Of a stretch of DNA of 64,000 bases, positions 1 to 64,000 are shown one piece after another. Both the position numbers and the translations under genes were made by a program. Source of the stretch: Bacteroidota bacterium (GTDB lineage: Bacteria; Bacteroidota; Bacteroidia; 2-12-FULL-35-15). The DNA lies in the NCBI GenBank assembly GCA_025963725.1, contig JAOQAE010000006.1:124001-188000 (forward strand), written 5' to 3'. The notes under the pieces are model-generated. The model was not told the DNA's origin, did no database searches, and was given only the letters and a program-made list of their open reading frames with translations. Each line of letters begins with the position of its first letter. Position 1 is the first letter of the stretch.

Positions 1-435
1 GCCTGCAGTTGCGCCTGCGAGACACATGAAAAGCACTGCCAGGGCAAACTCAAAAACAGGCCTTACTTTCTCAAAGCCTACAACCCTTCCGGTAGTACGT
101 TTGAGCAGCGCAGTGCCTATAAGCATCTCCAGCGCAAACCCTATCGCGATGATGAGCGATACCCATACCGCCGAATACAGGCTGGTGGTTCCGGATGAAC
201 TGAAAACGATGATATTGGTAACAAAGGAACCGATCACCAGGCCCGGAAGAACCCTCGGCCCGAACATCAGCATGGCTGCGAAGGCAACGCCCTCAACCGG
301 CCATACCGGTGTAAGCGGGGTGTTCTGAAAAGAAAGAAGGATACCGGCTCTGACGAGAATGTAATACGTAAGCGCGATCACCAAAGTAAGGCCCAGGTTA
401 CTGATTTTGAAATAAGATGATGCCTTTTTAAACAT
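1..435 (-). CDS. MASE1-domain membrane sensor protein, 3' part missing
   Basis: Only the first 145 codons are present; the reading frame runs off the left edge, so the output domain is not visible. The start is the ATG at 433-435, the first in frame, with no clear Shine-Dalgarno sequence. The translation is strongly hydrophobic with several predicted membrane helices. Residues 43-62 (PVWPVEGVAFAAMLMFGPRV) followed by a PGLVIGSFVTN segment match the conserved start of MASE1 integral-membrane sensor domains. MASE1 is normally fused to histidine kinase, GGDEF or PP2C-type output domains; which one applies here cannot be told. The DUF7793 gene lies 126 bases upstream on the same strand, and SiaB/SiaC-like genes are near, so an output linked to that signalling set is possible but is inference. 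Confidence 0.7.
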   Translation of the reverse strand, partial: MFKKASSYFKISNLGLTLVIALTYYILVRAGILLSFQNTPLTPVWPVEGVAFAAMLMFGPRVLPGLVIGSFVTNIIVFSSSGTTSLYSAVWVSLIIAIGFALEMLIGTALLKRTTGRVVGFEKVRPVFEFALAVLFMCLAGATAG

Positions 436-561
436 AATACAAACGATGAGATAGTTCCATCTGAACAGCTGATTAAAATTATATGCCAATCCTCTTTTCC
501 TTGAAAATAAAGGAACAGAAGGCGGGAAGGCATATACTTTTTTGCTTCGGGGGGATTTCTT

Positions 562-954
562 TTACAGGTACTGCTTCAGCCATTCTTTGGCTTCTTTTTC
601 ACCTGTGAACATTTTAGTGGGGTAAGGTTGCTGCTTCAGGTTTAAGAACAGGTTAGCCAGCATCTTGCCAAGCTCGGAGCCGGAGATCAATGCCATGGCC
701 TTCACCACTTTCGGAAATTCGATAGCGGCGTAATCCCGGCTCTCCCTTGTAGATTCGCCGGAATTGGTCACATCTATGAGCAGGCACACCTGTTTGCCTC
801 CCAGCATCTCCTTGAGCTCATCCATGATCCGCCTGGTTTCCTCAAGCGATGGCGCCGGTACTTTTTTGGAAACGGCGCAAAGTATGCCATCCCCGTCAAA
901 CCAGTAAATAGAAGTACTTGTTTCCGTTACTTTTACATTTTCTGGAGGTACCAT
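562..954 (-). CDS. DUF7793 (STAS/SpoIIAA-like) protein
   Basis: A soluble 130-residue protein with no signal peptide or membrane segment. Its pattern of an N-terminal beta hairpin, a helix with acidic residues, the strand VCLLIDVTNSGES, the helix KAMALISGSELGKMLANLFL and a final KMFTGEKEAKEWLKQYL resembles the STAS-like fold of the DUF7793 family, which is common in Bacteroidota. The end motif (F-t-x-e-x-e-A-x-x-W-L) is typical of SpoIIAA-like proteins. The role is unknown; STAS-fold proteins often act as phosphorylatable antagonists in partner-switching systems. It lies between the MASE1 gene and the LytTR gene, all on the minus strand, with about 220 bases to the next gene upstream. The family call is from pattern only. 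Confidence 0.55.
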   Translation of the reverse strand: MVPPENVKVTETSTSIYWFDGDGILCAVSKKVPAPSLEETRRIMDELKEMLGGKQVCLLIDVTNSGESTRESRDYAAIEFPKVVKAMALISGSELGKMLANLFLNLKQQPYPTKMFTGEKEAKEWLKQYL

Positions 955-1146
955 ATCAGTTTTTTTGAATTTAATTGCCCGTTGTCATTTTCCCGGTAGC
1001 TTCACATTCGTATCCCCGGGTTCTCCTCCACCAATAAAATATTGATCGATGCAGGATTCAGCCTGTTGAACATCTGCTTGGTGAGGTTAAATTATCTGTT
1101 ATTCTAAAAGGCAAAAAGCTGAATTCGGTAAACCGGGAAAAAAAAT

Positions 1147-1175
1147 AGCCGGAAGCTTAAAATGAATAGCCGGCT
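1147..1175 (-). terminator. Probable terminator of the LytTR gene
   Basis: A 6-bp stem (AGCCGG at 1147-1152 with CCGGCT at 1170-1175) has a long loop and is followed on the minus strand by eight T residues. The stop codon of the LytTR gene lies in the stem. The stem is short, so confidence is moderate. Confidence 0.45.
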
Positions 1176-1875
1176 AAATGAGGTTAAGCTTTTTAAGCAG
1201 CTCCTTTTTATATTGCTCTCCAATCGACAATGGATGCTTGCCAATATAAGCCGTGTTCTCCTCTACGTTATCAATATGGTCGAGCGCCACCAGGTAAGAG
1301 CGGTGCAGGCGGAAGAATTTGGAGTTATGCAGCTTTTCCTCAATGGCTTTCAGCGTGATGTGCACCGTATGGCGCTTATTATCGGCAGTAAAAATATTCA
1401 CATAATCGCCCAGGGCCTGCACATAAATAATATCCTTGATCCTGATCTTGGTAAGCACCGAATTGGAGCGCACAAAAATATACTCCTTGTCCTTATCGCT
1501 CATCTCTACCTTATTATCCTTCTTCTCAAACAGCTCTTTCGCCCTTGCCACAGCTACCATGAACCGCGTCATGCTCACGGGCTTGATCAGGTAATCCGCC
1601 ACATTCAGCTCGAAAGCTTCCACCGCATATTCCTGCTTGGTGGTGATCATGATCACGATCGGCCGGGTGGAAAGGTTTTTGATCAGCTCTATGCCCGTCA
1701 TTTCCGGCATTTCCACATCGAGGAACACCAGGTCTACCTGTTCCTTTTTCAGGTAATTGAAAGCCTCGATCGGGCTCTCGCATTCATGCTTCAGGTTCAG
1801 GAAATCTACCTGTGTGATCATTTGCTTAATGGCCGTGCGTGCCATCTTGTTATCATCAACTATAATGCAGTTCAT
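1174..1875 (-). CDS. LytTR-family response regulator
   Basis: A 233-residue two-domain response regulator. The N-terminal receiver domain (about residues 1-120) has the acidic pair D7-D8, phospho-acceptor D53 in VFLDVEMPEMTG, a Thr at the switch position (MITTK) and the conserved K98 in LIKPVS. The C-terminal half (about 132-233) is a LytTR DNA-binding domain, with the typical FRLHRSYLV segment after the helix that follows the strand YVNIF. Such proteins are phosphorylated by a LytS-type sensor kinase and bind promoter DNA. No kinase gene is visible beside it; the truncated MASE1 protein downstream is one candidate partner, by inference. It appears to be its own transcription unit, 104 bases beyond the siaC terminator. 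Confidence 0.92.
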   Translation of the reverse strand: MNCIIVDDNKMARTAIKQMITQVDFLNLKHECESPIEAFNYLKKEQVDLVFLDVEMPEMTGIELIKNLSTRPIVIMITTKQEYAVEAFELNVADYLIKPVSMTRFMVAVARAKELFEKKDNKVEMSDKDKEYIFVRSNSVLTKIRIKDIIYVQALGDYVNIFTADNKRHTVHITLKAIEEKLHNSKFFRLHRSYLVALDHIDNVEENTAYIGKHPLSIGEQYKKELLKKLNLI

Positions 1876-1979
1876 AGGCTGGGTCTGTTTAAGTGTATAT
1901 TCATATCAAGCAAAGCAGACTTTAAAGAATTATGCCAGCGGCAGAGCGCGGAAATATTTTCCACACAGCTGAAAATAAA

Positions 1980-2006
1980 AACACCCGTACATTGCTGCCG
2001 GGTGTT
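1980..2006 (-). terminator. Rho-independent terminator after siaBC
   Basis: A perfect 8-bp stem, AACACCCG/CGGGTGTT, with an 11-base loop, followed on the minus strand by a T-rich tract. It sits 20 bases beyond the siaC stop codon and separates the siaBC pair from the LytTR gene. Confidence 0.75.
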
Positions 2007-2026
2007 CCTGTATGTTTAAGAAGGGA

Positions 2027-2410
2027 CTACTCGTTTACCACGAACTGGAAAGGGAGCTTTGTGATCTTCATGTAATCTTCGCCTGTTTTCTTGATGTCAT
2101 CATCGTCCTCATCGTAATTCCAGGTTACCATAACATTGGTACCCAGCGATTGAAATTCAACAAGCTTAAGCAGGATCTGCTTTACGGAAATTATAGAAGA
2201 TGAGCTGAGGTAGAATAAATTGAAATGAAGATTGAATGCTGGCGGCACGCTTGCTTTATAAGCATCCAGCCACTCGATGAGCACGCGGTAAAACTCCTTG
2301 CTGTCTTCCGGGAACGATTTTCCCTCGATCTTAAACACCGGAACTGCCGGATCAAACAGGATATGGGGAGTGTTCCCGCCTTCCGGGATTTCTAAGCTAT
2401 TCATCATCAA
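2027..2410 (-). CDS. siaC: SiaC-like regulatory phosphoprotein (DUF1987)
   Basis: A 127-residue protein that matches the DUF1987/SiaC family along its length: N-terminal SLEIPEGGNTP, FDPAVPVFKIEGKSFPED, EWLDAYK, the core FYLSSSSIISVKQIL, and the closing WNYDEDDDDIKKTGEDY with LPFQFV. In Pseudomonas aeruginosa, SiaC is phosphorylated on Thr68 by SiaB and dephosphorylated by SiaA; unphosphorylated SiaC activates the diguanylate cyclase SiaD. The Thr of the usual NTSSS motif is Ser here (S69, or S67 if the third Met is the start). Its start overlaps the siaB stop (ATGA), so the two are translationally coupled. No diguanylate cyclase gene is in view, so the target is unknown. Confidence 0.85.
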   Translation of the reverse strand: MMMNSLEIPEGGNTPHILFDPAVPVFKIEGKSFPEDSKEFYRVLIEWLDAYKASVPPAFNLHFNLFYLSSSSIISVKQILLKLVEFQSLGTNVMVTWNYDEDDDDIKKTGEDYMKITKLPFQFVVNE

Positions 2411-2985
2411 CCTTGTACTTTTGAATGTAATGAAAATAATGAGTATTCTTTATTCAGCATCTGGAACTCAAAATCCATATTATTATTGGATTTTAATGCG
2501 ATCGTCAGGAATCCCAAACCGGCCCCGCCTTTGGATGATAACTCGCCGTTCGACAGCACATCCATGTATTGCTTTTTCAGGTCGGTATCATTCAGGGATT
2601 TAACCGAATTCAGCCTGCGGTTCAGCCGCTCAGCCTGCTGGTTGGTGATAATGTTCCCGGAATGGATGTTAAATTCATTGTTGATCCTGCCAATGACAAA
2701 ATACGTCATCTGGTAGCCATTATTATCTTTTTCGCCGTGAAGGCAGATATTCTGAAGGGTTTCAATAACGATGTTGAAGATCTTTTTGACAGCGCTTTTG
2801 CTTACGCCAAAATTCTCCATCTGCGTTTCCACAAGGTTGGAAATGGAATTTACCTTGTCCTGGTCAAGCTCACCAATATGAACCACTACCGCTTTCTTGT
2901 CGCCACCGCTGTATAAGGACCGGATACCATTTACCTTGGCAGTAAAAATGGCTTCCTCTACAGAACCGCTCTTGTTTAAATCCAT
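2407..2985 (-). CDS. siaB: SiaB-like protein kinase (DUF6272)
   Basis: A 192-residue soluble protein of the SiaB/DUF6272 family, a small GHKL-type ATP-binding kinase related to anti-sigma-factor kinases. The N-box-like helix has E75, N79 and H83 (IVIETLQNICLHGE), and the G-box-like loop is GGAGLGFL at 153-160. In Pseudomonas, SiaB phosphorylates SiaC. The gene overlaps siaC by four bases, which supports a kinase-substrate pair. The opposing phosphatase (SiaA, a membrane PP2C-type protein) is not visible; the truncated membrane sensor at the left edge is a candidate only if its unseen part carries a phosphatase domain. The start ATG at 2985 is the first in frame. Confidence 0.82.
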   Translation of the reverse strand: MDLNKSGSVEEAIFTAKVNGIRSLYSGGDKKAVVVHIGELDQDKVNSISNLVETQMENFGVSKSAVKKIFNIVIETLQNICLHGEKDNNGYQMTYFVIGRINNEFNIHSGNIITNQQAERLNRRLNSVKSLNDTDLKKQYMDVLSNGELSSKGGAGLGFLTIALKSNNNMDFEFQMLNKEYSLFSLHSKVQG

Positions 2986-3177
2986 ATAAATAATTGAACT
3001 TGGGCTTTTACAGACGACAATATCCGAAAATTTTACCCAATTATAAGAAAATAAATCAAATAAAACCCAAAAACTTACACTTTTTCGCCCTGAAAGCCCC
3101 CTGTTGATGCTCCATCATTTTCAGGCCTCCTCCCGGATGCGCCGCTTAAAATTATGCGTATTACAGTTCATTTTTTG

Positions 3178-3185
3178 TATATTTG
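3178..3185 (+). promoter_or_regulatory. Bacteroidota -7 box for the ChaN-like gene
   Basis: TATATTTG fits the TAnnTTTG consensus. It lies just before the gene, which places the transcription start near 3190 and favours the ATG at 3203 over that at 3191. No clear -33 TTTG is seen. Confidence 0.5.
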
Positions 3186-3190
3186 AATAA

Positions 3191-4063
3191 ATGCTCCGCT
3201 TCATGAAAACCCCACCGTTGCTGCTCTTATCCGCATTCATTTTCTTAGTTTCCTTCCGGGGCGACAAAAAAGCCTACCAGCTGTATGATGCAAAAGGAAA
3301 GGAAACGTCCTATGAAAAGCTGCTGAAGGATGCGCAGCAGGCCGACATCATCCTCTTTGGCGAGCTGCACAACAATCCCCTCTGCCACTGGCTGGAACAG
3401 GAGCTTACCAAAGACCTGTACGGGATCAAAAAGACGGATCTCCTGCTTTCCGCGGAAATGTTCGAGTCCGACGACCAGGTAGCCATCAGCGAATACCTCG
3501 CGGGAAAATTATCCGATAAAACCTTTAAGGATGAAGTGAAGCTCTGGAACAACTATACCAACGATTACAAGCCCCTGCTGGATTTCGCAAAGAACAACAG
3601 CCTGCAGTTCATCGCCGCAAATATTCCGAGGCGATATGCCAACCTTGTTTACAGCAAAGGGCTCGGAAAGCTCGATAGCATCGACGGCGAAGCAAAGCGC
3701 TGGATGTGCCCGCTGCCTATGAAATACGACAGCACGCTGAAATGTTACAGGGATATTTACGAAGCGGCCGGCGGACATGGCGGCCAGAACCTGCCGAAGT
3801 CACAGGCCGTAAAGGATGCGACAATGGCGTATTTTATATTAAAGAACTGGTCGAACGGAAAAACCATTTTGCATTACAATGGCTCGTATCACAGCAATTA
3901 TCACCAGGGAATCGAATGGTATCTCAGGCAGGAAAAAAAGGATCTTAAGATCCTCACGATCGGTTCAACCGAGCAGGAAAGCATCGACACGCTTGCAAAA
4001 GCCGCACTCAACATGGCGGACTACATCATCTGCAATCCTGCTTCCATGAGCAAGTCCTACTGA
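3191..4063 (+). CDS. ChaN-like (Tiki/haem-binding uptake superfamily) secreted protein
   Basis: A 290-residue exported protein. A hydrophobic signal peptide follows the Lys of MKTPPLLLLSAFIFLVSF, so the Met at codon 5 (3203) is the more likely start. The mature part has the family's GELHNNP motif (57-63) followed by a second His (H66), and the strand LLLSAEMFESD with two Glu residues, as in ChaN-like proteins related to the Tiki/TraB fold. Campylobacter ChaN is a haem-binding lipoprotein; this protein has no lipobox Cys, so it is probably periplasmic. Haem binding is not shown by the sequence, and a peptidase-like role as in Tiki is an alternative. Its last seven bases overlap the convergent ABC-F gene. 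Confidence 0.8.
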   Translation: MLRFMKTPPLLLLSAFIFLVSFRGDKKAYQLYDAKGKETSYEKLLKDAQQADIILFGELHNNPLCHWLEQELTKDLYGIKKTDLLLSAEMFESDDQVAISEYLAGKLSDKTFKDEVKLWNNYTNDYKPLLDFAKNNSLQFIAANIPRRYANLVYSKGLGKLDSIDGEAKRWMCPLPMKYDSTLKCYRDIYEAAGGHGGQNLPKSQAVKDATMAYFILKNWSNGKTILHYNGSYHSNYHQGIEWYLRQEKKDLKILTIGSTEQESIDTLAKAALNMADYIICNPASMSKSY

Positions 4064-5988
4064 TCGAGCCTGCCCTGCAGCGCTTCCCAGTTCTTCATCT
4101 CAGCTTCCAGCTGCTTTTTCATCTGCTCGTAAGTGGCGAATGCAGCCTTATCGTTCACTACCGACTGGTACTGCGAAGGATCGGCAAGCTTTGCATCAAA
4201 GATCTTGATCTCATTCTCCAGCCGCTCTATCTCTTTCTCCGATTTTACGATCTGCGATTTGATCTGCTTCTGCTCCTTCTCACGCTCATCGTTCTTCGGG
4301 TCCTCTTTCGGCTTTTCTTTCACTGCAGCCGGGGTGGCTTTCTGGAAAGGGTTTTTCGATGTGTTCATTTCGCTGAGCCTGTTCATCTTCACTTTTTCCA
4401 TGAACTCGGTGATGCCGCATAAATGCTCCTTCACTTCACCGTTCTTGAACTCATACATCTTGTTCACAAGGCCATCAAGGAAATCCCTGTCGTGCGATAC
4501 TACGATCACCGTGCCTTCATAATCCATGATCGCTTTTTTCAGGATCTCCTTGCTGCGGATGTCGAGGTGATTGGTAGGCTCATCCAGCACAAGGAAATTA
4601 TAGGGTTCCAGCAGCAGCTTGCAGAGCGCCAAACGCCCGCGCTCGCCACCGCTCAGCACCGAAACTTTTTTATCAATATCATCCCCGCCGAACAGGAATG
4701 AGCCAAGCAGCGTTCTTACCTGCTTCCGCACATCACCCACAGCCAGCTCATCAATGGTCTGGAAAACCGTTTTTGTCTTATCCAGCTTCTCCGCCTGATC
4801 CTGGGCAAAATAACCCATCATCACGCTGTGCCCGTGCTGCACAAGCCCATCGTAATCGATCTGGCTCGCGATCATTTTGATCATCGTACTCTTTCCTTCC
4901 CCGTTCCTTCCTACCAGCGCTATCTTTTCTCCTTTGGTAAGGATGAAGTTCGCATTGCTGAAGATCTGCTTGTCGCCGTATTTTTTTCCGGCATGCTCAA
5001 CGGTGAGTACAATTTTTCCGGAATGCGCCGGTGGCGGGAATTTGAAGAACATGGTTGCATTGTCGCTTTCATCCACTTCCACGCGCTCCATCCGGTCGAG
5101 CTTCTTGATGAGCGATTGTGCAAACGATGCCTTGCTTGCCTTTGCGCGGTATTTATCGATCAGCACCTCTGTCTGGTCAATGATCTTCTGCTGGTTCTTC
5201 GCAGCGTTCTCCTGCTGCTCCCTGCGCTCCTTGCGGAGAACAAGGTAACGTGAGTAGTTTGTTTTATAATCGTAGATCTTGTTGTTCGAGATCTCGATCG
5301 TGCGTGTGGTTACCGTATCGAGGAACTGCTTATCGTGGCTGATCAGCATCACAGAGCCTGAAAAGGTCTGCATGAACTCCTCCAGCCACTGAATGGATTC
5401 AATGTCTAAGTGGTTGGTTGGCTCATCCAGCAGCAGGATGTCCGGCTTCTGCAGCAGGATCTTCGCCAGCTCGATGCGCATCCTCCATCCACCGCTGAAT
5501 TCGGAGGTAGGGCGGTGAAAATCGCTCGGCTCGAAGCCAAGCCCTTTTAAGATCTTTTCGATCTCTTCTTCCTTATTTCCTGCACCGATGATCTCGAGGC
5601 GGTTATTGATATCCGTAAGCTCGTTGATCAGGTTCATGTACGCATCACTCTCGTAATCGGTGCGTGTTTCCAGCTCATGCGTTACCACATCAAGCCGTTT
5701 TTCCAGCAGCTGGATCTCCTGGAAAGCCGTCTCCGTTTCACCGAACACGGTCCTTCCCTGCTGGTGGATCATATCCTGCGGCAGGTACCCGATCTTGTAA
5801 TCATTCGGCTTGGAGATCTCGCCTTTCGTAGGGTTTTGTTCCCCTGCAAGCAGCTTCAGCATTGTCGATTTTCCCGCACCATTCTTTCCCGCAAGGCCGA
5901 TCCTGTCTTTCGGATTCACCAGGAAGCTTACATTATCAAACAAATCGTATCCGCCGAAAGATACCGTCACTGAATTAACTGAGATCAT
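4057..5988 (-). CDS. ABC-F family ATPase (translation factor type)
   Basis: A soluble tandem-ATPase protein of 643 residues with no membrane domain, as in the ABC-F family (Uup, EttA, YheS). The first domain has Walker A GKNGAGKS (34-41), signature FSGGWRMR (164-171) and Walker B ending DEPTNHLD; the second has Walker A GRNGEGKS (about 360-367), signature LSGGERGR and another DEPTNHLD. Between them lies the charged linker typical of ribosome-binding ABC-F proteins, and the C-terminus is a charged coiled coil. Such proteins act on the ribosome E site. The start chosen is the ATG at 5988 (MISVNSVTVSFGG); the frame extends eight codons upstream, but those are unlike the family start. It is divergent from the AraC-type gene. 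The subfamily (YdiF/Uup-like) is not certain. Confidence 0.92.
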   Translation of the reverse strand: MISVNSVTVSFGGYDLFDNVSFLVNPKDRIGLAGKNGAGKSTMLKLLAGEQNPTKGEISKPNDYKIGYLPQDMIHQQGRTVFGETETAFQEIQLLEKRLDVVTHELETRTDYESDAYMNLINELTDINNRLEIIGAGNKEEEIEKILKGLGFEPSDFHRPTSEFSGGWRMRIELAKILLQKPDILLLDEPTNHLDIESIQWLEEFMQTFSGSVMLISHDKQFLDTVTTRTIEISNNKIYDYKTNYSRYLVLRKERREQQENAAKNQQKIIDQTEVLIDKYRAKASKASFAQSLIKKLDRMERVEVDESDNATMFFKFPPPAHSGKIVLTVEHAGKKYGDKQIFSNANFILTKGEKIALVGRNGEGKSTMIKMIASQIDYDGLVQHGHSVMMGYFAQDQAEKLDKTKTVFQTIDELAVGDVRKQVRTLLGSFLFGGDDIDKKVSVLSGGERGRLALCKLLLEPYNFLVLDEPTNHLDIRSKEILKKAIMDYEGTVIVVSHDRDFLDGLVNKMYEFKNGEVKEHLCGITEFMEKVKMNRLSEMNTSKNPFQKATPAAVKEKPKEDPKNDEREKEQKQIKSQIVKSEKEIERLENEIKIFDAKLADPSQYQSVVNDKAAFATYEQMKKQLEAEMKNWEALQGRLDQ

Positions 5989-6066
5989 TTTATCATAAAA
6001 ATTAGGGCGCAAATTTAGTGAAAAATGCCTTACAATTGCCTAATTTAGTGGCTGTAAATAGCCATT

Positions 6067-6933
6067 ATGTCTAAAAAAGCGCCTTCTGTCCTGCAACTCG
6101 GCAACTTTAAAAAAAAGGAAGAGGAAGCACCCGCTTTTTATCTCAAAACTTTCCGGGAGCATAAAAAAGAACATCCCTTTGTGATGGATGCACATGCTCA
6201 TGATTTTTATCTCATCAGCTTCTTCACAAAAGGCAGCGGCTCGCATACCATTGATTTCACTACGTATCCAGTAACAAAAGGCAGTATCTTCTTCATGAGC
6301 CCCGGTGAAATGCATGCATGGGAATTAAGCGACGACACTGAAGGTTACGTGATCTTTTTCAGCGCTTCGTTTTACCGGATGGACGCGAGGGCCGCGCAAC
6401 TGCAGCAATTCCCGTTCTTCCGCGCCGATGGCAGGCTGAGCAGCGGATCGCTGAATACCGTACAACAAAAGGAGATTGGCCGCTTCATCGGATTGATGGA
6501 AGCGGAGAACCAGGCACACTCCGCTTACCGCGCCGGCATTCTCCGTTCCATCCTGGATGCGCTGCTGTACAAGCTCTCTTCATTCCTGGAAAAGGATAAA
6601 GGCCGCCGCCCGCAGGCATCGCTGGTGCCGCAGCTCGAAGCGCTTATTGAAACGCATTACAAAGAGCACCGCCCTGCAGCATTCTATGCCGCTGCACTTC
6701 ACATCAGTACGCAGCAGATGAATGCGCATGCAAAGAATTATCTCAATAAAACAGTGGCTGAGCTGCTGCAGGAAAGGCTGATCGCTGAAGCGAAACGGCT
6801 GCTCGTATATTCCGGACTTACCGTAAGCGAGATCGCGTACGAGCTGAACTTCAATGACAGCTCCTACTTCAACAGGTTCTTCAGGCGGGCGGAAAAGCTT
6901 ACGCCCGAACAGTTTCGCAAGCGCTTCATTTAA
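6067..6933 (+). CDS. AraC-family transcriptional regulator
   Basis: A 288-residue regulator with an N-terminal cupin-type sensor domain (about 25-150, with the pattern HAHDFYLISFFTKGSGSHTI and SPGEMHAW) and a C-terminal AraC-type double helix-turn-helix (about 190-288). The second helix-turn-helix has the family signature VSEIAYELNFNDSSYFNRFF followed by a KLTPEQFRKRF end. The ligand and target are not evident. It is read divergently from the ABC-F gene across about 80 bases, and a short gap separates it from the DUF983 gene, which has its own -7 box. Confidence 0.9.
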   Translation: MSKKAPSVLQLGNFKKKEEEAPAFYLKTFREHKKEHPFVMDAHAHDFYLISFFTKGSGSHTIDFTTYPVTKGSIFFMSPGEMHAWELSDDTEGYVIFFSASFYRMDARAAQLQQFPFFRADGRLSSGSLNTVQQKEIGRFIGLMEAENQAHSAYRAGILRSILDALLYKLSSFLEKDKGRRPQASLVPQLEALIETHYKEHRPAAFYAAALHISTQQMNAHAKNYLNKTVAELLQERLIAEAKRLLVYSGLTVSEIAYELNFNDSSYFNRFFRRAEKLTPEQFRKRFI

Positions 6934-6981
6934 TCCCGTAAAATCATAAAATAGTACCATTGGCATACTCCTTTATTGCTG

Positions 6982-6989
6982 TACTTTTG
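6982..6989 (+). promoter_or_regulatory. Bacteroidota -7 box for the DUF983 gene
   Basis: TACTTTTG matches TAnnTTTG, 20 bases before the start codon; a TTGG at about 6960 could be the -33 element. Confidence 0.55.
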
Positions 6990-7009
6990 TGGAGTAAAAT
7001 AATAGCAAG

Positions 7010-7381
7010 ATGAGTTACCGTGAAACCAAATTATACAGCATCCTGAACAACAAATGCCCGCATTGCCACAAAGGTAATTTCTGGGAGACCAGCAACCCCT
7101 ACGACCTGAAACGATTTTCGAAAATGAACAGCAGGTGCCCCGTTTGCCGTGAAGACTTCAAGCGCGAGCCCGGATATTATTTCGGGGCAACATACGTAAG
7201 CTACGGCTTAACAGTAGCCTTCGGAATAGCGCTCTACATTGTGCTTGCAGGGATCTTTAAAATGGATACCATCCCTTTCCTCATCATCTTCAGCGTTTTT
7301 CTTATCATCCTGATGCCTGTGTTTTACCGCGGCGCCCGGATCATCTGGATCAACATGTTTGTGCCCTACCGCGAGAAATAA
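7010..7381 (+). CDS. DUF983 membrane protein with zinc-ribbon-like cysteines
   Basis: A 123-residue protein typical of the DUF983 family in length and layout. Two CxxC pairs (C16/C19 in CPHCHKG and C43/C46 in CPVCRED) probably bind zinc, and the motif EPGYYFGATYVSYG leads into two membrane helices (about 65-85 and 88-107). The C-terminus (RGARIIWINMF) is also conserved in the family. The function is unknown. It stands alone, with its own -7 box and a dispersed palindromic repeat downstream. Confidence 0.88.
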   Translation: MSYRETKLYSILNNKCPHCHKGNFWETSNPYDLKRFSKMNSRCPVCREDFKREPGYYFGATYVSYGLTVAFGIALYIVLAGIFKMDTIPFLIIFSVFLIILMPVFYRGARIIWINMFVPYREK

Positions 7382-7454
7382 TTTCAATGAATGATCCATT
7401 GGTAACATTTGAGCAGAATATAGAATTAGTATTTCTATTAAGATGTTTGCAGGA

Positions 7455-7490
7455 TCAGCTCCCTCCTTTTAGGAGGGTCGGGGTGGTATT
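7455..7490 (+). repeat. Dispersed palindromic element, intergenic copy
   Basis: AGCTCCCTCCTTTTAGGAGG followed by GTCGGGGTGG. The core is a 7-bp inverted repeat (CCCTCCT/AGGAGGG). It belongs to the family of the elements found in murC and murD, with a diverged core and in the opposite orientation. Confidence 0.6.
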
Positions 7491-7511
7491 GATCATTCGT
7501 AGCTTTGTAAG

Positions 7512-8171
7512 CTATTTCCCCAGCACCTGTAGCCGGTCCGATTCAAAAACGGAAACATCCTCCAGGTTGACCTTCGATAAGGCGATCATCGCTTTCGCAA
7601 CAACAGCCGCTTCAATCGCCTTGTATTTTTTCAGCTTCCCGATAAAAAGAAAGCCAAGCGCTTTCATTAAAAATTTCCCGATGCTTTCTCCCAAACGGAA
7701 TTCTGCACGCTGCCCAAGAAGCATGGATGGCCTTACTATGATCAGCGATGCGAATTTAAGGCGCTTTAATGCATGCTCGATGTCGCGCTTCACGGTCAGG
7801 TAAAAATTACCGCCGCTTTCCGATACGCCTAAGGACGACACCAGCACAAAACGCGTAACGCCGTTCTTTTTAGCAGCCTCCGCAAAGTTCAGCACGTATG
7901 TATGATCCACTTTTACAAAGGCCTCCTGCGAGCCCGCAACACGAATGGTAGTGCCCATTGCGCAAAACACTACATCGCCTGTGATCTTTTCCGAGCTGGC
8001 AGAAATTTTGTCAAAATCGGTGATCACCTGTTCCAGCTTCTGATGCTGCAGCTCCAGCTTTTTACGCACAAATACTTTCACAGTGCTGAATCCTGCATCG
8101 CTCAGCAGCTGCGTTACCAGCTCTTTCCCGATGAGGCCCGTAGCGCCTATTACAATAGCCGTTTGTCCCAT
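7512..8171 (-). CDS. NAD(P)-binding oxidoreductase/epimerase-like protein
   Basis: A 219-residue atypical short-chain dehydrogenase of the NAD(P)H-binding (HTATIP2/TIP30-like) type. The Rossmann glycine motif is GATGLIGKEL (9-18). A Tyr-x3-Lys pair (Y124, K128) follows the strand FVLVSSLGVS, as in the SDR active site, and the motif IIVRPSMLLGQR is shared with related proteins. The substrate is not known. The start codon overlaps the stop of the upstream gene (TGATG), so it is translationally coupled to the YdjM-like membrane protein. Confidence 0.82.
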   Translation of the reverse strand: MGQTAIVIGATGLIGKELVTQLLSDAGFSTVKVFVRKKLELQHQKLEQVITDFDKISASSEKITGDVVFCAMGTTIRVAGSQEAFVKVDHTYVLNFAEAAKKNGVTRFVLVSSLGVSESGGNFYLTVKRDIEHALKRLKFASLIIVRPSMLLGQRAEFRLGESIGKFLMKALGFLFIGKLKKYKAIEAAVVAKAMIALSKVNLEDVSVFESDRLQVLGK

Positions 8172-9181
8172 CAGATTCCCTTGATACGTGTTACGAGTGA
8201 AGAGACCGCATCCGAGAACGAGGTCTTGAACCTGCTCCTGTTCAGTGCTGCTGAATTATCGGCATTTTTATCGAGCCTGAAGGAGAACACAAAAGCTGAG
8301 TCCGGACCGTTCCAGCCGCCCATCTGCCCGAAGCGGATGTCGTTGAAATAAATATTCGACTCGTGCTCCGACATGATATAATCGCCTTTGGAAAAACGCT
8401 TCAGCAGCTGAACCGATTCATCGTTCTCAAAAGGCCTGAGCAGCGAATCTTTTTTATTCACATGATAAAAATCAACATTGTCTGTCTTGTCGAAAATGGA
8501 ATGATAGCCGAACCAGTAGCCTGTGGCATCCTTCGAATAGCTCATCCAGAGAAAATTGTTCAGGGGTGTTGGCGTGGTCACCACATCTGTTACCGCAATG
8601 TGCTTTTCTGCCAGCTGCTCCTCGATGCCGCTGTGCACATGCCATTTGTTAATGATCGTAAACACGAGGTACAGCGAGCTGATCCATAAACCGGCCTTAT
8701 TCCATTTCACCCGTTTCGGAGAGCCGTTCTTCGCGATCAGCGCAACAAGCACGCAAACAAGAAAAGGGATCGTATAAAAAATATCGGCGACAAAAATGGT
8801 GTTAAATGAAACACGGTAGCTGCTGAAGGGCTCGAACCAGCCTGTGCCGTAAGCCGTGAGCGAATCCAGCAAAACGTGCGTGAGCATCCCTAAAAAGAAC
8901 AGCCATGCCCAGTCCTTCCAGCCTACCTCCGTTTTTTTGAACCACCTGCTGAATAGCCAGCCAAGCAGAGGCGCCATGATCACGATGAACAGGAAGGAAT
9001 GTGTAAAGCCTCGGTGCACAAGCAACTGCTGCGCATCCGAAAAGCAGGGTGAGGCAAAAACATCAAAGTCGGGAATGGTGTCGGCGAAAGCGCCCCATAA
9101 CATGGCTTTCCGGCCGATCTTCCTGCCGAGCACAGCTTCACCGATAGCGGCGCCAAGGACAATATGCGTAAGTGAATCCAT
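8171..9181 (-). CDS. YdjM/DUF457-type membrane-bound metal-dependent hydrolase
   Basis: A 336-residue membrane protein. It has the family's N-terminal DSLTHIVLGAAIGE, then DTIPDFD (34-40), HRGFTHS (56-62) and THVLLDSLTAYG (H102, D106), the conserved His/Asp residues thought to bind metal. About five membrane helices fill the first 190 residues. The soluble C-terminal part of about 150 residues is less conserved. Members are annotated as metal-dependent hydrolases by homology; the substrate is unknown. It is the first gene of a two-gene operon with the NAD(P)-binding protein and is read divergently from the AI-2E transporter. Confidence 0.85.
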   Translation of the reverse strand: MDSLTHIVLGAAIGEAVLGRKIGRKAMLWGAFADTIPDFDVFASPCFSDAQQLLVHRGFTHSFLFIVIMAPLLGWLFSRWFKKTEVGWKDWAWLFFLGMLTHVLLDSLTAYGTGWFEPFSSYRVSFNTIFVADIFYTIPFLVCVLVALIAKNGSPKRVKWNKAGLWISSLYLVFTIINKWHVHSGIEEQLAEKHIAVTDVVTTPTPLNNFLWMSYSKDATGYWFGYHSIFDKTDNVDFYHVNKKDSLLRPFENDESVQLLKRFSKGDYIMSEHESNIYFNDIRFGQMGGWNGPDSAFVFSFRLDKNADNSAALNRSRFKTSFSDAVSSLVTRIKGI

Positions 9182-9250
9182 CTTTCTTAATATGAGGTAA
9201 AGATACTAAACAATACTTTTTATTAATACCTTTATCATATTATTCCGGAC

Positions 9251-10375
9251 ATGCAGAACCGCTCTAAGAACATACTCATTGCCCTTGCCATACTTGTTGT
9301 TTGTATCGCTGCCTGTTTCCTCGGAACGGTCATCCTTTACATCCTCATTTCAATTGTTCTGTCCCTCATCGGGCAGCCGCTCTACCGTTTTTTTTCAAGG
9401 CTGAAAGTGGGCAGGATCGCTTTTTCACCCGCCATCTGCTCGCTGTTATCGCTGCTGCTTATGATGCTTGCATTCGGCGGACTCTTCTACATGTTCATTC
9501 CGCTGCTTGTTGAGGAAGCGCGCATCATCAGCAGGATCGACCCGAACGCGGTGCTCAGCGCCTTCCGCGAGCCTCTTCAGAACCTCGAATACGACCTGCA
9601 GAAATACCAGGTCTCCTACGGCAACGGCGGATCCATGCAAAGCTATCTCGCCGCAAAGCTCACGACTATACTCGGCTTCCGCGAGATCAGCGGGTATGCA
9701 GGGCAAATGATCAGCTTCACGGGCGGACTGATCGCCGGCTTCTTCTCCGTTTCCTTCATTACATTTTTCCTGATGAAGGATGAAAGGCTGATCTACAATA
9801 TCGTGATCCTGCTCACGCCGCCAAAGCACATTCCCGCTATCAGGGACATCATGCACGACACAAAGAAGATCCTTACGCGCTACTTCATCGGCATCATTAT
9901 AGACATGCTGTTCGTAGCCACCACCATCGCCATCGGGCTTACGTTCCTTGGCGTGAACAATGCATTGCTGATCGGGATCTTCGCGGGCATCATGAATGTG
10001 ATCCCGTATGTGGGCCCGCTCCTTGGCGCCGGCTTCGCAATACTGATAGGGGTTTCAGGAAGCCTGCAACTCGACTTCTACACGCAGCTGGTTCCGCTCA
10101 TTGAAAAGATCGGCCTGGTGTTCCTCATCACGCAGCTGGTAGATGCATTCTTCATCCAGCCTTTCGTGATCTCCAACACTGTTAAGGCGCATCCGCTGGA
10201 GATCTTTCTCGTGATCCTGATCGCCGGCACTTTCGCAGGCATCACCGGGATGATCGTCGCTATTCCCGTTTATACGATCATCCGCATCATTGCCAAAGAA
10301 TTTTTAAATAACTTTAAGATCGTTCAAAAGCTCACGGAAGACCTTGGAGAAATTACAAACGATAACAACAACTGA
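9251..10375 (+). CDS. AI-2E family transporter (PerM/YdiK type)
   Basis: A 374-residue polytopic membrane protein of the AI-2E transporter superfamily. It has an N-terminal pair of helices, a soluble section (about 95-150), and then the conserved FFLMKDER and DMLFVATTIAIGLTFLGV regions followed by IMNVIPYVGPLLGA, the family hallmark. Eight membrane helices are expected. Family members have been linked to autoinducer-2 export (TqsA) or to sodium/proton exchange, so the substrate cannot be given. The next gene starts five bases after its stop, so the two are probably co-transcribed. Confidence 0.88.
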   Translation: MQNRSKNILIALAILVVCIAACFLGTVILYILISIVLSLIGQPLYRFFSRLKVGRIAFSPAICSLLSLLLMMLAFGGLFYMFIPLLVEEARIISRIDPNAVLSAFREPLQNLEYDLQKYQVSYGNGGSMQSYLAAKLTTILGFREISGYAGQMISFTGGLIAGFFSVSFITFFLMKDERLIYNIVILLTPPKHIPAIRDIMHDTKKILTRYFIGIIIDMLFVATTIAIGLTFLGVNNALLIGIFAGIMNVIPYVGPLLGAGFAILIGVSGSLQLDFYTQLVPLIEKIGLVFLITQLVDAFFIQPFVISNTVKAHPLEIFLVILIAGTFAGITGMIVAIPVYTIIRIIAKEFLNNFKIVQKLTEDLGEITNDNNN

Positions 10376-10380
10376 TACGC

Positions 10381-11040
10381 ATGCTGCATAAATCCACCTT
10401 CGACTTTCTTTCAAAGCTGAAAAAGAACAACAGCAAGGAATGGTTCGATAAGAACCGCCCTGAATATGAAATTGCAAAAAATGATTATAAGGAATTCATC
10501 CAGGAGCTGATCAACACGATCGGGAAGTTTGATCCCGCCGTTAAGGCGCTGGAGCCTAAGCACTGCGTATTCCGCATCAACCGCGACATCCGCTTCTCCA
10601 ATGACAAAACGCCTTACAAGGTGAACATGGGCGCAAGCATAGCGCCCGGCGGAAAAAAATCGATCACGCCAGGCTATTACATCCACATCCAGCCCGGCGC
10701 CTCGTTCCTTGCAGGAGGCATGTGGCAGCCGCCTGCGCCGCAGCTCAGCGCGATCAGGCAGGAGATCGATTACAACACACCTGAATTCAAAAAGCTCACC
10801 GGCAACAAGGATTTCAAAAAATATTTCGGCGCGCTTTCCGATGAGGACAAAGTTAAAACAAGCCCCAAAGGCTATGACAAGGGCCACCCCGAGATCGAAT
10901 CGCTGAAGCTGAAAAGCTTTATCATGGTGCACGACCTTAAAGACAAAGAGGTGCTTTCAAAGGATTTTATCAAACACTGCGAAGCTGTATTCAAAGCCAT
11001 GCTCCCGATGAACAAATTCCTGAGAAGGGCCTGCGATTAA
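10381..11040 (+). CDS. DUF2461 family protein
   Basis: A 219-residue soluble protein of the DUF2461 (TIGR02453) family. Characteristic segments are the N-terminal FLSKLKKNNSKEWFDKNR, the middle FRINRDIRFSNDKTPYK and the HIQPGASFLAGGMWQP region. The family is widespread in bacteria and some fungi with no established function. It starts five bases after the AI-2E transporter gene and likely shares its transcript. About 65 bases separate its stop from the convergent gldN-like gene; part of that gap resembles the CATTCAGAATGACA type of dispersed repeat. Confidence 0.88.
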   Translation: MLHKSTFDFLSKLKKNNSKEWFDKNRPEYEIAKNDYKEFIQELINTIGKFDPAVKALEPKHCVFRINRDIRFSNDKTPYKVNMGASIAPGGKKSITPGYYIHIQPGASFLAGGMWQPPAPQLSAIRQEIDYNTPEFKKLTGNKDFKKYFGALSDEDKVKTSPKGYDKGHPEIESLKLKSFIMVHDLKDKEVLSKDFIKHCEAVFKAMLPMNKFLRRACD

Positions 11041-11105
11041 ATGAGATTCTTCATTTCGCCCTGCTCCATTCAGAATGACAAACACTGCTACGTCGATGAA
11101 CCTCT

Positions 11106-11972
11106 TCAATAATGCCAGAGGTTGCTCTCGTATTTGAAGATGTCCTCCTTGATCTCCTCCGACTCCAGCAGCGCATCCATTCCCTGCTTGTACTCTGCGA
11201 TGGAGCGGTCGTACACATTCGACTCCTTATACACGTAGCTGGCGAACATCCTTTTTTCAAAAAGCTCATCATAGCTCATCCGCTCGGCATCGTTCCACCG
11301 GTTGAATACGGCAGCCCGTGCAAGGTACGGCCTTGCTTCCGGGAAATAGATCCAGAACAGGGGCTTGGAGCCGATCACTTCGCCATCTTCCGACTTCTTC
11401 ACGATCAAGGGGCAAATGCCGATGATGCGGACTTCCATCACCGAACGCTGCCTGTCGAAGAACCAATCTTCCTTGATCCAGTACTGGTGCACATCCGCTG
11501 AAGTGATCTCTGTTTTCACGGGCGTAGCGATCATATTATCGGGATTGTTCGCATCCTGCGACATGTGCGTTGAATCCCAGGTGATAAGCATGCTGAGCAC
11601 TTCCTGCTTTGTCATGGGCGTGGTGAACTCATCATCAAACACCGGATTCGCGAATGCGGTGAGGTTGCCTTCCAGCACTCCGCATTTCAACACATCAAAC
11701 AGGCTCATCAGGCATACTTTAGGCTCGGTAGGATAATACATGGGCAGGTTGAGCTTTTCGCGCAGGTCGAGCACGCGCCAGGTGCGCTTGCTCCACATCA
11801 CGTCGGCCTCTCTCAGGCTGGTATAGCTCACCGGGAAAGGCCGCTGCGTCCGGTTGAAATTGCAGGGGTCCGGCGACTGCGGGTTTTTGATCTGGCCTTG
11901 CGGTGTGCATTGCGCCATTGCGAATCCCGATACCAGTTCCGATACCAGGATCATGCTGAATAGTTTATTCAT
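11106..11972 (-). CDS. Second GldN-family T9SS protein (GldO-like)
   Basis: A 288-residue secreted protein with an N-terminal signal peptide (MNKLFSMILVSELVSGFAMA). It is clearly a paralogue of the upstream gldN, sharing READVMWSKR, WRVLDLREK, IKEDWFFDRQRSVMEVRIIG and the FWIYFPEARP motif. An AGGAGG sequence six bases before the ATG at 11972 fixes the start; the frame extends nine codons further. GldN is a periplasmic part of the T9SS ring with GldK. Flavobacterium johnsoniae also has tandem gldN and gldO with partly redundant roles, so a GldO role is plausible. A strong terminator between the two copies implies separate transcription. Confidence 0.85.
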   Translation of the reverse strand: MNKLFSMILVSELVSGFAMAQCTPQGQIKNPQSPDPCNFNRTQRPFPVSYTSLREADVMWSKRTWRVLDLREKLNLPMYYPTEPKVCLMSLFDVLKCGVLEGNLTAFANPVFDDEFTTPMTKQEVLSMLITWDSTHMSQDANNPDNMIATPVKTEITSADVHQYWIKEDWFFDRQRSVMEVRIIGICPLIVKKSEDGEVIGSKPLFWIYFPEARPYLARAAVFNRWNDAERMSYDELFEKRMFASYVYKESNVYDRSIAEYKQGMDALLESEEIKEDIFKYESNLWHY

Positions 11973-12108
11973 TTTGATCCTCCTGTGAATTAGATCCACT
12001 CCGGGAGAAAGATGTGTTGCCGGAATGAACAGGTTAATAGAGAGTAGTCCTGCCGTTCATGTAGAGTAGGAAACGGAAGGGCGCGGGAGATTATTGCAGC
12101 AAAAAAAA

Positions 12109-12137
12109 ATCCCGTCACACAAATTGCGTGACGGGAT
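12109..12137 (-). terminator. Rho-independent terminator after gldN
   Basis: A perfect 10-bp stem (ATCCCGTCAC/GTGACGGGAT) is followed on the minus strand by nine T residues. It lies 22 bases past the gldN stop and separates the gldKLMN operon from the second gldN-like gene. Confidence 0.88.
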
Positions 12138-12159
12138 CTTTGATTTTTTTTATTCCTGC

Positions 12160-13035
12160 TTAGAAGTGGAACAGATCGTGCTCGTATTTGAAGATGTCTT
12201 CCTTGATACGGTCAGATTCCAGCAGGGCATCGATACCTTGCTTGTACTCGAGGATAACGCGGTCATACACGTTTGTTTCCTTACGTACATAGCTTGAGAA
12301 CATCCGCTTCCAGAAAATATCTTCGAGGGTACGGCGCTCAGCATCGTTGTGACGCATGTAAACTTCCTGGTTAGCAAAAATAGGGCGTGCTTCAGGGAAA
12401 TAGATCCAGAACAATGCCTGGTCAGAACCTGTTGACTCGCCTGTTTCTGTTTTCTTTTCGATCAGCGGGCACAGTCCGATGATGCGGACATCAAGCACAG
12501 AGCGCTGCTTATCGAAGAACCAGTCTTCCTTGATCCAGTATTTCCATACTTTATCGGAAGTAATATCAATATCCTTTACAGGTGCGGAGATCATCATTCC
12601 CGGGTTGTTAGGATCTTCAGCCTGCGCTGTGGAATCCCAGTGTACCAGTTTCTTTTCGATCTCGCTTTTTGTCATTTCGTAACGGAACTCATCATCGAGA
12701 GCGGCCTGATCGAAACAAGTGATCGTGCCGGTATTCAATGCTGCGTCCTTAATTACGTCGAACAGGCTTTTCCTGTCAAGGATCGGTGTTGCAGGATAAT
12801 ACAGGGGATGATTGATCTTCTCGCGAAGGTCGATCACACGCCAGATCCGCTTGCTCCACATTACATCCGCTTCGCGCAGGTGCGTGTATGGGATAGCGCG
12901 TCTTGTACGCGTATTTTCTTTGGTATAAACCCCGTCAGGATATTTAGGCGCCTTAGGCGCTACAATCTCCTGGGCATAGCCTGTTCCTGCCAAAGCAAAA
13001 ACAAAAGCCACTAAGAAAAATTTAACTGTTTTCAT
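12160..13035 (-). CDS. gldN: T9SS periplasmic ring protein GldN
   Basis: A 291-residue protein with a signal peptide (MKTVKFFLVAFVFALAGTGYA) and the GldN/PorN domain. It carries READVMWSKRIWRVIDLREK, KYWIKEDWFFDKQRSVLDVR and LFWIYFPEARPIFA. In other Bacteroidota, GldN/PorN associates with GldK/PorK in a ring attached to the outer membrane. The ATG at 13035 is preferred over that at 13041 because AGGA lies just upstream at a normal distance. It is the last gene of the gldK-gldL-gldM-gldN run, 21 bases after gldM, and is followed by a strong terminator. Confidence 0.93.
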   Translation of the reverse strand: MKTVKFFLVAFVFALAGTGYAQEIVAPKAPKYPDGVYTKENTRTRRAIPYTHLREADVMWSKRIWRVIDLREKINHPLYYPATPILDRKSLFDVIKDAALNTGTITCFDQAALDDEFRYEMTKSEIEKKLVHWDSTAQAEDPNNPGMMISAPVKDIDITSDKVWKYWIKEDWFFDKQRSVLDVRIIGLCPLIEKKTETGESTGSDQALFWIYFPEARPIFANQEVYMRHNDAERRTLEDIFWKRMFSSYVRKETNVYDRVILEYKQGIDALLESDRIKEDIFKYEHDLFHF

Positions 13036-13056
13036 GATCATCCTGTATTTAATAAA

Positions 13057-14673
13057 TTATTTAACCTTAATAACGCAGCCCGGGATAGAACGAACCCCGT
13101 CAGGAGCCTGGATCTTCACCTGCTCGATAAGAACCTTACCGCCTGATTTAGCACGGTTCAGCAGCTCTTTCATCTGGCTGGTTGTTCCCGGCCCTTGTGC
13201 AGGATAATCTACGAAGGCACCATTCACGTTCATTGACATTACCCATGAAACAACAGGGAATTTCAAATCGAACACGAAATCCTCCAGCTTAGGGATAACC
13301 CCTGTAGCCTGCATCAATTCGCCTTTGCTTACTTTTCCGTCACCGGTTACACCGGCATACGAAGCAAGCGGGCTTGGTACTTTCTTAACGCGGAATTTCA
13401 TAGAGCCCATGGATTTGCTGCCTGTTTTCGTTTTAACGGAAACGTTCACAGTACACTCACCCGGCTGCTTCACAACAACAATATAATGTCCCTGCCCTTT
13501 GTTGATGACAGAACCACCGCCACCGGCAATAGTAGCTGTTACATCTGTAGGAGCCGCACCAGCAACTGAAATGTCTACAGGATTATCCACCCCGATGTAG
13601 AACACGTTCATTTTTGTAGGAGAGATCGCCATAGAAGGGCGTGCAACCATGTAGCTTCCACTGAAACGGTATGGCTTAATGCTTCCGTCCGGCGCCTTAA
13701 CATTGATCAACCCGCTGTACTCCTGTAAACCTTCTGAGCTTGTGTGTACAACATATTTACCAACACCGCCTTCAACAGGCACAGAAACTGGTGTTCCAAC
13801 GATCTTAGCTTCCTTGCTTGACGTATCTACCTGGCCGATAACGATCTCAGGGTTCTGTGTCGAGCTGTGGGCCGATACGAAGATATCAGCAGTGTAATCC
13901 TCACCTGCAGTGATGTAGCTTGTAGGAGCAACCACCTTTGCTTCGATCGCATCGAACTTAAAGTCGTTTGCATCAATCGCTTTCAGTAAAAGCCCAACCA
14001 CGTCGCTTTCCGCATTTTTAATGTCATTCTTCAGTCCTGCGAAGATACACATATCGGCAGCCATTGTAGTGTGGTCAAAGTTGTTGAATTCCCAGTGCAC
14101 CATTTTCTCATCGGCAAATGAATACACATCATCTGTGTTCAAACCGATCTTCAGGTTAGCCCTTTCTTTTTCAGGAACAAGCTCGATGAGCTCTTTCCTG
14201 AATTTAATGATCGCATCTTTCAGCTCGATCGCCTTTGCATCAGGCCCCGGCTCCTCAGGAGTAGCGCCCAATAAGAAGTGCGTAGGAACATCGTAGTTAT
14301 CCTTGCTGTCCAGCATTGCTAATTTGAAAGTATCGGCCACTTCTTTAGAAGGAAGCTTCTGTACTTCCATGTACAGCTCGGATTTGATGTCATCGATCTT
14401 ATCGCAAAGCTCTTTGGCTTTTTTCTTAACCTCCAGAGCTTTTTTATACCAAGGCTCAGTTTTGACCTTATTATCGGCCATTGCCTTTTCAAATTTGGAG
14501 TATAAAACCCCATTTTTCCCATCGAAGTTTTCGTTGGTTTTATTTAAACCATCTTCAACAATAACGAAAGCATTCAGAATCTCTTTAGATACGTTTAGCG
14601 CCAAAAGTGCTGTTAACACCAGGTACATCATACCGATCATCTTCTGCCTCGGAGTTTCTTTACCACCTGACAT
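13057..14673 (-). CDS. gldM: T9SS inner-membrane motor protein GldM
   Basis: A 538-residue protein with one N-terminal membrane helix (MIGMMYLVLTALLALNVS) preceded by SGGKETPRQK, the canonical GldM/PorM start. The remainder is a long periplasmic part: helical first (about 40-220), then several beta domains (D2-D4). The C-terminal segment with VSWVMSMNVNG and PDGVRSIPGCVIKVK matches the GldM C-terminal domain. GldL and GldM form the proton-driven rotary motor that powers type IX secretion and, in some species, gliding. It lies between gldL and gldN on the same strand; a 106-base gap separates it from gldL. Confidence 0.95.
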   Translation of the reverse strand: MSGGKETPRQKMIGMMYLVLTALLALNVSKEILNAFVIVEDGLNKTNENFDGKNGVLYSKFEKAMADNKVKTEPWYKKALEVKKKAKELCDKIDDIKSELYMEVQKLPSKEVADTFKLAMLDSKDNYDVPTHFLLGATPEEPGPDAKAIELKDAIIKFRKELIELVPEKERANLKIGLNTDDVYSFADEKMVHWEFNNFDHTTMAADMCIFAGLKNDIKNAESDVVGLLLKAIDANDFKFDAIEAKVVAPTSYITAGEDYTADIFVSAHSSTQNPEIVIGQVDTSSKEAKIVGTPVSVPVEGGVGKYVVHTSSEGLQEYSGLINVKAPDGSIKPYRFSGSYMVARPSMAISPTKMNVFYIGVDNPVDISVAGAAPTDVTATIAGGGGSVINKGQGHYIVVVKQPGECTVNVSVKTKTGSKSMGSMKFRVKKVPSPLASYAGVTGDGKVSKGELMQATGVIPKLEDFVFDLKFPVVSWVMSMNVNGAFVDYPAQGPGTTSQMKELLNRAKSGGKVLIEQVKIQAPDGVRSIPGCVIKVK

Positions 14674-14779
14674 ATTTTATATTTCGTTTCTGTAGATTAA
14701 TACTTATTTTTTATAACTCGTCCTAAACGAAGAATTCCAACATTCCTCATTTAAAGAAAAAATAAAAGGCCGGAGCCTC

Positions 14780-15568
14780 TTATTTTCTCATTGCGGTAAG
14801 CATGTTACCGTAGATAGTGTTCAGTGATTCCAGGTTAGACGACAGCTGTCCGATCTGCTCCTTGTAACGTCTTGTGTCGTCAACAGAGTCATTCAGATTT
14901 TTCATCAGGTCAGATAATCCTTCGTAGAATTTAGAAGTTGCTTTCAGGTGATCGTTAGAACCTTGGAGCTGCAATTCGTAAGAAGCGTTCAATGCCGCCA
15001 GGTTTTTGGAAACCTTAACGATCTGGTCGCCAAACGAAGCGCTCTCGTCGTTGTTAACGGTAAGGCCCATTAATGATTCTGCAGCTTTTGAATACGAATC
15101 GGATAATGTGCTTACATTTTTAGCAGCAGACTGTACGCTTGTAACATAATCATTTGTTGCAACTGATGCATCAGTGATATTGCTCAGCTTGCTTGCCTGA
15201 TCGCTCAGGCTGCGCATACCTTCTCCGAGGCTCGCGATAAGTTCGGGCCCTATCTTCGCATCCTCCAGCATGTTGTCTAACTGTTCTGTGATCGTTCCTT
15301 TGTCTTCTTCGATCTTATCATGCTCTTTTTCACCTTCTTCACCGTGCATTCCTGCTAATTCAGGGTATACAAGGCTCCAATCCACTTCTTCGTGTGGTGG
15401 CTCAAATGCAGAGAAAAAGAAGATAACTGCCTCAGTAGATAATCCAACAACAAGCATCGGACCTGCACCCGGCCAGTGCATAATCTTAAACATCGCTCCA
15501 ACGATTACAATTGCCGCACCAAATCCGTATAATTTGGCCATGAAACTTTTCCATTTTTTACCACCCAT
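14780..15568 (-). CDS. gldL: T9SS inner-membrane motor protein GldL
   Basis: A 262-residue protein with two N-terminal membrane helices (about 14-30 and 35-52) and the conserved AMFKIMHWPGAGPMLVVGL segment between and within them. It continues with the acidic EPPHEEVDW region and a long helical cytoplasmic part. GldL partners GldM in the T9SS motor; a Glu in the second helix (here the E of STEAVIFFFSAFEPP) is proposed to take part in proton flow in this family. The gene is followed by gldM, and an AT-rich gap of about 65 bases precedes it. Confidence 0.95.
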   Translation of the reverse strand: MGGKKWKSFMAKLYGFGAAIVIVGAMFKIMHWPGAGPMLVVGLSTEAVIFFFSAFEPPHEEVDWSLVYPELAGMHGEEGEKEHDKIEEDKGTITEQLDNMLEDAKIGPELIASLGEGMRSLSDQASKLSNITDASVATNDYVTSVQSAAKNVSTLSDSYSKAAESLMGLTVNNDESASFGDQIVKVSKNLAALNASYELQLQGSNDHLKATSKFYEGLSDLMKNLNDSVDDTRRYKEQIGQLSSNLESLNTIYGNMLTAMRK

Positions 15569-15633
15569 AATTTTAAAAGTTTAAAAGTTAATAATTGATT
15601 ATTTAGTTTAGATTAGAGATTACAAATTAAAAA

Positions 15634-17076
15634 TTAAAAGCCAACTCCCGGAGCATCGCCCCTGTTACGTCCGAGGTATGTCTGAACGCAACGGAAGCCA
15701 ACATAGCATTTTGCCGTATCCTGGTATTCGTATGTTCTTGAGCTGGTCTGCAGGTAGTATCCAACATCCTTCCAGGACCCGCCCCTGATCACTTTACGCT
15801 TCAGCACGTTTGCTTCATTGTCCTGAGCTTCGTATACATAGTCAGGGTTTAAATCGTGGCTGAAATCGTATGCCGATTCATCAAATGCATTGCTTGTCCA
15901 CTCAGCTGCGTTACCAGCCATGCAATATAAACCGTAATCATTAGGGTTGTAAGACATGATCTTTACTGTATGGAAACCACCGTCATCGATGTAGCTTCCG
16001 CGCATTGGCTTGAAGTTACCCAGGAAACATCCGAGAGCGTTCCTGATGTAAGGGCCGCCCCAAGGGTATGGGCTTAATGCATTTCCTCCGCGTGCTGCGT
16101 ATTCCCACTCAGACTCGGTTGGTAAACGGAAATCGTTTACATAGGTTTGTCCGTTGGCAAGCAGCCAGTTGTTGAACAATTGTGTTCTCCAGATACAGAA
16201 TGCCCTTGCTTGTTTCCAGCTTACTCCAACTACAGGGTAGTCGTCATAGGCTACGTGCCAGAAATACATGTTGGTCATCGGCTCATTGAACGAGTATGTA
16301 AAATCATGCACCCATGCGAGGGTATCAGGATAAATGTTGATGATATCCTTCACGATGAAAACACTTCTGTCCTTATCTTTTGTTTCGCGGATGCTGTAGT
16401 TACCGCTACCGTCAGAGATCTGGTCTTTTACGTCATAGTGCCCGAGGGTTTTGTTGTCGCCAGTGCTGGTAGACTGATAGCCATTGATAAAATCGCGGCC
16501 TTTGTCATCCGGTGATTTGGATGGCTTGAACCTGTTTGATTTCTGTGCAGCCATGCGCAGGTTGATCCAGTAATATTCGTAGTTCAGCTTACGGGTATCA
16601 ACTTCTCTTCTCCTGTAATAACGCTCTTCCGGTGGAAGGTACATGAATTCAAGAACCTCTCTTACATCCTGCTCGTCGTATGCGATCTCCTCGTCCCAAT
16701 TCACCAATGGCGGCTCAAGCGGCTGCTCATAATCATCTGTTTCAATTCCATGCTCCGCCCTTCCGTCTTCAAACAATGCCTTGTGTGCGATCGAATCCCT
16801 CACCCAGCTTACGAACTGGCGGTACTCATTATTTGAGATCTCTGTCTGGTCAATATAAAAGGCCTGAACGGAAACTGTCTTCGATTTTGTAGTGTGGGAA
16901 TAAGGGGTATCCTCATCACTCGGACCCATATTGTAACTTCCCATAGGGATGTACAACATGCCGAAAGGATCGATATCGAACCACTCTTCACGTGGGTGAA
17001 CACCTACAAGTTCTCCGCTGCTTTTAGTACAACTGGCTAAAGCGACTACAGAACTTAACAAGAGCAACTTTTTCAT
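15634..17076 (-). CDS. gldK: T9SS lipoprotein GldK
   Basis: A 480-residue lipoprotein: signal sequence MKKLLLLSSVVALASC with the lipobox Cys at position 16. The mature part has a formylglycine-generating-enzyme/sulfatase-modifying fold with GSYNMG, QAFYIDQTEISNNEYRQF, RLPTESEWEYAARGG and MAGNAAEWTSNAF, as in GldK/PorK. These proteins use the fold structurally and form the outer-membrane-linked ring with GldN. It is the first gene of gldKLMN. A perfect 13-bp hairpin lies in the 133-base gap upstream, between it and the porP-like gene. Confidence 0.95.
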   Translation of the reverse strand: MKKLLLLSSVVALASCTKSSGELVGVHPREEWFDIDPFGMLYIPMGSYNMGPSDEDTPYSHTTKSKTVSVQAFYIDQTEISNNEYRQFVSWVRDSIAHKALFEDGRAEHGIETDDYEQPLEPPLVNWDEEIAYDEQDVREVLEFMYLPPEERYYRRREVDTRKLNYEYYWINLRMAAQKSNRFKPSKSPDDKGRDFINGYQSTSTGDNKTLGHYDVKDQISDGSGNYSIRETKDKDRSVFIVKDIINIYPDTLAWVHDFTYSFNEPMTNMYFWHVAYDDYPVVGVSWKQARAFCIWRTQLFNNWLLANGQTYVNDFRLPTESEWEYAARGGNALSPYPWGGPYIRNALGCFLGNFKPMRGSYIDDGGFHTVKIMSYNPNDYGLYCMAGNAAEWTSNAFDESAYDFSHDLNPDYVYEAQDNEANVLKRKVIRGGSWKDVGYYLQTSSRTYEYQDTAKCYVGFRCVQTYLGRNRGDAPGVGF

Positions 17077-17115
17077 GTTTTTTGTTTTAATTTATATTAA
17101 ACCCCTTTTTATTCA

Positions 17116-17149
17116 GAAATCATCATACCATATAAAGTATGATGATTTC
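17116..17149. repeat. Perfect 13-bp inverted repeat upstream of gldK
   Basis: GAAATCATCATAC (17116-17128) and GTATGATGATTTC (17137-17149) form a perfect hairpin with an 8-base loop. There is no T-tract on either side, so it is not a typical terminator. It lies about 40 bases before gldK and 60 bases after the porP-like gene. Confidence 0.8.
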
Positions 17150-17209
17150 AGAAGAAAATAGGGTAGTTTAAACGATAGTAATCAGATAAGGTTACAAAAA
17201 GCTATTTTA

Positions 17210-18175
17210 TTAAAGGAACCTTACATTCTGGTGACTTTGTTTATGCGGCGGCTTTACAAATTTCTGGCAGAAACCAAGCATTACTTCGTGTGTTCCGCTG
17301 TTGTATTTTTTGATCGCCGATAAAGTGATATCGTAAGAATAACCTACTTTAACTGTTGACCTTCCGTTTTTCAACGGCCACTCAAGGCCTGCCATTACAG
17401 GGATCGCATCTGTTAAACGGTACGAAGCCCCTACAAAGATCATGTTCTTGTATTTTGCAAGGATGTTGATGTCAACCTGTGTTGACGATGCATCCGATTT
17501 AACAAGGACACCAGGTGTGATCGCGAAATCAGGCGTAAGGTCGAATTTGTAACCTGCCATGATAAAATAGTGACGCGCCATCTGGTACTGGAATGTATAG
17601 TTTGCTGCTGCAGATGTTCCGGAGTTTGTTAATGTTTGTCCCGGAAGGTGCAGTGAGGAGATCCCCACATATAATTTACTGTTTGTAAAGTAAGCCCCGA
17701 AGCCAACATCATACGTTGTAGCTGATGTTCCGTTCCAAGGGATCGACTGGTCGGTACCGTTTGCAGCGGTTGTTCCGTCAGGCGCAAGGAAGTTGCCGGT
17801 GATCGACTTCTGGATCATACCTGCATCAAGCCCGATCCCAAGTACTCCAAAACCTAAATTCAAATGGTATGAATACGCGAGCTTCGCTTTTAATGTTTTG
17901 TCAAAGCCCAACTGATCCTGGTCCACAGTCAAACCAAGCCCTCCGCCGAGGATCCTTCCGTAATCAAGGCTGAAAAGCCCTGTTTTAGGAGCTCCCGGGA
18001 ATTTATCCCACTGATCACGATATAACAATGTTCCGCATAAAGCCTGGCTGGTTCCGGCATACCCCGGGTTTACCGACAGTTTATTAAACATGTTCATACT
18101 GAATTGCGCATCCTGCTGTGCAAAGGCTACCAATCCGGTAATCGATAAAGCAATAGTAGTAAGGGTTTTTTTCAT
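17210..18175 (-). CDS. PorP/SprF family T9SS outer-membrane protein
   Basis: A 321-residue outer-membrane beta-barrel protein with a signal peptide (MKKTLTTIALSITGLVAFA). It begins with the PorP/SprF hallmark QDAQFSMNMFNKLSVNPGYAG followed by a RDQWDKFPGAPKTGLFSLD segment. The end shows alternating hydrophobic strands and then an unusual short tail rich in Lys and His. Members of the family are needed for type IX secretion or for attaching particular cargo proteins to the surface. It lies just upstream of gldK on the same strand, as in many Bacteroidota. An imperfect -7 box (TAATTTAG) upstream suggests its own promoter. Confidence 0.92.
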   Translation of the reverse strand: MKKTLTTIALSITGLVAFAQQDAQFSMNMFNKLSVNPGYAGTSQALCGTLLYRDQWDKFPGAPKTGLFSLDYGRILGGGLGLTVDQDQLGFDKTLKAKLAYSYHLNLGFGVLGIGLDAGMIQKSITGNFLAPDGTTAANGTDQSIPWNGTSATTYDVGFGAYFTNSKLYVGISSLHLPGQTLTNSGTSAAANYTFQYQMARHYFIMAGYKFDLTPDFAITPGVLVKSDASSTQVDINILAKYKNMIFVGASYRLTDAIPVMAGLEWPLKNGRSTVKVGYSYDITLSAIKKYNSGTHEVMLGFCQKFVKPPHKQSHQNVRFL

Positions 18176-18309
18176 GTTTTACTTCTTAAAAGTGAACAGT
18201 TTTGTGTTGCTTTTTGGTTGTTGTTAGGTCGCTAAATTAAGTATAATGTTTATAAAAACAAATTTTTTAAACATTTTATTGTTCATAGGTAAAAATTTAT
18301 GCCGCGGCA

Positions 18310-19479
18310 CTAACCGAGTTTCTGATATGTCTGCCACCATTTGTCGGGCAGCTCATCGCTGCAGGCCGTTTCATAGTCGCTGTAAGAGCAGGGAACCATG
18401 TGATGCCGCTCGAAGCGGATCTGGTGATTTACCGGGTAAGGCACGTCCATCCACCACCTGTCGCTCTTGTTGCTCTTGTAAAAAACGATCTCATGCTCGT
18501 GATTGGTAATGGATACGCGGTATTTCGTGTATTCCGATTTATCGATCACCGGGTAATCCTGCTTGCGGTTGTAAAAGCCGTCGATGAAATACCAGATCAT
18601 CTGTGCCACGAGGTGCGCCGTTTGCCTGTTGCTGTCGAAGGCGGGGTTGATCTCGTAAAAGCCGATGGATGAAAGCTTATCGCTCATCCCCGCATAGCGG
18701 CAGATCTGGCAGGCCTCTTCCCCGTAAAAGCCGTTGGGTGATGCATTGCCGTTGCCCGGCGCATCGCCCTGCCTTACGGCGGAGATGTCGAAGCTCAGCA
18801 CATCCGCATTCCTTACGATGGGCTCTACATTCTCCATGTTCTTCCTCACCTGCCCGAGGCGGTGTGCATCGAAGTACAGCTTGCCCATGAGCCCGATCGC
18901 ATTCTGCTCAACGAAGTAGGTCTGGTAGCCTACGTTGCTGTAGTTGAACAAAATATTCGGCTTATGCAAAATGATCTTGCTCAGGTAGCTCTGCGAGTTC
19001 AGCTCCTTGTCGCCATCGCCTATATCGAAGGATGCATCCACCGAAACGATGTTGATGGTCTGCTCCATTTTCTGGTAGGAAAGGTAGTTGCAGTAGGTAA
19101 GATCCTGCCCTCCTCCTACCACGATGGGGATGATGTTTTTTTTCAGTAATTGTGAAAGAACGTCGGTAAGCGCAAAGTATGAATCTTCAATTGTATTTCC
19201 TTTCCGGATGTTCCCGAGATCGGCAATTTTTGCCGCGTAGCCGCCCTGGAACAAGCGGTATAAATTTTCCCTTACGTAATCTGCAGCCAGTCCGCAGCCT
19301 TCATTGTTGACCGCCCTGCGATCCTCCTCCACCCCGATGATCGCCAGCTGCACTGAACTGAGATCCGGGAAATCGCCGTTCTGCTGATAAATGTTTATGA
19401 TCTTACCGTAAGACGTGTCGCTGTATGAACGGTTGCCGCTTAACTCGGAAAGGTCAATAGGACTAAAGTATTCCTGCAT
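18310..19479 (-). CDS. Ureohydrolase (arginase/formimidoylglutamase) family protein with altered metal ligands
   Basis: A 389-residue protein of the ureohydrolase fold, usually annotated as formimidoylglutamase, and found next to T9SS genes in many Bacteroidota. True arginases bind two Mn ions through GGxHS, DAHxD and SFDxDxxDP. The matching segments here are GGGQD (122-126, His replaced by Gln), VDASFD (147-152, His replaced by Ser) and SFDISAVRQ (229-237, second Asp replaced by Ser). Three of six usual ligands are therefore changed, which argues against a classical two-metal hydrolase. A role linked to T9SS is suggested only by position. It lies between topA and the porP-like gene, all on one strand, with a long hairpin upstream. 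Confidence 0.8.
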   Translation of the reverse strand: MQEYFSPIDLSELSGNRSYSDTSYGKIINIYQQNGDFPDLSSVQLAIIGVEEDRRAVNNEGCGLAADYVRENLYRLFQGGYAAKIADLGNIRKGNTIEDSYFALTDVLSQLLKKNIIPIVVGGGQDLTYCNYLSYQKMEQTINIVSVDASFDIGDGDKELNSQSYLSKIILHKPNILFNYSNVGYQTYFVEQNAIGLMGKLYFDAHRLGQVRKNMENVEPIVRNADVLSFDISAVRQGDAPGNGNASPNGFYGEEACQICRYAGMSDKLSSIGFYEINPAFDSNRQTAHLVAQMIWYFIDGFYNRKQDYPVIDKSEYTKYRVSITNHEHEIVFYKSNKSDRWWMDVPYPVNHQIRFERHHMVPCSYSDYETACSDELPDKWWQTYQKLG

Positions 19480-19487
19480 GGGGTTGC

Positions 19488-19530
19488 GGATAACGAATTT
19501 GTACGAATTTACGAATTACGTATTTGTATG
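19488..19530. repeat. Degenerate ACGAATT tandem repeat
   Basis: Several spaced copies of ACGAATT or near variants occur just upstream of the ureohydrolase-like gene. The same motif recurs in the groES-groEL gap. Confidence 0.5.
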
Positions 19531-19536
19531 CCGTTT

Positions 19537-19584
19537 CCCTGTATCTTAAACTTATAACACCGGGGTGTTAAAAAAGATACAGGG
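19537..19584. repeat. Nested hairpin between topA and the ureohydrolase-like gene
   Basis: An 11-bp outer stem (CCCTGTATCTT/AAGATACAGGG) encloses a 7-bp inner stem (TAACACC/GGTGTTA). It lies 20 bases after the topA stop. No T-tract follows it on the minus strand, so it may be a repeat element or a processing or attenuation site rather than a simple terminator. Confidence 0.75.
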
Positions 19585-19604
19585 GAGCGGTTTGTTTTTA
19601 TTTT

Positions 19605-22058
19605 TTAATCTTTCTTGGGAGCTGCTTTCTTCGCCGCTTTTTTAGGCGCAGCCTTCGTTGCAGCTTTTTTGGCTGCTTTCTTTGGCGCTGCTTTTTTCGG
19701 TGAAGCTTTTTTGGCTGCCGCCTGCTTGAACGGTTTCTTTTCCACCGTTTTTTTCTTGAAGCGGTTGCCTTTGCTTGCGTTCTTCGGATCTGCGGCTATG
19801 TCGAGGCATTCCTGCAGGCTGAGGGCCTTTGGATCGATCCCTTTCGGAAGCTTGAAATTATTCTGGCCGATCACGAGGTACGGGCCCCAGCGGCCGTTGA
19901 GCAGCTGCACTTCAGGGTTCTCAGGGAATGTTTTGATGTATTTATCGATCTCGGCCTGGCGCTTTGCAAGGATGAGCTCAATGCAGCGATCGGCAGTAAC
20001 GGTCATAGGATCGTCTTCCTTTTTCAGGGAAACGAAAATGCTGTTGTGGCGGATATACGGGCCGAAGCGGCCTATTGCCACCACCATTTCCTTGTCTTCG
20101 AACTCGCCGACCACACGCGGAAGCTTGTACAGGTCGAGGGCTTCCTCAAACGTAATTGTATCGAGGCGCTGGTCTTTCCGGAGGCTGGCGAATTTCGGCT
20201 TGTTGTTCTCATCGTTGCCTTCTCCAAGCTGCGCCATCGGGCCAAAGCGGCCGATCCGCACATAGAGGTTCTTCCCGGTTACGGGATCAACACCGAGCAA
20301 ACGCTCGCCGGATGCGCGCTCCGAGTGCTCGGAGGTTTCCTCTACATTTTTATGAAAGGGCTTGTAAAAATCGGCGAGCATTGTTGTCCAGTTGATCTTG
20401 CCTTCCGCGATCTCATCAAACTCCTCCTCCACTTTTGCGGTGAAATTAAAATCCATGATCTGCGGGAACTCTTTCAACAGGAAATCATTCACCACCATGC
20501 CGATGTCGGTCGGGAACATTTTTGATTTCTCCGCGCCGGTCCGCTCTGTGCGCACTTCTTCAGCGATCTGCTTATTTTTCAAAGAGATCACATTGTAATT
20601 TCTTTCAACCCCTTCCCTGTCTTCCTTCACCACGTATTCGCGCTTCTGGATGGTGGAAATGGTTGGCGCATACGTGGAAGGCCTTCCGATGCCAAGCTCC
20701 TCGAGCTTTTTCACAAGGCTTGCCTCGGTATACCGTGCGGGATAATGTGTGAAGCGCTGTGTTGCATTGATCTCGTTCACGCCAAGCTTTTCGCCTACTT
20801 TCATCGGCGGCAGCATGCCCTCCTGGGTATCTTCATCTTCCTCGTCTGTACCTTCAAGATATATTTTCAGGAAACCGTCAAACTTCAGCACTTCACCCTG
20901 TGCAACAAACTTTTCTGTGGCACCGGCAACAGTGATCACCGCTGTGGTTTTCTCCAGCTCGGCATCGCTCATCTGCGAGGAGATGGTGCGTTTCCAGATA
21001 AGGTCGTACAAACGCTTATCGGCAGAATCGCCATCGATGGTCTGGTTCTCAATATAGGTCGGGCGGATGGCTTCGTGAGCTTCCTGCGCGCCTTTCGATT
21101 TGGTTTTGTACTGGCGGATCTTCAGGTATTTTTCACCGTAATTTCCGGTAATGGCAGCGGTTGCCTGGCCGATGGCCGTTTCCGAAAGGTTTACGGAATC
21201 GGTCCTCATGTAGGTGATCTTACCGCTTTCATACAGGCGCTGCGCAACCACCATTGTTTGCGCTACGGAGAAGCCGAGCTTGCGGCTTGCTTCCTGCTGC
21301 AGGGTGGATGTTGTAAACGGTGCGGAAGGCGATTTTTTAGAAGGCTTTGTTTCTATTGTATCAATAGTGAAATCAGCCGTTTCGCATTTGTGTAAAAATG
21401 CTTTTGCTTCTTCGTGTGAAGCGAATTTCTTATTCAGCTCGGCCTTAATATTTGCGCTGCCGGAAGTGAAATTGGCAACCACTTTATAAGAAGATGTGCT
21501 TTTAAAATTCATGATGTCGCGCTCGCGCTCCACAATGAGGCGCACGGCCACAGACTGTACACGGCCGGCCGATAAGGACGGGCGCACTTTTTTCCAGAGC
21601 ACCGGCGATAATTCGAAACCTACCAAACGGTCGAGGATCCTTCTTGCCTGCTGTGCGTCTACAAGATGCTTGTCGATGGTGCGCGGATTGGCAATTGCAT
21701 TTTTGATGGCCGGCTTGGTGATCTCGTGAAATACGATGCGCTTGGTTTTTTCATCGGTAAGGCCGAGGGATTCGTACAGGTGCCATGAGATGGCTTCTCC
21801 TTCACGGTCCTCATCGGTTGCGAGCCACACCATGTCGGCGGCCTTCGCTAATTTTTTCAGTTCTGCAACAACTTTTGCCTTGTCGGGCGAGATCTCGTAA
21901 TTGGGAGTGAACTTGTTTTCTATATCAACCCCCAGCCCTTTCTTTGCAAGATCGCGGACGTGCCCGAAGCTCGACTTTACGGTGTATCCTTCTCCTAAAA
22001 ATCCTTCTATGGTTTTGGCTTTGGCCGGGGACTCAACAATCACTAAATTTTTGCTCAT
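19605..22058 (-). CDS. topA: DNA topoisomerase I
   Basis: An 817-residue type IA topoisomerase that relaxes negatively supercoiled DNA. The TOPRIM domain starts at the N-terminus (LVIVESPAKAKTI) and holds DEDREGE (82-88). The catalytic Tyr is Y283 in ITYMRTDSVN. In place of zinc fingers, the C-terminal part has three GRFGP/GRWGP repeats, as in many Bacteroidota enzymes. The last 45 or so residues are a Lys/Ala/Pro-rich tail of KKAAPKKAA-type repeats like histone H1 and are probably a flexible DNA-binding extension. It is divergent from miaB across about 240 bases, including an AT-rich tract. Confidence 0.97.
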   Translation of the reverse strand: MSKNLVIVESPAKAKTIEGFLGEGYTVKSSFGHVRDLAKKGLGVDIENKFTPNYEISPDKAKVVAELKKLAKAADMVWLATDEDREGEAISWHLYESLGLTDEKTKRIVFHEITKPAIKNAIANPRTIDKHLVDAQQARRILDRLVGFELSPVLWKKVRPSLSAGRVQSVAVRLIVERERDIMNFKSTSSYKVVANFTSGSANIKAELNKKFASHEEAKAFLHKCETADFTIDTIETKPSKKSPSAPFTTSTLQQEASRKLGFSVAQTMVVAQRLYESGKITYMRTDSVNLSETAIGQATAAITGNYGEKYLKIRQYKTKSKGAQEAHEAIRPTYIENQTIDGDSADKRLYDLIWKRTISSQMSDAELEKTTAVITVAGATEKFVAQGEVLKFDGFLKIYLEGTDEEDEDTQEGMLPPMKVGEKLGVNEINATQRFTHYPARYTEASLVKKLEELGIGRPSTYAPTISTIQKREYVVKEDREGVERNYNVISLKNKQIAEEVRTERTGAEKSKMFPTDIGMVVNDFLLKEFPQIMDFNFTAKVEEEFDEIAEGKINWTTMLADFYKPFHKNVEETSEHSERASGERLLGVDPVTGKNLYVRIGRFGPMAQLGEGNDENNKPKFASLRKDQRLDTITFEEALDLYKLPRVVGEFEDKEMVVAIGRFGPYIRHNSIFVSLKKEDDPMTVTADRCIELILAKRQAEIDKYIKTFPENPEVQLLNGRWGPYLVIGQNNFKLPKGIDPKALSLQECLDIAADPKNASKGNRFKKKTVEKKPFKQAAAKKASPKKAAPKKAAKKAATKAAPKKAAKKAAPKKD

Positions 22059-22273
22059 TTAATTCCTTTTCGTTAGAGTAATATGAAAAACAAAGAATAA
22101 TGCGGGAGTGGTCATTTTCCCGAAAAACGCTGCAAAGAAAACAAATCAAAATCGATTTTTCCAAATTTGATTTGCATTTGTCAGGAACTATATATATAAA
22201 TATATATATAAAAATTTCAAAATTTATTTTCAAAATATCAAATTGCGCCATTTTGTCATACACTAATTATTAT

Positions 22274-22281
22274 TACCTTTG
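22274..22281 (+). promoter_or_regulatory. Bacteroidota promoter for miaB
   Basis: TACCTTTG is a full match to the TAnnTTTG -7 box, and a TTTG at 22252-22255 fits the -33 element with an 18-base spacer. It lies about 18 bases before the miaB start and probably drives the miaB-to-secG genes. Confidence 0.75.
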
Positions 22282-22298
22282 CAATCCATAAAAATAAA

Positions 22299-23729
22299 AT
22301 GAGCGAGAATAAAGTAATAGATGAAAGCATACAGGGTGAGGCCCTGATGATCGAAGCACCGCTCCGGGGTAACGGCAAGAAACTGTTCCTGGAAAGCTAC
22401 GGCTGCGCAATGAATTTTTCCGACAGCGAGATCGTTGCTTCCATTTTAAAGGACCAGGGCTATACTACCACACAGAACTTTTTCGAGGCGGATGTGATCT
22501 TTGTGAATACCTGCGCGATCCGCGAAGGCGCAGAGCAGCGCGTACGCCAGCGGCTCACCGAATATAAAAAAGCGAAAAAGACCAATCCCGACCTGATCGT
22601 GGGTGTGCTTGGCTGCATGGCTGAGCGTTTGAAATCAAAATTCCTGGAGGAAGAAAAGCTGGTGGACATTGTTGTAGGCCCGGATGCTTACCGCGACCTG
22701 CCCAACCTCCTGTTATCGGCGGAGGACGGTAACAAGGCGGTGAACGTGCTGCTTTCAAAAGAAGAGACGTACGCGGATATAACGCCGGTGCGACTGGGCG
22801 GAAACGGCATCAATGCCTTCATCAGCATTACACGGGGCTGCGACAACATGTGCGCATTCTGCGTAGTGCCTTTCACACGCGGCCGCGAGCGCAGCCGTGA
22901 CCCGGAAACCATCGTGAACGAAGCGAAGAACCTTTTCAGCGAGGGATACAGGGAAGTAACGCTGCTTGGACAGAATGTGGATTCGTACCTGTGGACAGGC
23001 GGCGGACTGAAAAAAGAAAACCTTTCGAAGGAGGAGCAGGAGAATGCAACAACCTTTTCGCAGCTGCTGGAAAGGGTTGCGCTTGTGAATCCCGACCTGC
23101 GTGTGCGCTTCAGCACCTCGCACCCGAAGGACATGACGGATGATGTGCTTTACACCATCGCGAAATACGAGAACATCTGCAGCTACATCCACCTCCCGGT
23201 ACAATCGGGAAATACACGGATCCTGGAAATGATGAACCGCGGCTATACGCGTGAATGGTACCTGAGCAGGATCGATGCGATCAGGAGAATTGTTCCCGAT
23301 GCAGGGATCTCGATGGACATCATCACGGGCTTTTGCTCGGAAACAGAGGAAGAGCACAGGGATACGCTGTCGCTGATGGAAGCGGTGCAATATGATTTCG
23401 GATACATGTTCGCCTACAGCGAGCGCCCGAAAACACTTGCAGAGCGCAAATACAAGGACGATGTTCCTGCCGGAGTGAAAAGCAGGAGGCTTGCGGAGAT
23501 CGTGGATCTTCAGCTGAAGCACTCGGCTATCCGGACGAAGCAGGGGGTTGGTAAAATACACAGGGTATTGGTGGAAGGTGTTTCAAAAAAATCGGCGGAC
23601 AAGCTTTTCGGAAGAAATTCACAGAGCACGGTGGTTGTATTCCCGAAGGAGAATTTCAAGCCGGGCGATTATGTGAATGTGCTGGCCGAAACGTGTACGG
23701 GCGCTACTTTGATCGGGAAGGCGGTATAA
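22299..23729 (+). CDS. miaB: tRNA-2-methylthio-N6-dimethylallyladenosine synthase MiaB
   Basis: A 476-residue radical-SAM methylthiotransferase that modifies i6A37 in tRNAs. The N-terminal UPF0004 domain has the three cluster cysteines C36 ([12 protein letters not shown]), C72 ([11 protein letters not shown]) and C106 (LGCMAERLK). The radical-SAM CxxxCxxC motif is C181-C185-C188 ([17 protein letters not shown]). A TRAM RNA-binding domain closes the protein. The [12 protein letters not shown] context is that of MiaB rather than RimO or MtaB. The start ATG follows a good promoter. A 49-base dispersed hairpin repeat lies just after the stop. Confidence 0.97.
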
Positions 23730-23738
23730 ACCAAGCAA

Positions 23739-23787
23739 CAGTTCTCGATACACCCTTCCTGAAAAAGGAAGGGCACTCGAACTGACA
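23739..23787. repeat. 49-base dispersed hairpin repeat, copy 1
   Basis: It begins CAGTTCTCGATAC and ends CACTCGAACTGACA, with an inner CCTTCC/GGAAGG stem. It is nearly the same as the copy at 30995-31043. Both copies lie just after a plus-strand gene. Confidence 0.8.
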
Positions 23788-23832
23788 TCCGTAAAGCATT
23801 ATGCATCTTGAAATAGTGTAAATTAAACAGCA

Positions 23833-24159
23833 GTGGAAAACCTCAAAACCGGCCGCCAGGTGGTCCAGATAAAAAATGTATCGAAGCGTGTGACGATGAG
23901 CGGCGAGGAATATTTTATAGTGCTGCTGCAGAATGAAACAGGCCGCATGTGGGATACCATCGAGGTGAACCAGGTGGGCAGGCAGAAAGCATTTTCCATT
24001 ATGCAGCATGTGGCTGACAGGTACGACGGACACGGCCACTGGACAGCCCAGAAAACAGAGATCGAATTAAAAAAGCTGGTCGGGAAAAAAGTCTCGGTTG
24101 ACGTTATTGAGAACGATAACGGCTCCCTGCAGGCGATCGGCTACAAAAAAGCGCAATAA
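23833..24159 (+). CDS. Hypothetical protein between miaB and the sigma-54 activator
   Basis: A 108-residue protein if the GTG at 23833 is the start; there is no ATG until codon 22. I do not recognise a family. It is soluble, charged and without signal peptide; the mix of short predicted strands (QVVQIKNVSKRVT, EYFIVLLQNE, KKVSVDVIENDNGSLQAIGYKK) would fit a small beta-barrel or OB-like fold, which is a guess. Its stop is five bases before the sigma-54 activator start, so the two are co-transcribed. Codon use is like that of its neighbours. Confidence 0.65.
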   Translation: MENLKTGRQVVQIKNVSKRVTMSGEEYFIVLLQNETGRMWDTIEVNQVGRQKAFSIMQHVADRYDGHGHWTAQKTEIELKKLVGKKVSVDVIENDNGSLQAIGYKKAQ

Positions 24160-24164
24160 CAAAA

Positions 24165-25406
24165 ATGACAATACAGGAAATAAAAAACAGGTTTGGAATT
24201 ATCGGCAGCGCCACGTCACTCGACCGCGCGATCGATATTGCAAAGCAGGTTGCACCTACGGACCTGACGGTGCTGATCACCGGCGAAAGCGGTTCGGGTA
24301 AAGAGGTGTTCCCACAGATCATTCACAGCCTGAGCGCACGCAAGCACGGGCAATACATAGCGGTTAACTGCGGCGCTATCCCGGAAGGCACTATTGATTC
24401 GGAATTATTCGGACATGAGAAAGGATCGTTCACTGGTGCCCATGAAGCACGCAAAGGATATTTTGAGGTTGCGAACGGCGGGACCATTTTCCTGGACGAA
24501 GTTGCCGAAATGCCCATGGCTACACAGGCGCGACTGCTGCGTGTGCTTGAAAGCGGCGAGTTTATAAAGGTAGGCTCCTCCAAGGTGCTGAAAACGGATG
24601 TGCGCGTGGTGGCTGCCACCAACGTGAACATTCAGCAGGCGATCGAAAAAGGGAAATTCCGCGAGGATCTTTTTTACCGCCTGAACACTGTGCCTATTAT
24701 TGTGCCCCCGTTGCGCGAGCGCAAGCAGGACATTCATTTATTATTCAGGAAATTCGCTTCCGACTTTTCAGCGAAATACCGGATGCCGACAATAAAGCTG
24801 GATGAAAATGCGGAGCAGATCCTCGCCAATTATTACTGGCAGGGAAATGTCCGGCAGCTGAAGAACATCACCGAGCAGATCTCGGTGATAGAGCGGCAGC
24901 GGGATATTTCGGCGGAAACGCTGGTGAAATACCTGCCGATCCAGCAAACATCACAATTACCGGTGCTGGCAAGCAGCTCTAATGCAGGAACCGATTTCAA
25001 CGAGCGCGATATTCTTTACAAAGTGTTGTTCGATATGAAAAAGGACCTGATGGACCTGAAAAAAATAGTAGTGGACCTGATCGAAAATGACAACCAGCTG
25101 AACCAGGATTTTCAACCGGAGAATGCACAGCTGATCAAAAAGCTTTTCCAGGATGTAGGAAGCCCGGAAACAACGATACAGCTTGGCTATAACAACACCA
25201 GCTCCCCTACTCTCCTGAAGCAAAAGGATGAAGCTCCTTCTCATGTGATCGAAGTGGAGGAAACATTATCATTACAGGAAATTGAAGAGGATATGATCAA
25301 AAAAGCGCTGATCAAGCATAAAGGAAAACGAAAGAACGCGGCGAAGGAACTCGGGATCTCCGAAAGGACGCTTTACAGGAAGATCAATGAGTATGGGATT
25401 AAATAG
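24165..25406 (+). CDS. Sigma-54-dependent transcriptional activator without a sensor domain
   Basis: A 413-residue bacterial enhancer-binding protein. The AAA+ domain starts almost at the N-terminus: Walker A GESGSGKE (40-47), the sigma-54 contact loop GSFTGA (87-92, a variant of GAFTGA), Walker B GGTIFLDEV (105-113) and the arginine-finger region with REDLFYRLNTVPI. A linker (about 265-365) leads to a Fis-type helix-turn-helix at the C-terminus (KNAAKELGISERTLYRKINEYG). There is no N-terminal receiver, GAF or PAS domain, so activity may be set by expression or by a partner protein. Its place between miaB and lptE is common in Bacteroidota. The target genes are unknown. Confidence 0.92.
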   Translation: MTIQEIKNRFGIIGSATSLDRAIDIAKQVAPTDLTVLITGESGSGKEVFPQIIHSLSARKHGQYIAVNCGAIPEGTIDSELFGHEKGSFTGAHEARKGYFEVANGGTIFLDEVAEMPMATQARLLRVLESGEFIKVGSSKVLKTDVRVVAATNVNIQQAIEKGKFREDLFYRLNTVPIIVPPLRERKQDIHLLFRKFASDFSAKYRMPTIKLDENAEQILANYYWQGNVRQLKNITEQISVIERQRDISAETLVKYLPIQQTSQLPVLASSSNAGTDFNERDILYKVLFDMKKDLMDLKKIVVDLIENDNQLNQDFQPENAQLIKKLFQDVGSPETTIQLGYNNTSSPTLLKQKDEAPSHVIEVEETLSLQEIEEDMIKKALIKHKGKRKNAAKELGISERTLYRKINEYGIK

Positions 25407-25529
25407 TTGGGAGGTGGGAGTTCGGAGTTGACGTACTGTGTGTTGAAAGTTTAAAGTTGAAAGTTTCAGGTTGATGGGCCTGTGTGTTCAAAGTTTCAGG
25501 TTTCAGGACTTACTGTAATGTAAAATAGT
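25407..25529. repeat. Low-complexity repeat gap before lptE
   Basis: The 123-base gap holds repeated units such as AAAGTTTAAAGTTGAAAGTT and two versions of a TGTGTGTTCAAAGTTTCAGG unit. The same TGTGTGTTCAA core recurs in the groES-groEL gap (about 28269). No promoter is obvious. Confidence 0.5.
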
Positions 25530-26078
25530 TTGAAGGTGATATTGACTATAAAAAAAATAAATTCTTATCTGCGCAGCTTAGCTGGGTTAGGCCTTGCGGT
25601 TATTGCTTTGAGCCTGCTTTCTGGCTGTAAGATCCATTACGGGTTTAACGGGGCGACCATTCCGCCGGAAGCGAAAACCGTGGCGGTACAGTATTTCCAG
25701 ACCACTGCAACACTTGCACCGCCAACGCTGAGCCAGGCATTCACTGAAGCGCTGAAAGACCGTATGAGCTCGCAAACGCGGCTGGCGCTGGTGAACAGGG
25801 GGGGCGACCTGAACTTTGAAGGAAGCATCACCGGCTATTCCACGAGTCCGATCGCGATCCAGAGCACCGACCAGGCCGCACTCAACCGGCTGAGCATCAC
25901 CGTAAACGTAAAATATACCTGCGCTTTCGACCCGAAGAAAAATTTCGAACAGACCTTCACACGCTATGCCGATTACAAGAGCACAGCGAGTCTCGGCACC
26001 GTTGAAGTGGAGCTGATCCAGGACATCAACGAACAGCTTACACTGGACATTTTCAACAGGGCATTGAACGATTGGTAA
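25530..26078 (+). CDS. lptE: LPS assembly lipoprotein LptE
   Basis: A 182-residue lipoprotein: signal sequence ending in LSLLSGC (Cys about residue 33), followed by IHYGFNGATIPPEAKTVAVQYFQ and a small alpha/beta domain that matches the Bacteroidota LptE-like family. LptE plugs the LptD barrel that inserts LPS into the outer membrane. The start is uncertain: TTG at 25530 or GTG at 25536 are the usable codons, and neither has a strong Shine-Dalgarno sequence. It lies after the sigma-54 activator and before the acidic TPR-like gene, a common order in Bacteroidota. Confidence 0.85.
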   Translation: MKVILTIKKINSYLRSLAGLGLAVIALSLLSGCKIHYGFNGATIPPEAKTVAVQYFQTTATLAPPTLSQAFTEALKDRMSSQTRLALVNRGGDLNFEGSITGYSTSPIAIQSTDQAALNRLSITVNVKYTCAFDPKKNFEQTFTRYADYKSTASLGTVEVELIQDINEQLTLDIFNRALNDW

Positions 26079-26092
26079 ATCCGTATAGCAGC

Positions 26093-27424
26093 ATGAACAG
26101 AGCGCAATTCATATCTTACATGGAAAATCCCGATAAGCTTTCGGGAACCGATGTAACGCTGCTTTCCGGCCTCGTAAAGGATTTTCCCTATTTCCAGACC
26201 GCACACCTGCTGTACGCAAAAAGCCTTCATAACCAGAACAGCATTCATTACAACAACCAGCTGAAAACTACGGCTGCATACGCTACCGACAGGAAAGTGC
26301 TGCACAGGCTGATCACGAAAAAGAATGAGCCGGAAGCGGAGATCCTGCCGCTGAAGCCTGCGGTTGTTACCGAACCTCTTGTTGTTACTGAAGTTGTTAC
26401 CGAAGAGAAAAGGATAGAGCAGGCAGTTGCAGAGCTTGTAAAAGCCGAAGTAAAAGAGCATGCGATCATCCCGGTAGTAGAGACCACGGTTGAAAAACCC
26501 GCGGAAATTAAAGAAGGTCCAACACCTGAAGTAAAAACAGAAGAAGAGCAAAGGATAGAGAAGGCTGTTCAGCAGATCGTGAAGGAAGAAGTGCAGGAAA
26601 GCCGCATAGCGCCTGTAATTGTAACAACGGAGCCTGAGCCGGAAACGCCGGAGACCGTGATCTCGGAAGCCCTGAAGGAACCGGAAGCGGTGAAGGAAGA
26701 AGAAGTTGTGAGAGAAGAGGCAAAGGAGCCGGAAGCGGATGCGCTGAAAAAAGAGATCATCCCCGAGCTGGAGCGCGAATACATTGCCAACGCGGTGGAT
26801 GCATATACCGAGATGGAGATCCTCCAGCCGGAGCCGTTCAGCGAAGGAGATCATGTGCTGAAGGAAGAAGAAGGCGCAGCAACGGAAACAACAGAGCGGA
26901 AAGAAAAAGTGCAGGAAACGCCGGTAGAGACCGTAGAATCGAACTTTGTATTAAATACAGTAAAAGAAAGCGAAGCGGTGAGCAAGCCGCTGGGGGCGGA
27001 TGATAATTTTGACAACAAGCAGCCGCATTCCTTCAGCGACTGGATCAAACATGCAGCAGCCACGGCTGAAAAAGCGGAAACACCGGTAACGGAAAGCCCT
27101 GCAGCGGAGAAAAAAGACAATGAAGGCCAGGGAGGCACGCTCAGCGATTTCGACCTGATCGACAGGTTCATCCGCGAGGAGCCTAAGATCGCGCGGCATA
27201 AGACGGAATTCTTCAACCCGGTGAACATGGCGAAGCAAAGTGTGGCGGATGACATTACTTTTGTGAGCGAAACCCTGGCTAAAATATACGTTTTACAGGG
27301 AAATTATGTGAAGGCGCTGGATGCTTATGAAAATTTACGCTTGAAATATCCAGAAAAAAGGCTTTACTTTGCAGCCCAAATAAAAAACTTAAGAAAACTT
27401 ATTAATCAACAAAATCATAAATAG
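26093..27424 (+). CDS. Acidic repeat protein with C-terminal TPR-like segment
   Basis: A protein of about 443 residues, starting at the ATG at 26093; the frame also reads through a TTG at 26072 that overlaps lptE. The N-terminal 75 residues (MNRAQFISYMENPDKLSGTD) look like a short helical domain. The centre (about 85-330) is strongly enriched in Glu, Val, Pro and Thr and contains two copies of an E(K/Q)RIE(Q/K)AV unit followed by LVK-x-EV and IPV. The end, DDITFVSETLAKIYVLQG and then YVKALDAYENLRLKYPEK, is TPR-like. The gene occurs at this position in other Bacteroidota but its function is not known. It is followed by secG. Confidence 0.8.
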   Translation: MNRAQFISYMENPDKLSGTDVTLLSGLVKDFPYFQTAHLLYAKSLHNQNSIHYNNQLKTTAAYATDRKVLHRLITKKNEPEAEILPLKPAVVTEPLVVTEVVTEEKRIEQAVAELVKAEVKEHAIIPVVETTVEKPAEIKEGPTPEVKTEEEQRIEKAVQQIVKEEVQESRIAPVIVTTEPEPETPETVISEALKEPEAVKEEEVVREEAKEPEADALKKEIIPELEREYIANAVDAYTEMEILQPEPFSEGDHVLKEEEGAATETTERKEKVQETPVETVESNFVLNTVKESEAVSKPLGADDNFDNKQPHSFSDWIKHAAATAEKAETPVTESPAAEKKDNEGQGGTLSDFDLIDRFIREEPKIARHKTEFFNPVNMAKQSVADDITFVSETLAKIYVLQGNYVKALDAYENLRLKYPEKRLYFAAQIKNLRKLINQQNHK

Positions 27425-27426
27425 GC

Positions 27427-27771
27427 ATGTCAACTTTAATATCCATTGCAATTATCCTTGTTTGCATTCTCCTGATCCTTATCGTACTTGTTCAAAATTC
27501 AAAAGGCGGCGGGCTTGCCTCTTCGTTCTCTTCTTCCAACCAGGTGATGGGTGTTAGAAAGACTGCCGATTTTCTTGAAAAAGCAACATGGTCGCTGGCC
27601 GGGGCACTGCTTGTGCTCAGCCTTCTCTCCGCAGCTTACAACCAGCCGGGCGATGGAACCAACACTGCTAAAACAACTTCATCGACCCGCACAGTAGGCG
27701 CTAACAAAGCCGACGAGGGTGCAGGAAGCTCATCCACTGCGCTGCCGATTAAAACAGATTCTACAAAATAA
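27427..27771 (+). CDS. secG: Preprotein translocase subunit SecG
   Basis: A 114-residue membrane protein: first membrane helix IAIILVCILLILIVLVQ, the conserved loop NSKGGGLASSFSSSNQVMGVRKTADFLEKATW, then a second helix (ALLVLSLLSAAY). A Thr/Ser-rich tail of about 40 residues follows, longer than in E. coli but usual in this phylum. SecG assists SecYE during SecA-driven export; secA lies elsewhere in this window. It starts two bases after the acidic repeat gene and is followed by a strong terminator. Confidence 0.93.
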   Translation: MSTLISIAIILVCILLILIVLVQNSKGGGLASSFSSSNQVMGVRKTADFLEKATWSLAGALLVLSLLSAAYNQPGDGTNTAKTTSSTRTVGANKADEGAGSSSTALPIKTDSTK

Positions 27772-27794
27772 ACTTTATCATTTCCGTACTTAAG

Positions 27795-27832
27795 AATGTC
27801 AGAGTGTCACAGCACACCTCTGACATTTTTTT
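27795..27832 (+). terminator. Rho-independent terminator after secG
   Basis: A perfect 10-bp stem (AATGTCAGAG/CTCTGACATT) is followed by eight T residues. It ends the miaB-to-secG transcription unit. Confidence 0.9.
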
Positions 27833-27955
27833 TGAATTACCGGGAAAACTGACAAATTGATCCTCTATTAGTGTTAATGAGGCTTTGGTACAATTTCTGA
27901 CTTAGCAAAGCCGCTTAAAAAAAATTCAGTTAAACTTTAATATATACACAAGAAA

Positions 27956-28234
27956 ATGGCAAAAGTAACAATCAAACCACTGGCAGACCGCGTGATCGTT
28001 GAGGCAGCTGCCGCAGAGGAAAAAACAGCAGGCGGAATCATTATCCCCGACACTGCCAAAGAGAAACCGCAAAAAGGAAAAGTGCTTGCGGTAGGTACGG
28101 GAAAGAAAGACGAGCCAATGACCGTAAAGGTAGGTGACACTGTTTTGTACGGCAAGTATGCAGGGACAGAGATCCAGGTAGAAGGAAAAGACCTGCTGAT
28201 CATGAGAGAGAGCGATATTTTCGCAATCGTATAA
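27956..28234 (+). CDS. groES: Co-chaperonin GroES
   Basis: A 92-residue GroES of normal length with [38 protein letters not shown], including the mobile loop, and the closing [14 protein letters not shown]. It caps GroEL and helps to fold client proteins. It lies 131 bases upstream of groEL; that gap holds degenerate repeats. No CIRCE operator was found upstream. Confidence 0.97.
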
Positions 28235-28330
28235 GTACGAATCGCGAATCTATTCGAATTTTACGAATCTGTGTGTTCAACATTTCGGATCTCGAATTAA
28301 TACGAATATACGAATCCGGGTATTCAAAAA
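28235..28330. repeat. Degenerate repeats in the groES-groEL gap
   Basis: Contains several ACGAAT(T/C) units and one TGTGTGTTCAAC unit, like those beside the ureohydrolase-like gene and before lptE. The gap is longer than usual for a groESL operon. Confidence 0.55.
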
Positions 28331-28353
28331 GAATCAAACCAATTAACCAATAA

Positions 28354-30003
<1,650 letters not shown>

Positions 30004-30022
30004 CCCTGATATGTTTTAAAGG

Positions 30023-30057
30023 AAAGCCCTTCGCAACAGCTGCGGAGGGCTTTTTTT
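30023..30057 (+). terminator. Rho-independent terminator after groEL
   Basis: A stem of AAGCCCT with TCGCA, paired with TGCGG and AGGGCTT, is followed by a run of T residues. Confidence 0.88.
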
Positions 30058-30059
30058 AT

Positions 30060-30116
30060 TACGGTAAAGTCAGGATTTCGGCATACAGTATATTATTTTA
30101 CCGTACTTTTACGGTA
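30060..30116 (+). promoter_or_regulatory. TACGGTA/TACCGTA sites before the outer-membrane protein gene
   Basis: TACCGTA (30099-30105) and TACGGTA (30110-30116) form an inverted repeat with a 4-base loop; a third TACGGTA lies at about 30060. The loop region TACTTTTA resembles a -7 box with one mismatch. It may be an operator; the evidence is sequence pattern only. Confidence 0.4.
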
Positions 30117-30149
30117 CTCAAGGCTTACGCACAGAACAACGCCGCCAAC

Positions 30150-30992
30150 ATGAAATCACATTTACGGGTACCTGCAGTAGCAGTTTTATTGCTATTGCTG
30201 GTCAGCAGCTCTTTTGCCCAGGAGATTGTCACAAAAAAAACAAAACGCGCCAAGGGCACATTTTACGGCTCATGGGGCTACAACCGTGACTGGTTCTCAA
30301 AGAGCGACATTCATTTCAGGAACAACTCGGGTGAATACAATCCTGTTACGGGCAATTACGATTACTACGACTTTACGATCTACAACGCCAAAGCTACGGA
30401 CCGCGACGGGTTCAAGGCCATGCTTCACACCGATCTTACTATTCCGCAGTATGTGTACCGCTTGGGATATTACTTCAATAATAAAAAGGACCTGGGCATA
30501 GAGATCAACTTTGACCATGCGAAATACATTATGAGCGACTGGCAAACGCTGCATGTGAAGGGCTACATCTCGGATCAGTACATCGATAAGGATACAATGA
30601 TCAGCCCGGAAACATTTATGCACTTCGAGCATTCGGACGGGGCAAATTTTATGATGCTGAACATTATGAAGCGTCAGCGGCTGCTCACTTCAAAGAACAA
30701 CAAGCACTGGCTGAGCGCAGTGGTCAAATTCGGCTTCGGGCCGGTGATCCCCCGCACACAGGTAACGCTGTTCGGACAAGACCTGAACAACCGCTTTCAC
30801 ATAGCAGGCTATGTTACGGGAATGGAAGCGGGATTAAGATACGATGCTTTTAAGCACATTTACCTTGAGTACACAGCCAAAGGCGTGTTCGCCGATTACC
30901 GGAACGTGCTTGTGCTGGGCTCAGGAAAAGCGCATCATCATTTCTGGGCCTTTGAGAATATCCTGACGCTGGGCTTTCAGTTTCCATTGTAA
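30150..30992 (+). CDS. Predicted outer-membrane beta-barrel protein
   Basis: A 280-residue exported protein with a signal peptide (cleavage probably after VSSSFA, before QEIV). The mature part has alternating aromatic strands (KGTFYGSWGYNRDWFSKSDI, HLYLEYTAKG-like pattern, LTLGFQFPL) and ends on a hydrophobic strand, as in small outer-membrane beta-barrels. Similar proteins occur in other Bacteroidota but I know of no assigned function. It is read from its own promoter region after groEL. A 49-base dispersed repeat begins three bases after its stop. Confidence 0.75.
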   Translation: MKSHLRVPAVAVLLLLLVSSSFAQEIVTKKTKRAKGTFYGSWGYNRDWFSKSDIHFRNNSGEYNPVTGNYDYYDFTIYNAKATDRDGFKAMLHTDLTIPQYVYRLGYYFNNKKDLGIEINFDHAKYIMSDWQTLHVKGYISDQYIDKDTMISPETFMHFEHSDGANFMMLNIMKRQRLLTSKNNKHWLSAVVKFGFGPVIPRTQVTLFGQDLNNRFHIAGYVTGMEAGLRYDAFKHIYLEYTAKGVFADYRNVLVLGSGKAHHHFWAFENILTLGFQFPL

Positions 30993-30994
30993 TC

Positions 30995-31043
30995 CAGTTC
31001 TCGATACGTCCTTCCCGAAAAGGAAAGGACACTCGAACTGACA
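30995..31043. repeat. 49-base dispersed hairpin repeat, copy 2
   Basis: It begins CAGTTCTCGATAC and ends CACTCGAACTGACA, with a central CCTTCC-type stem. It matches the copy at 23739-23787 at nearly every outer position. Confidence 0.8.
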
Positions 31044-31074
31044 ACCGTTTCAGCAAGAAAAATTACACAAATAA

Positions 31075-31098
31075 AAAATGCCGCTACGAAGCGGCATT
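31075..31098 (-). terminator. Rho-independent terminator after yqeY
   Basis: AAATGCCGCT pairs with AGCGGCATTT and is followed on the minus strand by a T-rich tract. It lies 24 bases beyond the yqeY stop. Confidence 0.85.
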
Positions 31099-31121
31099 TC
31101 TATTTCTATAAAAACGCGGAT

Positions 31122-31565
31122 CTACTTTGCGAGCAATTCCTTTACTATAGATGAAACAACTTTCCCGTCGGCCTTCCCGGCGAGCTGCTTTGTAGCCGCT
31201 CCCATCACCTTTCCCATATCTGCAGGTGAAGATGCGCCTGTGGAAGCAATAATAGCCGCCACTTCTGTCCTGATCTCCTCTTCCGACATTTGCTTCGGCA
31301 AATATGCCTCGATCACCGCTGCCTGCGATAATTCAACATCTGCAAGGTCCTGACGGTTCTGGGTCTTATACACATCGGCAGTTTCCTTGCGCTGCTTCAC
31401 CATTTTCTGCAGAGCTTTTATCTCCGTATCATCGCTGTAACCTTCCGGTGAAGTTTTCAGCAACAGGATCGCCGATTTGATAGCGCGCAATGCATCCAGC
31501 TTTGCCGCTTCCTTTGCAAGCATCGCCGATTTGATATCAGCATTTATTTTTTCTTCTAAAGCCAT
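31122..31565 (-). CDS. GatB/YqeY domain protein
   Basis: A 147-residue protein of the YqeY family, related to the C-terminal tail domain of GatB. Family features are LEEKINADIKSAMLAKEAAKLDALRAIKSAI, the YLPKQMSEEEI segment and the GKVMGAATKQLAGKADGKVV end. The function is not established; a link to tRNA-dependent amidation has been proposed from the fold. It lies after ftsZ on the same strand but a terminator stands between them, so it is probably transcribed separately. Confidence 0.92.
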   Translation of the reverse strand: MALEEKINADIKSAMLAKEAAKLDALRAIKSAILLLKTSPEGYSDDTEIKALQKMVKQRKETADVYKTQNRQDLADVELSQAAVIEAYLPKQMSEEEIRTEVAAIIASTGASSPADMGKVMGAATKQLAGKADGKVVSSIVKELLAK

Positions 31566-31634
31566 ATTGTTTAAGTTTAAAATTTAGTTTGAAAGCTTAA
31601 AGTTAAACAAATTTATTCTCAGGAATAAAACAAA

Positions 31635-31660
31635 AACGCCCTGCAATTTGCGGGGCGTTT
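31635..31660 (-). terminator. Rho-independent terminator after ftsZ
   Basis: ACGCCCCGCAA on the minus strand pairs with TTGCAGGGCGT (one mismatch) and is followed by GTTTTTGTTTT. It ends the division gene cluster. Confidence 0.85.
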
Positions 31661-31683
31661 CCTTATTGTTTGTTCAAGTTTAA

Positions 31684-33321
31684 TTAATCAACATTATCGT
31701 GCAGGAAAGAGTTGTTCGGCTTGATCTCCGCCTTCTTATCATCGCCTTCGGATAAAGTATAGCGTGATACCTGTGATTCCGAAGAATGCGGCGTGCTGTC
31801 GAGGTTGATGTTCCTGCGCTTGTATGCAGGCTCATTTTCCAGCTCCGACAAGCCGTTCGGTGATTTCAGCTTAAAGCTCAGCTCTTTTAATTTTGCAACG
31901 CGCTCCTGCGCTTTTTTCAGCTGCTCGCTCTCTTCCACTTTGGAGATGATCACATTCTCATCCTTGCTTTCGATCACCGGCTCATTCTTCATTACAGGCG
32001 CTTCAAACTCCTGCTGGATCTCCGTAGCCTCGTCGATCGAAACATTATTATTGGATGCGATCTCGAATTCGAATGTTACCTGTTTTGTTTCCTCATTCAC
32101 CACAGGCTCTTCTTCACGCACAAACATAAACGGCTCGTTTGCCGATGTTTCTTCCTTCACTTCATTTACAGGTGTTTCATCCACGAGGGGAACTATATTT
32201 TCAGCAACAGGCGCTTTCTCTTCGCCTTTGATGAAAGATGTGATCTCTTCTGTTTTCGGCACTTCATTTACAACAGGCGCAGCCACTTCTTTTTTCGGCT
32301 CATCCATCAGGGAGAACACTTTTTTCTCAGGCGCTTTTTCAAAGCTCATTCCGAGGTCGGCCTGTGAATTGAAACCTGTTGCGATGATGGTTACGTTTAC
32401 CTTATCGCCCAGTGAAGGGTCAACGCCGTATCCTTTGATCACTTCCGCGGTCATCCCGGCTGCATCCTGGATATAATCCGTGATCTCGCCCAGCTCGTCC
32501 ATTGTGATCTCGTCTTCGCCGCAGGTCACATTCACCAATACATAGCGCGCTCCTTTGATGTTGCTGTCATTCAGCAAGGGGGAAGCCATCGCCTGCTCAA
32601 CAGCACGCAGTGAGCGGTGCTCGCCGCTTGCCTGTGCAGAGCCCATGATCGCAACGCCGCTTTCTTTCATTACGGTTTTTACGTCGTTGATGTCGGTGTT
32701 GATCTGCAATGTTGTAGTGATAATATCTGCGATGCCTTTTGCGGCAGTTGTTAAAATATCATCTGCGTGTCCGAATGCCTCGGTCACCTTTAAATTTCCA
32801 TAGATCTCGCGCAGCTTATCATTGCTGATCACAAGAAGCGTGTCCACATTTGCCTTCAGTGCATCCAGTCCGGCATCGGCCTGCGCCTTACGCTTCTTAC
32901 CTTCGAAGCCGAAAGGAATGGTAACGATACCAACGGTTAAGATCCCCATTTCCTTTGCAGCCTGTGCAATTACAGGAGCCGCACCGGTACCTGTACCGCC
33001 GCCAAGGCCTGCGGTGATGAACACCATTTCGGTATTATTCGCCAGTAAAGCTTTCACTTCTTCAATGCTTTCAATAGCTGCATTCTTTCCCACTTCAGGC
33101 AATGATCCTGCACCACGGCCTTTTGTAAGGCTTGATCCCAACACAATTTTTAAAGGAACAGGGCTGATGTCCAATGACTGCTGATCGGTATTGCATACGA
33201 TAAAGTCAACACCTTTAATACCTTGTTTGTACATGTGGTTAACGGCATTGCTTCCGCCTCCTCCTACTCCAATTACTTTAATAATTGATGAGTTGTCGTG
33301 TGGTAAATCAAATTTCATCAT
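31684..33321 (-). CDS. ftsZ: Cell division protein FtsZ
   Basis: A 545-residue tubulin-like GTPase that forms the division ring. The globular part (about 1-320) has the GTP-binding GGGTGTG motif (107-113) and the T7 loop LQINTDINDVKTVM with the catalytic Asp. The long acidic linker (about 325-530) is typical of Bacteroidota and is one reason the protein is longer than E. coli FtsZ (383). The end, NNSFLHDNVD, is the conserved C-terminal peptide of the phylum. It is the last gene of the division cluster, after ftsA. Confidence 0.98.
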   Translation of the reverse strand: MMKFDLPHDNSSIIKVIGVGGGGSNAVNHMYKQGIKGVDFIVCNTDQQSLDISPVPLKIVLGSSLTKGRGAGSLPEVGKNAAIESIEEVKALLANNTEMVFITAGLGGGTGTGAAPVIAQAAKEMGILTVGIVTIPFGFEGKKRKAQADAGLDALKANVDTLLVISNDKLREIYGNLKVTEAFGHADDILTTAAKGIADIITTTLQINTDINDVKTVMKESGVAIMGSAQASGEHRSLRAVEQAMASPLLNDSNIKGARYVLVNVTCGEDEITMDELGEITDYIQDAAGMTAEVIKGYGVDPSLGDKVNVTIIATGFNSQADLGMSFEKAPEKKVFSLMDEPKKEVAAPVVNEVPKTEEITSFIKGEEKAPVAENIVPLVDETPVNEVKEETSANEPFMFVREEEPVVNEETKQVTFEFEIASNNNVSIDEATEIQQEFEAPVMKNEPVIESKDENVIISKVEESEQLKKAQERVAKLKELSFKLKSPNGLSELENEPAYKRRNINLDSTPHSSESQVSRYTLSEGDDKKAEIKPNNSFLHDNVD

Positions 33322-33471
33322 CTTGTTATTTATTTAAAACGGTTGATATTATTAGCCTTCCGGGATGCTACTATTTTCAAAGTATAAAATTCCTTTATTT
33401 TTTAATGCAGAAACCGCAGGCACTCTGTTAGTTACTAACCATGCAATGTTAATTTCATTACAGTTCCGGCA

Positions 33472-34755
33472 TTAATTCTGCGGTGCATCCTCATCAAAAA
33501 ACTTTTTCAGCTTATCAAAGAACCCTGTTGAGCGATCCTTTGAATGCCCTTTGATACTGGTGGCTGCAGCGCTTGTGGAGATTGCATTGCTTTGATTCTG
33601 CTTATCGATGCGCTGCAGTTCTTTCATCACTAAACCAACGGATGTTGCAAACATCGGCAGTGTCACATCTTCTGTGCCTTTTGCGAGATGCTCGTTCGGA
33701 TAACCGATGCGCGTATCCATTCCTGTGATGTATTCCACCAGCTGCGTAACGTGCTTCAGCTGGGCGCCACCGCCTGTTACCACGATTCCCGCGATGAGCT
33801 TTTTTTCATAACCGGAATTTTTGATCTCATAATATACGTGCTCCACGATCTCTTCCATGCGCGCCTGAATGATCGCGGAAAGGTTCCTTACCGAAATTTC
33901 CTTGTGCGGGCGGCCTCTGAGGCCCGGGATGGAAACGATCTCGTTCTCCTGGTTCTCGCTGGCAAGCGCCGATCCGAACTTAATCTTCAGCAGCTCCGCC
34001 TGGCTTTTAATGATGGTGCAACCTTCTTTTATATCCTCTGTGATCACATTTCCGCCAAAAGGGATTACCGCAGTGTGGCGGATGATCCCGTCCTGGAAAA
34101 TAGCGACATCCGTAGTACCGCCCCCAATATCAACGAGCACTACGCCGGCTTCCTTTTCCTCGAGGCTTAATACGGCATCGGCGCTGGCAAGCGGCTCGAG
34201 CGTTAAGCCGGAAGCTTCCAGGTTTGCCTTGTGAACGCATTTATATATATTCCGTGCAGCGGCGATCTGGCCTGTGATGATATGGAAATTCGCCTCGAGG
34301 CGGATCCCCGACATCCCGATCGGGTTTTTGATCCCCTGCTCGTTATCGATGATGTATTCCTGCGGCAACACGTGAATGATCTCCTCACCCGGCTGCATCA
34401 CGAGCTTGAACATGTCGTCGATCAGTGCATCGATGTCCTTCTGCGAAATTTCTTCTTCTATGCTCGAGCGGGTTTTGATCCCGCGATGCTGCATGCTTTT
34501 AATATGCTGGCCGGCAATACCAACGTTTACCACCTTAATATCCACACCTGATTTGTTTTCAGCATCGGCTACAGCGGCACGGATCGCCTGCACGGTCTGG
34601 TCGATGTTCTGAACTACACCGCGTGCAACTCCATAGGACTCGGATTTCCCCATCCCGAGGATCTCGATTTTCCCGAACTCATTTCTGCGGCCGACAATTG
34701 CCACGATCTTTGTTGTTCCGATGTCTAAGCCGACTACAATTTCTGATGGTTCCAT
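33472..34755 (-). CDS. ftsA: Cell division protein FtsA
   Basis: A 427-residue actin-like ATPase that tethers FtsZ to the membrane. It has the phosphate-1 motif VVGLDIGTTKIVAIVG, the phosphate-2 motif VLVDIGGGTTDVAIF and the adenosine motif GIVVTGGGAQL. The C-terminus (GFFDKLKKFFDEDAPQN) forms an amphipathic helix for membrane binding. It lies between ftsQ and ftsZ, with 150 bases before ftsZ. Confidence 0.97.
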   Translation of the reverse strand: MEPSEIVVGLDIGTTKIVAIVGRRNEFGKIEILGMGKSESYGVARGVVQNIDQTVQAIRAAVADAENKSGVDIKVVNVGIAGQHIKSMQHRGIKTRSSIEEEISQKDIDALIDDMFKLVMQPGEEIIHVLPQEYIIDNEQGIKNPIGMSGIRLEANFHIITGQIAAARNIYKCVHKANLEASGLTLEPLASADAVLSLEEKEAGVVLVDIGGGTTDVAIFQDGIIRHTAVIPFGGNVITEDIKEGCTIIKSQAELLKIKFGSALASENQENEIVSIPGLRGRPHKEISVRNLSAIIQARMEEIVEHVYYEIKNSGYEKKLIAGIVVTGGGAQLKHVTQLVEYITGMDTRIGYPNEHLAKGTEDVTLPMFATSVGLVMKELQRIDKQNQSNAISTSAAATSIKGHSKDRSTGFFDKLKKFFDEDAPQN

Positions 34756-34786
34756 TTTTAACTGATCTTATTTCTGAATTGATTGA

Positions 34787-35593
34787 TTATTTTTTTGTGC
34801 ACACGACCTGGTTCCTGAACTTTAAATTGATCGTTGAATATTTATCCCACCAGCCTGTAGTGTTCAGCCCCTGCTGATAGAATGTAAGCAGCTTGTTGAA
34901 CTTCTCTTCCATAAACGTGGTATCACCGAAGATTATTTTCTGGCTGCCCGCCGTGGGAACGATCTCCATATCGTTCTCGCTGTTGTAATATACCTGCTGG
35001 ATCTGCGCTTTCCAGAAGGGATCGGCATGAATGAACTTTGCCATGGCAAACAGCTCATCGAGCTTGCTTGTGGCGCAAAGCAGGCTATCCTTACCGATCT
35101 GCTCCACGGAATACATGTAGCGCTTCGCATACGGCTCCATGATATTCCCGTTCGCCACGAGCACTTTCATAGTGTACTTATCCGACAAGGGCATCAGCTT
35201 TCCTTCATCATCGAGGTAATAGCTGTCGCCATCGGCATTGATCACGCGGATGATCGGGTTGCGCTGCTTCACATCCACCTTCACCACACCATCGATGCTG
35301 AGCGAAACCTCCGCATTTGAAATGGCAGGATGGCTATTGAGCACGTGCTCCATCTCTGTTACATTAATGCTCGATTTCGGCTCACCTACAATTGAATCGC
35401 CACGGTCCTTCAGCATCTGCGCTATGTCGAACTTATTTACAAAATACAGATCGCCATCCTGGTTCACGGAAATGTCGAGGCTTTTGCAGCGCAGCGTTTC
35501 CTGCTCCCTGTTCACAAAGCCCAGGCTCACGAGAAGGCCGATGACCAACAGGCACCAGAATGAAATGAAAGCTATTTTTTTAAATTTCTGCAT
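34787..35593 (-). CDS. ftsQ: Cell division protein FtsQ
   Basis: A 268-residue single-pass membrane protein: N-terminal helix KIAFISFWCLLVIGLLVSLGFV, then a periplasmic POTRA-like part (SLDISVNQDGDLYFVNKFDIAQML) and the FtsQ beta domain with AEVSLSIDGVVKVDVKQRNPIIRV. FtsQ links early and late parts of the division machinery. Sequence conservation is low outside Bacteroidota, but the position between murC and ftsA agrees. It starts 23 bases after the murC stop. Confidence 0.9.
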   Translation of the reverse strand: MQKFKKIAFISFWCLLVIGLLVSLGFVNREQETLRCKSLDISVNQDGDLYFVNKFDIAQMLKDRGDSIVGEPKSSINVTEMEHVLNSHPAISNAEVSLSIDGVVKVDVKQRNPIIRVINADGDSYYLDDEGKLMPLSDKYTMKVLVANGNIMEPYAKRYMYSVEQIGKDSLLCATSKLDELFAMAKFIHADPFWKAQIQQVYYNSENDMEIVPTAGSQKIIFGDTTFMEEKFNKLLTFYQQGLNTTGWWDKYSTINLKFRNQVVCTKK

Positions 35594-35616
35594 TTATATT
35601 TTTAAAGATCAAACGA

Positions 35617-37029
35617 TCATTTTTCCAATAGTTTATTTTTTATCGGCTCCACCAATGTGTCGATGTCGCCGGCGCCCATCGTGAGCAATACCTCCACTCC
35701 CATTTTTGAGATCTCCTCCACAAGGTCTTTTTTCTGGCAGATCATCCTCTTCGCATTTTTCATCTTGTCCAGCAGCATCTGTGAATTCACGCCATCGATG
35801 GGCAGCTCACGCGCCGGGTATATTTCCAGCAGGATGCATGTATCGAGCAGGTCGAGGCTTGCTGCGAAGTCGTCGGCGAAATCACGCGTACGGCTGAACA
35901 GGTGCGGCTGAAAAACACCTGTGATCTTCTTCCCCGGGTACATCTCCCTTGCCGAGCTGATCGTTGCTTTCAGCTCTTCGGGGTGATGCGCGTAATCATC
36001 GATATATACAAGCTGCTCCGTTTTTACCTGGTAATCGAAACGGCGCTTCACTCCGCCGAATGTGCGCAGCGCTTCCTTGATGTACACTTCCGAAATGTGC
36101 AGCTCGCAGGCAATTGCCGTAGCGGCAATGGAATTTTCCACGTTGTGCTTTCCGGGAAGGCCCATTGTGCAATTCTGCATCAGCCCTTTCGGAGTGTGGA
36201 TGTTGTAATGGTAATAGCCGTCAGCTATGCGGATGTCCGATGCGTAATAATCGGCATACCGGTCATCCACAGAATACGTGATGGGCTGCTTTTCTGAATT
36301 GATCTTTTCCGCAATGCTTTTCTTTACGATCAGCTTTCCTTCCACAAGGTTGGCAAACATGGAAAACGATTCTTCGACCTGGCCTTTATCACCGTAGATA
36401 TCGAGGTGGTCGGCATCCACAGATGTGATGACCGCGATCTCGGGATGCAGGGTTAGGAATGAGCGGTCGTACTCGTCGGCTTCAACGACAATGAGCGACC
36501 TCACCCCAGCCCTCTCCAAAGGAGAGGGAGCACTGAGATCCTTGCTCAACAGCAGGTTTGTTTTGTAATTCTGCGTGATGCCGCCAAGGAATGCGGAAGG
36601 ATCAAGTCCCGCCGTTTTCAGGATATGCGCTACCAGCGATGATGTTGTTGTTTTACCATGTGTTCCGGCCACAGCGATCGTACGTGCAGATTCAGTGATC
36701 AACCCTAATACCTCAGCCCTTTTTTTAATGTTAAACCCATTACTATTAAAAAAAACGTATTCGCTGTGGCTTTTTGGAACAGCAGGTGTATAGACTATTA
36801 AGATGTGAGATCTGAGATCTGAGATCTCAGATTTAAAACCTTCGGGGATCAGATCGATATTGTCTTCAAAATGAATGCTGATGCCTTCCGCGATCAGCTC
36901 ATCCGTAAGCTTTGTTGGTGTTTTATCATAACCGCTCACCTGCTTTCCCATGGCGTGGAAATAGCGCGCGAGCGCACTCATGCCGATGCCGCCGATACCA
37001 AGGAAATAGATGTGTGTTATGTCTTTCAT
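35617..37029 (-). CDS. murC: UDP-N-acetylmuramate--L-alanine ligase MurC, with two in-frame insertions
   Basis: The enzyme adds L-Ala to UDP-MurNAc in peptidoglycan synthesis. It has the N-terminal IYFLGIGGIGMSALA loop and the ATP motif AGTHGKTTTS. The ATG at 37029 gives 470 residues and the usual start MKDITHIYFLGIGG; the frame upstream is only a repeat element. Two short segments are not part of the normal enzyme: SEISDLRSH (67-75), encoded by a GAGATCT-type repeat, and APSPLERAGVRS (167-178), encoded by a palindromic element just before VVEADEYDRS. Both keep the frame and avoid stops, so the enzyme is probably still made. The start also lies directly against another copy of the palindromic element. 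Confidence 0.95.
   Translation of the reverse strand: MKDITHIYFLGIGGIGMSALARYFHAMGKQVSGYDKTPTKLTDELIAEGISIHFEDNIDLIPEGFKSEISDLRSHILIVYTPAVPKSHSEYVFFNSNGFNIKKRAEVLGLITESARTIAVAGTHGKTTTSSLVAHILKTAGLDPSAFLGGITQNYKTNLLLSKDLSAPSPLERAGVRSLIVVEADEYDRSFLTLHPEIAVITSVDADHLDIYGDKGQVEESFSMFANLVEGKLIVKKSIAEKINSEKQPITYSVDDRYADYYASDIRIADGYYHYNIHTPKGLMQNCTMGLPGKHNVENSIAATAIACELHISEVYIKEALRTFGGVKRRFDYQVKTEQLVYIDDYAHHPEELKATISSAREMYPGKKITGVFQPHLFSRTRDFADDFAASLDLLDTCILLEIYPARELPIDGVNSQMLLDKMKNAKRMICQKKDLVEEISKMGVEVLLTMGAGDIDTLVEPIKNKLLEK
36496..36535 (-). repeat. Palindromic element in frame within murC
   Basis: Core CTCTCCAAAGGAGAG, with flanks GACCTCACCCCAGC and GGAGC. Read on the minus strand it encodes APSPLERAGVRS. 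It shares most bases with the murD copy (40798-40836). Confidence 0.85.
36803..36834. repeat. GAGATCT tandem repeat in murC
   Basis: Repeated GAGATCT units, partly palindromic (TGAGATCTGAGATCTCAGAT). It encodes the SEISDLRSH insertion, which standard MurC proteins lack. Confidence 0.75.
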
Positions 37030-37030
37030 T

Positions 37031-37077
37031 TTGACCTCAGCCCTTCGTCCCCTCTCCAAAGGAGAGGGGGCAGGGCT
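37031..37077. repeat. Palindromic element in the murG-murC gap
   Basis: Core CCTCTCCAAAGGAGAGG flanked by TTGACCTCAGCCC and GGGCAGGGCT. It ends two bases from the murC start codon. Confidence 0.8.
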
Positions 37078-37089
37078 TATTTGTATTGG

Positions 37090-38205
37090 TTATTTATTAC
37101 TTTTATTGTTGATCAAACTGATCACTTCATTCGCTATAACGATAGCAGAATCGGGCAAAGCGAGCCTTGCGATGTTCTCCGACAATTTAAAGCAGGCTTC
37201 TTCATCCTTCACCAGTTTCACCGCCTGCTCCTTCAGCTTCTCTTTTGCTTCGCTGTCCTTTATGATGATCGCTGCATTATAGGTGACCAGCGCCATCGCA
37301 TTTTTTGTCTGGTGATCTTCCGCAACATTCGGAGATGGAATTAAGATCGTTGGTTTTTTAACGAGGCATAATTCGGAGACAGAGCTTGCTCCTGCACGCG
37401 AGATCACTACATCCGCAACAGCGTACGCGAGGTCCATCTTCTGGATGAAATCAAATGCCTTCATGCCGTTGTCTTCGTATTTCGCAACCGCCTGCTTTGC
37501 TGTATCCGCATATCCTTTGCCTGTTTGCCAGATGAGCTGGATGTTATTTTTTGCGAATTCTTCGAGGCACAGAGAAATACTTTCGTTGATGGTTCGGGCA
37601 CCGAGGCTTCCGCCGATCACGAGAATGGTTCTCTTATTTCCATCAATCCCGAACAGCTCCAGCCCTCTTTCCCTTTTACCTTCCAGGTTAAGAATATCCT
37701 GCCGTACAGGATTCCCGGTAAGGATGATCTTTTCTTTCGGAAAGAATTTTTCCATACCGGCATACGCCACGCAAACACGGTCTACCTTCTTTGAAAGAAG
37801 CTTATTTGTAATTCCCGCGTAGGAATTTTGTTCCTGGATCAGCGTTGGAATTCCGTGCCTTGCCGCCACCTGCAGCATCGGGCCGCTTGCAAAGCCGCCT
37901 GTTCCGATCACCGCATCGGGTTTAAACGATCTTAATATTTTTTTCGCTTTGCGAAGGCTGCTGAGCACCTTAAACGGAAATGCAAGATTGGATAAGGTAA
38001 GCTTCCTCTGGAAACCCGAGATCCACAAGCCTTCTATCTTATAGCCGGCAGCAGGCACCTTTTCCATTTCCATTTTGCCTTCGGCACCTACAAATAAAAA
38101 TTCGGTATCAGGCCTTAATGCTTTAATAGCGTTGGCAATAGCGAGGGCCGGGAAGATATGTCCGCCCGTGCCTCCTCCGCTCACTATGATCCTAAGCTGC
38201 TGCAA
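37090..38205 (-). CDS. murG: UDP-GlcNAc--undecaprenyl-MurNAc-pentapeptide GlcNAc transferase MurG
   Basis: A 371-residue GT28 glycosyltransferase that makes lipid II at the inner face of the membrane. It has the glycine-rich N-terminal [19 protein letters not shown], the middle [14 protein letters not shown], and the donor-binding region [24 protein letters not shown]. The start is taken as the TTG at 38205, because AGGAGG lies five bases upstream; the frame extends further but is then inside ftsW. On this reading murG overlaps the end of ftsW by 14 bases. An element copy lies between it and murC. Confidence 0.95.
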
Positions 38206-39343
38206 CAGAACCTCCTTCCCCGCCGGCTTCCGACTCACGGCTGACACTTAAAATAATTCCGATCGCAATGCTGGTGAACCAGATGGATGTTCCACCCATG
38301 CTGACAAGCGGAAGCGGCTGTCCGGTAACCGGGAATAAATTCACGGCGACGGCCATGTTGATCATCGCCTGGAACACAAGGCTGAATGTAAGCCCGACTG
38401 CAAGAATACTTCCAAACGCTTTCTCACTTTTATTCGCAATGCGGATGCCCCGGAAGAGCAGCACGATGTACAGGAACACGATGACGACTGCCGTCATCAA
38501 TCCCCACTCCTCGATTACGATCGCGTAAATAAAATCGGAAGATGCCTGCGGAAGAAAGTTCCGCTGAATGCTGTTCCCTGGCCCTTTGCCCATCACACCG
38601 CCGGTGGCGATGGCGATCTTCGCCTGCTCCGCCTGGAAGTTACTTTCACTGTCGCCGTTTTGAAAATTCTCTAACCTTGCCTTCCAGGTGGGCCCGCGGG
38701 GGATCACATCGGGGAAGTTCCAGATCAGCGCAAGCAGCAATGTAATAAATACTAACCCCGAACCGATCAGCAGCCACAGGTGCTTTGCATTCATCCTGCC
38801 CACGAACATCAGCACAAGACAGTTCAGGAACAGCAGCGCCGCAGTTGAAAAGTTAGCCGGCAGGATCAATGCACAAATGATAGCTACGGGAATGATGATG
38901 GGAAGAAATGCCTGCTTAAAATCCTTGATCACATCCTGCTTGATGGACAACATCCGCGCAACGTAGGTGATCAGGGCAAGCTTGGCAAAATCGGAGGTCT
39001 GGAAGGTAAGCGAAGTACCCGGAATTGCCAGCCAGCGGCTTGCTTCACCGGCGCTCACTCCTTTCAGCAAGGTGTACAGCAGCAATGGCGCTGCGAGGAA
39101 AATAGCGATCTGGGAGATGCGTGAAAAATATGAATATTTAACTTTATGAATGAGGTACATCAGGAAGATCCCGGAACCAACAATGAAGATATGCTTGATG
39201 AGGTACGAAGCGGTATCACCATTCTTATACCTGTAAGCAAGCGCCACCACGGAGCTGTAAACAACGAGCACCGAGAGGAGGGAAAGCAGGAGCACTACTG
39301 TCCAGATCACCTTATCGCCTTTTATATACTTTAACAGGTTCAT
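38192..39343 (-). CDS. ftsW: Lipid II polymerase FtsW
   Basis: A 383-residue SEDS-family membrane protein with about ten membrane helices. Landmarks are [42 protein letters not shown] and the closing [25 protein letters not shown]. It polymerises lipid II into septal peptidoglycan together with a class B PBP, here the FtsI-like gene of the same cluster. It lies between murD and murG; the last codons carry the murG ribosome-binding site. A 120-base gap separates it from murD. Confidence 0.97.
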
Positions 39344-39463
39344 TCTTTATCCTCTTACTTTATATCGCTTTGAATTTATTTTCTCAGCTTAACAATCAAA
39401 CGTTTTAACCGCCGGCAAACAGGAAAGGACAACACAACCCTCTCCTGTACCCGCAACTACGCT

Positions 39464-40864
39464 TTACAATGCACGAACAGCTTGCTTGAACTGGGTACCG
39501 CGGTCCTCGTAGTTCTCAAACATATCAAAGCTTGCGCAGGCAGGCGACAACAACACTGTGTCTCCTTTTTTACCAAGCTTGTATGCGTGCGCCACTGCTT
39601 CTTTTGCAGATTTAGCTTCAACGATGGTATCCACCATTTCGCCGAAGGCTTTCATGATCTTCTTATTATCTGTTCCGAGGCAGATGATCGCCTTCACTTT
39701 TTCTTTGATCAGTTCATTCAGCATGGAATAATCGTTGCCCTTATCCACTCCGCCAAGGATCAGGATCACCGGATTGTTCATGCTCTCGAGCGCGTACCAG
39801 GTGGAGTTCACATTGGTTGCTTTCGAGTCATTGATAAATTCGATGCCGTGAACATTTCCCACTACCTCGAGGCGGTGATCGATGTTATGGAAGTCGGAAA
39901 GACTTTCGCGGATCGTCTCTTTCCTGATGTCGACTAATTTTCCTGTAACACCTGCCGCCATAGAGTTGTAGATGTTGTGTTTACCTTGTAATGCGAGTTC
40001 CTGAATTGTCATAAATAAGGGATTTGTGTTGTTTGTGTTGATTATTAGCTGATTGTTGTCTTTTAAATACGCTCCTGTTTCCAGCTCCTTTTTGATCGAA
40101 AAAGGATACTGCCTTGCATTGACCTTCTTTGTCTTCATTGTGCTCATTGTCACTTCATCGTCTATGCAGTAAATGAATGCATCATCCGCTGTCTGGTTCT
40201 GTATGATCCTGAACTTGGAATCGGCATAGTTCTCCAGCTTGTAATCATACCTGTCAAGGTGATCCGGAGTTATGTTCAGCAGCACCGCGATGTCGGCTTT
40301 GAACTCATACATCCCGTCGAGCTGAAAGCTGCTCAGCTCCAGCACATAGTAATCGAAATCATTTTCTGCGACCTGCATCGCAAAGCTTTTTCCTACATTT
40401 CCCCCGAGGCCTACGTTCAGGCCTGCCTTCTTCAGCATGTGATAGGTAAGCAGCGTGGTTGTTGTTTTTCCGTTGCTTCCCGTGATGCAGATCTTTTTCG
40501 CTTTCGTATACCTTCCTGCGAATTCTATCTCCGAGATCACCGGCGTGCCTTTTGCATGCAGCGCTTTTACAAGCTCCGCCTTATCGGGAATGCCGGGGCT
40601 TTTCACCACCTCGTCGGCATTCAGCACCAGCGCTTCCGTATGCTTTTCCTCTTCCCACTCTATACCGTATTTTAAAAGAACTTCCTTGTATTTATCCTTC
40701 AGCTTTCCTTTGTCGGAAAGAAAAACTTCGTATCCGTTTTTTTGCGCAAGCACCGCAGTGCCTACACCGCTCTCTCCTCCACCAAGTATCACGAGGCGTG
40801 ACCTCGCCCCAACCCTCTCCAAAGGAGAGGGAGCATTATCATCGTTATTTGCTTTTACACTCAT
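39464..40864 (-). CDS. murD: UDP-N-acetylmuramoyl-L-alanine--D-glutamate ligase MurD, with element-encoded N-terminus
   Basis: The enzyme adds D-Glu to UDP-MurNAc-L-Ala. It has the N-terminal RLVILGGGESGVGTAVLAQK, the ATP motif ITGSNGKTTTTLL and the FINDSKATNVNSTWYALES region. MurD normally begins a few residues before LVILGGGESG. Here residues 11-22 (APSPLERVGARS) come from a copy of the palindromic element, so the element sits in frame between a short start (MSVKANNDDN) and the Rossmann domain. No other in-frame start exists between the element and LVILGGG, so the extension is probably translated. Confidence 0.95.
   Translation of the reverse strand: MSVKANNDDNAPSPLERVGARSRLVILGGGESGVGTAVLAQKNGYEVFLSDKGKLKDKYKEVLLKYGIEWEEEKHTEALVLNADEVVKSPGIPDKAELVKALHAKGTPVISEIEFAGRYTKAKKICITGSNGKTTTTLLTYHMLKKAGLNVGLGGNVGKSFAMQVAENDFDYYVLELSSFQLDGMYEFKADIAVLLNITPDHLDRYDYKLENYADSKFRIIQNQTADDAFIYCIDDEVTMSTMKTKKVNARQYPFSIKKELETGAYLKDNNQLIINTNNTNPLFMTIQELALQGKHNIYNSMAAGVTGKLVDIRKETIRESLSDFHNIDHRLEVVGNVHGIEFINDSKATNVNSTWYALESMNNPVILILGGVDKGNDYSMLNELIKEKVKAIICLGTDNKKIMKAFGEMVDTIVEAKSAKEAVAHAYKLGKKGDTVLLSPACASFDMFENYEDRGTQFKQAVRAL
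40798..40836 (-). repeat. Palindromic element in frame at the start of murD
   Basis: Core CTCTCCAAAGGAGAG flanked by GACCTCGCCCCAACC and GGAGCAT. It encodes APSPLERVGARS on the minus strand. Confidence 0.85.
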
Positions 40865-40882
40865 TATTCCGGATGATAATTT

Positions 40883-42148
40883 TTATCGTAGCTTCAATGT
40901 GACTATCGTTAATACTGCAAGCATGATCCCGATGATCCAGAAGCGTGAAACGATCTTCGATTCATGCATTCCTGTTTTCTGGTAATGATGGTGCAGGGGC
41001 GCCATTTTGAAAAGCCTGTGCTCGCGCGCATATTCGATCCCGAACTTTTTCTTCATGCGCTTGAAATAAGCCACCTGCAATACCACCGATAAATTCTCCA
41101 CGAGGAACACTCCGCAGAGGATCGGGATCAGCAGTTCCTTACGGATGGCAATGGCGAACACCGCGATGATGCCGCCCAATGCAAGGCTGCCTGTATCGCC
41201 CATGAACACCTGCGCAGGGAACGAATTGTACCAGAGGAAGCCAACGCATGCACCAACGAATGCTGCAATAAAAATTACCAGCTCACCCGAGTTCGGGATG
41301 TACATGATGTTGAGGTAATCGGCAAACACGGTGTTACCGGATACATACGCCAGGATCCCGAGCACCACGCCGATGATCGCGGAAGTGCCGGTTGCAAGCC
41401 CGTCGATCCCATCTGTAATGTTTGCTCCATTCGATACTGCCGTTACGATCAGGATCACAAAAGGAATGAAGATGAGCCAGGCCCATTTTGCATAGCCATC
41501 GCCCATGAACGACAACAGGGAAGAATAATCGAACTCATTGTTCTTTACGAATGGAATGGTGGTCTTCATGGATTTGGTCTGCTCGTTGGAATAAACCGCC
41601 TGGCCTGAGGCCACCATTGTATTGGAATCCTCAACCCCGAATGCCACCTGCCTGCCGGCGAATACTTTTTCCTTGATCACTACGCCGTCGTTGAAATAAA
41701 GCGTGATGCCTACGATAAGCCCGATGCCGATCTGTCCTAGGATCTTGAACTTCCCGTGCAAACCCTGCTTGTCTTTTTTGAATACCTTGATGTAATCATC
41801 GAGAAAGCCGATCGCGCCCAGCCATACGGTTGATACAAGCATGAGGATGATGTACACATTGTGAAGCTTTGCAAACAGTAATGTAGGCAGCACGATCGCG
41901 GAAAGAATGATCAGGCCGCCCATTGTAGGCGTTCCCTTTTTTTCCATCTGTCCCTGCAGGCCGAGGTCGCGCACAGTTTCTCCTACCTGCTTCCTGTGCA
42001 GAAGGCTGATGATGCGCTTCCCGAACACCATCGAGATCAGCAGGGAAACGATAAGCGCCATTGCCGCGCGGAAGGAGATGTACTGGAACACCCCGGCCCC
42101 CGGAAAATTCAATTGCTTGTCTAAAAAGTCGAATAAATAGTAGAACAT
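40883..42148 (-). CDS. mraY: Phospho-MurNAc-pentapeptide transferase MraY
   Basis: A 421-residue polytopic membrane enzyme that makes lipid I. It has the early [13 protein letters not shown], the catalytic-region [25 protein letters not shown] with [17 protein letters not shown], and the [20 protein letters not shown] end. It is longer than E. coli MraY (360) mainly through an insertion (about 165-220, with [20 protein letters not shown]) that is usual in Bacteroidota. Its ATG overlaps the end of murE by one base, so the two are coupled. It lies 18 bases before murD. Confidence 0.97.
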
Positions 42149-43611
42149 TATTTATCAAATAGTTTTAAATTTTCCTGTAACACCTGCATATCGTCGAATG
42201 GATGCTTTACGCCTTTTATTTCCTGGTATTTCTCATGCCCTTTGCCTGCAACAAGAATAATGTCGCCGGGTTCCGCATAGGAGCATGCTGTTTTGATCGC
42301 CTCTGCCCTGTCGGTCATTGAAATTGTTTTTTTGTGGTTCACACCGTCCACACCTGCCTGCATTTCCTTTATGATCATCTCCGGCTCTTCGCTTCTCGGG
42401 TTATCCGAAGTGAGGATCACCTTGTTGCTCAGGTCGCATGCGATCTTTGCCATCACCGGGCGCTTTACGGCATCCCTGTCGCCGCCGCAGCCCACTACCG
42501 TGATCACCTTTTCATTTCCTGTGCGGATGTCATTGATCGTTTTCAAAACATTCATCAGCGCATCCGGCGTATGCGCATAATCGACAATGCCGATCACGCC
42601 ATTTTCGGTGCGTACATACTGGAAGCGGCCTTCTACCGAATTGAGCGTGCTTAAGGTGGTAAGCACATTTGTTTTTTCTTCCTTCAGCAAGATCGCTGTT
42701 GCATACACGGCGAGCAGGTTATAGGCATTGAAGCTGCCGATCAGCTTGCTCCATACTTCCTGGTTATCGATATTCAGCAGCAGCCCGCTGAACTGATTTT
42801 CCACCACCTTGCATTTAAAGTCGGCCATGGAGCGCAATGAATACGTGCGTTTTGCAGCGCGTGTATTCTGCAGCATGATCTCGCCGTTTGCATCATCCCT
42901 GTTGGTAAGCGCAAATGCATCGCTGCCAAGCGCATCAAAAAAGCGCTTCTTGGCTTTGATGTACTCATCAAATGTTTTATGATAATCGAGGTGGTCGTGC
43001 GTGATGTTTGTAAACACGCCGCCGGCAAAATGGATCCCGGCGATCCGGTTCTGGACAACGGCATGCGAGCTTACTTCCATGAAGCAATGCGTGCATCCCT
43101 TCTCGATCATCTGGCGCAGCAATGCATTCAGCTGGATCGCATCGGGCGTGGTATGTGTTGCAGGGATCACATCATTGTTGATCTGGTTCTTCACTGTCGA
43201 CAACAATCCTGTTTTATACCCAAGCTTTTTGAACAGGTTGAACAGCAGCGTTACCGTTGTGGTTTTTCCATTTGTTCCTGTAACGCCTACCAGCTTTATC
43301 TTTTCAGAAGGGTTGTCGTAAAAATTAGCAGCAACAATTCCTAAGGCGGCTGTGGTATCTTTTACTTTTATATAAGTTGTCTTTTCATTGATCTCTGCAG
43401 GAAATTCCTCGCACAGTACCGCGATGGCGCCTTTTGCAAGCGTGTCGTTAATGTATTTATGTCCGTCGCTCAGCGTTCCCTTTATAGCTACAAAGAGGCT
43501 GTCCTTCTCCACTCTCCGGGAATCGAAGCTGATCGCAGTGATGGCCACATTGGTGGAGCCGGCCACTTCAATGATCCCTGCCTTATAAAGTATGTCCTTT
43601 AATAGCTTCAT
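42148..43611 (-). CDS. murE: UDP-MurNAc-tripeptide synthetase MurE
   Basis: A 487-residue Mur ligase that adds the third amino acid to the stem peptide. It has [16 protein letters not shown], the ATP motif [15 protein letters not shown], and the HTTPDAIQL region. The motif DNPRSEEP is the one that recognises meso-diaminopimelate, so the peptidoglycan should be of the mDAP type. It lies between the PBP gene and mraY; the PBP stop is five bases away. Confidence 0.96.
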
Positions 43612-43616
43612 TCTCT

Positions 43617-45737
43617 TTAGATCAGTTGTAAAATAATTTCGGTCCCCTTTGTAAATGGTTTTCCCGCTTCGATCGACTGTGATGCAACAGCGCCATTGCC
43701 GATGATCTTTACGCGCATGCCTTTATTTTCGAGCAGGTACAATACATCCTGCGCCGTCATGCCGATCAGGTTCGGAACAATTCCCCTCTTCAATGCTTCT
43801 TCCGTATTTTTCGACTGGAGTGAAACCGAAATTGAATCGCCGGAAACGGGGCTTACCCAGTCGGCCTGATCATCTATCTTATTCGTTCTTATCTTCAATG
43901 TTTTCAGGATGGCTTCAAGATCCTCCCTGCTCCCCTGCTTCAGTGACGGCGCCCTCAGCGCATACTGCGGCTGCACTGCGTTGATCTCCTTGTGGATCTC
44001 AAGGCTCGTGGAATACACCTTATCCGCAACATCCTTGAATACCGGCCCGGCTACAGCGCCTCCGTAATAAGCATCACCGCTTGGCGCGCTGATCACCACG
44101 ATGCAGGAATACTTCGGGTTATCTGCCGGGAAATAGCCCACAAAAGAAGCCTGGTAGGTCATTTTGCCATTCACTATTTCCATCTGCGCTGTTCCTGTTT
44201 TTCCCGCGATCTGGTAATTGGAAGCCTTCAGTGCCTGACCGGTTCCGTTCAGCACAACACCTTCCATCATCTTCTTTGCCTTTTCCACCGTTTTCTTAGA
44301 GCAGATGGCTTCGTTAATCACCACGGGAGCATAGGACCTGATCACTTTTCCCCTCTTCTTCACTTCCTTCACGAACATGGGGCGCATCATTTTTCCACCG
44401 TTGGCAACTGCGCTATAAAATGTAAGGATCTGCAAAGGAGTGATCCTTGATTCATAACCGTAGCTGATCCATGGAAGCGAGATCTTGGACCATGTTTTGT
44501 CATCCGTGCTTTTGATGTAGGGAACAGCCTCGCCCGGAAGGTCAATGCCCAAAGGCGCTCCGAGATTCATCTTATACAAGCGGTCAATGTATTTCTGCGG
44601 ATCCTTCGCATAATATCTTGTGATGATCTTTGTAACACCTACATTGGACGACTCCTCAAAGATCTCCTGCACCGTTACCTTGCTTTTTTTCGGATGATGG
44701 GAGTCGCGCACGGGAACATTGCTGTAATAGCAGATCCCGTCACCGATATCAACCACCTCATCGAGCTTCACATCAAAATCCTCCATCACCGCTACCAGTG
44801 AAGGCAGCTTGAAGGTGGATCCCGGAACGGTAGCCTGCGCCACTGCATAATTAAAGTTCTCGAGGTATTGCGAGGTGTCCTTGTTGTTGCGCTTCAGGTT
44901 CGCGATCGCTTTCACCTCACCTGTTTTTATTTCCATCAGGATGAGGCAGCCGTGATCTGCACCATGCAGCCTCAAACAATTCTTCAGCGAATTCTCGGCA
45001 ACATCCTGCACATTGATGTCGATGGTTGTAACGATATCGGAACCGTCTTTCGGATCGATCTCGTTATCGGAGTTGATGGGGCGCCACACACCGCCGGCGA
45101 TCTTCTGCATGGTGCGCTCACCGGTTGTACCCACAAGGATGCTGTCAAAAGCGGCCTCCAGCCCGTATGATTTCCCGGTTCCGTTCTCATTCAGCTTCCC
45201 GATAGTTCGTGCAGCGAGGAACTGGAAGGGGCGCTCCCGCTTGTTGGTTTGCAGGTATACAAAGCCTCCGCGGTTCTTTCCTCTCCTGAGGATCGGGAAC
45301 TTTTTCATCTTCTGCAGATCGGTATAGGACACATTGCGCTGGAGCACCACCCAGCGGTCATGGGCTTTACGCGCCTTCACAAGTTCTTTGCGGTATTGCT
45401 TCCAGGATTTATCATTAAACAGGGTGGCAAGGCACATCGACAATGAATCAACATTCTCATCGAACACTTTTTTTGTGATCGCATCGGTGTTCACATCCAT
45501 GCCGGTTTCAAAATAAGGCAATGATGTGGCGAGCAGGCTGCCATTCACATCGTAAATGTTCCCGCGTACGGCTTCTATTTCGAAAACTTTGGTTGAGAAT
45601 TTTTCTGCCTGCGCCCGCCACTTGTCGCCTTCAGAAAATTGAATAAAGAAAACCCGGGAAATAATAGCGACACCGAAAAGGCATATAATAAAATATATGA
45701 GATATACACGCCACAGTATGTCTTTTCTTTCTTCCAA
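43617..45737 (-). CDS. ftsI: Class B penicillin-binding protein (FtsI/PBP3 type) with PASTA domain
   Basis: A 706-residue septal transpeptidase. It has one N-terminal membrane helix (about 11-29), a dimerisation-type domain, and then the transpeptidase domain with catalytic S307 in GSTFK, SSN at 363-365 and KTG at 513-515. A single PASTA domain ends the protein (about 643-706, RGIVPNLIGMTAQDVLYLLENKG start region). PASTA domains are more usual in Gram-positive PBPs and kinases but are also common in FtsI of Bacteroidota. It works with FtsW. It starts four bases after the ftsL-like gene. Confidence 0.96.
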   Translation of the reverse strand: MEERKDILWRVYLIYFIICLFGVAIISRVFFIQFSEGDKWRAQAEKFSTKVFEIEAVRGNIYDVNGSLLATSLPYFETGMDVNTDAITKKVFDENVDSLSMCLATLFNDKSWKQYRKELVKARKAHDRWVVLQRNVSYTDLQKMKKFPILRRGKNRGGFVYLQTNKRERPFQFLAARTIGKLNENGTGKSYGLEAAFDSILVGTTGERTMQKIAGGVWRPINSDNEIDPKDGSDIVTTIDINVQDVAENSLKNCLRLHGADHGCLILMEIKTGEVKAIANLKRNNKDTSQYLENFNYAVAQATVPGSTFKLPSLVAVMEDFDVKLDEVVDIGDGICYYSNVPVRDSHHPKKSKVTVQEIFEESSNVGVTKIITRYYAKDPQKYIDRLYKMNLGAPLGIDLPGEAVPYIKSTDDKTWSKISLPWISYGYESRITPLQILTFYSAVANGGKMMRPMFVKEVKKRGKVIRSYAPVVINEAICSKKTVEKAKKMMEGVVLNGTGQALKASNYQIAGKTGTAQMEIVNGKMTYQASFVGYFPADNPKYSCIVVISAPSGDAYYGGAVAGPVFKDVADKVYSTSLEIHKEINAVQPQYALRAPSLKQGSREDLEAILKTLKIRTNKIDDQADWVSPVSGDSISVSLQSKNTEEALKRGIVPNLIGMTAQDVLYLLENKGMRVKIIGNGAVASQSIEAGKPFTKGTEIILQLI

Positions 45738-45741
45738 TTCT

Positions 45742-46158
45742 TTAATCTTGTTGAGGGGTGGTGCTAACTGTTTTTACTACGATCTTTTTAGGAGGCACAA
45801 CGCTCTCCTTGATTCCTGTTTGCTGTAAGGCCAGCGCCTTTGCTATTTCCGTCTGCTTGCTTTTTACAACAAGCGAATCTTTTACAACTATATATTGTGT
45901 CCTTAATTCCTTAATATCATTTGTAAGCTTGTTCACTTTCCGCACCTGGTCGTCGGCATAATATCCGTTTGCGATGTAGCAAATGGCGAGGAACGAGAGA
46001 AAGAAAATAAAAGGCAGGTTCTTCAGCGTGGTTTCCTTTGAAAGGAAGTTTCCGCTAACAACGCTTGCAACCGATTTCACCATCTTGTTCTCCTTTACAG
46101 GCTTCCTTGGTGCTACCGGCTCTTCCGCTTTTGGCTGCTCTTTAAATTTGTTTCCCAT
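45742..46158 (-). CDS. FtsL-like division protein
   Basis: A 138-residue bitopic protein with a charged cytoplasmic N-terminus (about 1-45), one membrane helix (FIFFLSFLAICYIANGYYA) and a periplasmic coiled coil (VRKVNKLTNDIKELRTQYI). This layout and the place between rsmH and the PBP gene match the FtsL-like proteins of Bacteroidota, which have little sequence likeness to E. coli FtsL. It would form a complex with FtsQ and other divisome parts. The gap to rsmH holds three direct repeats. Confidence 0.82.
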   Translation of the reverse strand: MGNKFKEQPKAEEPVAPRKPVKENKMVKSVASVVSGNFLSKETTLKNLPFIFFLSFLAICYIANGYYADDQVRKVNKLTNDIKELRTQYIVVKDSLVVKSKQTEIAKALALQQTGIKESVVPPKKIVVKTVSTTPQQD

Positions 46159-46161
46159 TTA

Positions 46162-46206
46162 TTCAGTAGGCAATTGTTTCAGTAGGCAATTATTCAGTTG
46201 GCAAAC
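46162..46206. repeat. Three direct repeats between rsmH and the ftsL-like gene
   Basis: TTCAGTAGGCAATT occurs at 46162-46175 and 46178-46191, and a variant TTCAGTTGGCAAAC at 46193-46206. Confidence 0.8.
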
Positions 46207-46217
46207 ATTCTGCGCAA

Positions 46218-47114
46218 CTACTTCTTCTCCGCTATTCTTAATTTTGCGCTCCGCGCCCTGCTGTTCTCTTCTATTTGTTTTTCATCCGGCACAATCGGCT
46301 TTCTTGTGATCTGCGTGAAGGGCGTTAACTGATTTCCAAAAAAATCCTTTTCCACTTCGCCTTCAAATTTTCCGGTGCGTGTAAAATTCTTCACCAGCCT
46401 GTCTTCAAGGGAATGGTATGACATTACTACCAATCTTCCTCCGGGCTTCAATACATCAAGGCTTTGCATCAGCAGGTCTTCCAATACTTCCAGCTCCCTG
46501 TTCACTTCTATCCTCAATGCCTGGAACACCTGTGCGTAATACTGATTCTCCCTTCCGCGCTTCACACATTTTATGATCATGCTTTTCAGGTCGTTCACCG
46601 TTTCGAGCGGCTTATCTTTCCTGTTGTGAAAAATGATGGAAGCGAGATAACCGGCATTGTCAACTTCACCGTACAATCTGAAAATGCGCTTCAGGTCTTC
46701 TTCCGTATATGTATTCAATACATCCGCAGCAGTAAGCTTTGTATTTCTATCCATGCGCATATCAAGCTTAGCCTCGAAGCGGGTCGAGAATCCTCTTTCC
46801 GCCTCATCGAACTGGTGCGAGGAAACTCCGAGATCAGCAAGCAGTCCATCGATCGGCAAAGCATTGTAGAGCTTCAGGAAATTTTTCAGGTACCTGAAGT
46901 TCTGCTTGATGAGCACAAAGCGCGGATCGTCGATCTTATTCTTCACAGCATCCTCATCCTGGTCGAAAGCATACAGCTTCCCGGTGGTGAGATGCTTCAG
47001 GATCTCGCGGGAATGTCCGCCGCCGCCGAATGTCACATCCACGTAAATCCCATCTGGCTTGACATTGAGACCATCAATACACTCTTTTAAAAGAACGGGC
47101 TTATGATATTCCAT
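46218..47114 (-). CDS. rsmH: 16S rRNA (cytosine(1402)-N4)-methyltransferase RsmH
   Basis: A 298-residue methyltransferase. It has the start YHKPVLLKECIDGLNV, the SAM motif VDVTFGGGGHSREIL, LLADLGVSSHQFDEAERGFS and the YHSLEDRLVKNF motif. It methylates C1402 of 16S rRNA in the decoding centre. The stop of mraZ and its start adjoin, so the two are co-transcribed. Confidence 0.97.
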   Translation of the reverse strand: MEYHKPVLLKECIDGLNVKPDGIYVDVTFGGGGHSREILKHLTTGKLYAFDQDEDAVKNKIDDPRFVLIKQNFRYLKNFLKLYNALPIDGLLADLGVSSHQFDEAERGFSTRFEAKLDMRMDRNTKLTAADVLNTYTEEDLKRIFRLYGEVDNAGYLASIIFHNRKDKPLETVNDLKSMIIKCVKRGRENQYYAQVFQALRIEVNRELEVLEDLLMQSLDVLKPGGRLVVMSYHSLEDRLVKNFTRTGKFEGEVEKDFFGNQLTPFTQITRKPIVPDEKQIEENSRARSAKLRIAEKK

Positions 47115-47594
47115 TTATTTAGTATCAGGATCTGTTGGTGTAGGTGTTATTCCGCCCATCACATCCTCGGCAAGCTTTTCAAAATCAGAAGTGCTGTCGT
47201 TAATAAATTTCTCGTATGCCTTCTTATCCCAGATCTCGATGCGGTCGCCGGCAGCAGCCATCACCACATTTTTCGAGATGCCGGCAAATGTTCCGAGGTC
47301 TTTGGGGATCAGCAAGCGGCCGGTGCTGTCGAGCTCTACGGGAACCACGCCGTAGTTGAACATCCTGATGAACTCCACATTCTTCTTCACGAACTTGTTC
47401 AGCTTGTTCACCTCTTTCACCATTTCATTCCAGGTTGCCATTGGGTACAGCTCGAGGGATTTGCTGAAAATCGAGCGCTTCATTACAAAACCTGCATCCA
47501 GAACGGTTGTCAGCTGTTTCTTGAACGCAACAGGAAGCATGACGCGGCCTTTAGCGTCTGCACTGCATTCATATACTCCAAACAAGCTGTTCAT
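47115..47594 (-). CDS. mraZ: Transcriptional regulator MraZ
   Basis: A 159-residue protein with two AbrB-like/SpoVT DNA-binding repeats, each with the DxxGR pattern: CSADAKGRVMLPVAFKKQL and ELDSTGRLLIPKDLGTF. The ATG at 47594 gives the standard start MNSLFGVYECSADAKGR; the frame extends upstream through the promoter region but that part is not coding. MraZ represses the division cluster and its own gene by binding spaced GTGGG-type repeats. Such repeats are found just upstream, which supports autoregulation. Confidence 0.96.
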   Translation of the reverse strand: MNSLFGVYECSADAKGRVMLPVAFKKQLTTVLDAGFVMKRSIFSKSLELYPMATWNEMVKEVNKLNKFVKKNVEFIRMFNYGVVPVELDSTGRLLIPKDLGTFAGISKNVVMAAAGDRIEIWDKKAYEKFINDSTSDFEKLAEDVMGGITPTPTDPDTK

Positions 47595-47634
47595 ATTGGT
47601 TTTCGGCTTTGTGGCGTAAAAATAAAGAATAATT

Positions 47635-47660
47635 TCCCACTTTTTACCACATTCTACCAC
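47635..47660 (-). promoter_or_regulatory. MraZ operator: three 10-base-spaced repeats
   Basis: On the minus strand GTGGTA, GTGGTA and GTGGGA recur with an exact 10-base spacing, about 40 bases before mraZ. This fits the known MraZ-binding arrangement of TGGGN units separated by five bases. Confidence 0.82.
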
Positions 47661-47864
47661 TTTTGATTGTTTTTGTTGAAAACTTTTGGTTTTAAACATT
47701 CTAACCGGATCGTTTTTGATTTTCACAAACGCCTTAGATGTTCCGATAATAAAGGCTTTCCAGAATCTTATTTAAAAAATGAATGAAAAGTGGGAGAAAA
47801 ATCCGGGCTGATAAGTACGCACCTTCGCGGAAAAATTGAGAAGGGCATGAATGGAATAGAAAAT

Positions 47865-47872
47865 TATCTTTG
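47865..47872 (+). promoter_or_regulatory. Bacteroidota -7 box at the pabB start
   Basis: TATCTTTG is a full match to TAnnTTTG. The expected transcription start, five to seven bases downstream, coincides with the GTG at 47876, so the transcript may be leaderless. Confidence 0.55.
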
Positions 47873-47875
47873 CAT

Positions 47876-49174
47876 GTGCTTAAAAAGATCAGCTCCCCGC
47901 TTGCCGGAAAAGCCATACAACCCAATATCGACGGCTTAAACAAGCTGTATGCACACATTTGTCTTTTCGACTCCAATGTTAATCCCAGCAATGCAGGAAT
48001 AGTTAAGCACCCGCAACTGCTTGCTGTTGGCTGCCTTCAGGAGCTTGCAGTAAAAACGGGCAACGATGCGTTCGCGCAATTGCAGCAATTCTGTGACAGG
48101 AACCAAGGCTGGAAATTCGGTTATTTAAGCTACGACCTCAAGAATGAAACGGAAGAGCTGAAGTCTGAAAGCACCGATGGACTTGCGTTTCCGCTGCTGC
48201 ATTTTTTTTCGCCAAAGGTGGTGATCGAAACAACGGCAAATGCCCACATCCTGCATTTTGATGATGAGCATGTGAGCGAAGAAGAAGCAAAAGCGGTATA
48301 CAAAGCTGCGTATGCCGCAGCACCTGCAACCGCGAAGCCCCATTCCGTCACCGGAATAAAAAACCGCATCACAAAGGAAGAATACCTTTCGGCTTTCAAT
48401 GAGCTGAAATCACATATCTCCAGGGGCGATATTTACGAGATCAATTTTTGCCAGGAATTTTTTTCGGAGCATGCAGAGATCGATCCGCCCGAAATGTATG
48501 CAAGGCTAAACCGCTTGTCGGAGGCTCCTTTCGCAGCCTTTTGCCGCTTCGGCGATCATTACCTCTTATCCTCCAGTCCGGAGCGCTTCCTGCAAAAGAA
48601 AGGCGCTACTCTTATCTCCCAGCCTATCAAAGGCACCATCCGCCGCGCTGCCAACCCAACCGAAGACGAGCGGCTTAAATCACAGCTGCGCAACGACCCG
48701 AAGGAGCAGAATGAAAATGTAATGATCGTGGACCTTGTGAGAAACGACCTTTCCCGGATCGCGAAGAAAGGCACAGTGCAGGTTGACGAACTGTTCGGTA
48801 TTTATTCCTTCAAGCAAGTGCACCAGATGATTTCCACAGTAAGCTGCGGGCTTAAGGAGAACACTTCCTTTACGGAGATCCTTAAAGCCACTTTCCCGAT
48901 GGGCTCCATGACAGGCGCGCCCAAAGTAAGGGCCATGCAGCTGATCGAGCAGTACGAAAGCATGAAGCGGGGGCTGTATTCAGGCGCTGTAGGCTACATC
49001 GACCCGGCAGGCGACTTCGACCTCAGCGTGGTGATCCGCAGCATCCTGTACAATTCCGCCAACCATTACCTCTCGTTCATGACAGGCAGCGCCATCACCT
49101 CGAATGCCGACGGAGAGCAGGAATACGCAGAATGCCTGCTCAAAGCGCGGGCAATGTTCGATGCGCTTAAATAA
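47876..49174 (+). CDS. pabB: Aminodeoxychorismate synthase component I (PabB-like)
   Basis: A protein of about 432 residues of the anthranilate/aminodeoxychorismate synthase component I family. It has the chorismate-binding-domain segments GDIYEINFCQEF, PERFLQKKGATLISQPIKGTIRR, NENVMIVDLVRNDLSRI and the MGSMTGAPKVRAM motif. The PIKGT motif with Lys is typical of PabB, whereas TrpE has PIAGT; that Lys forms an enzyme-bound intermediate in PabB. It would supply p-aminobenzoate for folate. The start is GTG at 47876 (or TTG at 47870). No pabA or pabC is in the window. It is divergent from mraZ. Confidence 0.88.
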   Translation: MLKKISSPLAGKAIQPNIDGLNKLYAHICLFDSNVNPSNAGIVKHPQLLAVGCLQELAVKTGNDAFAQLQQFCDRNQGWKFGYLSYDLKNETEELKSESTDGLAFPLLHFFSPKVVIETTANAHILHFDDEHVSEEEAKAVYKAAYAAAPATAKPHSVTGIKNRITKEEYLSAFNELKSHISRGDIYEINFCQEFFSEHAEIDPPEMYARLNRLSEAPFAAFCRFGDHYLLSSSPERFLQKKGATLISQPIKGTIRRAANPTEDERLKSQLRNDPKEQNENVMIVDLVRNDLSRIAKKGTVQVDELFGIYSFKQVHQMISTVSCGLKENTSFTEILKATFPMGSMTGAPKVRAMQLIEQYESMKRGLYSGAVGYIDPAGDFDLSVVIRSILYNSANHYLSFMTGSAITSNADGEQEYAECLLKARAMFDALK

Positions 49175-49316
49175 TACGGCCTTCTAAAACCCTTGCCAGT
49201 GAAGCGGTACGGCGCCCCGTCTGTTAATTTGTCACACTCTGCCCAAAGGGAACAATTATTGACTTACCCGGGCTCAAATAGCTGATTATTTTTCAATTTT
49301 TCAGCTAAAAAAACAC

Positions 49317-49324
49317 TATTTTTG
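49317..49324 (+). promoter_or_regulatory. Bacteroidota -7 box for secA
   Basis: TATTTTTG matches TAnnTTTG, leaving a leader of about 110 bases before secA. No clear -33 element is seen. The remaining part of the pabB-secA gap shows no feature I recognise. Confidence 0.5.
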
Positions 49325-49437
49325 CAATCCCTTAAAAAGGAAGAAACATAAACAGATCCCGCCCTTGCGGAAATTGACCGGCGAAAGTTTTCCTTATAAA
49401 ACCAAGCTTCAATTAATAAATAAAAACAGAGCCTTAG

Positions 49438-52400
49438 ATGTTAGATTTTTTCACCAAAAGCGTATCCAAATTATTCGGAACAAAGTCAGACCGCGATTTA
49501 AAAGAGATACAACCCTATGTAAATAAGATCCTTGTTGAATTCCCGAAACTTGCGTCCCTCAGCAATGACCAGCTGCGCGGAAAAACGGAGGAATTCAAAA
49601 AAAGGATCGCCGGCCATATTTCAGCGGAGCAGAACGAGATCGACTCGATCCGTAAAAAGATCGAAACCGACCTGAGCATTGAAGTGGATGAGAAAGAGCG
49701 GATGTACCTGCAGATCGACGAGATTGAAAAAGCGATCGTGAAAAAGAACCAGGAGATCCTCGATGAGATCCTCCCGGAAGCATTTGCTGTTGTTAAGGAA
49801 ACTGCAAGGCGGCTGAAAGAGCTGAAAGCGATCGAGGTTACTGCCACACAAATGGACAGGGATATTGCCGCAACACGCAAATCGGTAGAGATCAACGGCG
49901 ACAAAGCCGTATGGCATAACACCTGGGATGCTGCGGGAATTACCGTAACATGGGACATGGTACATTACGATGTGCAGCTGATCGGCGGTGTGGTGCTTCA
50001 CCAGGGAAAGATCGCCGAGATGGCAACAGGAGAGGGTAAAACGCTGGTGGGAACACTTCCTGTTTACCTGAATGCCCTTACCGGCCGCGGCGTTCACGTT
50101 GTAACGGTGAACAACTACCTTGCAAAGCGCGATTCCCAGTGGAACGGGCCTATATTTGAATTTCACGGACTTACCGTTGATTGCATCGACCTTCACGAGC
50201 CGAACTCTGAAGCGCGCAGAAAAGCTTACTTAGCAGATATTACATACGGAACCAACAACGAATTCGGCTTCGATTACCTGCGTGATAACATGGCACGCGT
50301 ACCGGAAGACCTGGTGCAGCGCAAGCATAATTTCGCGATCGTGGATGAGGTAGATAGCGTACTGATCGATGATGCACGTACGCCACTGATCATTTCCGGG
50401 CCTACACCGAAAGGCGATAACCAGGAGTTCGCGCCTTTAAAGCCAAGGATCGAAAAGATCGTAAATGCACAGAAGGCATTTGTGAACACGGCCCTTACCG
50501 ATGCAAGGCGCCTGATCGCAGAAGGAAAAACCGGCGAGAAAGAAGGCGAAGGCGGAATGGCCTTATTACGCGCTTACCGCGGATTGCCGAAGAACAAAGC
50601 GCTCATCAAATTCCTGAGCGAATCCGGGAACCGAGCCCTGCTGCAGAAAACAGAGAACCATTATATCCAGGACCAGTCGCGCGAGATGCACAAGGTGGAT
50701 GCCCAGCTGTACTTCGTGATCGATGAAAAGCATAACTCCATTGAGCTTACCGAAAAAGGCCTTGAGCTGATCTCCACTTCTTCGGAAGATGCGAAATTCT
50801 TCGTATTGCCCGACATCGGGACTGCGATCGCAAACCTTGAAAAATCAGGTGCAAGCGCTGAAGAAAAAGCACAGCAGAAAGAAGAGCTGATCCGCGATTA
50901 CTCCATCAAATCGGAACGCGTACATACAATTAACCAGCTGTTGAAAGCATACACGCTTTTTGAAAAGGATGTGGAATATGTGATCATGGACGGGAAAGTG
51001 AAGATCGTGGATGAGCAGACAGGCCGTATCATGGAAGGCAGAAGGTATTCCGACGGACTTCACCAGGCGATAGAAGCAAAAGAGAATGTAAAGGTGGAAG
51101 CGGCAACACAAACTTACGCTACCGTTACCTTGCAGAATTATTTCAGGATGTATAAAAAGCTTGCCGGTATGACCGGTACGGCTGAAACGGAAGCGGGCGA
51201 ATTCTGGGACATCTACAAGCTGGATGTGGTAGTAATTCCAACCAACAGGCCGATCTCCCGTAAAGACCAGGAAGACCTTGTTTACAAAACAAAACGTGAA
51301 AAATACAATGCGGTGATCGATGAGGTTGTGAAATGCGTGCAAGCCGGAAGGCCTGTGCTTGTGGGTACAACATCGGTTGAGATCTCCGAGTTACTGAGCA
51401 GGATGCTGAAATTGCGTGGGATCAAGCACAACGTGCTGAACGCGAAATTGCACCAGCGCGAGGCGGAAATTGTGCAGGAAGCCGGTATGGCCGGAACAGT
51501 GACCATCGCTACCAACATGGCCGGCCGTGGTACGGATATCAAGCTGGGGCCCGGCGTAAAAGATGCAGGCGGTTTGGCGATCATCGGTACCGAGCGCCAC
51601 GAAAGCAGGCGTGTCGACAGGCAGCTTCGCGGACGTGCAGGACGCCAGGGAGATCCCGGATCATCACAATTTTTTGCATCGCTGGAAGATGACCTGATGC
51701 GCTTATTCGGCTCTGAAAGGATCGCGAAAATGATGGACCGCATGGGAATTGAAGAAGGCGAAGTGATCCAGCATTCCATGATCACCAAATCGATCGAGCG
51801 TGCGCAGAAAAAAGTGGAAGAGAACCACTTCGGAACCCGTAAGCGGTTGATCGAATACGATGACGTTATGAACTCGCAGCGCGAGGTGATCTACAAAAAA
51901 CGCCACCATGCATTGTTCGGCGAGCGCCTTGCCGTTGACATCGCCAACTCTATTTATGATACCTGCGATACGATCGTGAATGAATATCATGATGTAAAAG
52001 ATTTCGAGAACTTCAACCTTGAGGTGCTGCGCGTGCTGGCAACAGACTCGCCGGTAACAGAACAGGAATTCCTGCGCATGAATGCACAGGAGATCACAGA
52101 GCGCTTATACGAAAAGGCAGAATCCAACTATACCCAGAAGAACGAATTCATCGCGAAGAAAGCATTCCCTATTATCAAGGATGTGTATGAGAACCAATCT
52201 CAGAAATTCGAGAACATCGTTACTCCTATCACGGATGGCATTAAAACGCTGCAGGTGGTGATCAACCTGAAGCGCGCTTATGAAACAGAAGGCCGCGAGC
52301 TTGTATTAGGCGCAGAAAAAGGAACCGCGCTTGCCATGATCGACGATTCATGGAAAGAGCACCTGCGTGAAATGGATGAATTGAAAACATCCGTGCAGAA

Positions 52401-52770
52401 TGCCGTGTATGAGCAGAAGGATCCGCTGATCGTATACAAATTCGAATCGTTTGAGCTGTTCAAGCAGATGATGAACAATGTGAACAAGGAAATGATCTCC
52501 TTCTTGATGCGCGCCAACCTGCCGAATGAAAATGCAAACACGATGCAGCAGGCAAGGGTTCAGCCACCGCCGCGCCAGGAGCAGGTTCAAACCAACAGGA
52601 CGGAAGTTTCTTCTTCTTCATCCTCTTCTTCCTCCAGCCACAACGAGCAGCCACAGCAACCGGTACAGCAAAAGGTTCAACCGGTGGTACGCACAGAGCA
52701 GAAGATCGGAAGAAACGATGCCTGCCCATGCGGAAGCGGCAAGAAATATAAAAACTGCCACGGACAGTAA
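49438..52770 (+). CDS. secA: Protein translocase motor SecA
   Basis: A 1110-residue ATPase that drives proteins through SecYEG. It has Walker A MATGEGKT (195-202), FDYLRDNMA, the [19 protein letters not shown] region, the motif [13 protein letters not shown] and [18 protein letters not shown]. It is about 200 residues longer than E. coli SecA through insertions near residues 70-110 and 340-470, as is usual in Bacteroidota. A Ser/Gln-rich linker leads to the C-terminal zinc-binding motif [13 protein letters not shown] (C1096, C1098, C1107, H1108) for SecB or ribosome contact. Confidence 0.98.
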
Positions 52771-52808
52771 GCAGTTAAAAATTTATTGTTTATAATATTT
52801 TGATTGAA

Positions 52809-52837
52809 CGCCCTGCAGGAATGCAGGGCGTTTTTTT
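52809..52837 (+). terminator. Rho-independent terminator after secA
   Basis: A perfect 9-bp stem (CGCCCTGCA/TGCAGGGCG) with a 4-base loop is followed by seven T residues. Confidence 0.92.
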
Positions 52838-52854
52838 GTGTGATCGATTAGCAG

Positions 52855-52941
52855 GATCACCGTCATCCCGTGCCACGTCTGCCCCGGACTCCGATCCGGG
52901 GACACGAGATCTCTGCAAGATCATGAGGTGTACGGAATTAG
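52855..52941. repeat. GATCACCGTCATCCCGTG repeat, copy 1
   Basis: Shares GATCACCGTCATCCCGTGC and ATCATGAGG-(T/C)-GTACGGAAT with the copy at 53071-53130. It has an extra internal hairpin with CCCCGG/CCGGGG arms. Confidence 0.8.
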
Positions 52942-53070
52942 CTGTCAACATTCATATCCAAGAACAATACTCTTAACAAAAAAATTTGCCGCAGATTCAC
53001 AGATTTATTAATACAATAATTATTGCAGATTATATCGCTTCGCGATGGATTCTGTGTGTAATTAATCACT

Positions 53071-53130
53071 GATCACCGTCATCCCGTGCTTCGACACGGG
53101 ATTTCTGAAAAATCATGAGGCGTACGGAAT
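53071..53130. repeat. GATCACCGTCATCCCGTG repeat, copy 2
   Basis: The shorter copy; CCCGTG-CTTCGA-CACGGG forms a simple hairpin. It ends with ATCATGAGGCGTACGGAAT. Confidence 0.8.
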
Positions 53131-53175
53131 CAGATGCTATCACGGTTTCCCAAGAGTCTTACTTCTTTTTCTTTA

Positions 53176-53244
53176 TCAAGCATTTGGAATGTGCCCCCCT
53201 TGCTTTAAGGTCGCAAATTGCGACCTTAAAGCCTTTTCGTTATC
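53176..53244 (-). pseudogene. Probable remnant of an ORF6N-domain gene
   Basis: Read on the minus strand this gives DNEKALRSQFATLKQGGHI and then a stop. The LRSQFATLK-type segment followed by a Gly-rich stretch resembles the conserved core of ORF6N (phage-related DNA-binding) proteins of Bacteroidota, just before their YLPYAFTEQGV motif, which is missing here. The palindrome at 53202-53232 is the DNA that encodes ALRSQFATLK. There is no start and no other ORF6N part, so if the likeness is real this is a fragment. Confidence 0.4.
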
Positions 53245-53303
53245 TAAAATATTTTGGCAAATTGAATGGAGGTTTGTTGTAAAGTTCAAAGTTGAATCCC
53301 TTC

Positions 53304-54701
53304 TCACTCAAAGAAAAACCTTTCCGGCGATAACGATACCTTCCTCAGGTTACTTAACCGCGCATGCTTTCTTACAACCACAAGCAACTGAAAAGCCATG
53401 ATCACGAACAGCAGCAGCACCGGAATGATCCTGTTGAGACGGATCAGGAATAAGGCGAGCGGGCTTTGAAAATCTCTATGATGAACAAGAAAATAAAGGG
53501 AAGGAAGGCTGATCACCAACCCGGTGAAGAACATCAGCTTAATATATTTTGCATAAAACACATTCTTATCCTTCAGCAGCGGCAGCAGTGCAATTACAGG
53601 AAGTACCGAGGTGAACTGGTATTCCCACACCGTATTGTAGCTCAGGAAAAATGTCAGCGAAATTGCCATTACAAGCAGCAAGGCGCTTTCGAGGCGGATC
53701 CGGACATCGTCAATACAGGCCACTCCCAGCGATAAAAGGATGCTGATGTAAATGGGCAGCTTGTAAATGGCTGCAGGCAGATTCTTCTCCAGCATTGAAT
53801 CAATGAACACAGGCAGGGAAAACACATCGATGTGCCTGAGCTCATAATCCGATTGGGCGATCAGGTTCAGCCAGTGGATGCTGTTGTCTTTCATATATTC
53901 ATTCAGCACATACTGGTTCTTGTAAATATTCATGTGCTCCTTTATGAAGGCCGGGTCAAACGCCAGCGACATCAGCCTGTTCCAGCCGAGTCCCTGCGGA
54001 TTCAAAACCGGCACTACAATGAAGAGCAGTGAAACAAAGCCATAGATCAGCAATGCCTTGATGGTGGTGGAGCGTGTTTCCTTCAGCAGCAGGAACAAAG
54101 GAAGCATCAGCAATACGATCGGCTTGCTGAAAAAGGAGATCAGCAGCCCTGCAAACAACAGGTTCTTTGCACGCTTTGTATTTTCTAAATACCTGAATTC
54201 ATACAGTGAAACAAGCACCAGCGTTAAGGCAAGGATCAACGGGGCATGCATGTTCCCTACATACAGGAGCCAGAAGGCTGGGAAGCTGCAGAGCATTACG
54301 GCGTATGCCAGCCGTTTTTTAAAGGGATCCGCGGTTAAGCTGGAAATAATATACCCGCAAAGAGCAAGGAGGATGATCGTAAAGAATACAAACAGCCAAT
54401 AGCCGGCCCAGGGTGAAAAGAAGGAGAACCATGAAGCCACGAACACGCTGAAAGCCGGATGCGCCAGGTACCATGTGGCATACGGCCCGTACATGACCCC
54501 GCCCCAGGTATCAAAAATGCTTCTGCCTTCAAGCAGGTTCAGGTAGGATTTCGGCACCGCGAAATAATCGATCCCCTGCACCTGCGCATGCTCCGCCCCG
54601 AAGAAAAAAGAATTGAGCCAGCCCAGGTGAAGGCCGCCCAGCATCAGCAGGACAAAGGCGACAATGACAAAAGGAAGCAGCCGGGATAGTTTTTCTTTCA
54701 T
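53304..54701 (-). CDS. GT87/GT-C-like polytopic membrane glycosyltransferase
   Basis: A 465-residue protein with about ten to twelve membrane helices. The first periplasmic loop has DYFAVPKSYLNLLEGRSIFD and a Tyr-rich segment (YGPYATWYLAHP), a layout like GT87/DUF2029 enzymes, which transfer mannose or related sugars from polyprenyl-phosphate donors. The acidic residue before YFAVPKS (D44) would be the expected catalytic position of the GT-C fold. Substrate and pathway are unknown, and there are no other glycan genes beside it. The end is charged and cytoplasmic. It is convergent with nothing and divergent from tatC. Confidence 0.65.
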   Translation of the reverse strand: MKEKLSRLLPFVIVAFVLLMLGGLHLGWLNSFFFGAEHAQVQGIDYFAVPKSYLNLLEGRSIFDTWGGVMYGPYATWYLAHPAFSVFVASWFSFFSPWAGYWLFVFFTIILLALCGYIISSLTADPFKKRLAYAVMLCSFPAFWLLYVGNMHAPLILALTLVLVSLYEFRYLENTKRAKNLLFAGLLISFFSKPIVLLMLPLFLLLKETRSTTIKALLIYGFVSLLFIVVPVLNPQGLGWNRLMSLAFDPAFIKEHMNIYKNQYVLNEYMKDNSIHWLNLIAQSDYELRHIDVFSLPVFIDSMLEKNLPAAIYKLPIYISILLSLGVACIDDVRIRLESALLLVMAISLTFFLSYNTVWEYQFTSVLPVIALLPLLKDKNVFYAKYIKLMFFTGLVISLPSLYFLVHHRDFQSPLALFLIRLNRIIPVLLLFVIMAFQLLVVVRKHARLSNLRKVSLSPERFFFE

Positions 54702-54793
54702 GAACTCAAATGTAGGAAATTATTTGCACCGGCATTAAATAAGGCCGGCGCAGGAAGAAGGTTCGCGAAAGCTCAGCATGACAGATTAATTAC

Positions 54794-54801
54794 TAACTTT
54801 G
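54794..54801 (+). promoter_or_regulatory. Bacteroidota -7 box for tatC
   Basis: TAACTTTG matches TAnnTTTG, 12 bases before the tatC start; the leader would be very short. Confidence 0.5.
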
Positions 54802-54812
54802 TCGCTTCAAAA

Positions 54813-55667
54813 ATGGCACTTTTCGGACTTTACAAACGATCAACCGACCCCAACGCAATGTCGTTCTGGGGACATATCGACGCCCTGCGCGGCCACCTCT
54901 TCCGCTCCGCACTGGTAGTGCTGATCCTTGCCACCGTGCTGTTCTGCTACCCCGAATTTTTATTTGATACCGTTATTTTCGGCCCGCTTAAAAGTGATTT
55001 CCTCACGTACAAGGCTTTTTGCCGTCTCGGCTTCTGGCTGCAGGGGCACGGGATCCTCACCGACGGCAACGACCTTTGCTTCGGGCATTATACCTTCGAG
55101 CTTCAGAGCCTTGGCTTATCCGACCAGTTCACGTCCCAGATGTGGGTCTCTATTGTAGGTGGCCTGATCGTTGGCTCTCCTTACGTTTTATGGGAAGTAT
55201 GGCGTTTTATTAAGCCGGCGCTCAAGGAAAAAGAGAAAAAGGCTTCCGGGGGATTTATCATTTCTGCCTCTTTACTCTTTATTTCCGGGGTATTGTTCAG
55301 CTATTATGTGGTGGTGCCGCTAATGGTGAATTTCCTGGGTAACTACCAGATCAGCCCCCTGATCAAAAACAACTTCACCTTCGATTCCTATATTTCCACA
55401 ATAACGACCCTGACGCTTTCTGCCGGGTTGATCTTTGAACTTCCCATCCTGGTGTTCTTTCTCACCAAATTCGGGCTCATGACCCCGGAATTCATGCGCA
55501 AGTACCGCAAACATGCGGTAGTGGTGATCCTTATCGTGGCGGGAGTGATCACTCCTTCACCTGATGTAACCTCCCAGCTGCTCGTTGCTTTCCCCTTGTA
55601 TTTCTTGTATGAAGCAAGTATATTTGTTTCTTACTTTGTGATTAAGAAAAAAAGTAAATTAGATTGA
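54813..55667 (+). CDS. tatC: Twin-arginine translocase subunit TatC
   Basis: A 284-residue membrane protein with six predicted helices. It has the conserved start MSFWGHIDALRGHLFRSALV, the segment SLGLSDQFTSQMWVSIVGGLIVGSPYVLWEVWRFIKPALKEKEK, and the closing VIVAGVITPSPDVTSQLLVAFPLYFLYE. TatC recognises twin-arginine signal peptides and exports folded proteins with TatA. No tatA gene is in the window. It has its own -7 box and is followed by the carboxymuconolactone decarboxylase-like gene. Confidence 0.96.
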   Translation: MALFGLYKRSTDPNAMSFWGHIDALRGHLFRSALVVLILATVLFCYPEFLFDTVIFGPLKSDFLTYKAFCRLGFWLQGHGILTDGNDLCFGHYTFELQSLGLSDQFTSQMWVSIVGGLIVGSPYVLWEVWRFIKPALKEKEKKASGGFIISASLLFISGVLFSYYVVVPLMVNFLGNYQISPLIKNNFTFDSYISTITTLTLSAGLIFELPILVFFLTKFGLMTPEFMRKYRKHAVVVILIVAGVITPSPDVTSQLLVAFPLYFLYEASIFVSYFVIKKKSKLD

Positions 55668-55749
55668 TCGGCAGTACGGGAATCTTAGGAATTCCGGCTC
55701 ATTTTTTGAGTTCAGACTGATTAACCTGTAACCTTTTAACTGCTTAACT

Positions 55750-56091
55750 ATGTCTACGGTCAAAGAATTCAACGAGTACCGCGCTAAAATGAACGAGAAG
55801 ATCCTGGCGGCAGACAATGTGGTCCTGAAGCGCCTTTTCAACCTCGACACCAATACCTATGCTGAAGGCGCGCTGCCTGTAAAAACCAAGGAGTTGCTCG
55901 GCCTGGTGGCTTCTATGGTTCTGCGCTGCGACGACTGCATCAAATACCACCTCGAAAAATGCAAAGATAATGGCGTGAACACGGCCGAAGTGTTTGAAGT
56001 ATTTGCAGTGGCGAATATTGTTGGCGGCACCATCGTGATCCCGCATACCCGCAGGGCAGTCGAGTTCTGGGAAGAATTACAAAACGCATAG
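55750..56091 (+). CDS. Carboxymuconolactone decarboxylase/AhpD-like protein
   Basis: A 113-residue all-helical protein of the carboxymuconolactone decarboxylase family. It has the redox CxxC with the downstream His (C60-x2-C63-x3-H67, LRCDDCIKYHLEKC), which marks AhpD-like peroxidase or disulfide-reductase members rather than the decarboxylase itself. The end has the conserved VANIVGGTIVIPHTRRAVEFW. The substrate is unknown. It is 82 bases after tatC and five bases before the DUF5686 gene, so it is co-transcribed with the latter. Confidence 0.9.
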   Translation: MSTVKEFNEYRAKMNEKILAADNVVLKRLFNLDTNTYAEGALPVKTKELLGLVASMVLRCDDCIKYHLEKCKDNGVNTAEVFEVFAVANIVGGTIVIPHTRRAVEFWEELQNA

Positions 56092-56096
56092 CCCCC

Positions 56097-58592
56097 TTGC
56101 AGCTACTCCTCAAATATAAATCTACCTGTACCGCATTGCTTATGGCTTTGCTGATGCTTGCGTCATTTTATTCACAGGCGCAGACCAAAGTGAGCGGGAA
56201 GATCGTGGACGCAATTACCCGCGAGCCGCTGCCATTCGTGAACGTGATCTTCAAAGGCACCACAACCGGAGCAACCACCGATATTGAAGGAAATTACAGC
56301 ATGTCGACCACACAGCCCGTGGATTCGATCATCATCTCGTATGTAGGCTACAACAAGGTGACCCGCGTGATCAAAAGAGATGTGAGCCAGGAGGTCAACA
56401 TCGGCCTGAGCCAGGGGATCGACCTGATGGTGGTGGAAGTGCGCCCCGGTGAAAACCCTGCGCACCGCATCCTCCGCAAGATCATCGCGAACAAGGACCA
56501 GAACGACCGTGAAAAGCTGGATGCATACGAGTACGAACTGTACAACAAGGTGGAGTTCGACCTGAACAACATCAGCGAAGATTTTAAGAACAATAAGCTG
56601 CTGAAGCCGTTCTCCTTCATCTTTGATAACATCGACAGCTCCAATGCCAAGGAGAAGCCTTACCTGCCTTTGTTCATGACCGAAGCGCTGTCGGACTTCT
56701 ATTACCGGAAAAATCCGAGGACAAGGAACGAAGTGATCAAAGCAAGCAAAGTGGCGGGCGTACAGAACGAAAGCGTATCGCAGTTCATGGGCGATATGTA
56801 CCAGAACGTAAATATTTACGACAATACCATTCTTGTGTTCGGAAAGGATTTCATCAGCCCTATTTCCGACAATGCCCTTCTCTTTTATAAGTTTTACCTG
56901 ATCGACAGCACCGTGATCGACGGGCACAAATGCTACCAGCTGCAGTTCAAGCCCCGGCGGAAGCAGGAGCTTGCCTTTACAGGGAACCTCTGGGCGGCCG
57001 ACACCACCTTCGGGATCGTGCAGATCGAGATGGCCATTGCCAGCGATGCCAACATCAATTTCATCAATACCACCAACGTGGTGCAGCAGTATACCTACAT
57101 CGACAGCGTCTGGATGATGCAGCGCGAGCGGCTCGTGATCGATTTCAACCCTTTCCCCATCGATACGAAAAAGAAAACGATGATGGGCATCTACGGCCGG
57201 AAAACCGCGTCGTACAGCAATTTCAAGATCAACAAGCCGAGAGAGGATAAATTTTATTCGCTTACCGAAAACCTAAAGGTGGCAGACGATGCCTTTAAAA
57301 AAAGCGAGGAATACTGGAAGGAGCATCGCCTCGATTCCCTTACCAAGAACGAGAAGCAGATCTATCACATGGTGGATACCCTGCAAACGCTGCCTGTGTA
57401 CCGTACCTGGGTAGATGTACTGCAGATCTTCGTTACCGGCTACAAGGTGAAAGGGAATTTTGAATACGGGCCGTATTACAATCTCGTCAGCTTTAATGAA
57501 ATTGAAGGAACACGCTTTCGCTTCGGCGGAAGGACAAGCAACCAATTCAGCAGGTGGTATGAGCTCAGCGGCTATCTTGCCTACGGGAACCGCGATGAAC
57601 GCTTCAAGTACAGCCTCGGCATCCGGGCCTTTGTAACGAAGCATCCGCGGGTGCTGGTGGGAATGTATTATAAGAACGATAACGAGATCCTCGGGCAAAG
57701 CCAGAACGGCTTTACAACCGATAACATCCTCGCTTCCGTTTTCCGCATCACGCCGCTTCGTAATTTAACGAACACCAAGGAAGTGAACACGTACATTGAC
57801 CGGGAGTGGTTCACAGGCTTCAATACCAAGCTGAGCCTCGTAAACCGCCAAATGTTCCCGCTCGCTAACTTCCATTACGAATACCAGAAAACATCCACCA
57901 CCACAGCTTTCCTCGACCGGATCAATACCACCGAGATCCGCCTGCTGACAAGGCTCGCCTACCAGGAAAAATACGTGGAGGGCGAGTTCAGCCGCGTAGC
58001 CCTTGGCGTAACCAAGTACCCGGTGATCCAGGCGCAGTACACGCTCGGCTTAAAGAACCTGTTTGGCGGGAACTACAGCTACCAGAAAATGGTGGTGAAC
58101 TGGGACCACCGCGTGCGCATCTCGCCTATCGGTTATTTTGATTATGTGCTTGAATATGGAAAAGTATGGGGACAAGTGCCGTATCCTTTGCTCGAGCTGC
58201 ATGGCGGTAATGAAACCTACATTTACGATCTTTACGCATATAACGCGATGAACTACTATGAGTTTGTAAGCGACGAATATGCTTCCGTTAACTTCCTTCA
58301 CCATTTCGACGGCTTCTTCCTGAACAGGATCCCCCTGATGCGGAAATTAAAATGGAGGGAAGTTGTAGGCGCAAAAGCCCTGGTAGGACGCGTAAACGAC
58401 AAGAACCGCCAGCTGCTGATCTTCCCCGACCATTTGTATGACCTGCAGGCCGGCCCGTATATGGAGGCATCCGCAGGCATAGAGAATATTTTTAAAGTAT
58501 TCAGGGTAGACGGCGTATGGCGCTTATCATATCTGGATCACGCCAAAGCGCAGGCATTTACAATAAAAGCTTCTTTACAATTCAACTTTTAA
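56097..58592 (+). CDS. DUF5686 outer-membrane protein with carboxypeptidase-like regulatory domain
   Basis: An 831-residue exported protein. The start is probably the TTG at 56097, which gives a signal peptide (MQLLLKYKSTCTALLMALLM and onward to SQAQ); the first ATG is at codon 16. Residues about 30-110 are a carboxypeptidase D regulatory-like beta-sandwich (VSGKIVDAITREPLPFVNVI), as in TonB-linked receptors. The rest is the DUF5686 domain, ending in a set of beta strands (FTIKASLQFNF) typical of outer-membrane barrels. The function is unknown. It lies between the CMD-like gene and lptB, nine bases from lptB. Confidence 0.85.
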   Translation: MQLLLKYKSTCTALLMALLMLASFYSQAQTKVSGKIVDAITREPLPFVNVIFKGTTTGATTDIEGNYSMSTTQPVDSIIISYVGYNKVTRVIKRDVSQEVNIGLSQGIDLMVVEVRPGENPAHRILRKIIANKDQNDREKLDAYEYELYNKVEFDLNNISEDFKNNKLLKPFSFIFDNIDSSNAKEKPYLPLFMTEALSDFYYRKNPRTRNEVIKASKVAGVQNESVSQFMGDMYQNVNIYDNTILVFGKDFISPISDNALLFYKFYLIDSTVIDGHKCYQLQFKPRRKQELAFTGNLWAADTTFGIVQIEMAIASDANINFINTTNVVQQYTYIDSVWMMQRERLVIDFNPFPIDTKKKTMMGIYGRKTASYSNFKINKPREDKFYSLTENLKVADDAFKKSEEYWKEHRLDSLTKNEKQIYHMVDTLQTLPVYRTWVDVLQIFVTGYKVKGNFEYGPYYNLVSFNEIEGTRFRFGGRTSNQFSRWYELSGYLAYGNRDERFKYSLGIRAFVTKHPRVLVGMYYKNDNEILGQSQNGFTTDNILASVFRITPLRNLTNTKEVNTYIDREWFTGFNTKLSLVNRQMFPLANFHYEYQKTSTTTAFLDRINTTEIRLLTRLAYQEKYVEGEFSRVALGVTKYPVIQAQYTLGLKNLFGGNYSYQKMVVNWDHRVRISPIGYFDYVLEYGKVWGQVPYPLLELHGGNETYIYDLYAYNAMNYYEFVSDEYASVNFLHHFDGFFLNRIPLMRKLKWREVVGAKALVGRVNDKNRQLLIFPDHLYDLQAGPYMEASAGIENIFKVFRVDGVWRLSYLDHAKAQAFTIKASLQFNF

Positions 58593-58601
58593 AACGATCA
58601 C

Positions 58602-59372
58602 ATGATCTTACGAACGGATAATTTAGTAAAGCGCTACAAAAGCAGGACCGTTGCCAAACAGGTAACCGTAAATGTAAGCCAGGGCGAGATCGTGGGGCTG
58701 CTTGGCCCGAACGGCGCAGGAAAGACGACCTCCTTTTACATGATCGTGGGAATGATAAAGCCGAACGAAGGAAAGATCTACCTCGATGACGTGGACATTA
58801 CCTCAGAGCCGATGTACCGTCGCGCACAGCTCGGCATCGGCTACCTGGCGCAGGAAGCATCCGTGTTCAGGAAGCTGAGCGTTGAAGATAATATCCGCGC
58901 TATTCTTGAAATGACAAAGCTCAGCAAGCAGCAGCAATCCGATAAGCTGGAAGAGCTGCTGAATGAGTTTCACCTGCAGCACATCCGCAAGAACCTTGGC
59001 GACCGCTTATCGGGGGGTGAAAGAAGAAGGACTGAAATTGCACGCTGCCTCGCGGCAGACCCTAAATTCATATTGCTGGATGAGCCTTTTGCCGGTGTGG
59101 ATCCGATCGCTGTGGAAGACATCCAGAGCATCGTTGGCAGGCTGAAGGAAAAGAACATCGGCATCCTGATCACCGACCACAACGTACAGGAAACATTGCA
59201 GATCACCGACCGCGCTTACCTGCTCTTTGAAGGAAGCATCCTGAAAGCGGGCAGCGCCGAAGAGCTTGCAAATGACGAGCAGGTGCGGAGGGTATATCTC
59301 GGGAAGAATTTTGAATTGCGCAGAACGAAGGAACAAAAGGAAAAAGCGGCGAACGAAGCGAAGAACCTATAG
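58602..59372 (+). CDS. lptB: LPS export ABC transporter ATPase LptB
   Basis: A 256-residue ABC ATPase that powers LPS extraction by LptFG. It has Walker A GPNGAGKT (35-42), the signature LSGGERRR (136-143) and the LptB-specific [20 protein letters not shown] region from 157. The residue range DYKxD-like [17 protein letters not shown] also matches LptB. lptE lies elsewhere in the window; no lptFG here. Its last six bases overlap the convergent methyltransferase gene. Confidence 0.95.
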
Positions 59373-60104
59373 CTTATTTTTAACGATCATCGCGCTTCCC
59401 TGCCAGTCGGGGATCTCCACTACGCTTTCTGGGATGCTTTGTGCAAACTCATCAATAGCCTTTTTAACGCCATCCCAATTGTGATTGTAATCGTGGATCA
59501 TGATGATGCCGCCGGGAGACAGGCGGGGATAAAAGAATCTCAATCCTTCAATGGTGGGCACATACAGGTCGGCATCGATGCTCACAAACGCAAACGTTTC
59601 ATGCTCCAATCCCTTTGCCGTCCCAGGGAAATGTCCTTTATGAAACACTACTGAATCACCGCCATTGATGTATGCCTTTACAGCTTCAAGGCTGGTGTCG
59701 GCAAATTCGCCACTTGAATATTTTCCGCCCTTCGTTTCCTCCTGTTGCAGATCGCCTTCATCAAAGCCATTAAAAGTATCGAACAGGTGCAGCGTTCTGC
59801 TCCTGTCCATCTCATAAAGCATGTTGGCTGTGATCCCTTTATAAACGCCTAATTCAGCAAAGCTTCCTTTAACATTATTTTTTTTCAGCCGCTCCAGCTG
59901 GAACCACAGAAAATAAAAGCGCACCTTATCGCGGGTTTGAAATTCAAGCGATCGTAATTCCTTTGAGATCTCCTTGTTTTTCACCGCCTGTTCCCACAGC
60001 CATGGTTTGCTGATCTTGTACGACCAGAATGTTTCAGCGTATTTGAACACAATGAAGAGGAATAAAATAACAAGTAGTATGTTGATGATAGCGGTGATGC
60101 TCAT
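59367..60104 (-). CDS. TylF/MycF-family SAM-dependent methyltransferase with N-terminal membrane anchor
   Basis: A protein of about 245 residues if the ATG at 60104 ([20 protein letters not shown]) is the start; a longer frame to 60170 runs into the promoter area of the divergent gene. An N-terminal membrane helix is followed by a class I methyltransferase of the TylF/MycF type: [15 protein letters not shown] (SAM loop), [30 protein letters not shown] and the metal-binding-type IMIHDYN. Members methylate sugar hydroxyls. The target here is unknown. The membrane anchor is less usual. It is divergent from the T9SS cargo gene. Confidence 0.85.
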
Positions 60105-60157
60105 TGAGAACAAGATACAAAAAATCAGGTTCGGGGAATTATCAGTACCTTGGTAAG

Positions 60158-61882
60158 GTGAAAAAAACACTTTCTCTCCTTCTTTTTACGGCTGTTATCA
60201 TATCCCTGAGAGCGCAGCCTGCCGCATTTCAATGGGCGCGCGTTGTTGGCGGTGCCAATAAGATCATTGTAAATCATGGAAATGCAATTACAACCGATGC
60301 CGCAGGAAATGTATATACAACAGGATACTTTGGCGGAACAGTTGATTTTGACCCCGGAACAGGAACAGCAAACTTAACTTCTGCCGGAGATTATGATGTA
60401 TTTATTTTAAAGCTAACGGCCTCCGGAAGCCTGGCCTGGGCAAAGAGAATCGGAAGTTCTTCCGATGATGCTGCAAACTCCATTGCCATTGATGCCTCCG
60501 GAAATATATATACCATTGGCAGGTTCCAGGGAACTGTAGATTTCGACCCGGGAACAGGAACAGCCAGCCTTAGCGCCACAGGCTATAACGATGTTTTTAT
60601 TTTAAAGCTGGATGCAGCGGGAAATTATGTTTGGGCAAAACGGTTTGGCGGCGCAACGGGAAATGCCATAGGGAACTCTATTGTAACCGATGCCGCAGGA
60701 AACATTTACGGCTGCGGAACTTTTTATGGAACAGTTGACTTCGATCCCGGAACAGGCCTTGCTTCCCTGTCGGCCAGCGGCTCCTATGACGCTTTTATAA
60801 CAAAGCTGGACGGCGCCGGAAACCTTGTGTGGGCAAGAAACTTAGACGGCACCTCCGACATTTACGGAAATTCGGTTGCTGCCGATGCTGCCGGAAATGT
60901 ATACTCAACCGGATATTTTTATGGAACCGCCGATTTTGACCCGGGCACAGGAACATTTCCGATGAGCTATTCCGGCTATTATGATACATACATATTAAAG
61001 CTGGATGCTGCAGGGGATTTTGCATGGGCTAAAGATATTGCGGGAACTTCGGATGTATACGCTGTTTCGATAACCGCGGATCCGGCCGGGAATATATATA
61101 CGACGGGCTATTTTGAAGGCACAGCCGATTTCGATCCGGATACTGCAAGCATTTATAATCTCAGCTGCACCACCACTGCCAGCTTTGTCTTTATCTCAAA
61201 ATTAAACAGTGCCGGGAACTTCGTGTGGGCCAAAAGTATGGCTTCCAGCTTTGGAAGTGTAGGAAATGCAGTTACACTGGATGCCGCAGGGAATGTATAC
61301 ACCACGGGCTACTTTAATCAAACCACCGACTTTGATCCGGGGCCGGCAAGCGCAGATCTTACCTGCACCGGCGGTGATGATGCCTTTATCTCGAAGCTCG
61401 ATGCCAGCGGTAATTTCCTCTGGGCAGGTAACATGGGCGGAAGCGGCTCCACGTATACGTATGGCAATTCCATTACAACAGATGGTGCTGGCAATATATA
61501 CACTACCGGGAACTTACAGGGCACCGCAGATTTCGATCCCGGCTCCGGAAGCTTCAGCCTTACGTCAACAGGAATTACCGGGCTTTTTGTACATAAGATG
61601 AGCCAGCCAGGCCAGCCAAATGAAATACAGGAAAATACCCTGAACCAGCTCATCGTTTATCCGAACCCCGGAAGCGGCGAATTCATTGTTGTTCTCCCCG
61701 AAATTACAAGCGATACGTGGATTGAAATATACAGTGCAACCGGGAAGTTGATCAAAAGAAAGCAGGTAAATACCTTACGTATGCAGATAAACCTGTTGGA
61801 ATACGCCGATGGACTTTATTTTATTAAGATCATCAGCGACCACAAAACAGTGGCCGCGCAACGGTTATTAAAGATCGACTGA
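60158..61882 (+). CDS. SBBP-repeat secreted protein with T9SS type A sorting domain
   Basis: A protein of about 574 residues from the GTG at 60158, which gives a good signal peptide (MKKTLSLLLFTAVIISLRAQ). The mature part holds seven tandem repeats of about 60 residues, each with D-x-(A/S)GN(I/V)Y-T-x-G then DFDPGTG and FI-x-KL-(D/T)-x-(A/S)G, the SBBP beta-propeller-like pattern. The last 75 residues are a T9SS type A C-terminal domain (LIVYPNPGSGEFIVVLP through YADGLYFIKII). It should be exported through the Gld machinery encoded at 11-18 kb and be released or held at the surface. The ligand is unknown. Confidence 0.88.
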   Translation: MKKTLSLLLFTAVIISLRAQPAAFQWARVVGGANKIIVNHGNAITTDAAGNVYTTGYFGGTVDFDPGTGTANLTSAGDYDVFILKLTASGSLAWAKRIGSSSDDAANSIAIDASGNIYTIGRFQGTVDFDPGTGTASLSATGYNDVFILKLDAAGNYVWAKRFGGATGNAIGNSIVTDAAGNIYGCGTFYGTVDFDPGTGLASLSASGSYDAFITKLDGAGNLVWARNLDGTSDIYGNSVAADAAGNVYSTGYFYGTADFDPGTGTFPMSYSGYYDTYILKLDAAGDFAWAKDIAGTSDVYAVSITADPAGNIYTTGYFEGTADFDPDTASIYNLSCTTTASFVFISKLNSAGNFVWAKSMASSFGSVGNAVTLDAAGNVYTTGYFNQTTDFDPGPASADLTCTGGDDAFISKLDASGNFLWAGNMGGSGSTYTYGNSITTDGAGNIYTTGNLQGTADFDPGSGSFSLTSTGITGLFVHKMSQPGQPNEIQENTLNQLIVYPNPGSGEFIVVLPEITSDTWIEIYSATGKLIKRKQVNTLRMQINLLEYADGLYFIKIISDHKTVAAQRLLKID

Positions 61883-61885
61883 TCT

Positions 61886-62371
61886 TTATAATTTCTTGAT
61901 AACAGGAATCCACACCTCTTCCTCCGAAGCCGGATCATTGTTCCTGTACTTCTCTCCCATGATCTCGAAATGCTCGCGCTTATCGAGCTCATACCCGGAG
62001 GCCGGGAGCCATTCGTGGAAAATGTAATTAAACGTTTGGTGAAAATCGGCGGAGCTTCCCACATAATCGAATACGGCATACAAGCCGCCTTTTAAAACAT
62101 AAGGCTCCATGCCTGCGGGAATGCCTGTGAAATCAGATACTTCCACCGCCGCCCATTTCTCGAATTCCGTTTGCGGGTTGAAATCTTTAAACTCAAGGGA
62201 GTCGTCGAACACCTGTATACAGAAGAGATCGGTGCCAATGCTGTTGCCGATCTTTTTCCTTTCCGGCATGAAGCTTTGCCACAACTCAAAGGTACTGTTC
62301 CCTGCCAGCGACATTTTCAGGCGCTTGCCCACCAGCTTTTTCTCCGGCAATGTTTGAATGCGTGGCTGCAT
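61886..62371 (-). CDS. GyrI-like/AraC effector-binding domain protein
   Basis: A 161-residue soluble protein that matches the GyrI-like small-molecule-binding domain, also seen at the C-terminus of some AraC-type regulators: the start PRIQTLPEKKLVGKRLKMSL, the middle FEKWAAVEVSDFTGIPAGME and the Y-x-VFDY-x-G-x-F-x2-T strand, followed by HEWLPASGYELDKREHFEIM. It has no DNA-binding domain. It is probably a stand-alone binding protein; the ligand is unknown. It is four bases from the convergent cargo gene and 11 bases after the outer-membrane gene. Confidence 0.82.
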   Translation of the reverse strand: MQPRIQTLPEKKLVGKRLKMSLAGNSTFELWQSFMPERKKIGNSIGTDLFCIQVFDDSLEFKDFNPQTEFEKWAAVEVSDFTGIPAGMEPYVLKGGLYAVFDYVGSSADFHQTFNYIFHEWLPASGYELDKREHFEIMGEKYRNNDPASEEEVWIPVIKKL

Positions 62372-62382
62372 TAGGGCGCTGC

Positions 62383-64000
62383 TTAAAAGGAGTAGGACAA
62401 TCCCGCCATGAAGCCAAAGCGCTGCGTCGGATATTTATACCAGCGGTTATAGCCCTGTGACGCGATATTGTTCAGGTCGATAAAGAAGCCCAGCTTTTTG
62501 TTGTAACGGTATTCAAGGCCAAGGTTTGCATCAAACACGCCTTTTAATTCTTTCGCAACAGGCTTGTCGGGTTGAAGCCAGGCAGGGTCTTTTTCCATCA
62601 GCCTCGCAAACTGGCTGTCGATGTAGAACAGGTCGGCACGCACCACGATCTTATCCTTCAGGTTATAATTTGCAGAAAGCGTGATCTCCACCTGCGGCTT
62701 GAACCATGCGCGCAATTCATTCTTCATCTTGTAATTGTAGTAATCACCGCGCAGGTTGAAGCGCAGCTTTTCGCGGTTTTGATAGGATACTTCTCCGCGT
62801 ATGTTCAGCACATCGGCATCGTCATACACCAGGTCGAACTTATTCCCAAGCACATCGCTGAAATCGTTCACATACAGCTGCAGGTTGTTCACATTGGCAT
62901 ACGATACGCGCGTGGCGTATGCGATCTTCGACGACAATGTCCCTTTCAACCCTCCAAAGAATTCATACTTAGTATTTGTATTCTTTGTAACAAGCTCCGA
63001 TTTTACAAAAGGATTCTCATCGGTGATGGACTTGAAGCTGTTCTTCCGCAGTCCGCCGGTAACGCCTGCATACGGAATGATGATGTCTTCAAAAATGTTA
63101 TAGCTCAGCTCCACGTTCGGATAAAAATAAAACTTGGAGGTGCTTTGCACGTCAATAGCTGCGGTAACGCCAAGGCTTGCACGGTACTTCTCGCCTGTTG
63201 CGATAAAATTCGGGTTCAGTGCAATGATGGTATTGTTGGCAGTGTCGCTCAGCGTTTTATAATTGTAATAATCAACCAGCGCATTCACCTTTAGCATTTC
63301 ACCGCTGATGGCAGTCTGCACAAAGCCATCGGCCTTAATATTGTTCTCCGATGACTTATACAGATCGGCCAGGTTATAATACGTGAGGCGGATATCATGA
63401 TTGAAGCGCTCGGGCTTTGTATAATGGCTTTTCAGCTCGGCACCGGCAGCAAAAAGATTGAAGCGCTGCACGGTCTGGTCTTTCTCCAGCATGTTCAGCG
63501 AAGCATCATAGCCGTAGTAATGAAACACATCACGCGCATAATCGAATGTGCCGGAAAGCGTATGCTCCTTCAGGAATTTTTTTCCATACAGGCTGATCTC
63601 GTTATTGCTGTACCCGGCATAGCCGTAATTTTTAAAGGAAGGCTTCGAGAAAACGCCTGTGTTCTCAAAGTTCTTGTATTTAGGTGATGAGGAAAGGTGC
63701 TTTAAGCGGATCCCGTACGCGATCTCTTTCGACCGGAGGGAGTTGTACCACACTTCACCGTAAGGCGTTGCATAATTTCCGATGCCGACCTTCACCAGGC
63801 CATTGTACAATTTTGTAAGCGGCTCCCCGGAGATCTGCGCAGGCACGATCGGATCCACGGCAAAAGGCGTATTGATCCTTTTGGAGTCGATGGAATACGG
63901 CCCTACAGGGATCTTCTGCGTGGAATCATGCACCTCCGGATTATCGCTCAGCTTGTTCGCATCCATGATCGTAGGATTGTAAGTTCCTATCCCGATAACA
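62383..64000 (-). CDS. Outer-membrane beta-barrel protein (TonB-dependent-receptor-like), 5' part missing
   Basis: The frame is open to the right edge, and residues before the in-window ATG at 63966 (VIGIGTYNPTI) read straight on into it, so the gene probably starts beyond the window. At least 538 residues are visible. They consist of a run of alternating aromatic and polar beta strands and end in FGFMAGLSYSF with a terminal Phe, as in outer-membrane barrels. The start region SDNPEVHDSTQKIPVGPYSI fits proteins of Bacteroidota that form long barrels. No clear TonB box or plug domain is visible, so the receptor label is tentative. Confidence 0.7.
   Translation of the reverse strand, partial: VIGIGTYNPTIMDANKLSDNPEVHDSTQKIPVGPYSIDSKRINTPFAVDPIVPAQISGEPLTKLYNGLVKVGIGNYATPYGEVWYNSLRSKEIAYGIRLKHLSSSPKYKNFENTGVFSKPSFKNYGYAGYSNNEISLYGKKFLKEHTLSGTFDYARDVFHYYGYDASLNMLEKDQTVQRFNLFAAGAELKSHYTKPERFNHDIRLTYYNLADLYKSSENNIKADGFVQTAISGEMLKVNALVDYYNYKTLSDTANNTIIALNPNFIATGEKYRASLGVTAAIDVQSTSKFYFYPNVELSYNIFEDIIIPYAGVTGGLRKNSFKSITDENPFVKSELVTKNTNTKYEFFGGLKGTLSSKIAYATRVSYANVNNLQLYVNDFSDVLGNKFDLVYDDADVLNIRGEVSYQNREKLRFNLRGDYYNYKMKNELRAWFKPQVEITLSANYNLKDKIVVRADLFYIDSQFARLMEKDPAWLQPDKPVAKELKGVFDANLGLEYRYNKKLGFFIDLNNIASQGYNRWYKYPTQRFGFMAGLSYSF

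Follow-up and report, generated by a model that had tools for sequence, protein, structure and literature searches.

In-frame palindromic repeats within bacterial protein-coding genes are already known. RPE-1, RPE-4 and RPE-6 of Rickettsia are described as small palindromic repeats that lie in frame in genes for functional proteins, and RPE-4 and RPE-6 are assigned to the CGTC REPs (PMC3733652). The same account places GTAG/CGTC REPs within conserved genes, tRNA synthetases included, and reports that recB of two Xanthomonas species was hit by a REP at about one site (Di Nocera et al. 2013, PMC3733652). Frame-preserving REP insertions are also described in the subclass 2.4 tnpAREP genes of Bacteroidetes and Cyanobacteria (PMC6006769). 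A separate literature concerns homing nucleases of the EDxHD family, which are linked to introns or inteins and among which a DUF559-containing gene has been placed (PMC9403480); elsewhere a DUF559 protein is described as Vsr-like (PMC12907096). Finally, the ShiLan domain and a lone LAGLIDADG in phage methylases are presented as stop-free inserts without known splicing that are linked to homing endonucleases (PMC11855218). The element family described here bears on all of these systems, as it appears to connect a translated palindrome with a nuclease domain read in the frame of its host.

The window (the whole stretch of 64,000 nucleotides that was analyzed, from an uncultured Bacteroidota bacterium) contains a murC gene with a palindromic element in its middle (Table 1). 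The original prediction placed this element at 36496-36535, which is slightly wide, as the plus-strand letters GACCTCACCCCAGCCCTCTCCAAAGGAGAGGGAGC occupy 36497-36531. Its further claim, that the element adds residues 167-178 (counted from the ATG) to MurC in frame and without a stop, holds: the minus-strand murC frame reads it as APSPLERAGVRS, within the stretch SAPSPLERAGVR of the protein. Both alignments shown to solved MurC structures have a gap at the position of this peptide, in line with the expectation that standard MurC goes without it. In an AlphaFold2 model of the source MurC (mean pLDDT 92.8 for the whole), the block 171-180 has a mean of 63 and sits between two strands. The minus-strand RNA of 36496-36540, which covers the murC copy with its flanks, has a folding z of -4.17. 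Scored against a 32-position model of the element, the murC copy reaches 32 of 32, compared with at most 22 for 720 shuffled models. The 15-nt core occurs three times in the window, all in one orientation, with 0.14 copies expected (up to two mismatches), and the murC element is confirmed as beyond chance.

Table 1. Positions of the palindromic element, its copies and its host genes, counted from the first letter of the window.
Feature	Position	Strand	Remarks
murC, host gene	35617..37029	-	ORF; NCBIfam TIGR01082 match, E = 4.1e-113
Solo palindromic element, A orientation on plus strand	36497..36531 (35 nt)	+	inside murC
Palindromic core CTCTCCAAAGGAGAG	36512..36526	.	15 nt
Second copy	37033..37071	+	orientation as in murC; directly upstream of murC ATG
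murD, host of third copy	39467..40864	-	TIGR01087 (L012:153-1568:-)
Third copy	40800..40834	+	orientation as in murC; in frame near MurD N-terminus

The second copy falls between the murC ATG and the next ORF (37090-38247), which is presumably murG. With the ATG at 40864 as start, the MurD N-terminus containing the third copy reads MSVKANNDDN-APSPLERVGARS-RLVILGGG. Elsewhere in murC, GAGATCT direct repeats at 36806-36835 are read in frame as SEISDLRSH. This stretch may be a second translated repeat of the gene, since both solved-MurC alignments shown are likewise gapped at it.

A genome-wide search found 19 exact copies of the core in the 4.79-Mb source genome, so the element is abundant elsewhere, in keeping with the original prediction; 26 copies are found at up to one mismatch. 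The core read backwards, as a control, gave no exact match and one match at one mismatch. An oriented, CTC-rich head lies on one constant side in all 26 copies and includes ACCTC in 24 of them. The distance between head and stem varies among copies, and for this reason a fixed-spacer pattern search found the element at only two places; a general inverted-repeat search at default settings reported no inverted repeat. No GTAG or GTGG tag is present in any of the 26 copies on the 5′ side of the hairpin, searched to 30 nt on the A strand and 20 nt on the T strand, and a CGTC tag is found in these intervals in one and two copies, respectively. The element of the source genome does not carry the tag of the GTAG/CGTC REP superfamily. 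Among assembled genomes, at least some of them metagenome-derived, the exact core is present in 32 of 59 genomes and in 18 of 296 genomes of a phylum sample (source included in both), with 35 copies in G026, 22 in G014, 17 in G010 and six in G006. The element consensus, worked out by hand, is stop-free in five of six frames. The exact core letters had no match in open-licence papers.

Seven of the 26 copies lie in a frame that is open for at least 60 residues on either side. Six of these frames match conserved families, namely murC, leuS, valS, ileS, metH and an FAD-dependent monooxygenase; the seventh (L011) runs opposite the start of murC and is unlikely to be a gene. Both strands and several frames of the element are used, giving peptides such as APSPLERAGVRS, SLSFGEGRAEA, DLSLALSKGEG and LSPNPSPKERG. 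Alignments shown to solved ValRS and IleRS have a gap at the element, and with solved LeuRS a longer stretch of the source LeuRS around the element is left unaligned. Insertion of the palindrome in the reading frame of host genes is well supported by these comparisons, and the element appears to be a palindromic repeat in frame within functional genes in the manner of the RPEs. The inserts are presumably translated and tolerated. The likeness to Rickettsia palindromic elements that had been proposed is fair as regards behavior, because in-frame copies occur in other conserved genes and relatives have vacant sites; the GTAG/CGTC REP tags are absent as a shared feature. In this form, the initial interpretation of the murC element is supported.

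The same loops were compared across relatives by scoring 30 loci each of murC, valS, ileS and leuS (120 loci, mostly from members of the genus) with the 32-position model. At a score of at least 23, a cut-off chosen after the scores were seen and one that the 720 shuffled models do not reach, matches were found at three murC, seven valS, four ileS and nine leuS loci (23 of 120); the leuS loci are the best-scoring 30, and leuS copies split by a nuclease unit are under-represented among them. Matches are confined to one loop per gene in murC, valS and ileS, and lie at several sites in leuS. In murC, the source, G031 and G030 carry the element (three of 30 loci), in a diverged form in the latter two, and it was not found in the loop of the other 27 of 29 genus loci examined, as had been anticipated for relatives. 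The nearest genome, the sister species G018, has a murC loop unrelated to that of the source and a valS that is without the element at 98% protein identity. The valS of G008 and the ileS of G019 carry the element in the orientation opposite to the other carriers, which points to separate insertions. In G014, G026 and G005 (scores 24, 25, and 23) the valS match is not the exact element but a shorter palindrome related to it.

On a tree of 32 genus members, built from those genomes that have two or more of the four genes and without the valS carrier G013, the least number of changes is three for murC (three carriers of 30), four for valS (six of 29) and three for ileS (four of 23), as well as seven for leuS site 1 (seven of 27, labelled by peptide). 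By parsimony, the three murC carriers would be separate gains. Each loop may be vacant, contain the element in one or the other orientation, or be occupied by other repeats, such as the repeat-like peptides TPNPSQEG and STFDSAQDKPG in valS and FKVQSSKFKVG in leuS. The genus murC loop likewise contains unrelated repeat-like peptides (L028-L056), for example NSELRTPDSEL (L034) and NSRLRSPDSEL (L051). Repeats of several families seem to use these loops as landing sites. The ileS of the source and of G032 (L203/L204) also has a further extra stretch around PYPAAGKEME that is absent from the other 28 aligned loci.

A larger form of the element is found in the leuS of G019, where two inverted copies with cores 388 nt apart enclose an in-frame stretch matched by PF04480 (DUF559). 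A search with PF04480 gave 112 matches in 45 of 59 genomes, of which the best match of each of 30 genomes was analyzed. At 21 of these 30 loci the domain is embedded in a frame of more than 300 residues; 18 belong to the genus and one each to three other families (G040, G042, and G058). With a cut-off of 24, again chosen after the scores were seen and compared with at most 21 for 1180 shuffled models, 13 of the 21 embedded domains have an A-oriented palindrome to their left and 13 a T-oriented one to their right; nine have both ends and 17 at least one. No palindrome in any other orientation scored at the 21 embedded loci, and none at all at the nine free-standing DUF559 genes (Fisher's test for 17/21 versus 0/9, P = 5e-5). 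At the lower threshold of 23, every one of the 21 embedded loci has an end in the expected orientation, as do two of the nine free-standing genes, and one free-standing gene has an end in another orientation. A placement of 25 of the 30 loci at threshold 23 (embedded, nine of 18 with both ends and 17 of 18 with one; free-standing, two of seven with one end; 500 shuffles at most 23) is superseded by the count over all 30.

Family searches covered the hosts of nine of the 21 embedded units and identify MetH (at two sites), acetate-CoA ligase (in two genomes), LeuRS, IleRS, HsdR and PaaZ; the remaining 12 hosts were named from the peptides on either side of the unit. The L316 host, also among the nine, has no NCBIfam family match and an ATPase match below the cut-off only, and its frame stops shortly past the right palindrome, so in L316 the unit does not interrupt an intact host. 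The HsdR, a type I restriction subunit with the DUF559 unit inside (L294), is that of G042, from another family. The source genome has a single unit, within acs (G000:C5:302005-302319), whose palindromes reach 25 and 27 of 32. They are therefore a variant of the murC palindrome, and the murC copy does not stem from them directly. The source genome also has two overlapping PF04480 matches at G000:C3:71615-71934, one of them with stops, which suggests a decayed DUF559 gene.

The DUF559 domain gives profile matches to 3hrl (E = 7e-30) and to 3r3p, a "Mobile intron protein" (E = 3.7e-5) that we take to be I-Bth0305I. D44, E55 and D57 are invariant across the 21 embedded domains, and the domain appears to be of the PD-(D/E)XK type with the conserved acidic residues of EDxHD/DUF559 homing endonucleases. 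Although the domain is related by profile to the EDxHD homing endonucleases, the units differ from these in being in-frame fusions with palindromic ends in which no splicing element was found. Specifically, no intein domain was detected in six DUF559-bearing proteins (Pfam, E <= 1e-5), whose inserts match PF04480 and, below the cut-off, MTES_1575 only (in L316, DUF559 alone), and no group I or II intron RNA was found in the inserts in a Rfam gathering search of 10 loci (six units and four solo palindromes). The sole Rfam match in that search, to the group II intron RNA RF00029 (L293, 3113-3187, minus strand), lies near the metH unit of G015 and outside the insert. The nuclease units are apparently unspliced.

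Comparison of individual host sites reveals several states. In acs the insert is 148 codons long (query residues 287-434 of 785), and the query aligns to most relatives as two near-abutting pieces, about 1-286 and 435-785, with the unit left out. Of 30 acs loci examined, four are filled and 26 are without the unit; by eye, G040 has a solo-like palindrome and G026 a short scar-like form, and the other 24 have no palindrome. Site 2 of leuS (the same best-scoring 30 loci, with unit-split copies under-represented) is short in most genomes, has palindrome-like peptides in several, such as APSPSGEGRGEAE in G010, and holds a nuclease in G013, G004, G019, G040 and G058. The source metH reads GACCTCACCCCCAACC and then continues as host sequence, with the palindrome head breaking off where G018 has a complete unit, and looks like an in-frame deletion scar. 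On a tree of 31 DUF559 domains, nine host-site groups require nine label changes (the least is eight), compared with a mean of 19.1 for shuffled labels, none of 200 of which was as low; the host labels were family-checked for nine of the 21 embedded loci and taken from flanking peptides for the rest. At metH, two separate nuclease lineages occupy one site. As far as assembled genomes can indicate, occupied and unoccupied alleles thus seem to exist at fixed sites with a site-specific nuclease lineage, as with homing endonucleases. Such sorting by site would be the pattern of homing, yet vertical descent after one insertion per site predicts the same sorting; against vertical descent stands the filling of acs, at only four of 30 loci.

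Together, we read the murC insert as probably, though by no means surely, a homing-like element that is translated, in the form that has no nuclease. A small mobile palindrome would enter surface loops of host proteins and persist there since most of its frames are free of stops. Its larger form would consist of a palindrome (A), a DUF559 nuclease domain and a palindrome (T), in frame and unspliced in housekeeping enzymes. The nuclease is predicted to cut unoccupied alleles of its own host gene, and repair would then copy the unit into the cut allele. Solo copies would be internal deletions of such units, or would have spread with the help of the units. Nuclease activity and homing are thus predicted from domain and site patterns, and descent of the murC copy from a nuclease unit is likewise our conjecture. 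The 30 murC loci examined all lack a DUF559-sized frame, and the copy in murC may therefore be a solo palindrome that came by another route. The number of palindromes per genome correlates weakly with that of DUF559 (rho 0.39, P 0.018, in 36 genomes; with the 26 that are 90% complete or better, rho 0.26, P 0.20), and no embedded DUF559 is among the matches listed for the copy-rich G026 and G014. Among 12 stretches picked for close pairs, nine have an inverted pair whose cores are separated by 59-149 nt, which leaves no room for the nuclease; two have pairs of nuclease size and one a pair in the same orientation.

The alternative that retains most weight, although we consider it unlikely, is that a RAYT/IS200-type (Y1) transposase spreads the element, which would be a REP without a tag, and that DUF559 is chance cargo between two REPs. 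Closely spaced inverted palindromes of the kind that characterizes REPINs do occur in relatives (the 59-149 nt pairs of G005, G008 and G019), and Y1 transposases are common, being found in 48 of 59 genomes. In G034 a Y1 frame follows one copy at a distance of about 240 nt, and in G021 a pair, one member with two mismatches, is about 1.3 kb behind another Y1 frame; copy number also correlates with Y1 (rho 0.31, P 0.07) about as weakly as with DUF559, which does little better. On the other hand, G010 and G006, with their 17 and six copies, have no Y1_Tnp match at E <= 0.001, and the core (up to two mismatches) is absent from 19 of 21 Y1 loci and present at two, these loci being one from each of 20 genomes, not all of them element-carrying, plus the source gene. 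The lack of GTAG and GTGG tags in the 26 copies is a further point against this alternative, and chance cargo hardly explains DUF559 domains with identically oriented ends in several hosts. Moreover, the single Y1 match of the source genome adjoins different palindromes. At this locus (L059, G000:C6:384022-384366) the palindromes are of another kind, around GCTCCTACGGAGC, and the Y1 frame reads YILNQAEHH near the expected tyrosine. A consistent RAYT link was not seen in PF01797 counts or in the flanks of the 21 Y1 loci.

A quite improbable alternative separates the two components, such that the palindrome is an independent selfish repeat and DUF559 nucleases carry palindromes because they tend to integrate at existing ones. 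Solo palindromes are more numerous than embedded units in the source genome and elsewhere, for example in G004 and G026, the palindrome frame differs ahead of a similar nuclease start, and the acs site shows, by eye, a solo palindrome in G040 and a short scar-like form in G026. However, the 24 palindrome-free acs loci imply that the site was usually not palindromic beforehand, and the scoring ends of embedded units are all in one orientation. It is very improbable that the inserted peptides are adaptive, for example as regulatory loops under selection: the leuS element is near consensus in G000, G010 and G031 though adjoining codons differ, but the use of several frames, both orientations and unrelated repeats in the same loops does not point to a selected peptide. 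An ordinary variable MurC loop that resembles the repeat by chance or slippage is the least credible reading, and although the loop does vary among the genus loci examined, this reading is already contradicted by the full score of the murC copy against shuffled models and by the 26 near-identical copies, each with its oriented head, that are scattered over unrelated places.

Under the preferred reading, that of a translated, homing-like element with a nuclease-free form in murC, this family has both likenesses to and differences from the described systems. Like the Rickettsia elements, a likeness judged by behavior and not by sequence, it consists of in-frame palindromic repeats in protein genes; it differs in belonging to another phylum, in having no CGTC tag, in the nuclease domain that related palindromes flank, and in sharing its loops with several unrelated repeats. 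With the intragenic GTAG/CGTC REPs it has in common conserved hosts, including tRNA synthetases, and recurrent use of sites, whereas it has no GTAG/GTGG tag, no consistent CGTC, and an association with DUF559. REPINs and BIMEs share with it the inverted pairs of relatives G005, G008 and G019, but the murC copy is single, the head is ACCTCACCCC, and the core is at two of 21 Y1 loci. The tnpAREP REPs likewise leave the reading frame unbroken, there in the transposase gene itself and here in housekeeping enzymes. In ShiLan the HNH is out of frame in a phage gene, unlike the nucleases here, which are in the host frame of bacterial enzymes.

In-frame palindromic repeats as such are thus described for RPEs and intragenic REPs (PMC3733652) and for tnpAREP REPs (PMC6006769). 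What appears new relative to that literature is the link between such repeats and a nuclease that is read in frame, apparently without splicing, inside housekeeping enzymes; neither in-frame DUF559 insertions nor such a palindrome-nuclease tie was found in open-licence papers, those on DUF559 being covered mostly by title. There is a fair chance that the full nuclease unit deserves a class of its own. We suggest more tentatively, as a proposal that could nearly as readily prove right as wrong, that translated homing cassettes are a new class of mobile element, in which a palindrome-ended nuclease sits unspliced in acetyl-CoA synthetase, methionine synthase, and leucyl- and isoleucyl-tRNA synthetase, would be tolerated there owing to its place in surface loops, and sheds or supports nuclease-free palindromes in other essential proteins such as MurC. 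One palindrome family is tied to an embedded nuclease, with filled, vacant, solo-like and scar-like states at single sites, and these states make the origin of translated repeats directly testable. Annotation may mistake such proteins for new domain fusions. The family would offer a route by which conserved proteins gain new loops or whole domains, and it suggests that there are mobile elements whose survival depends on their translation.
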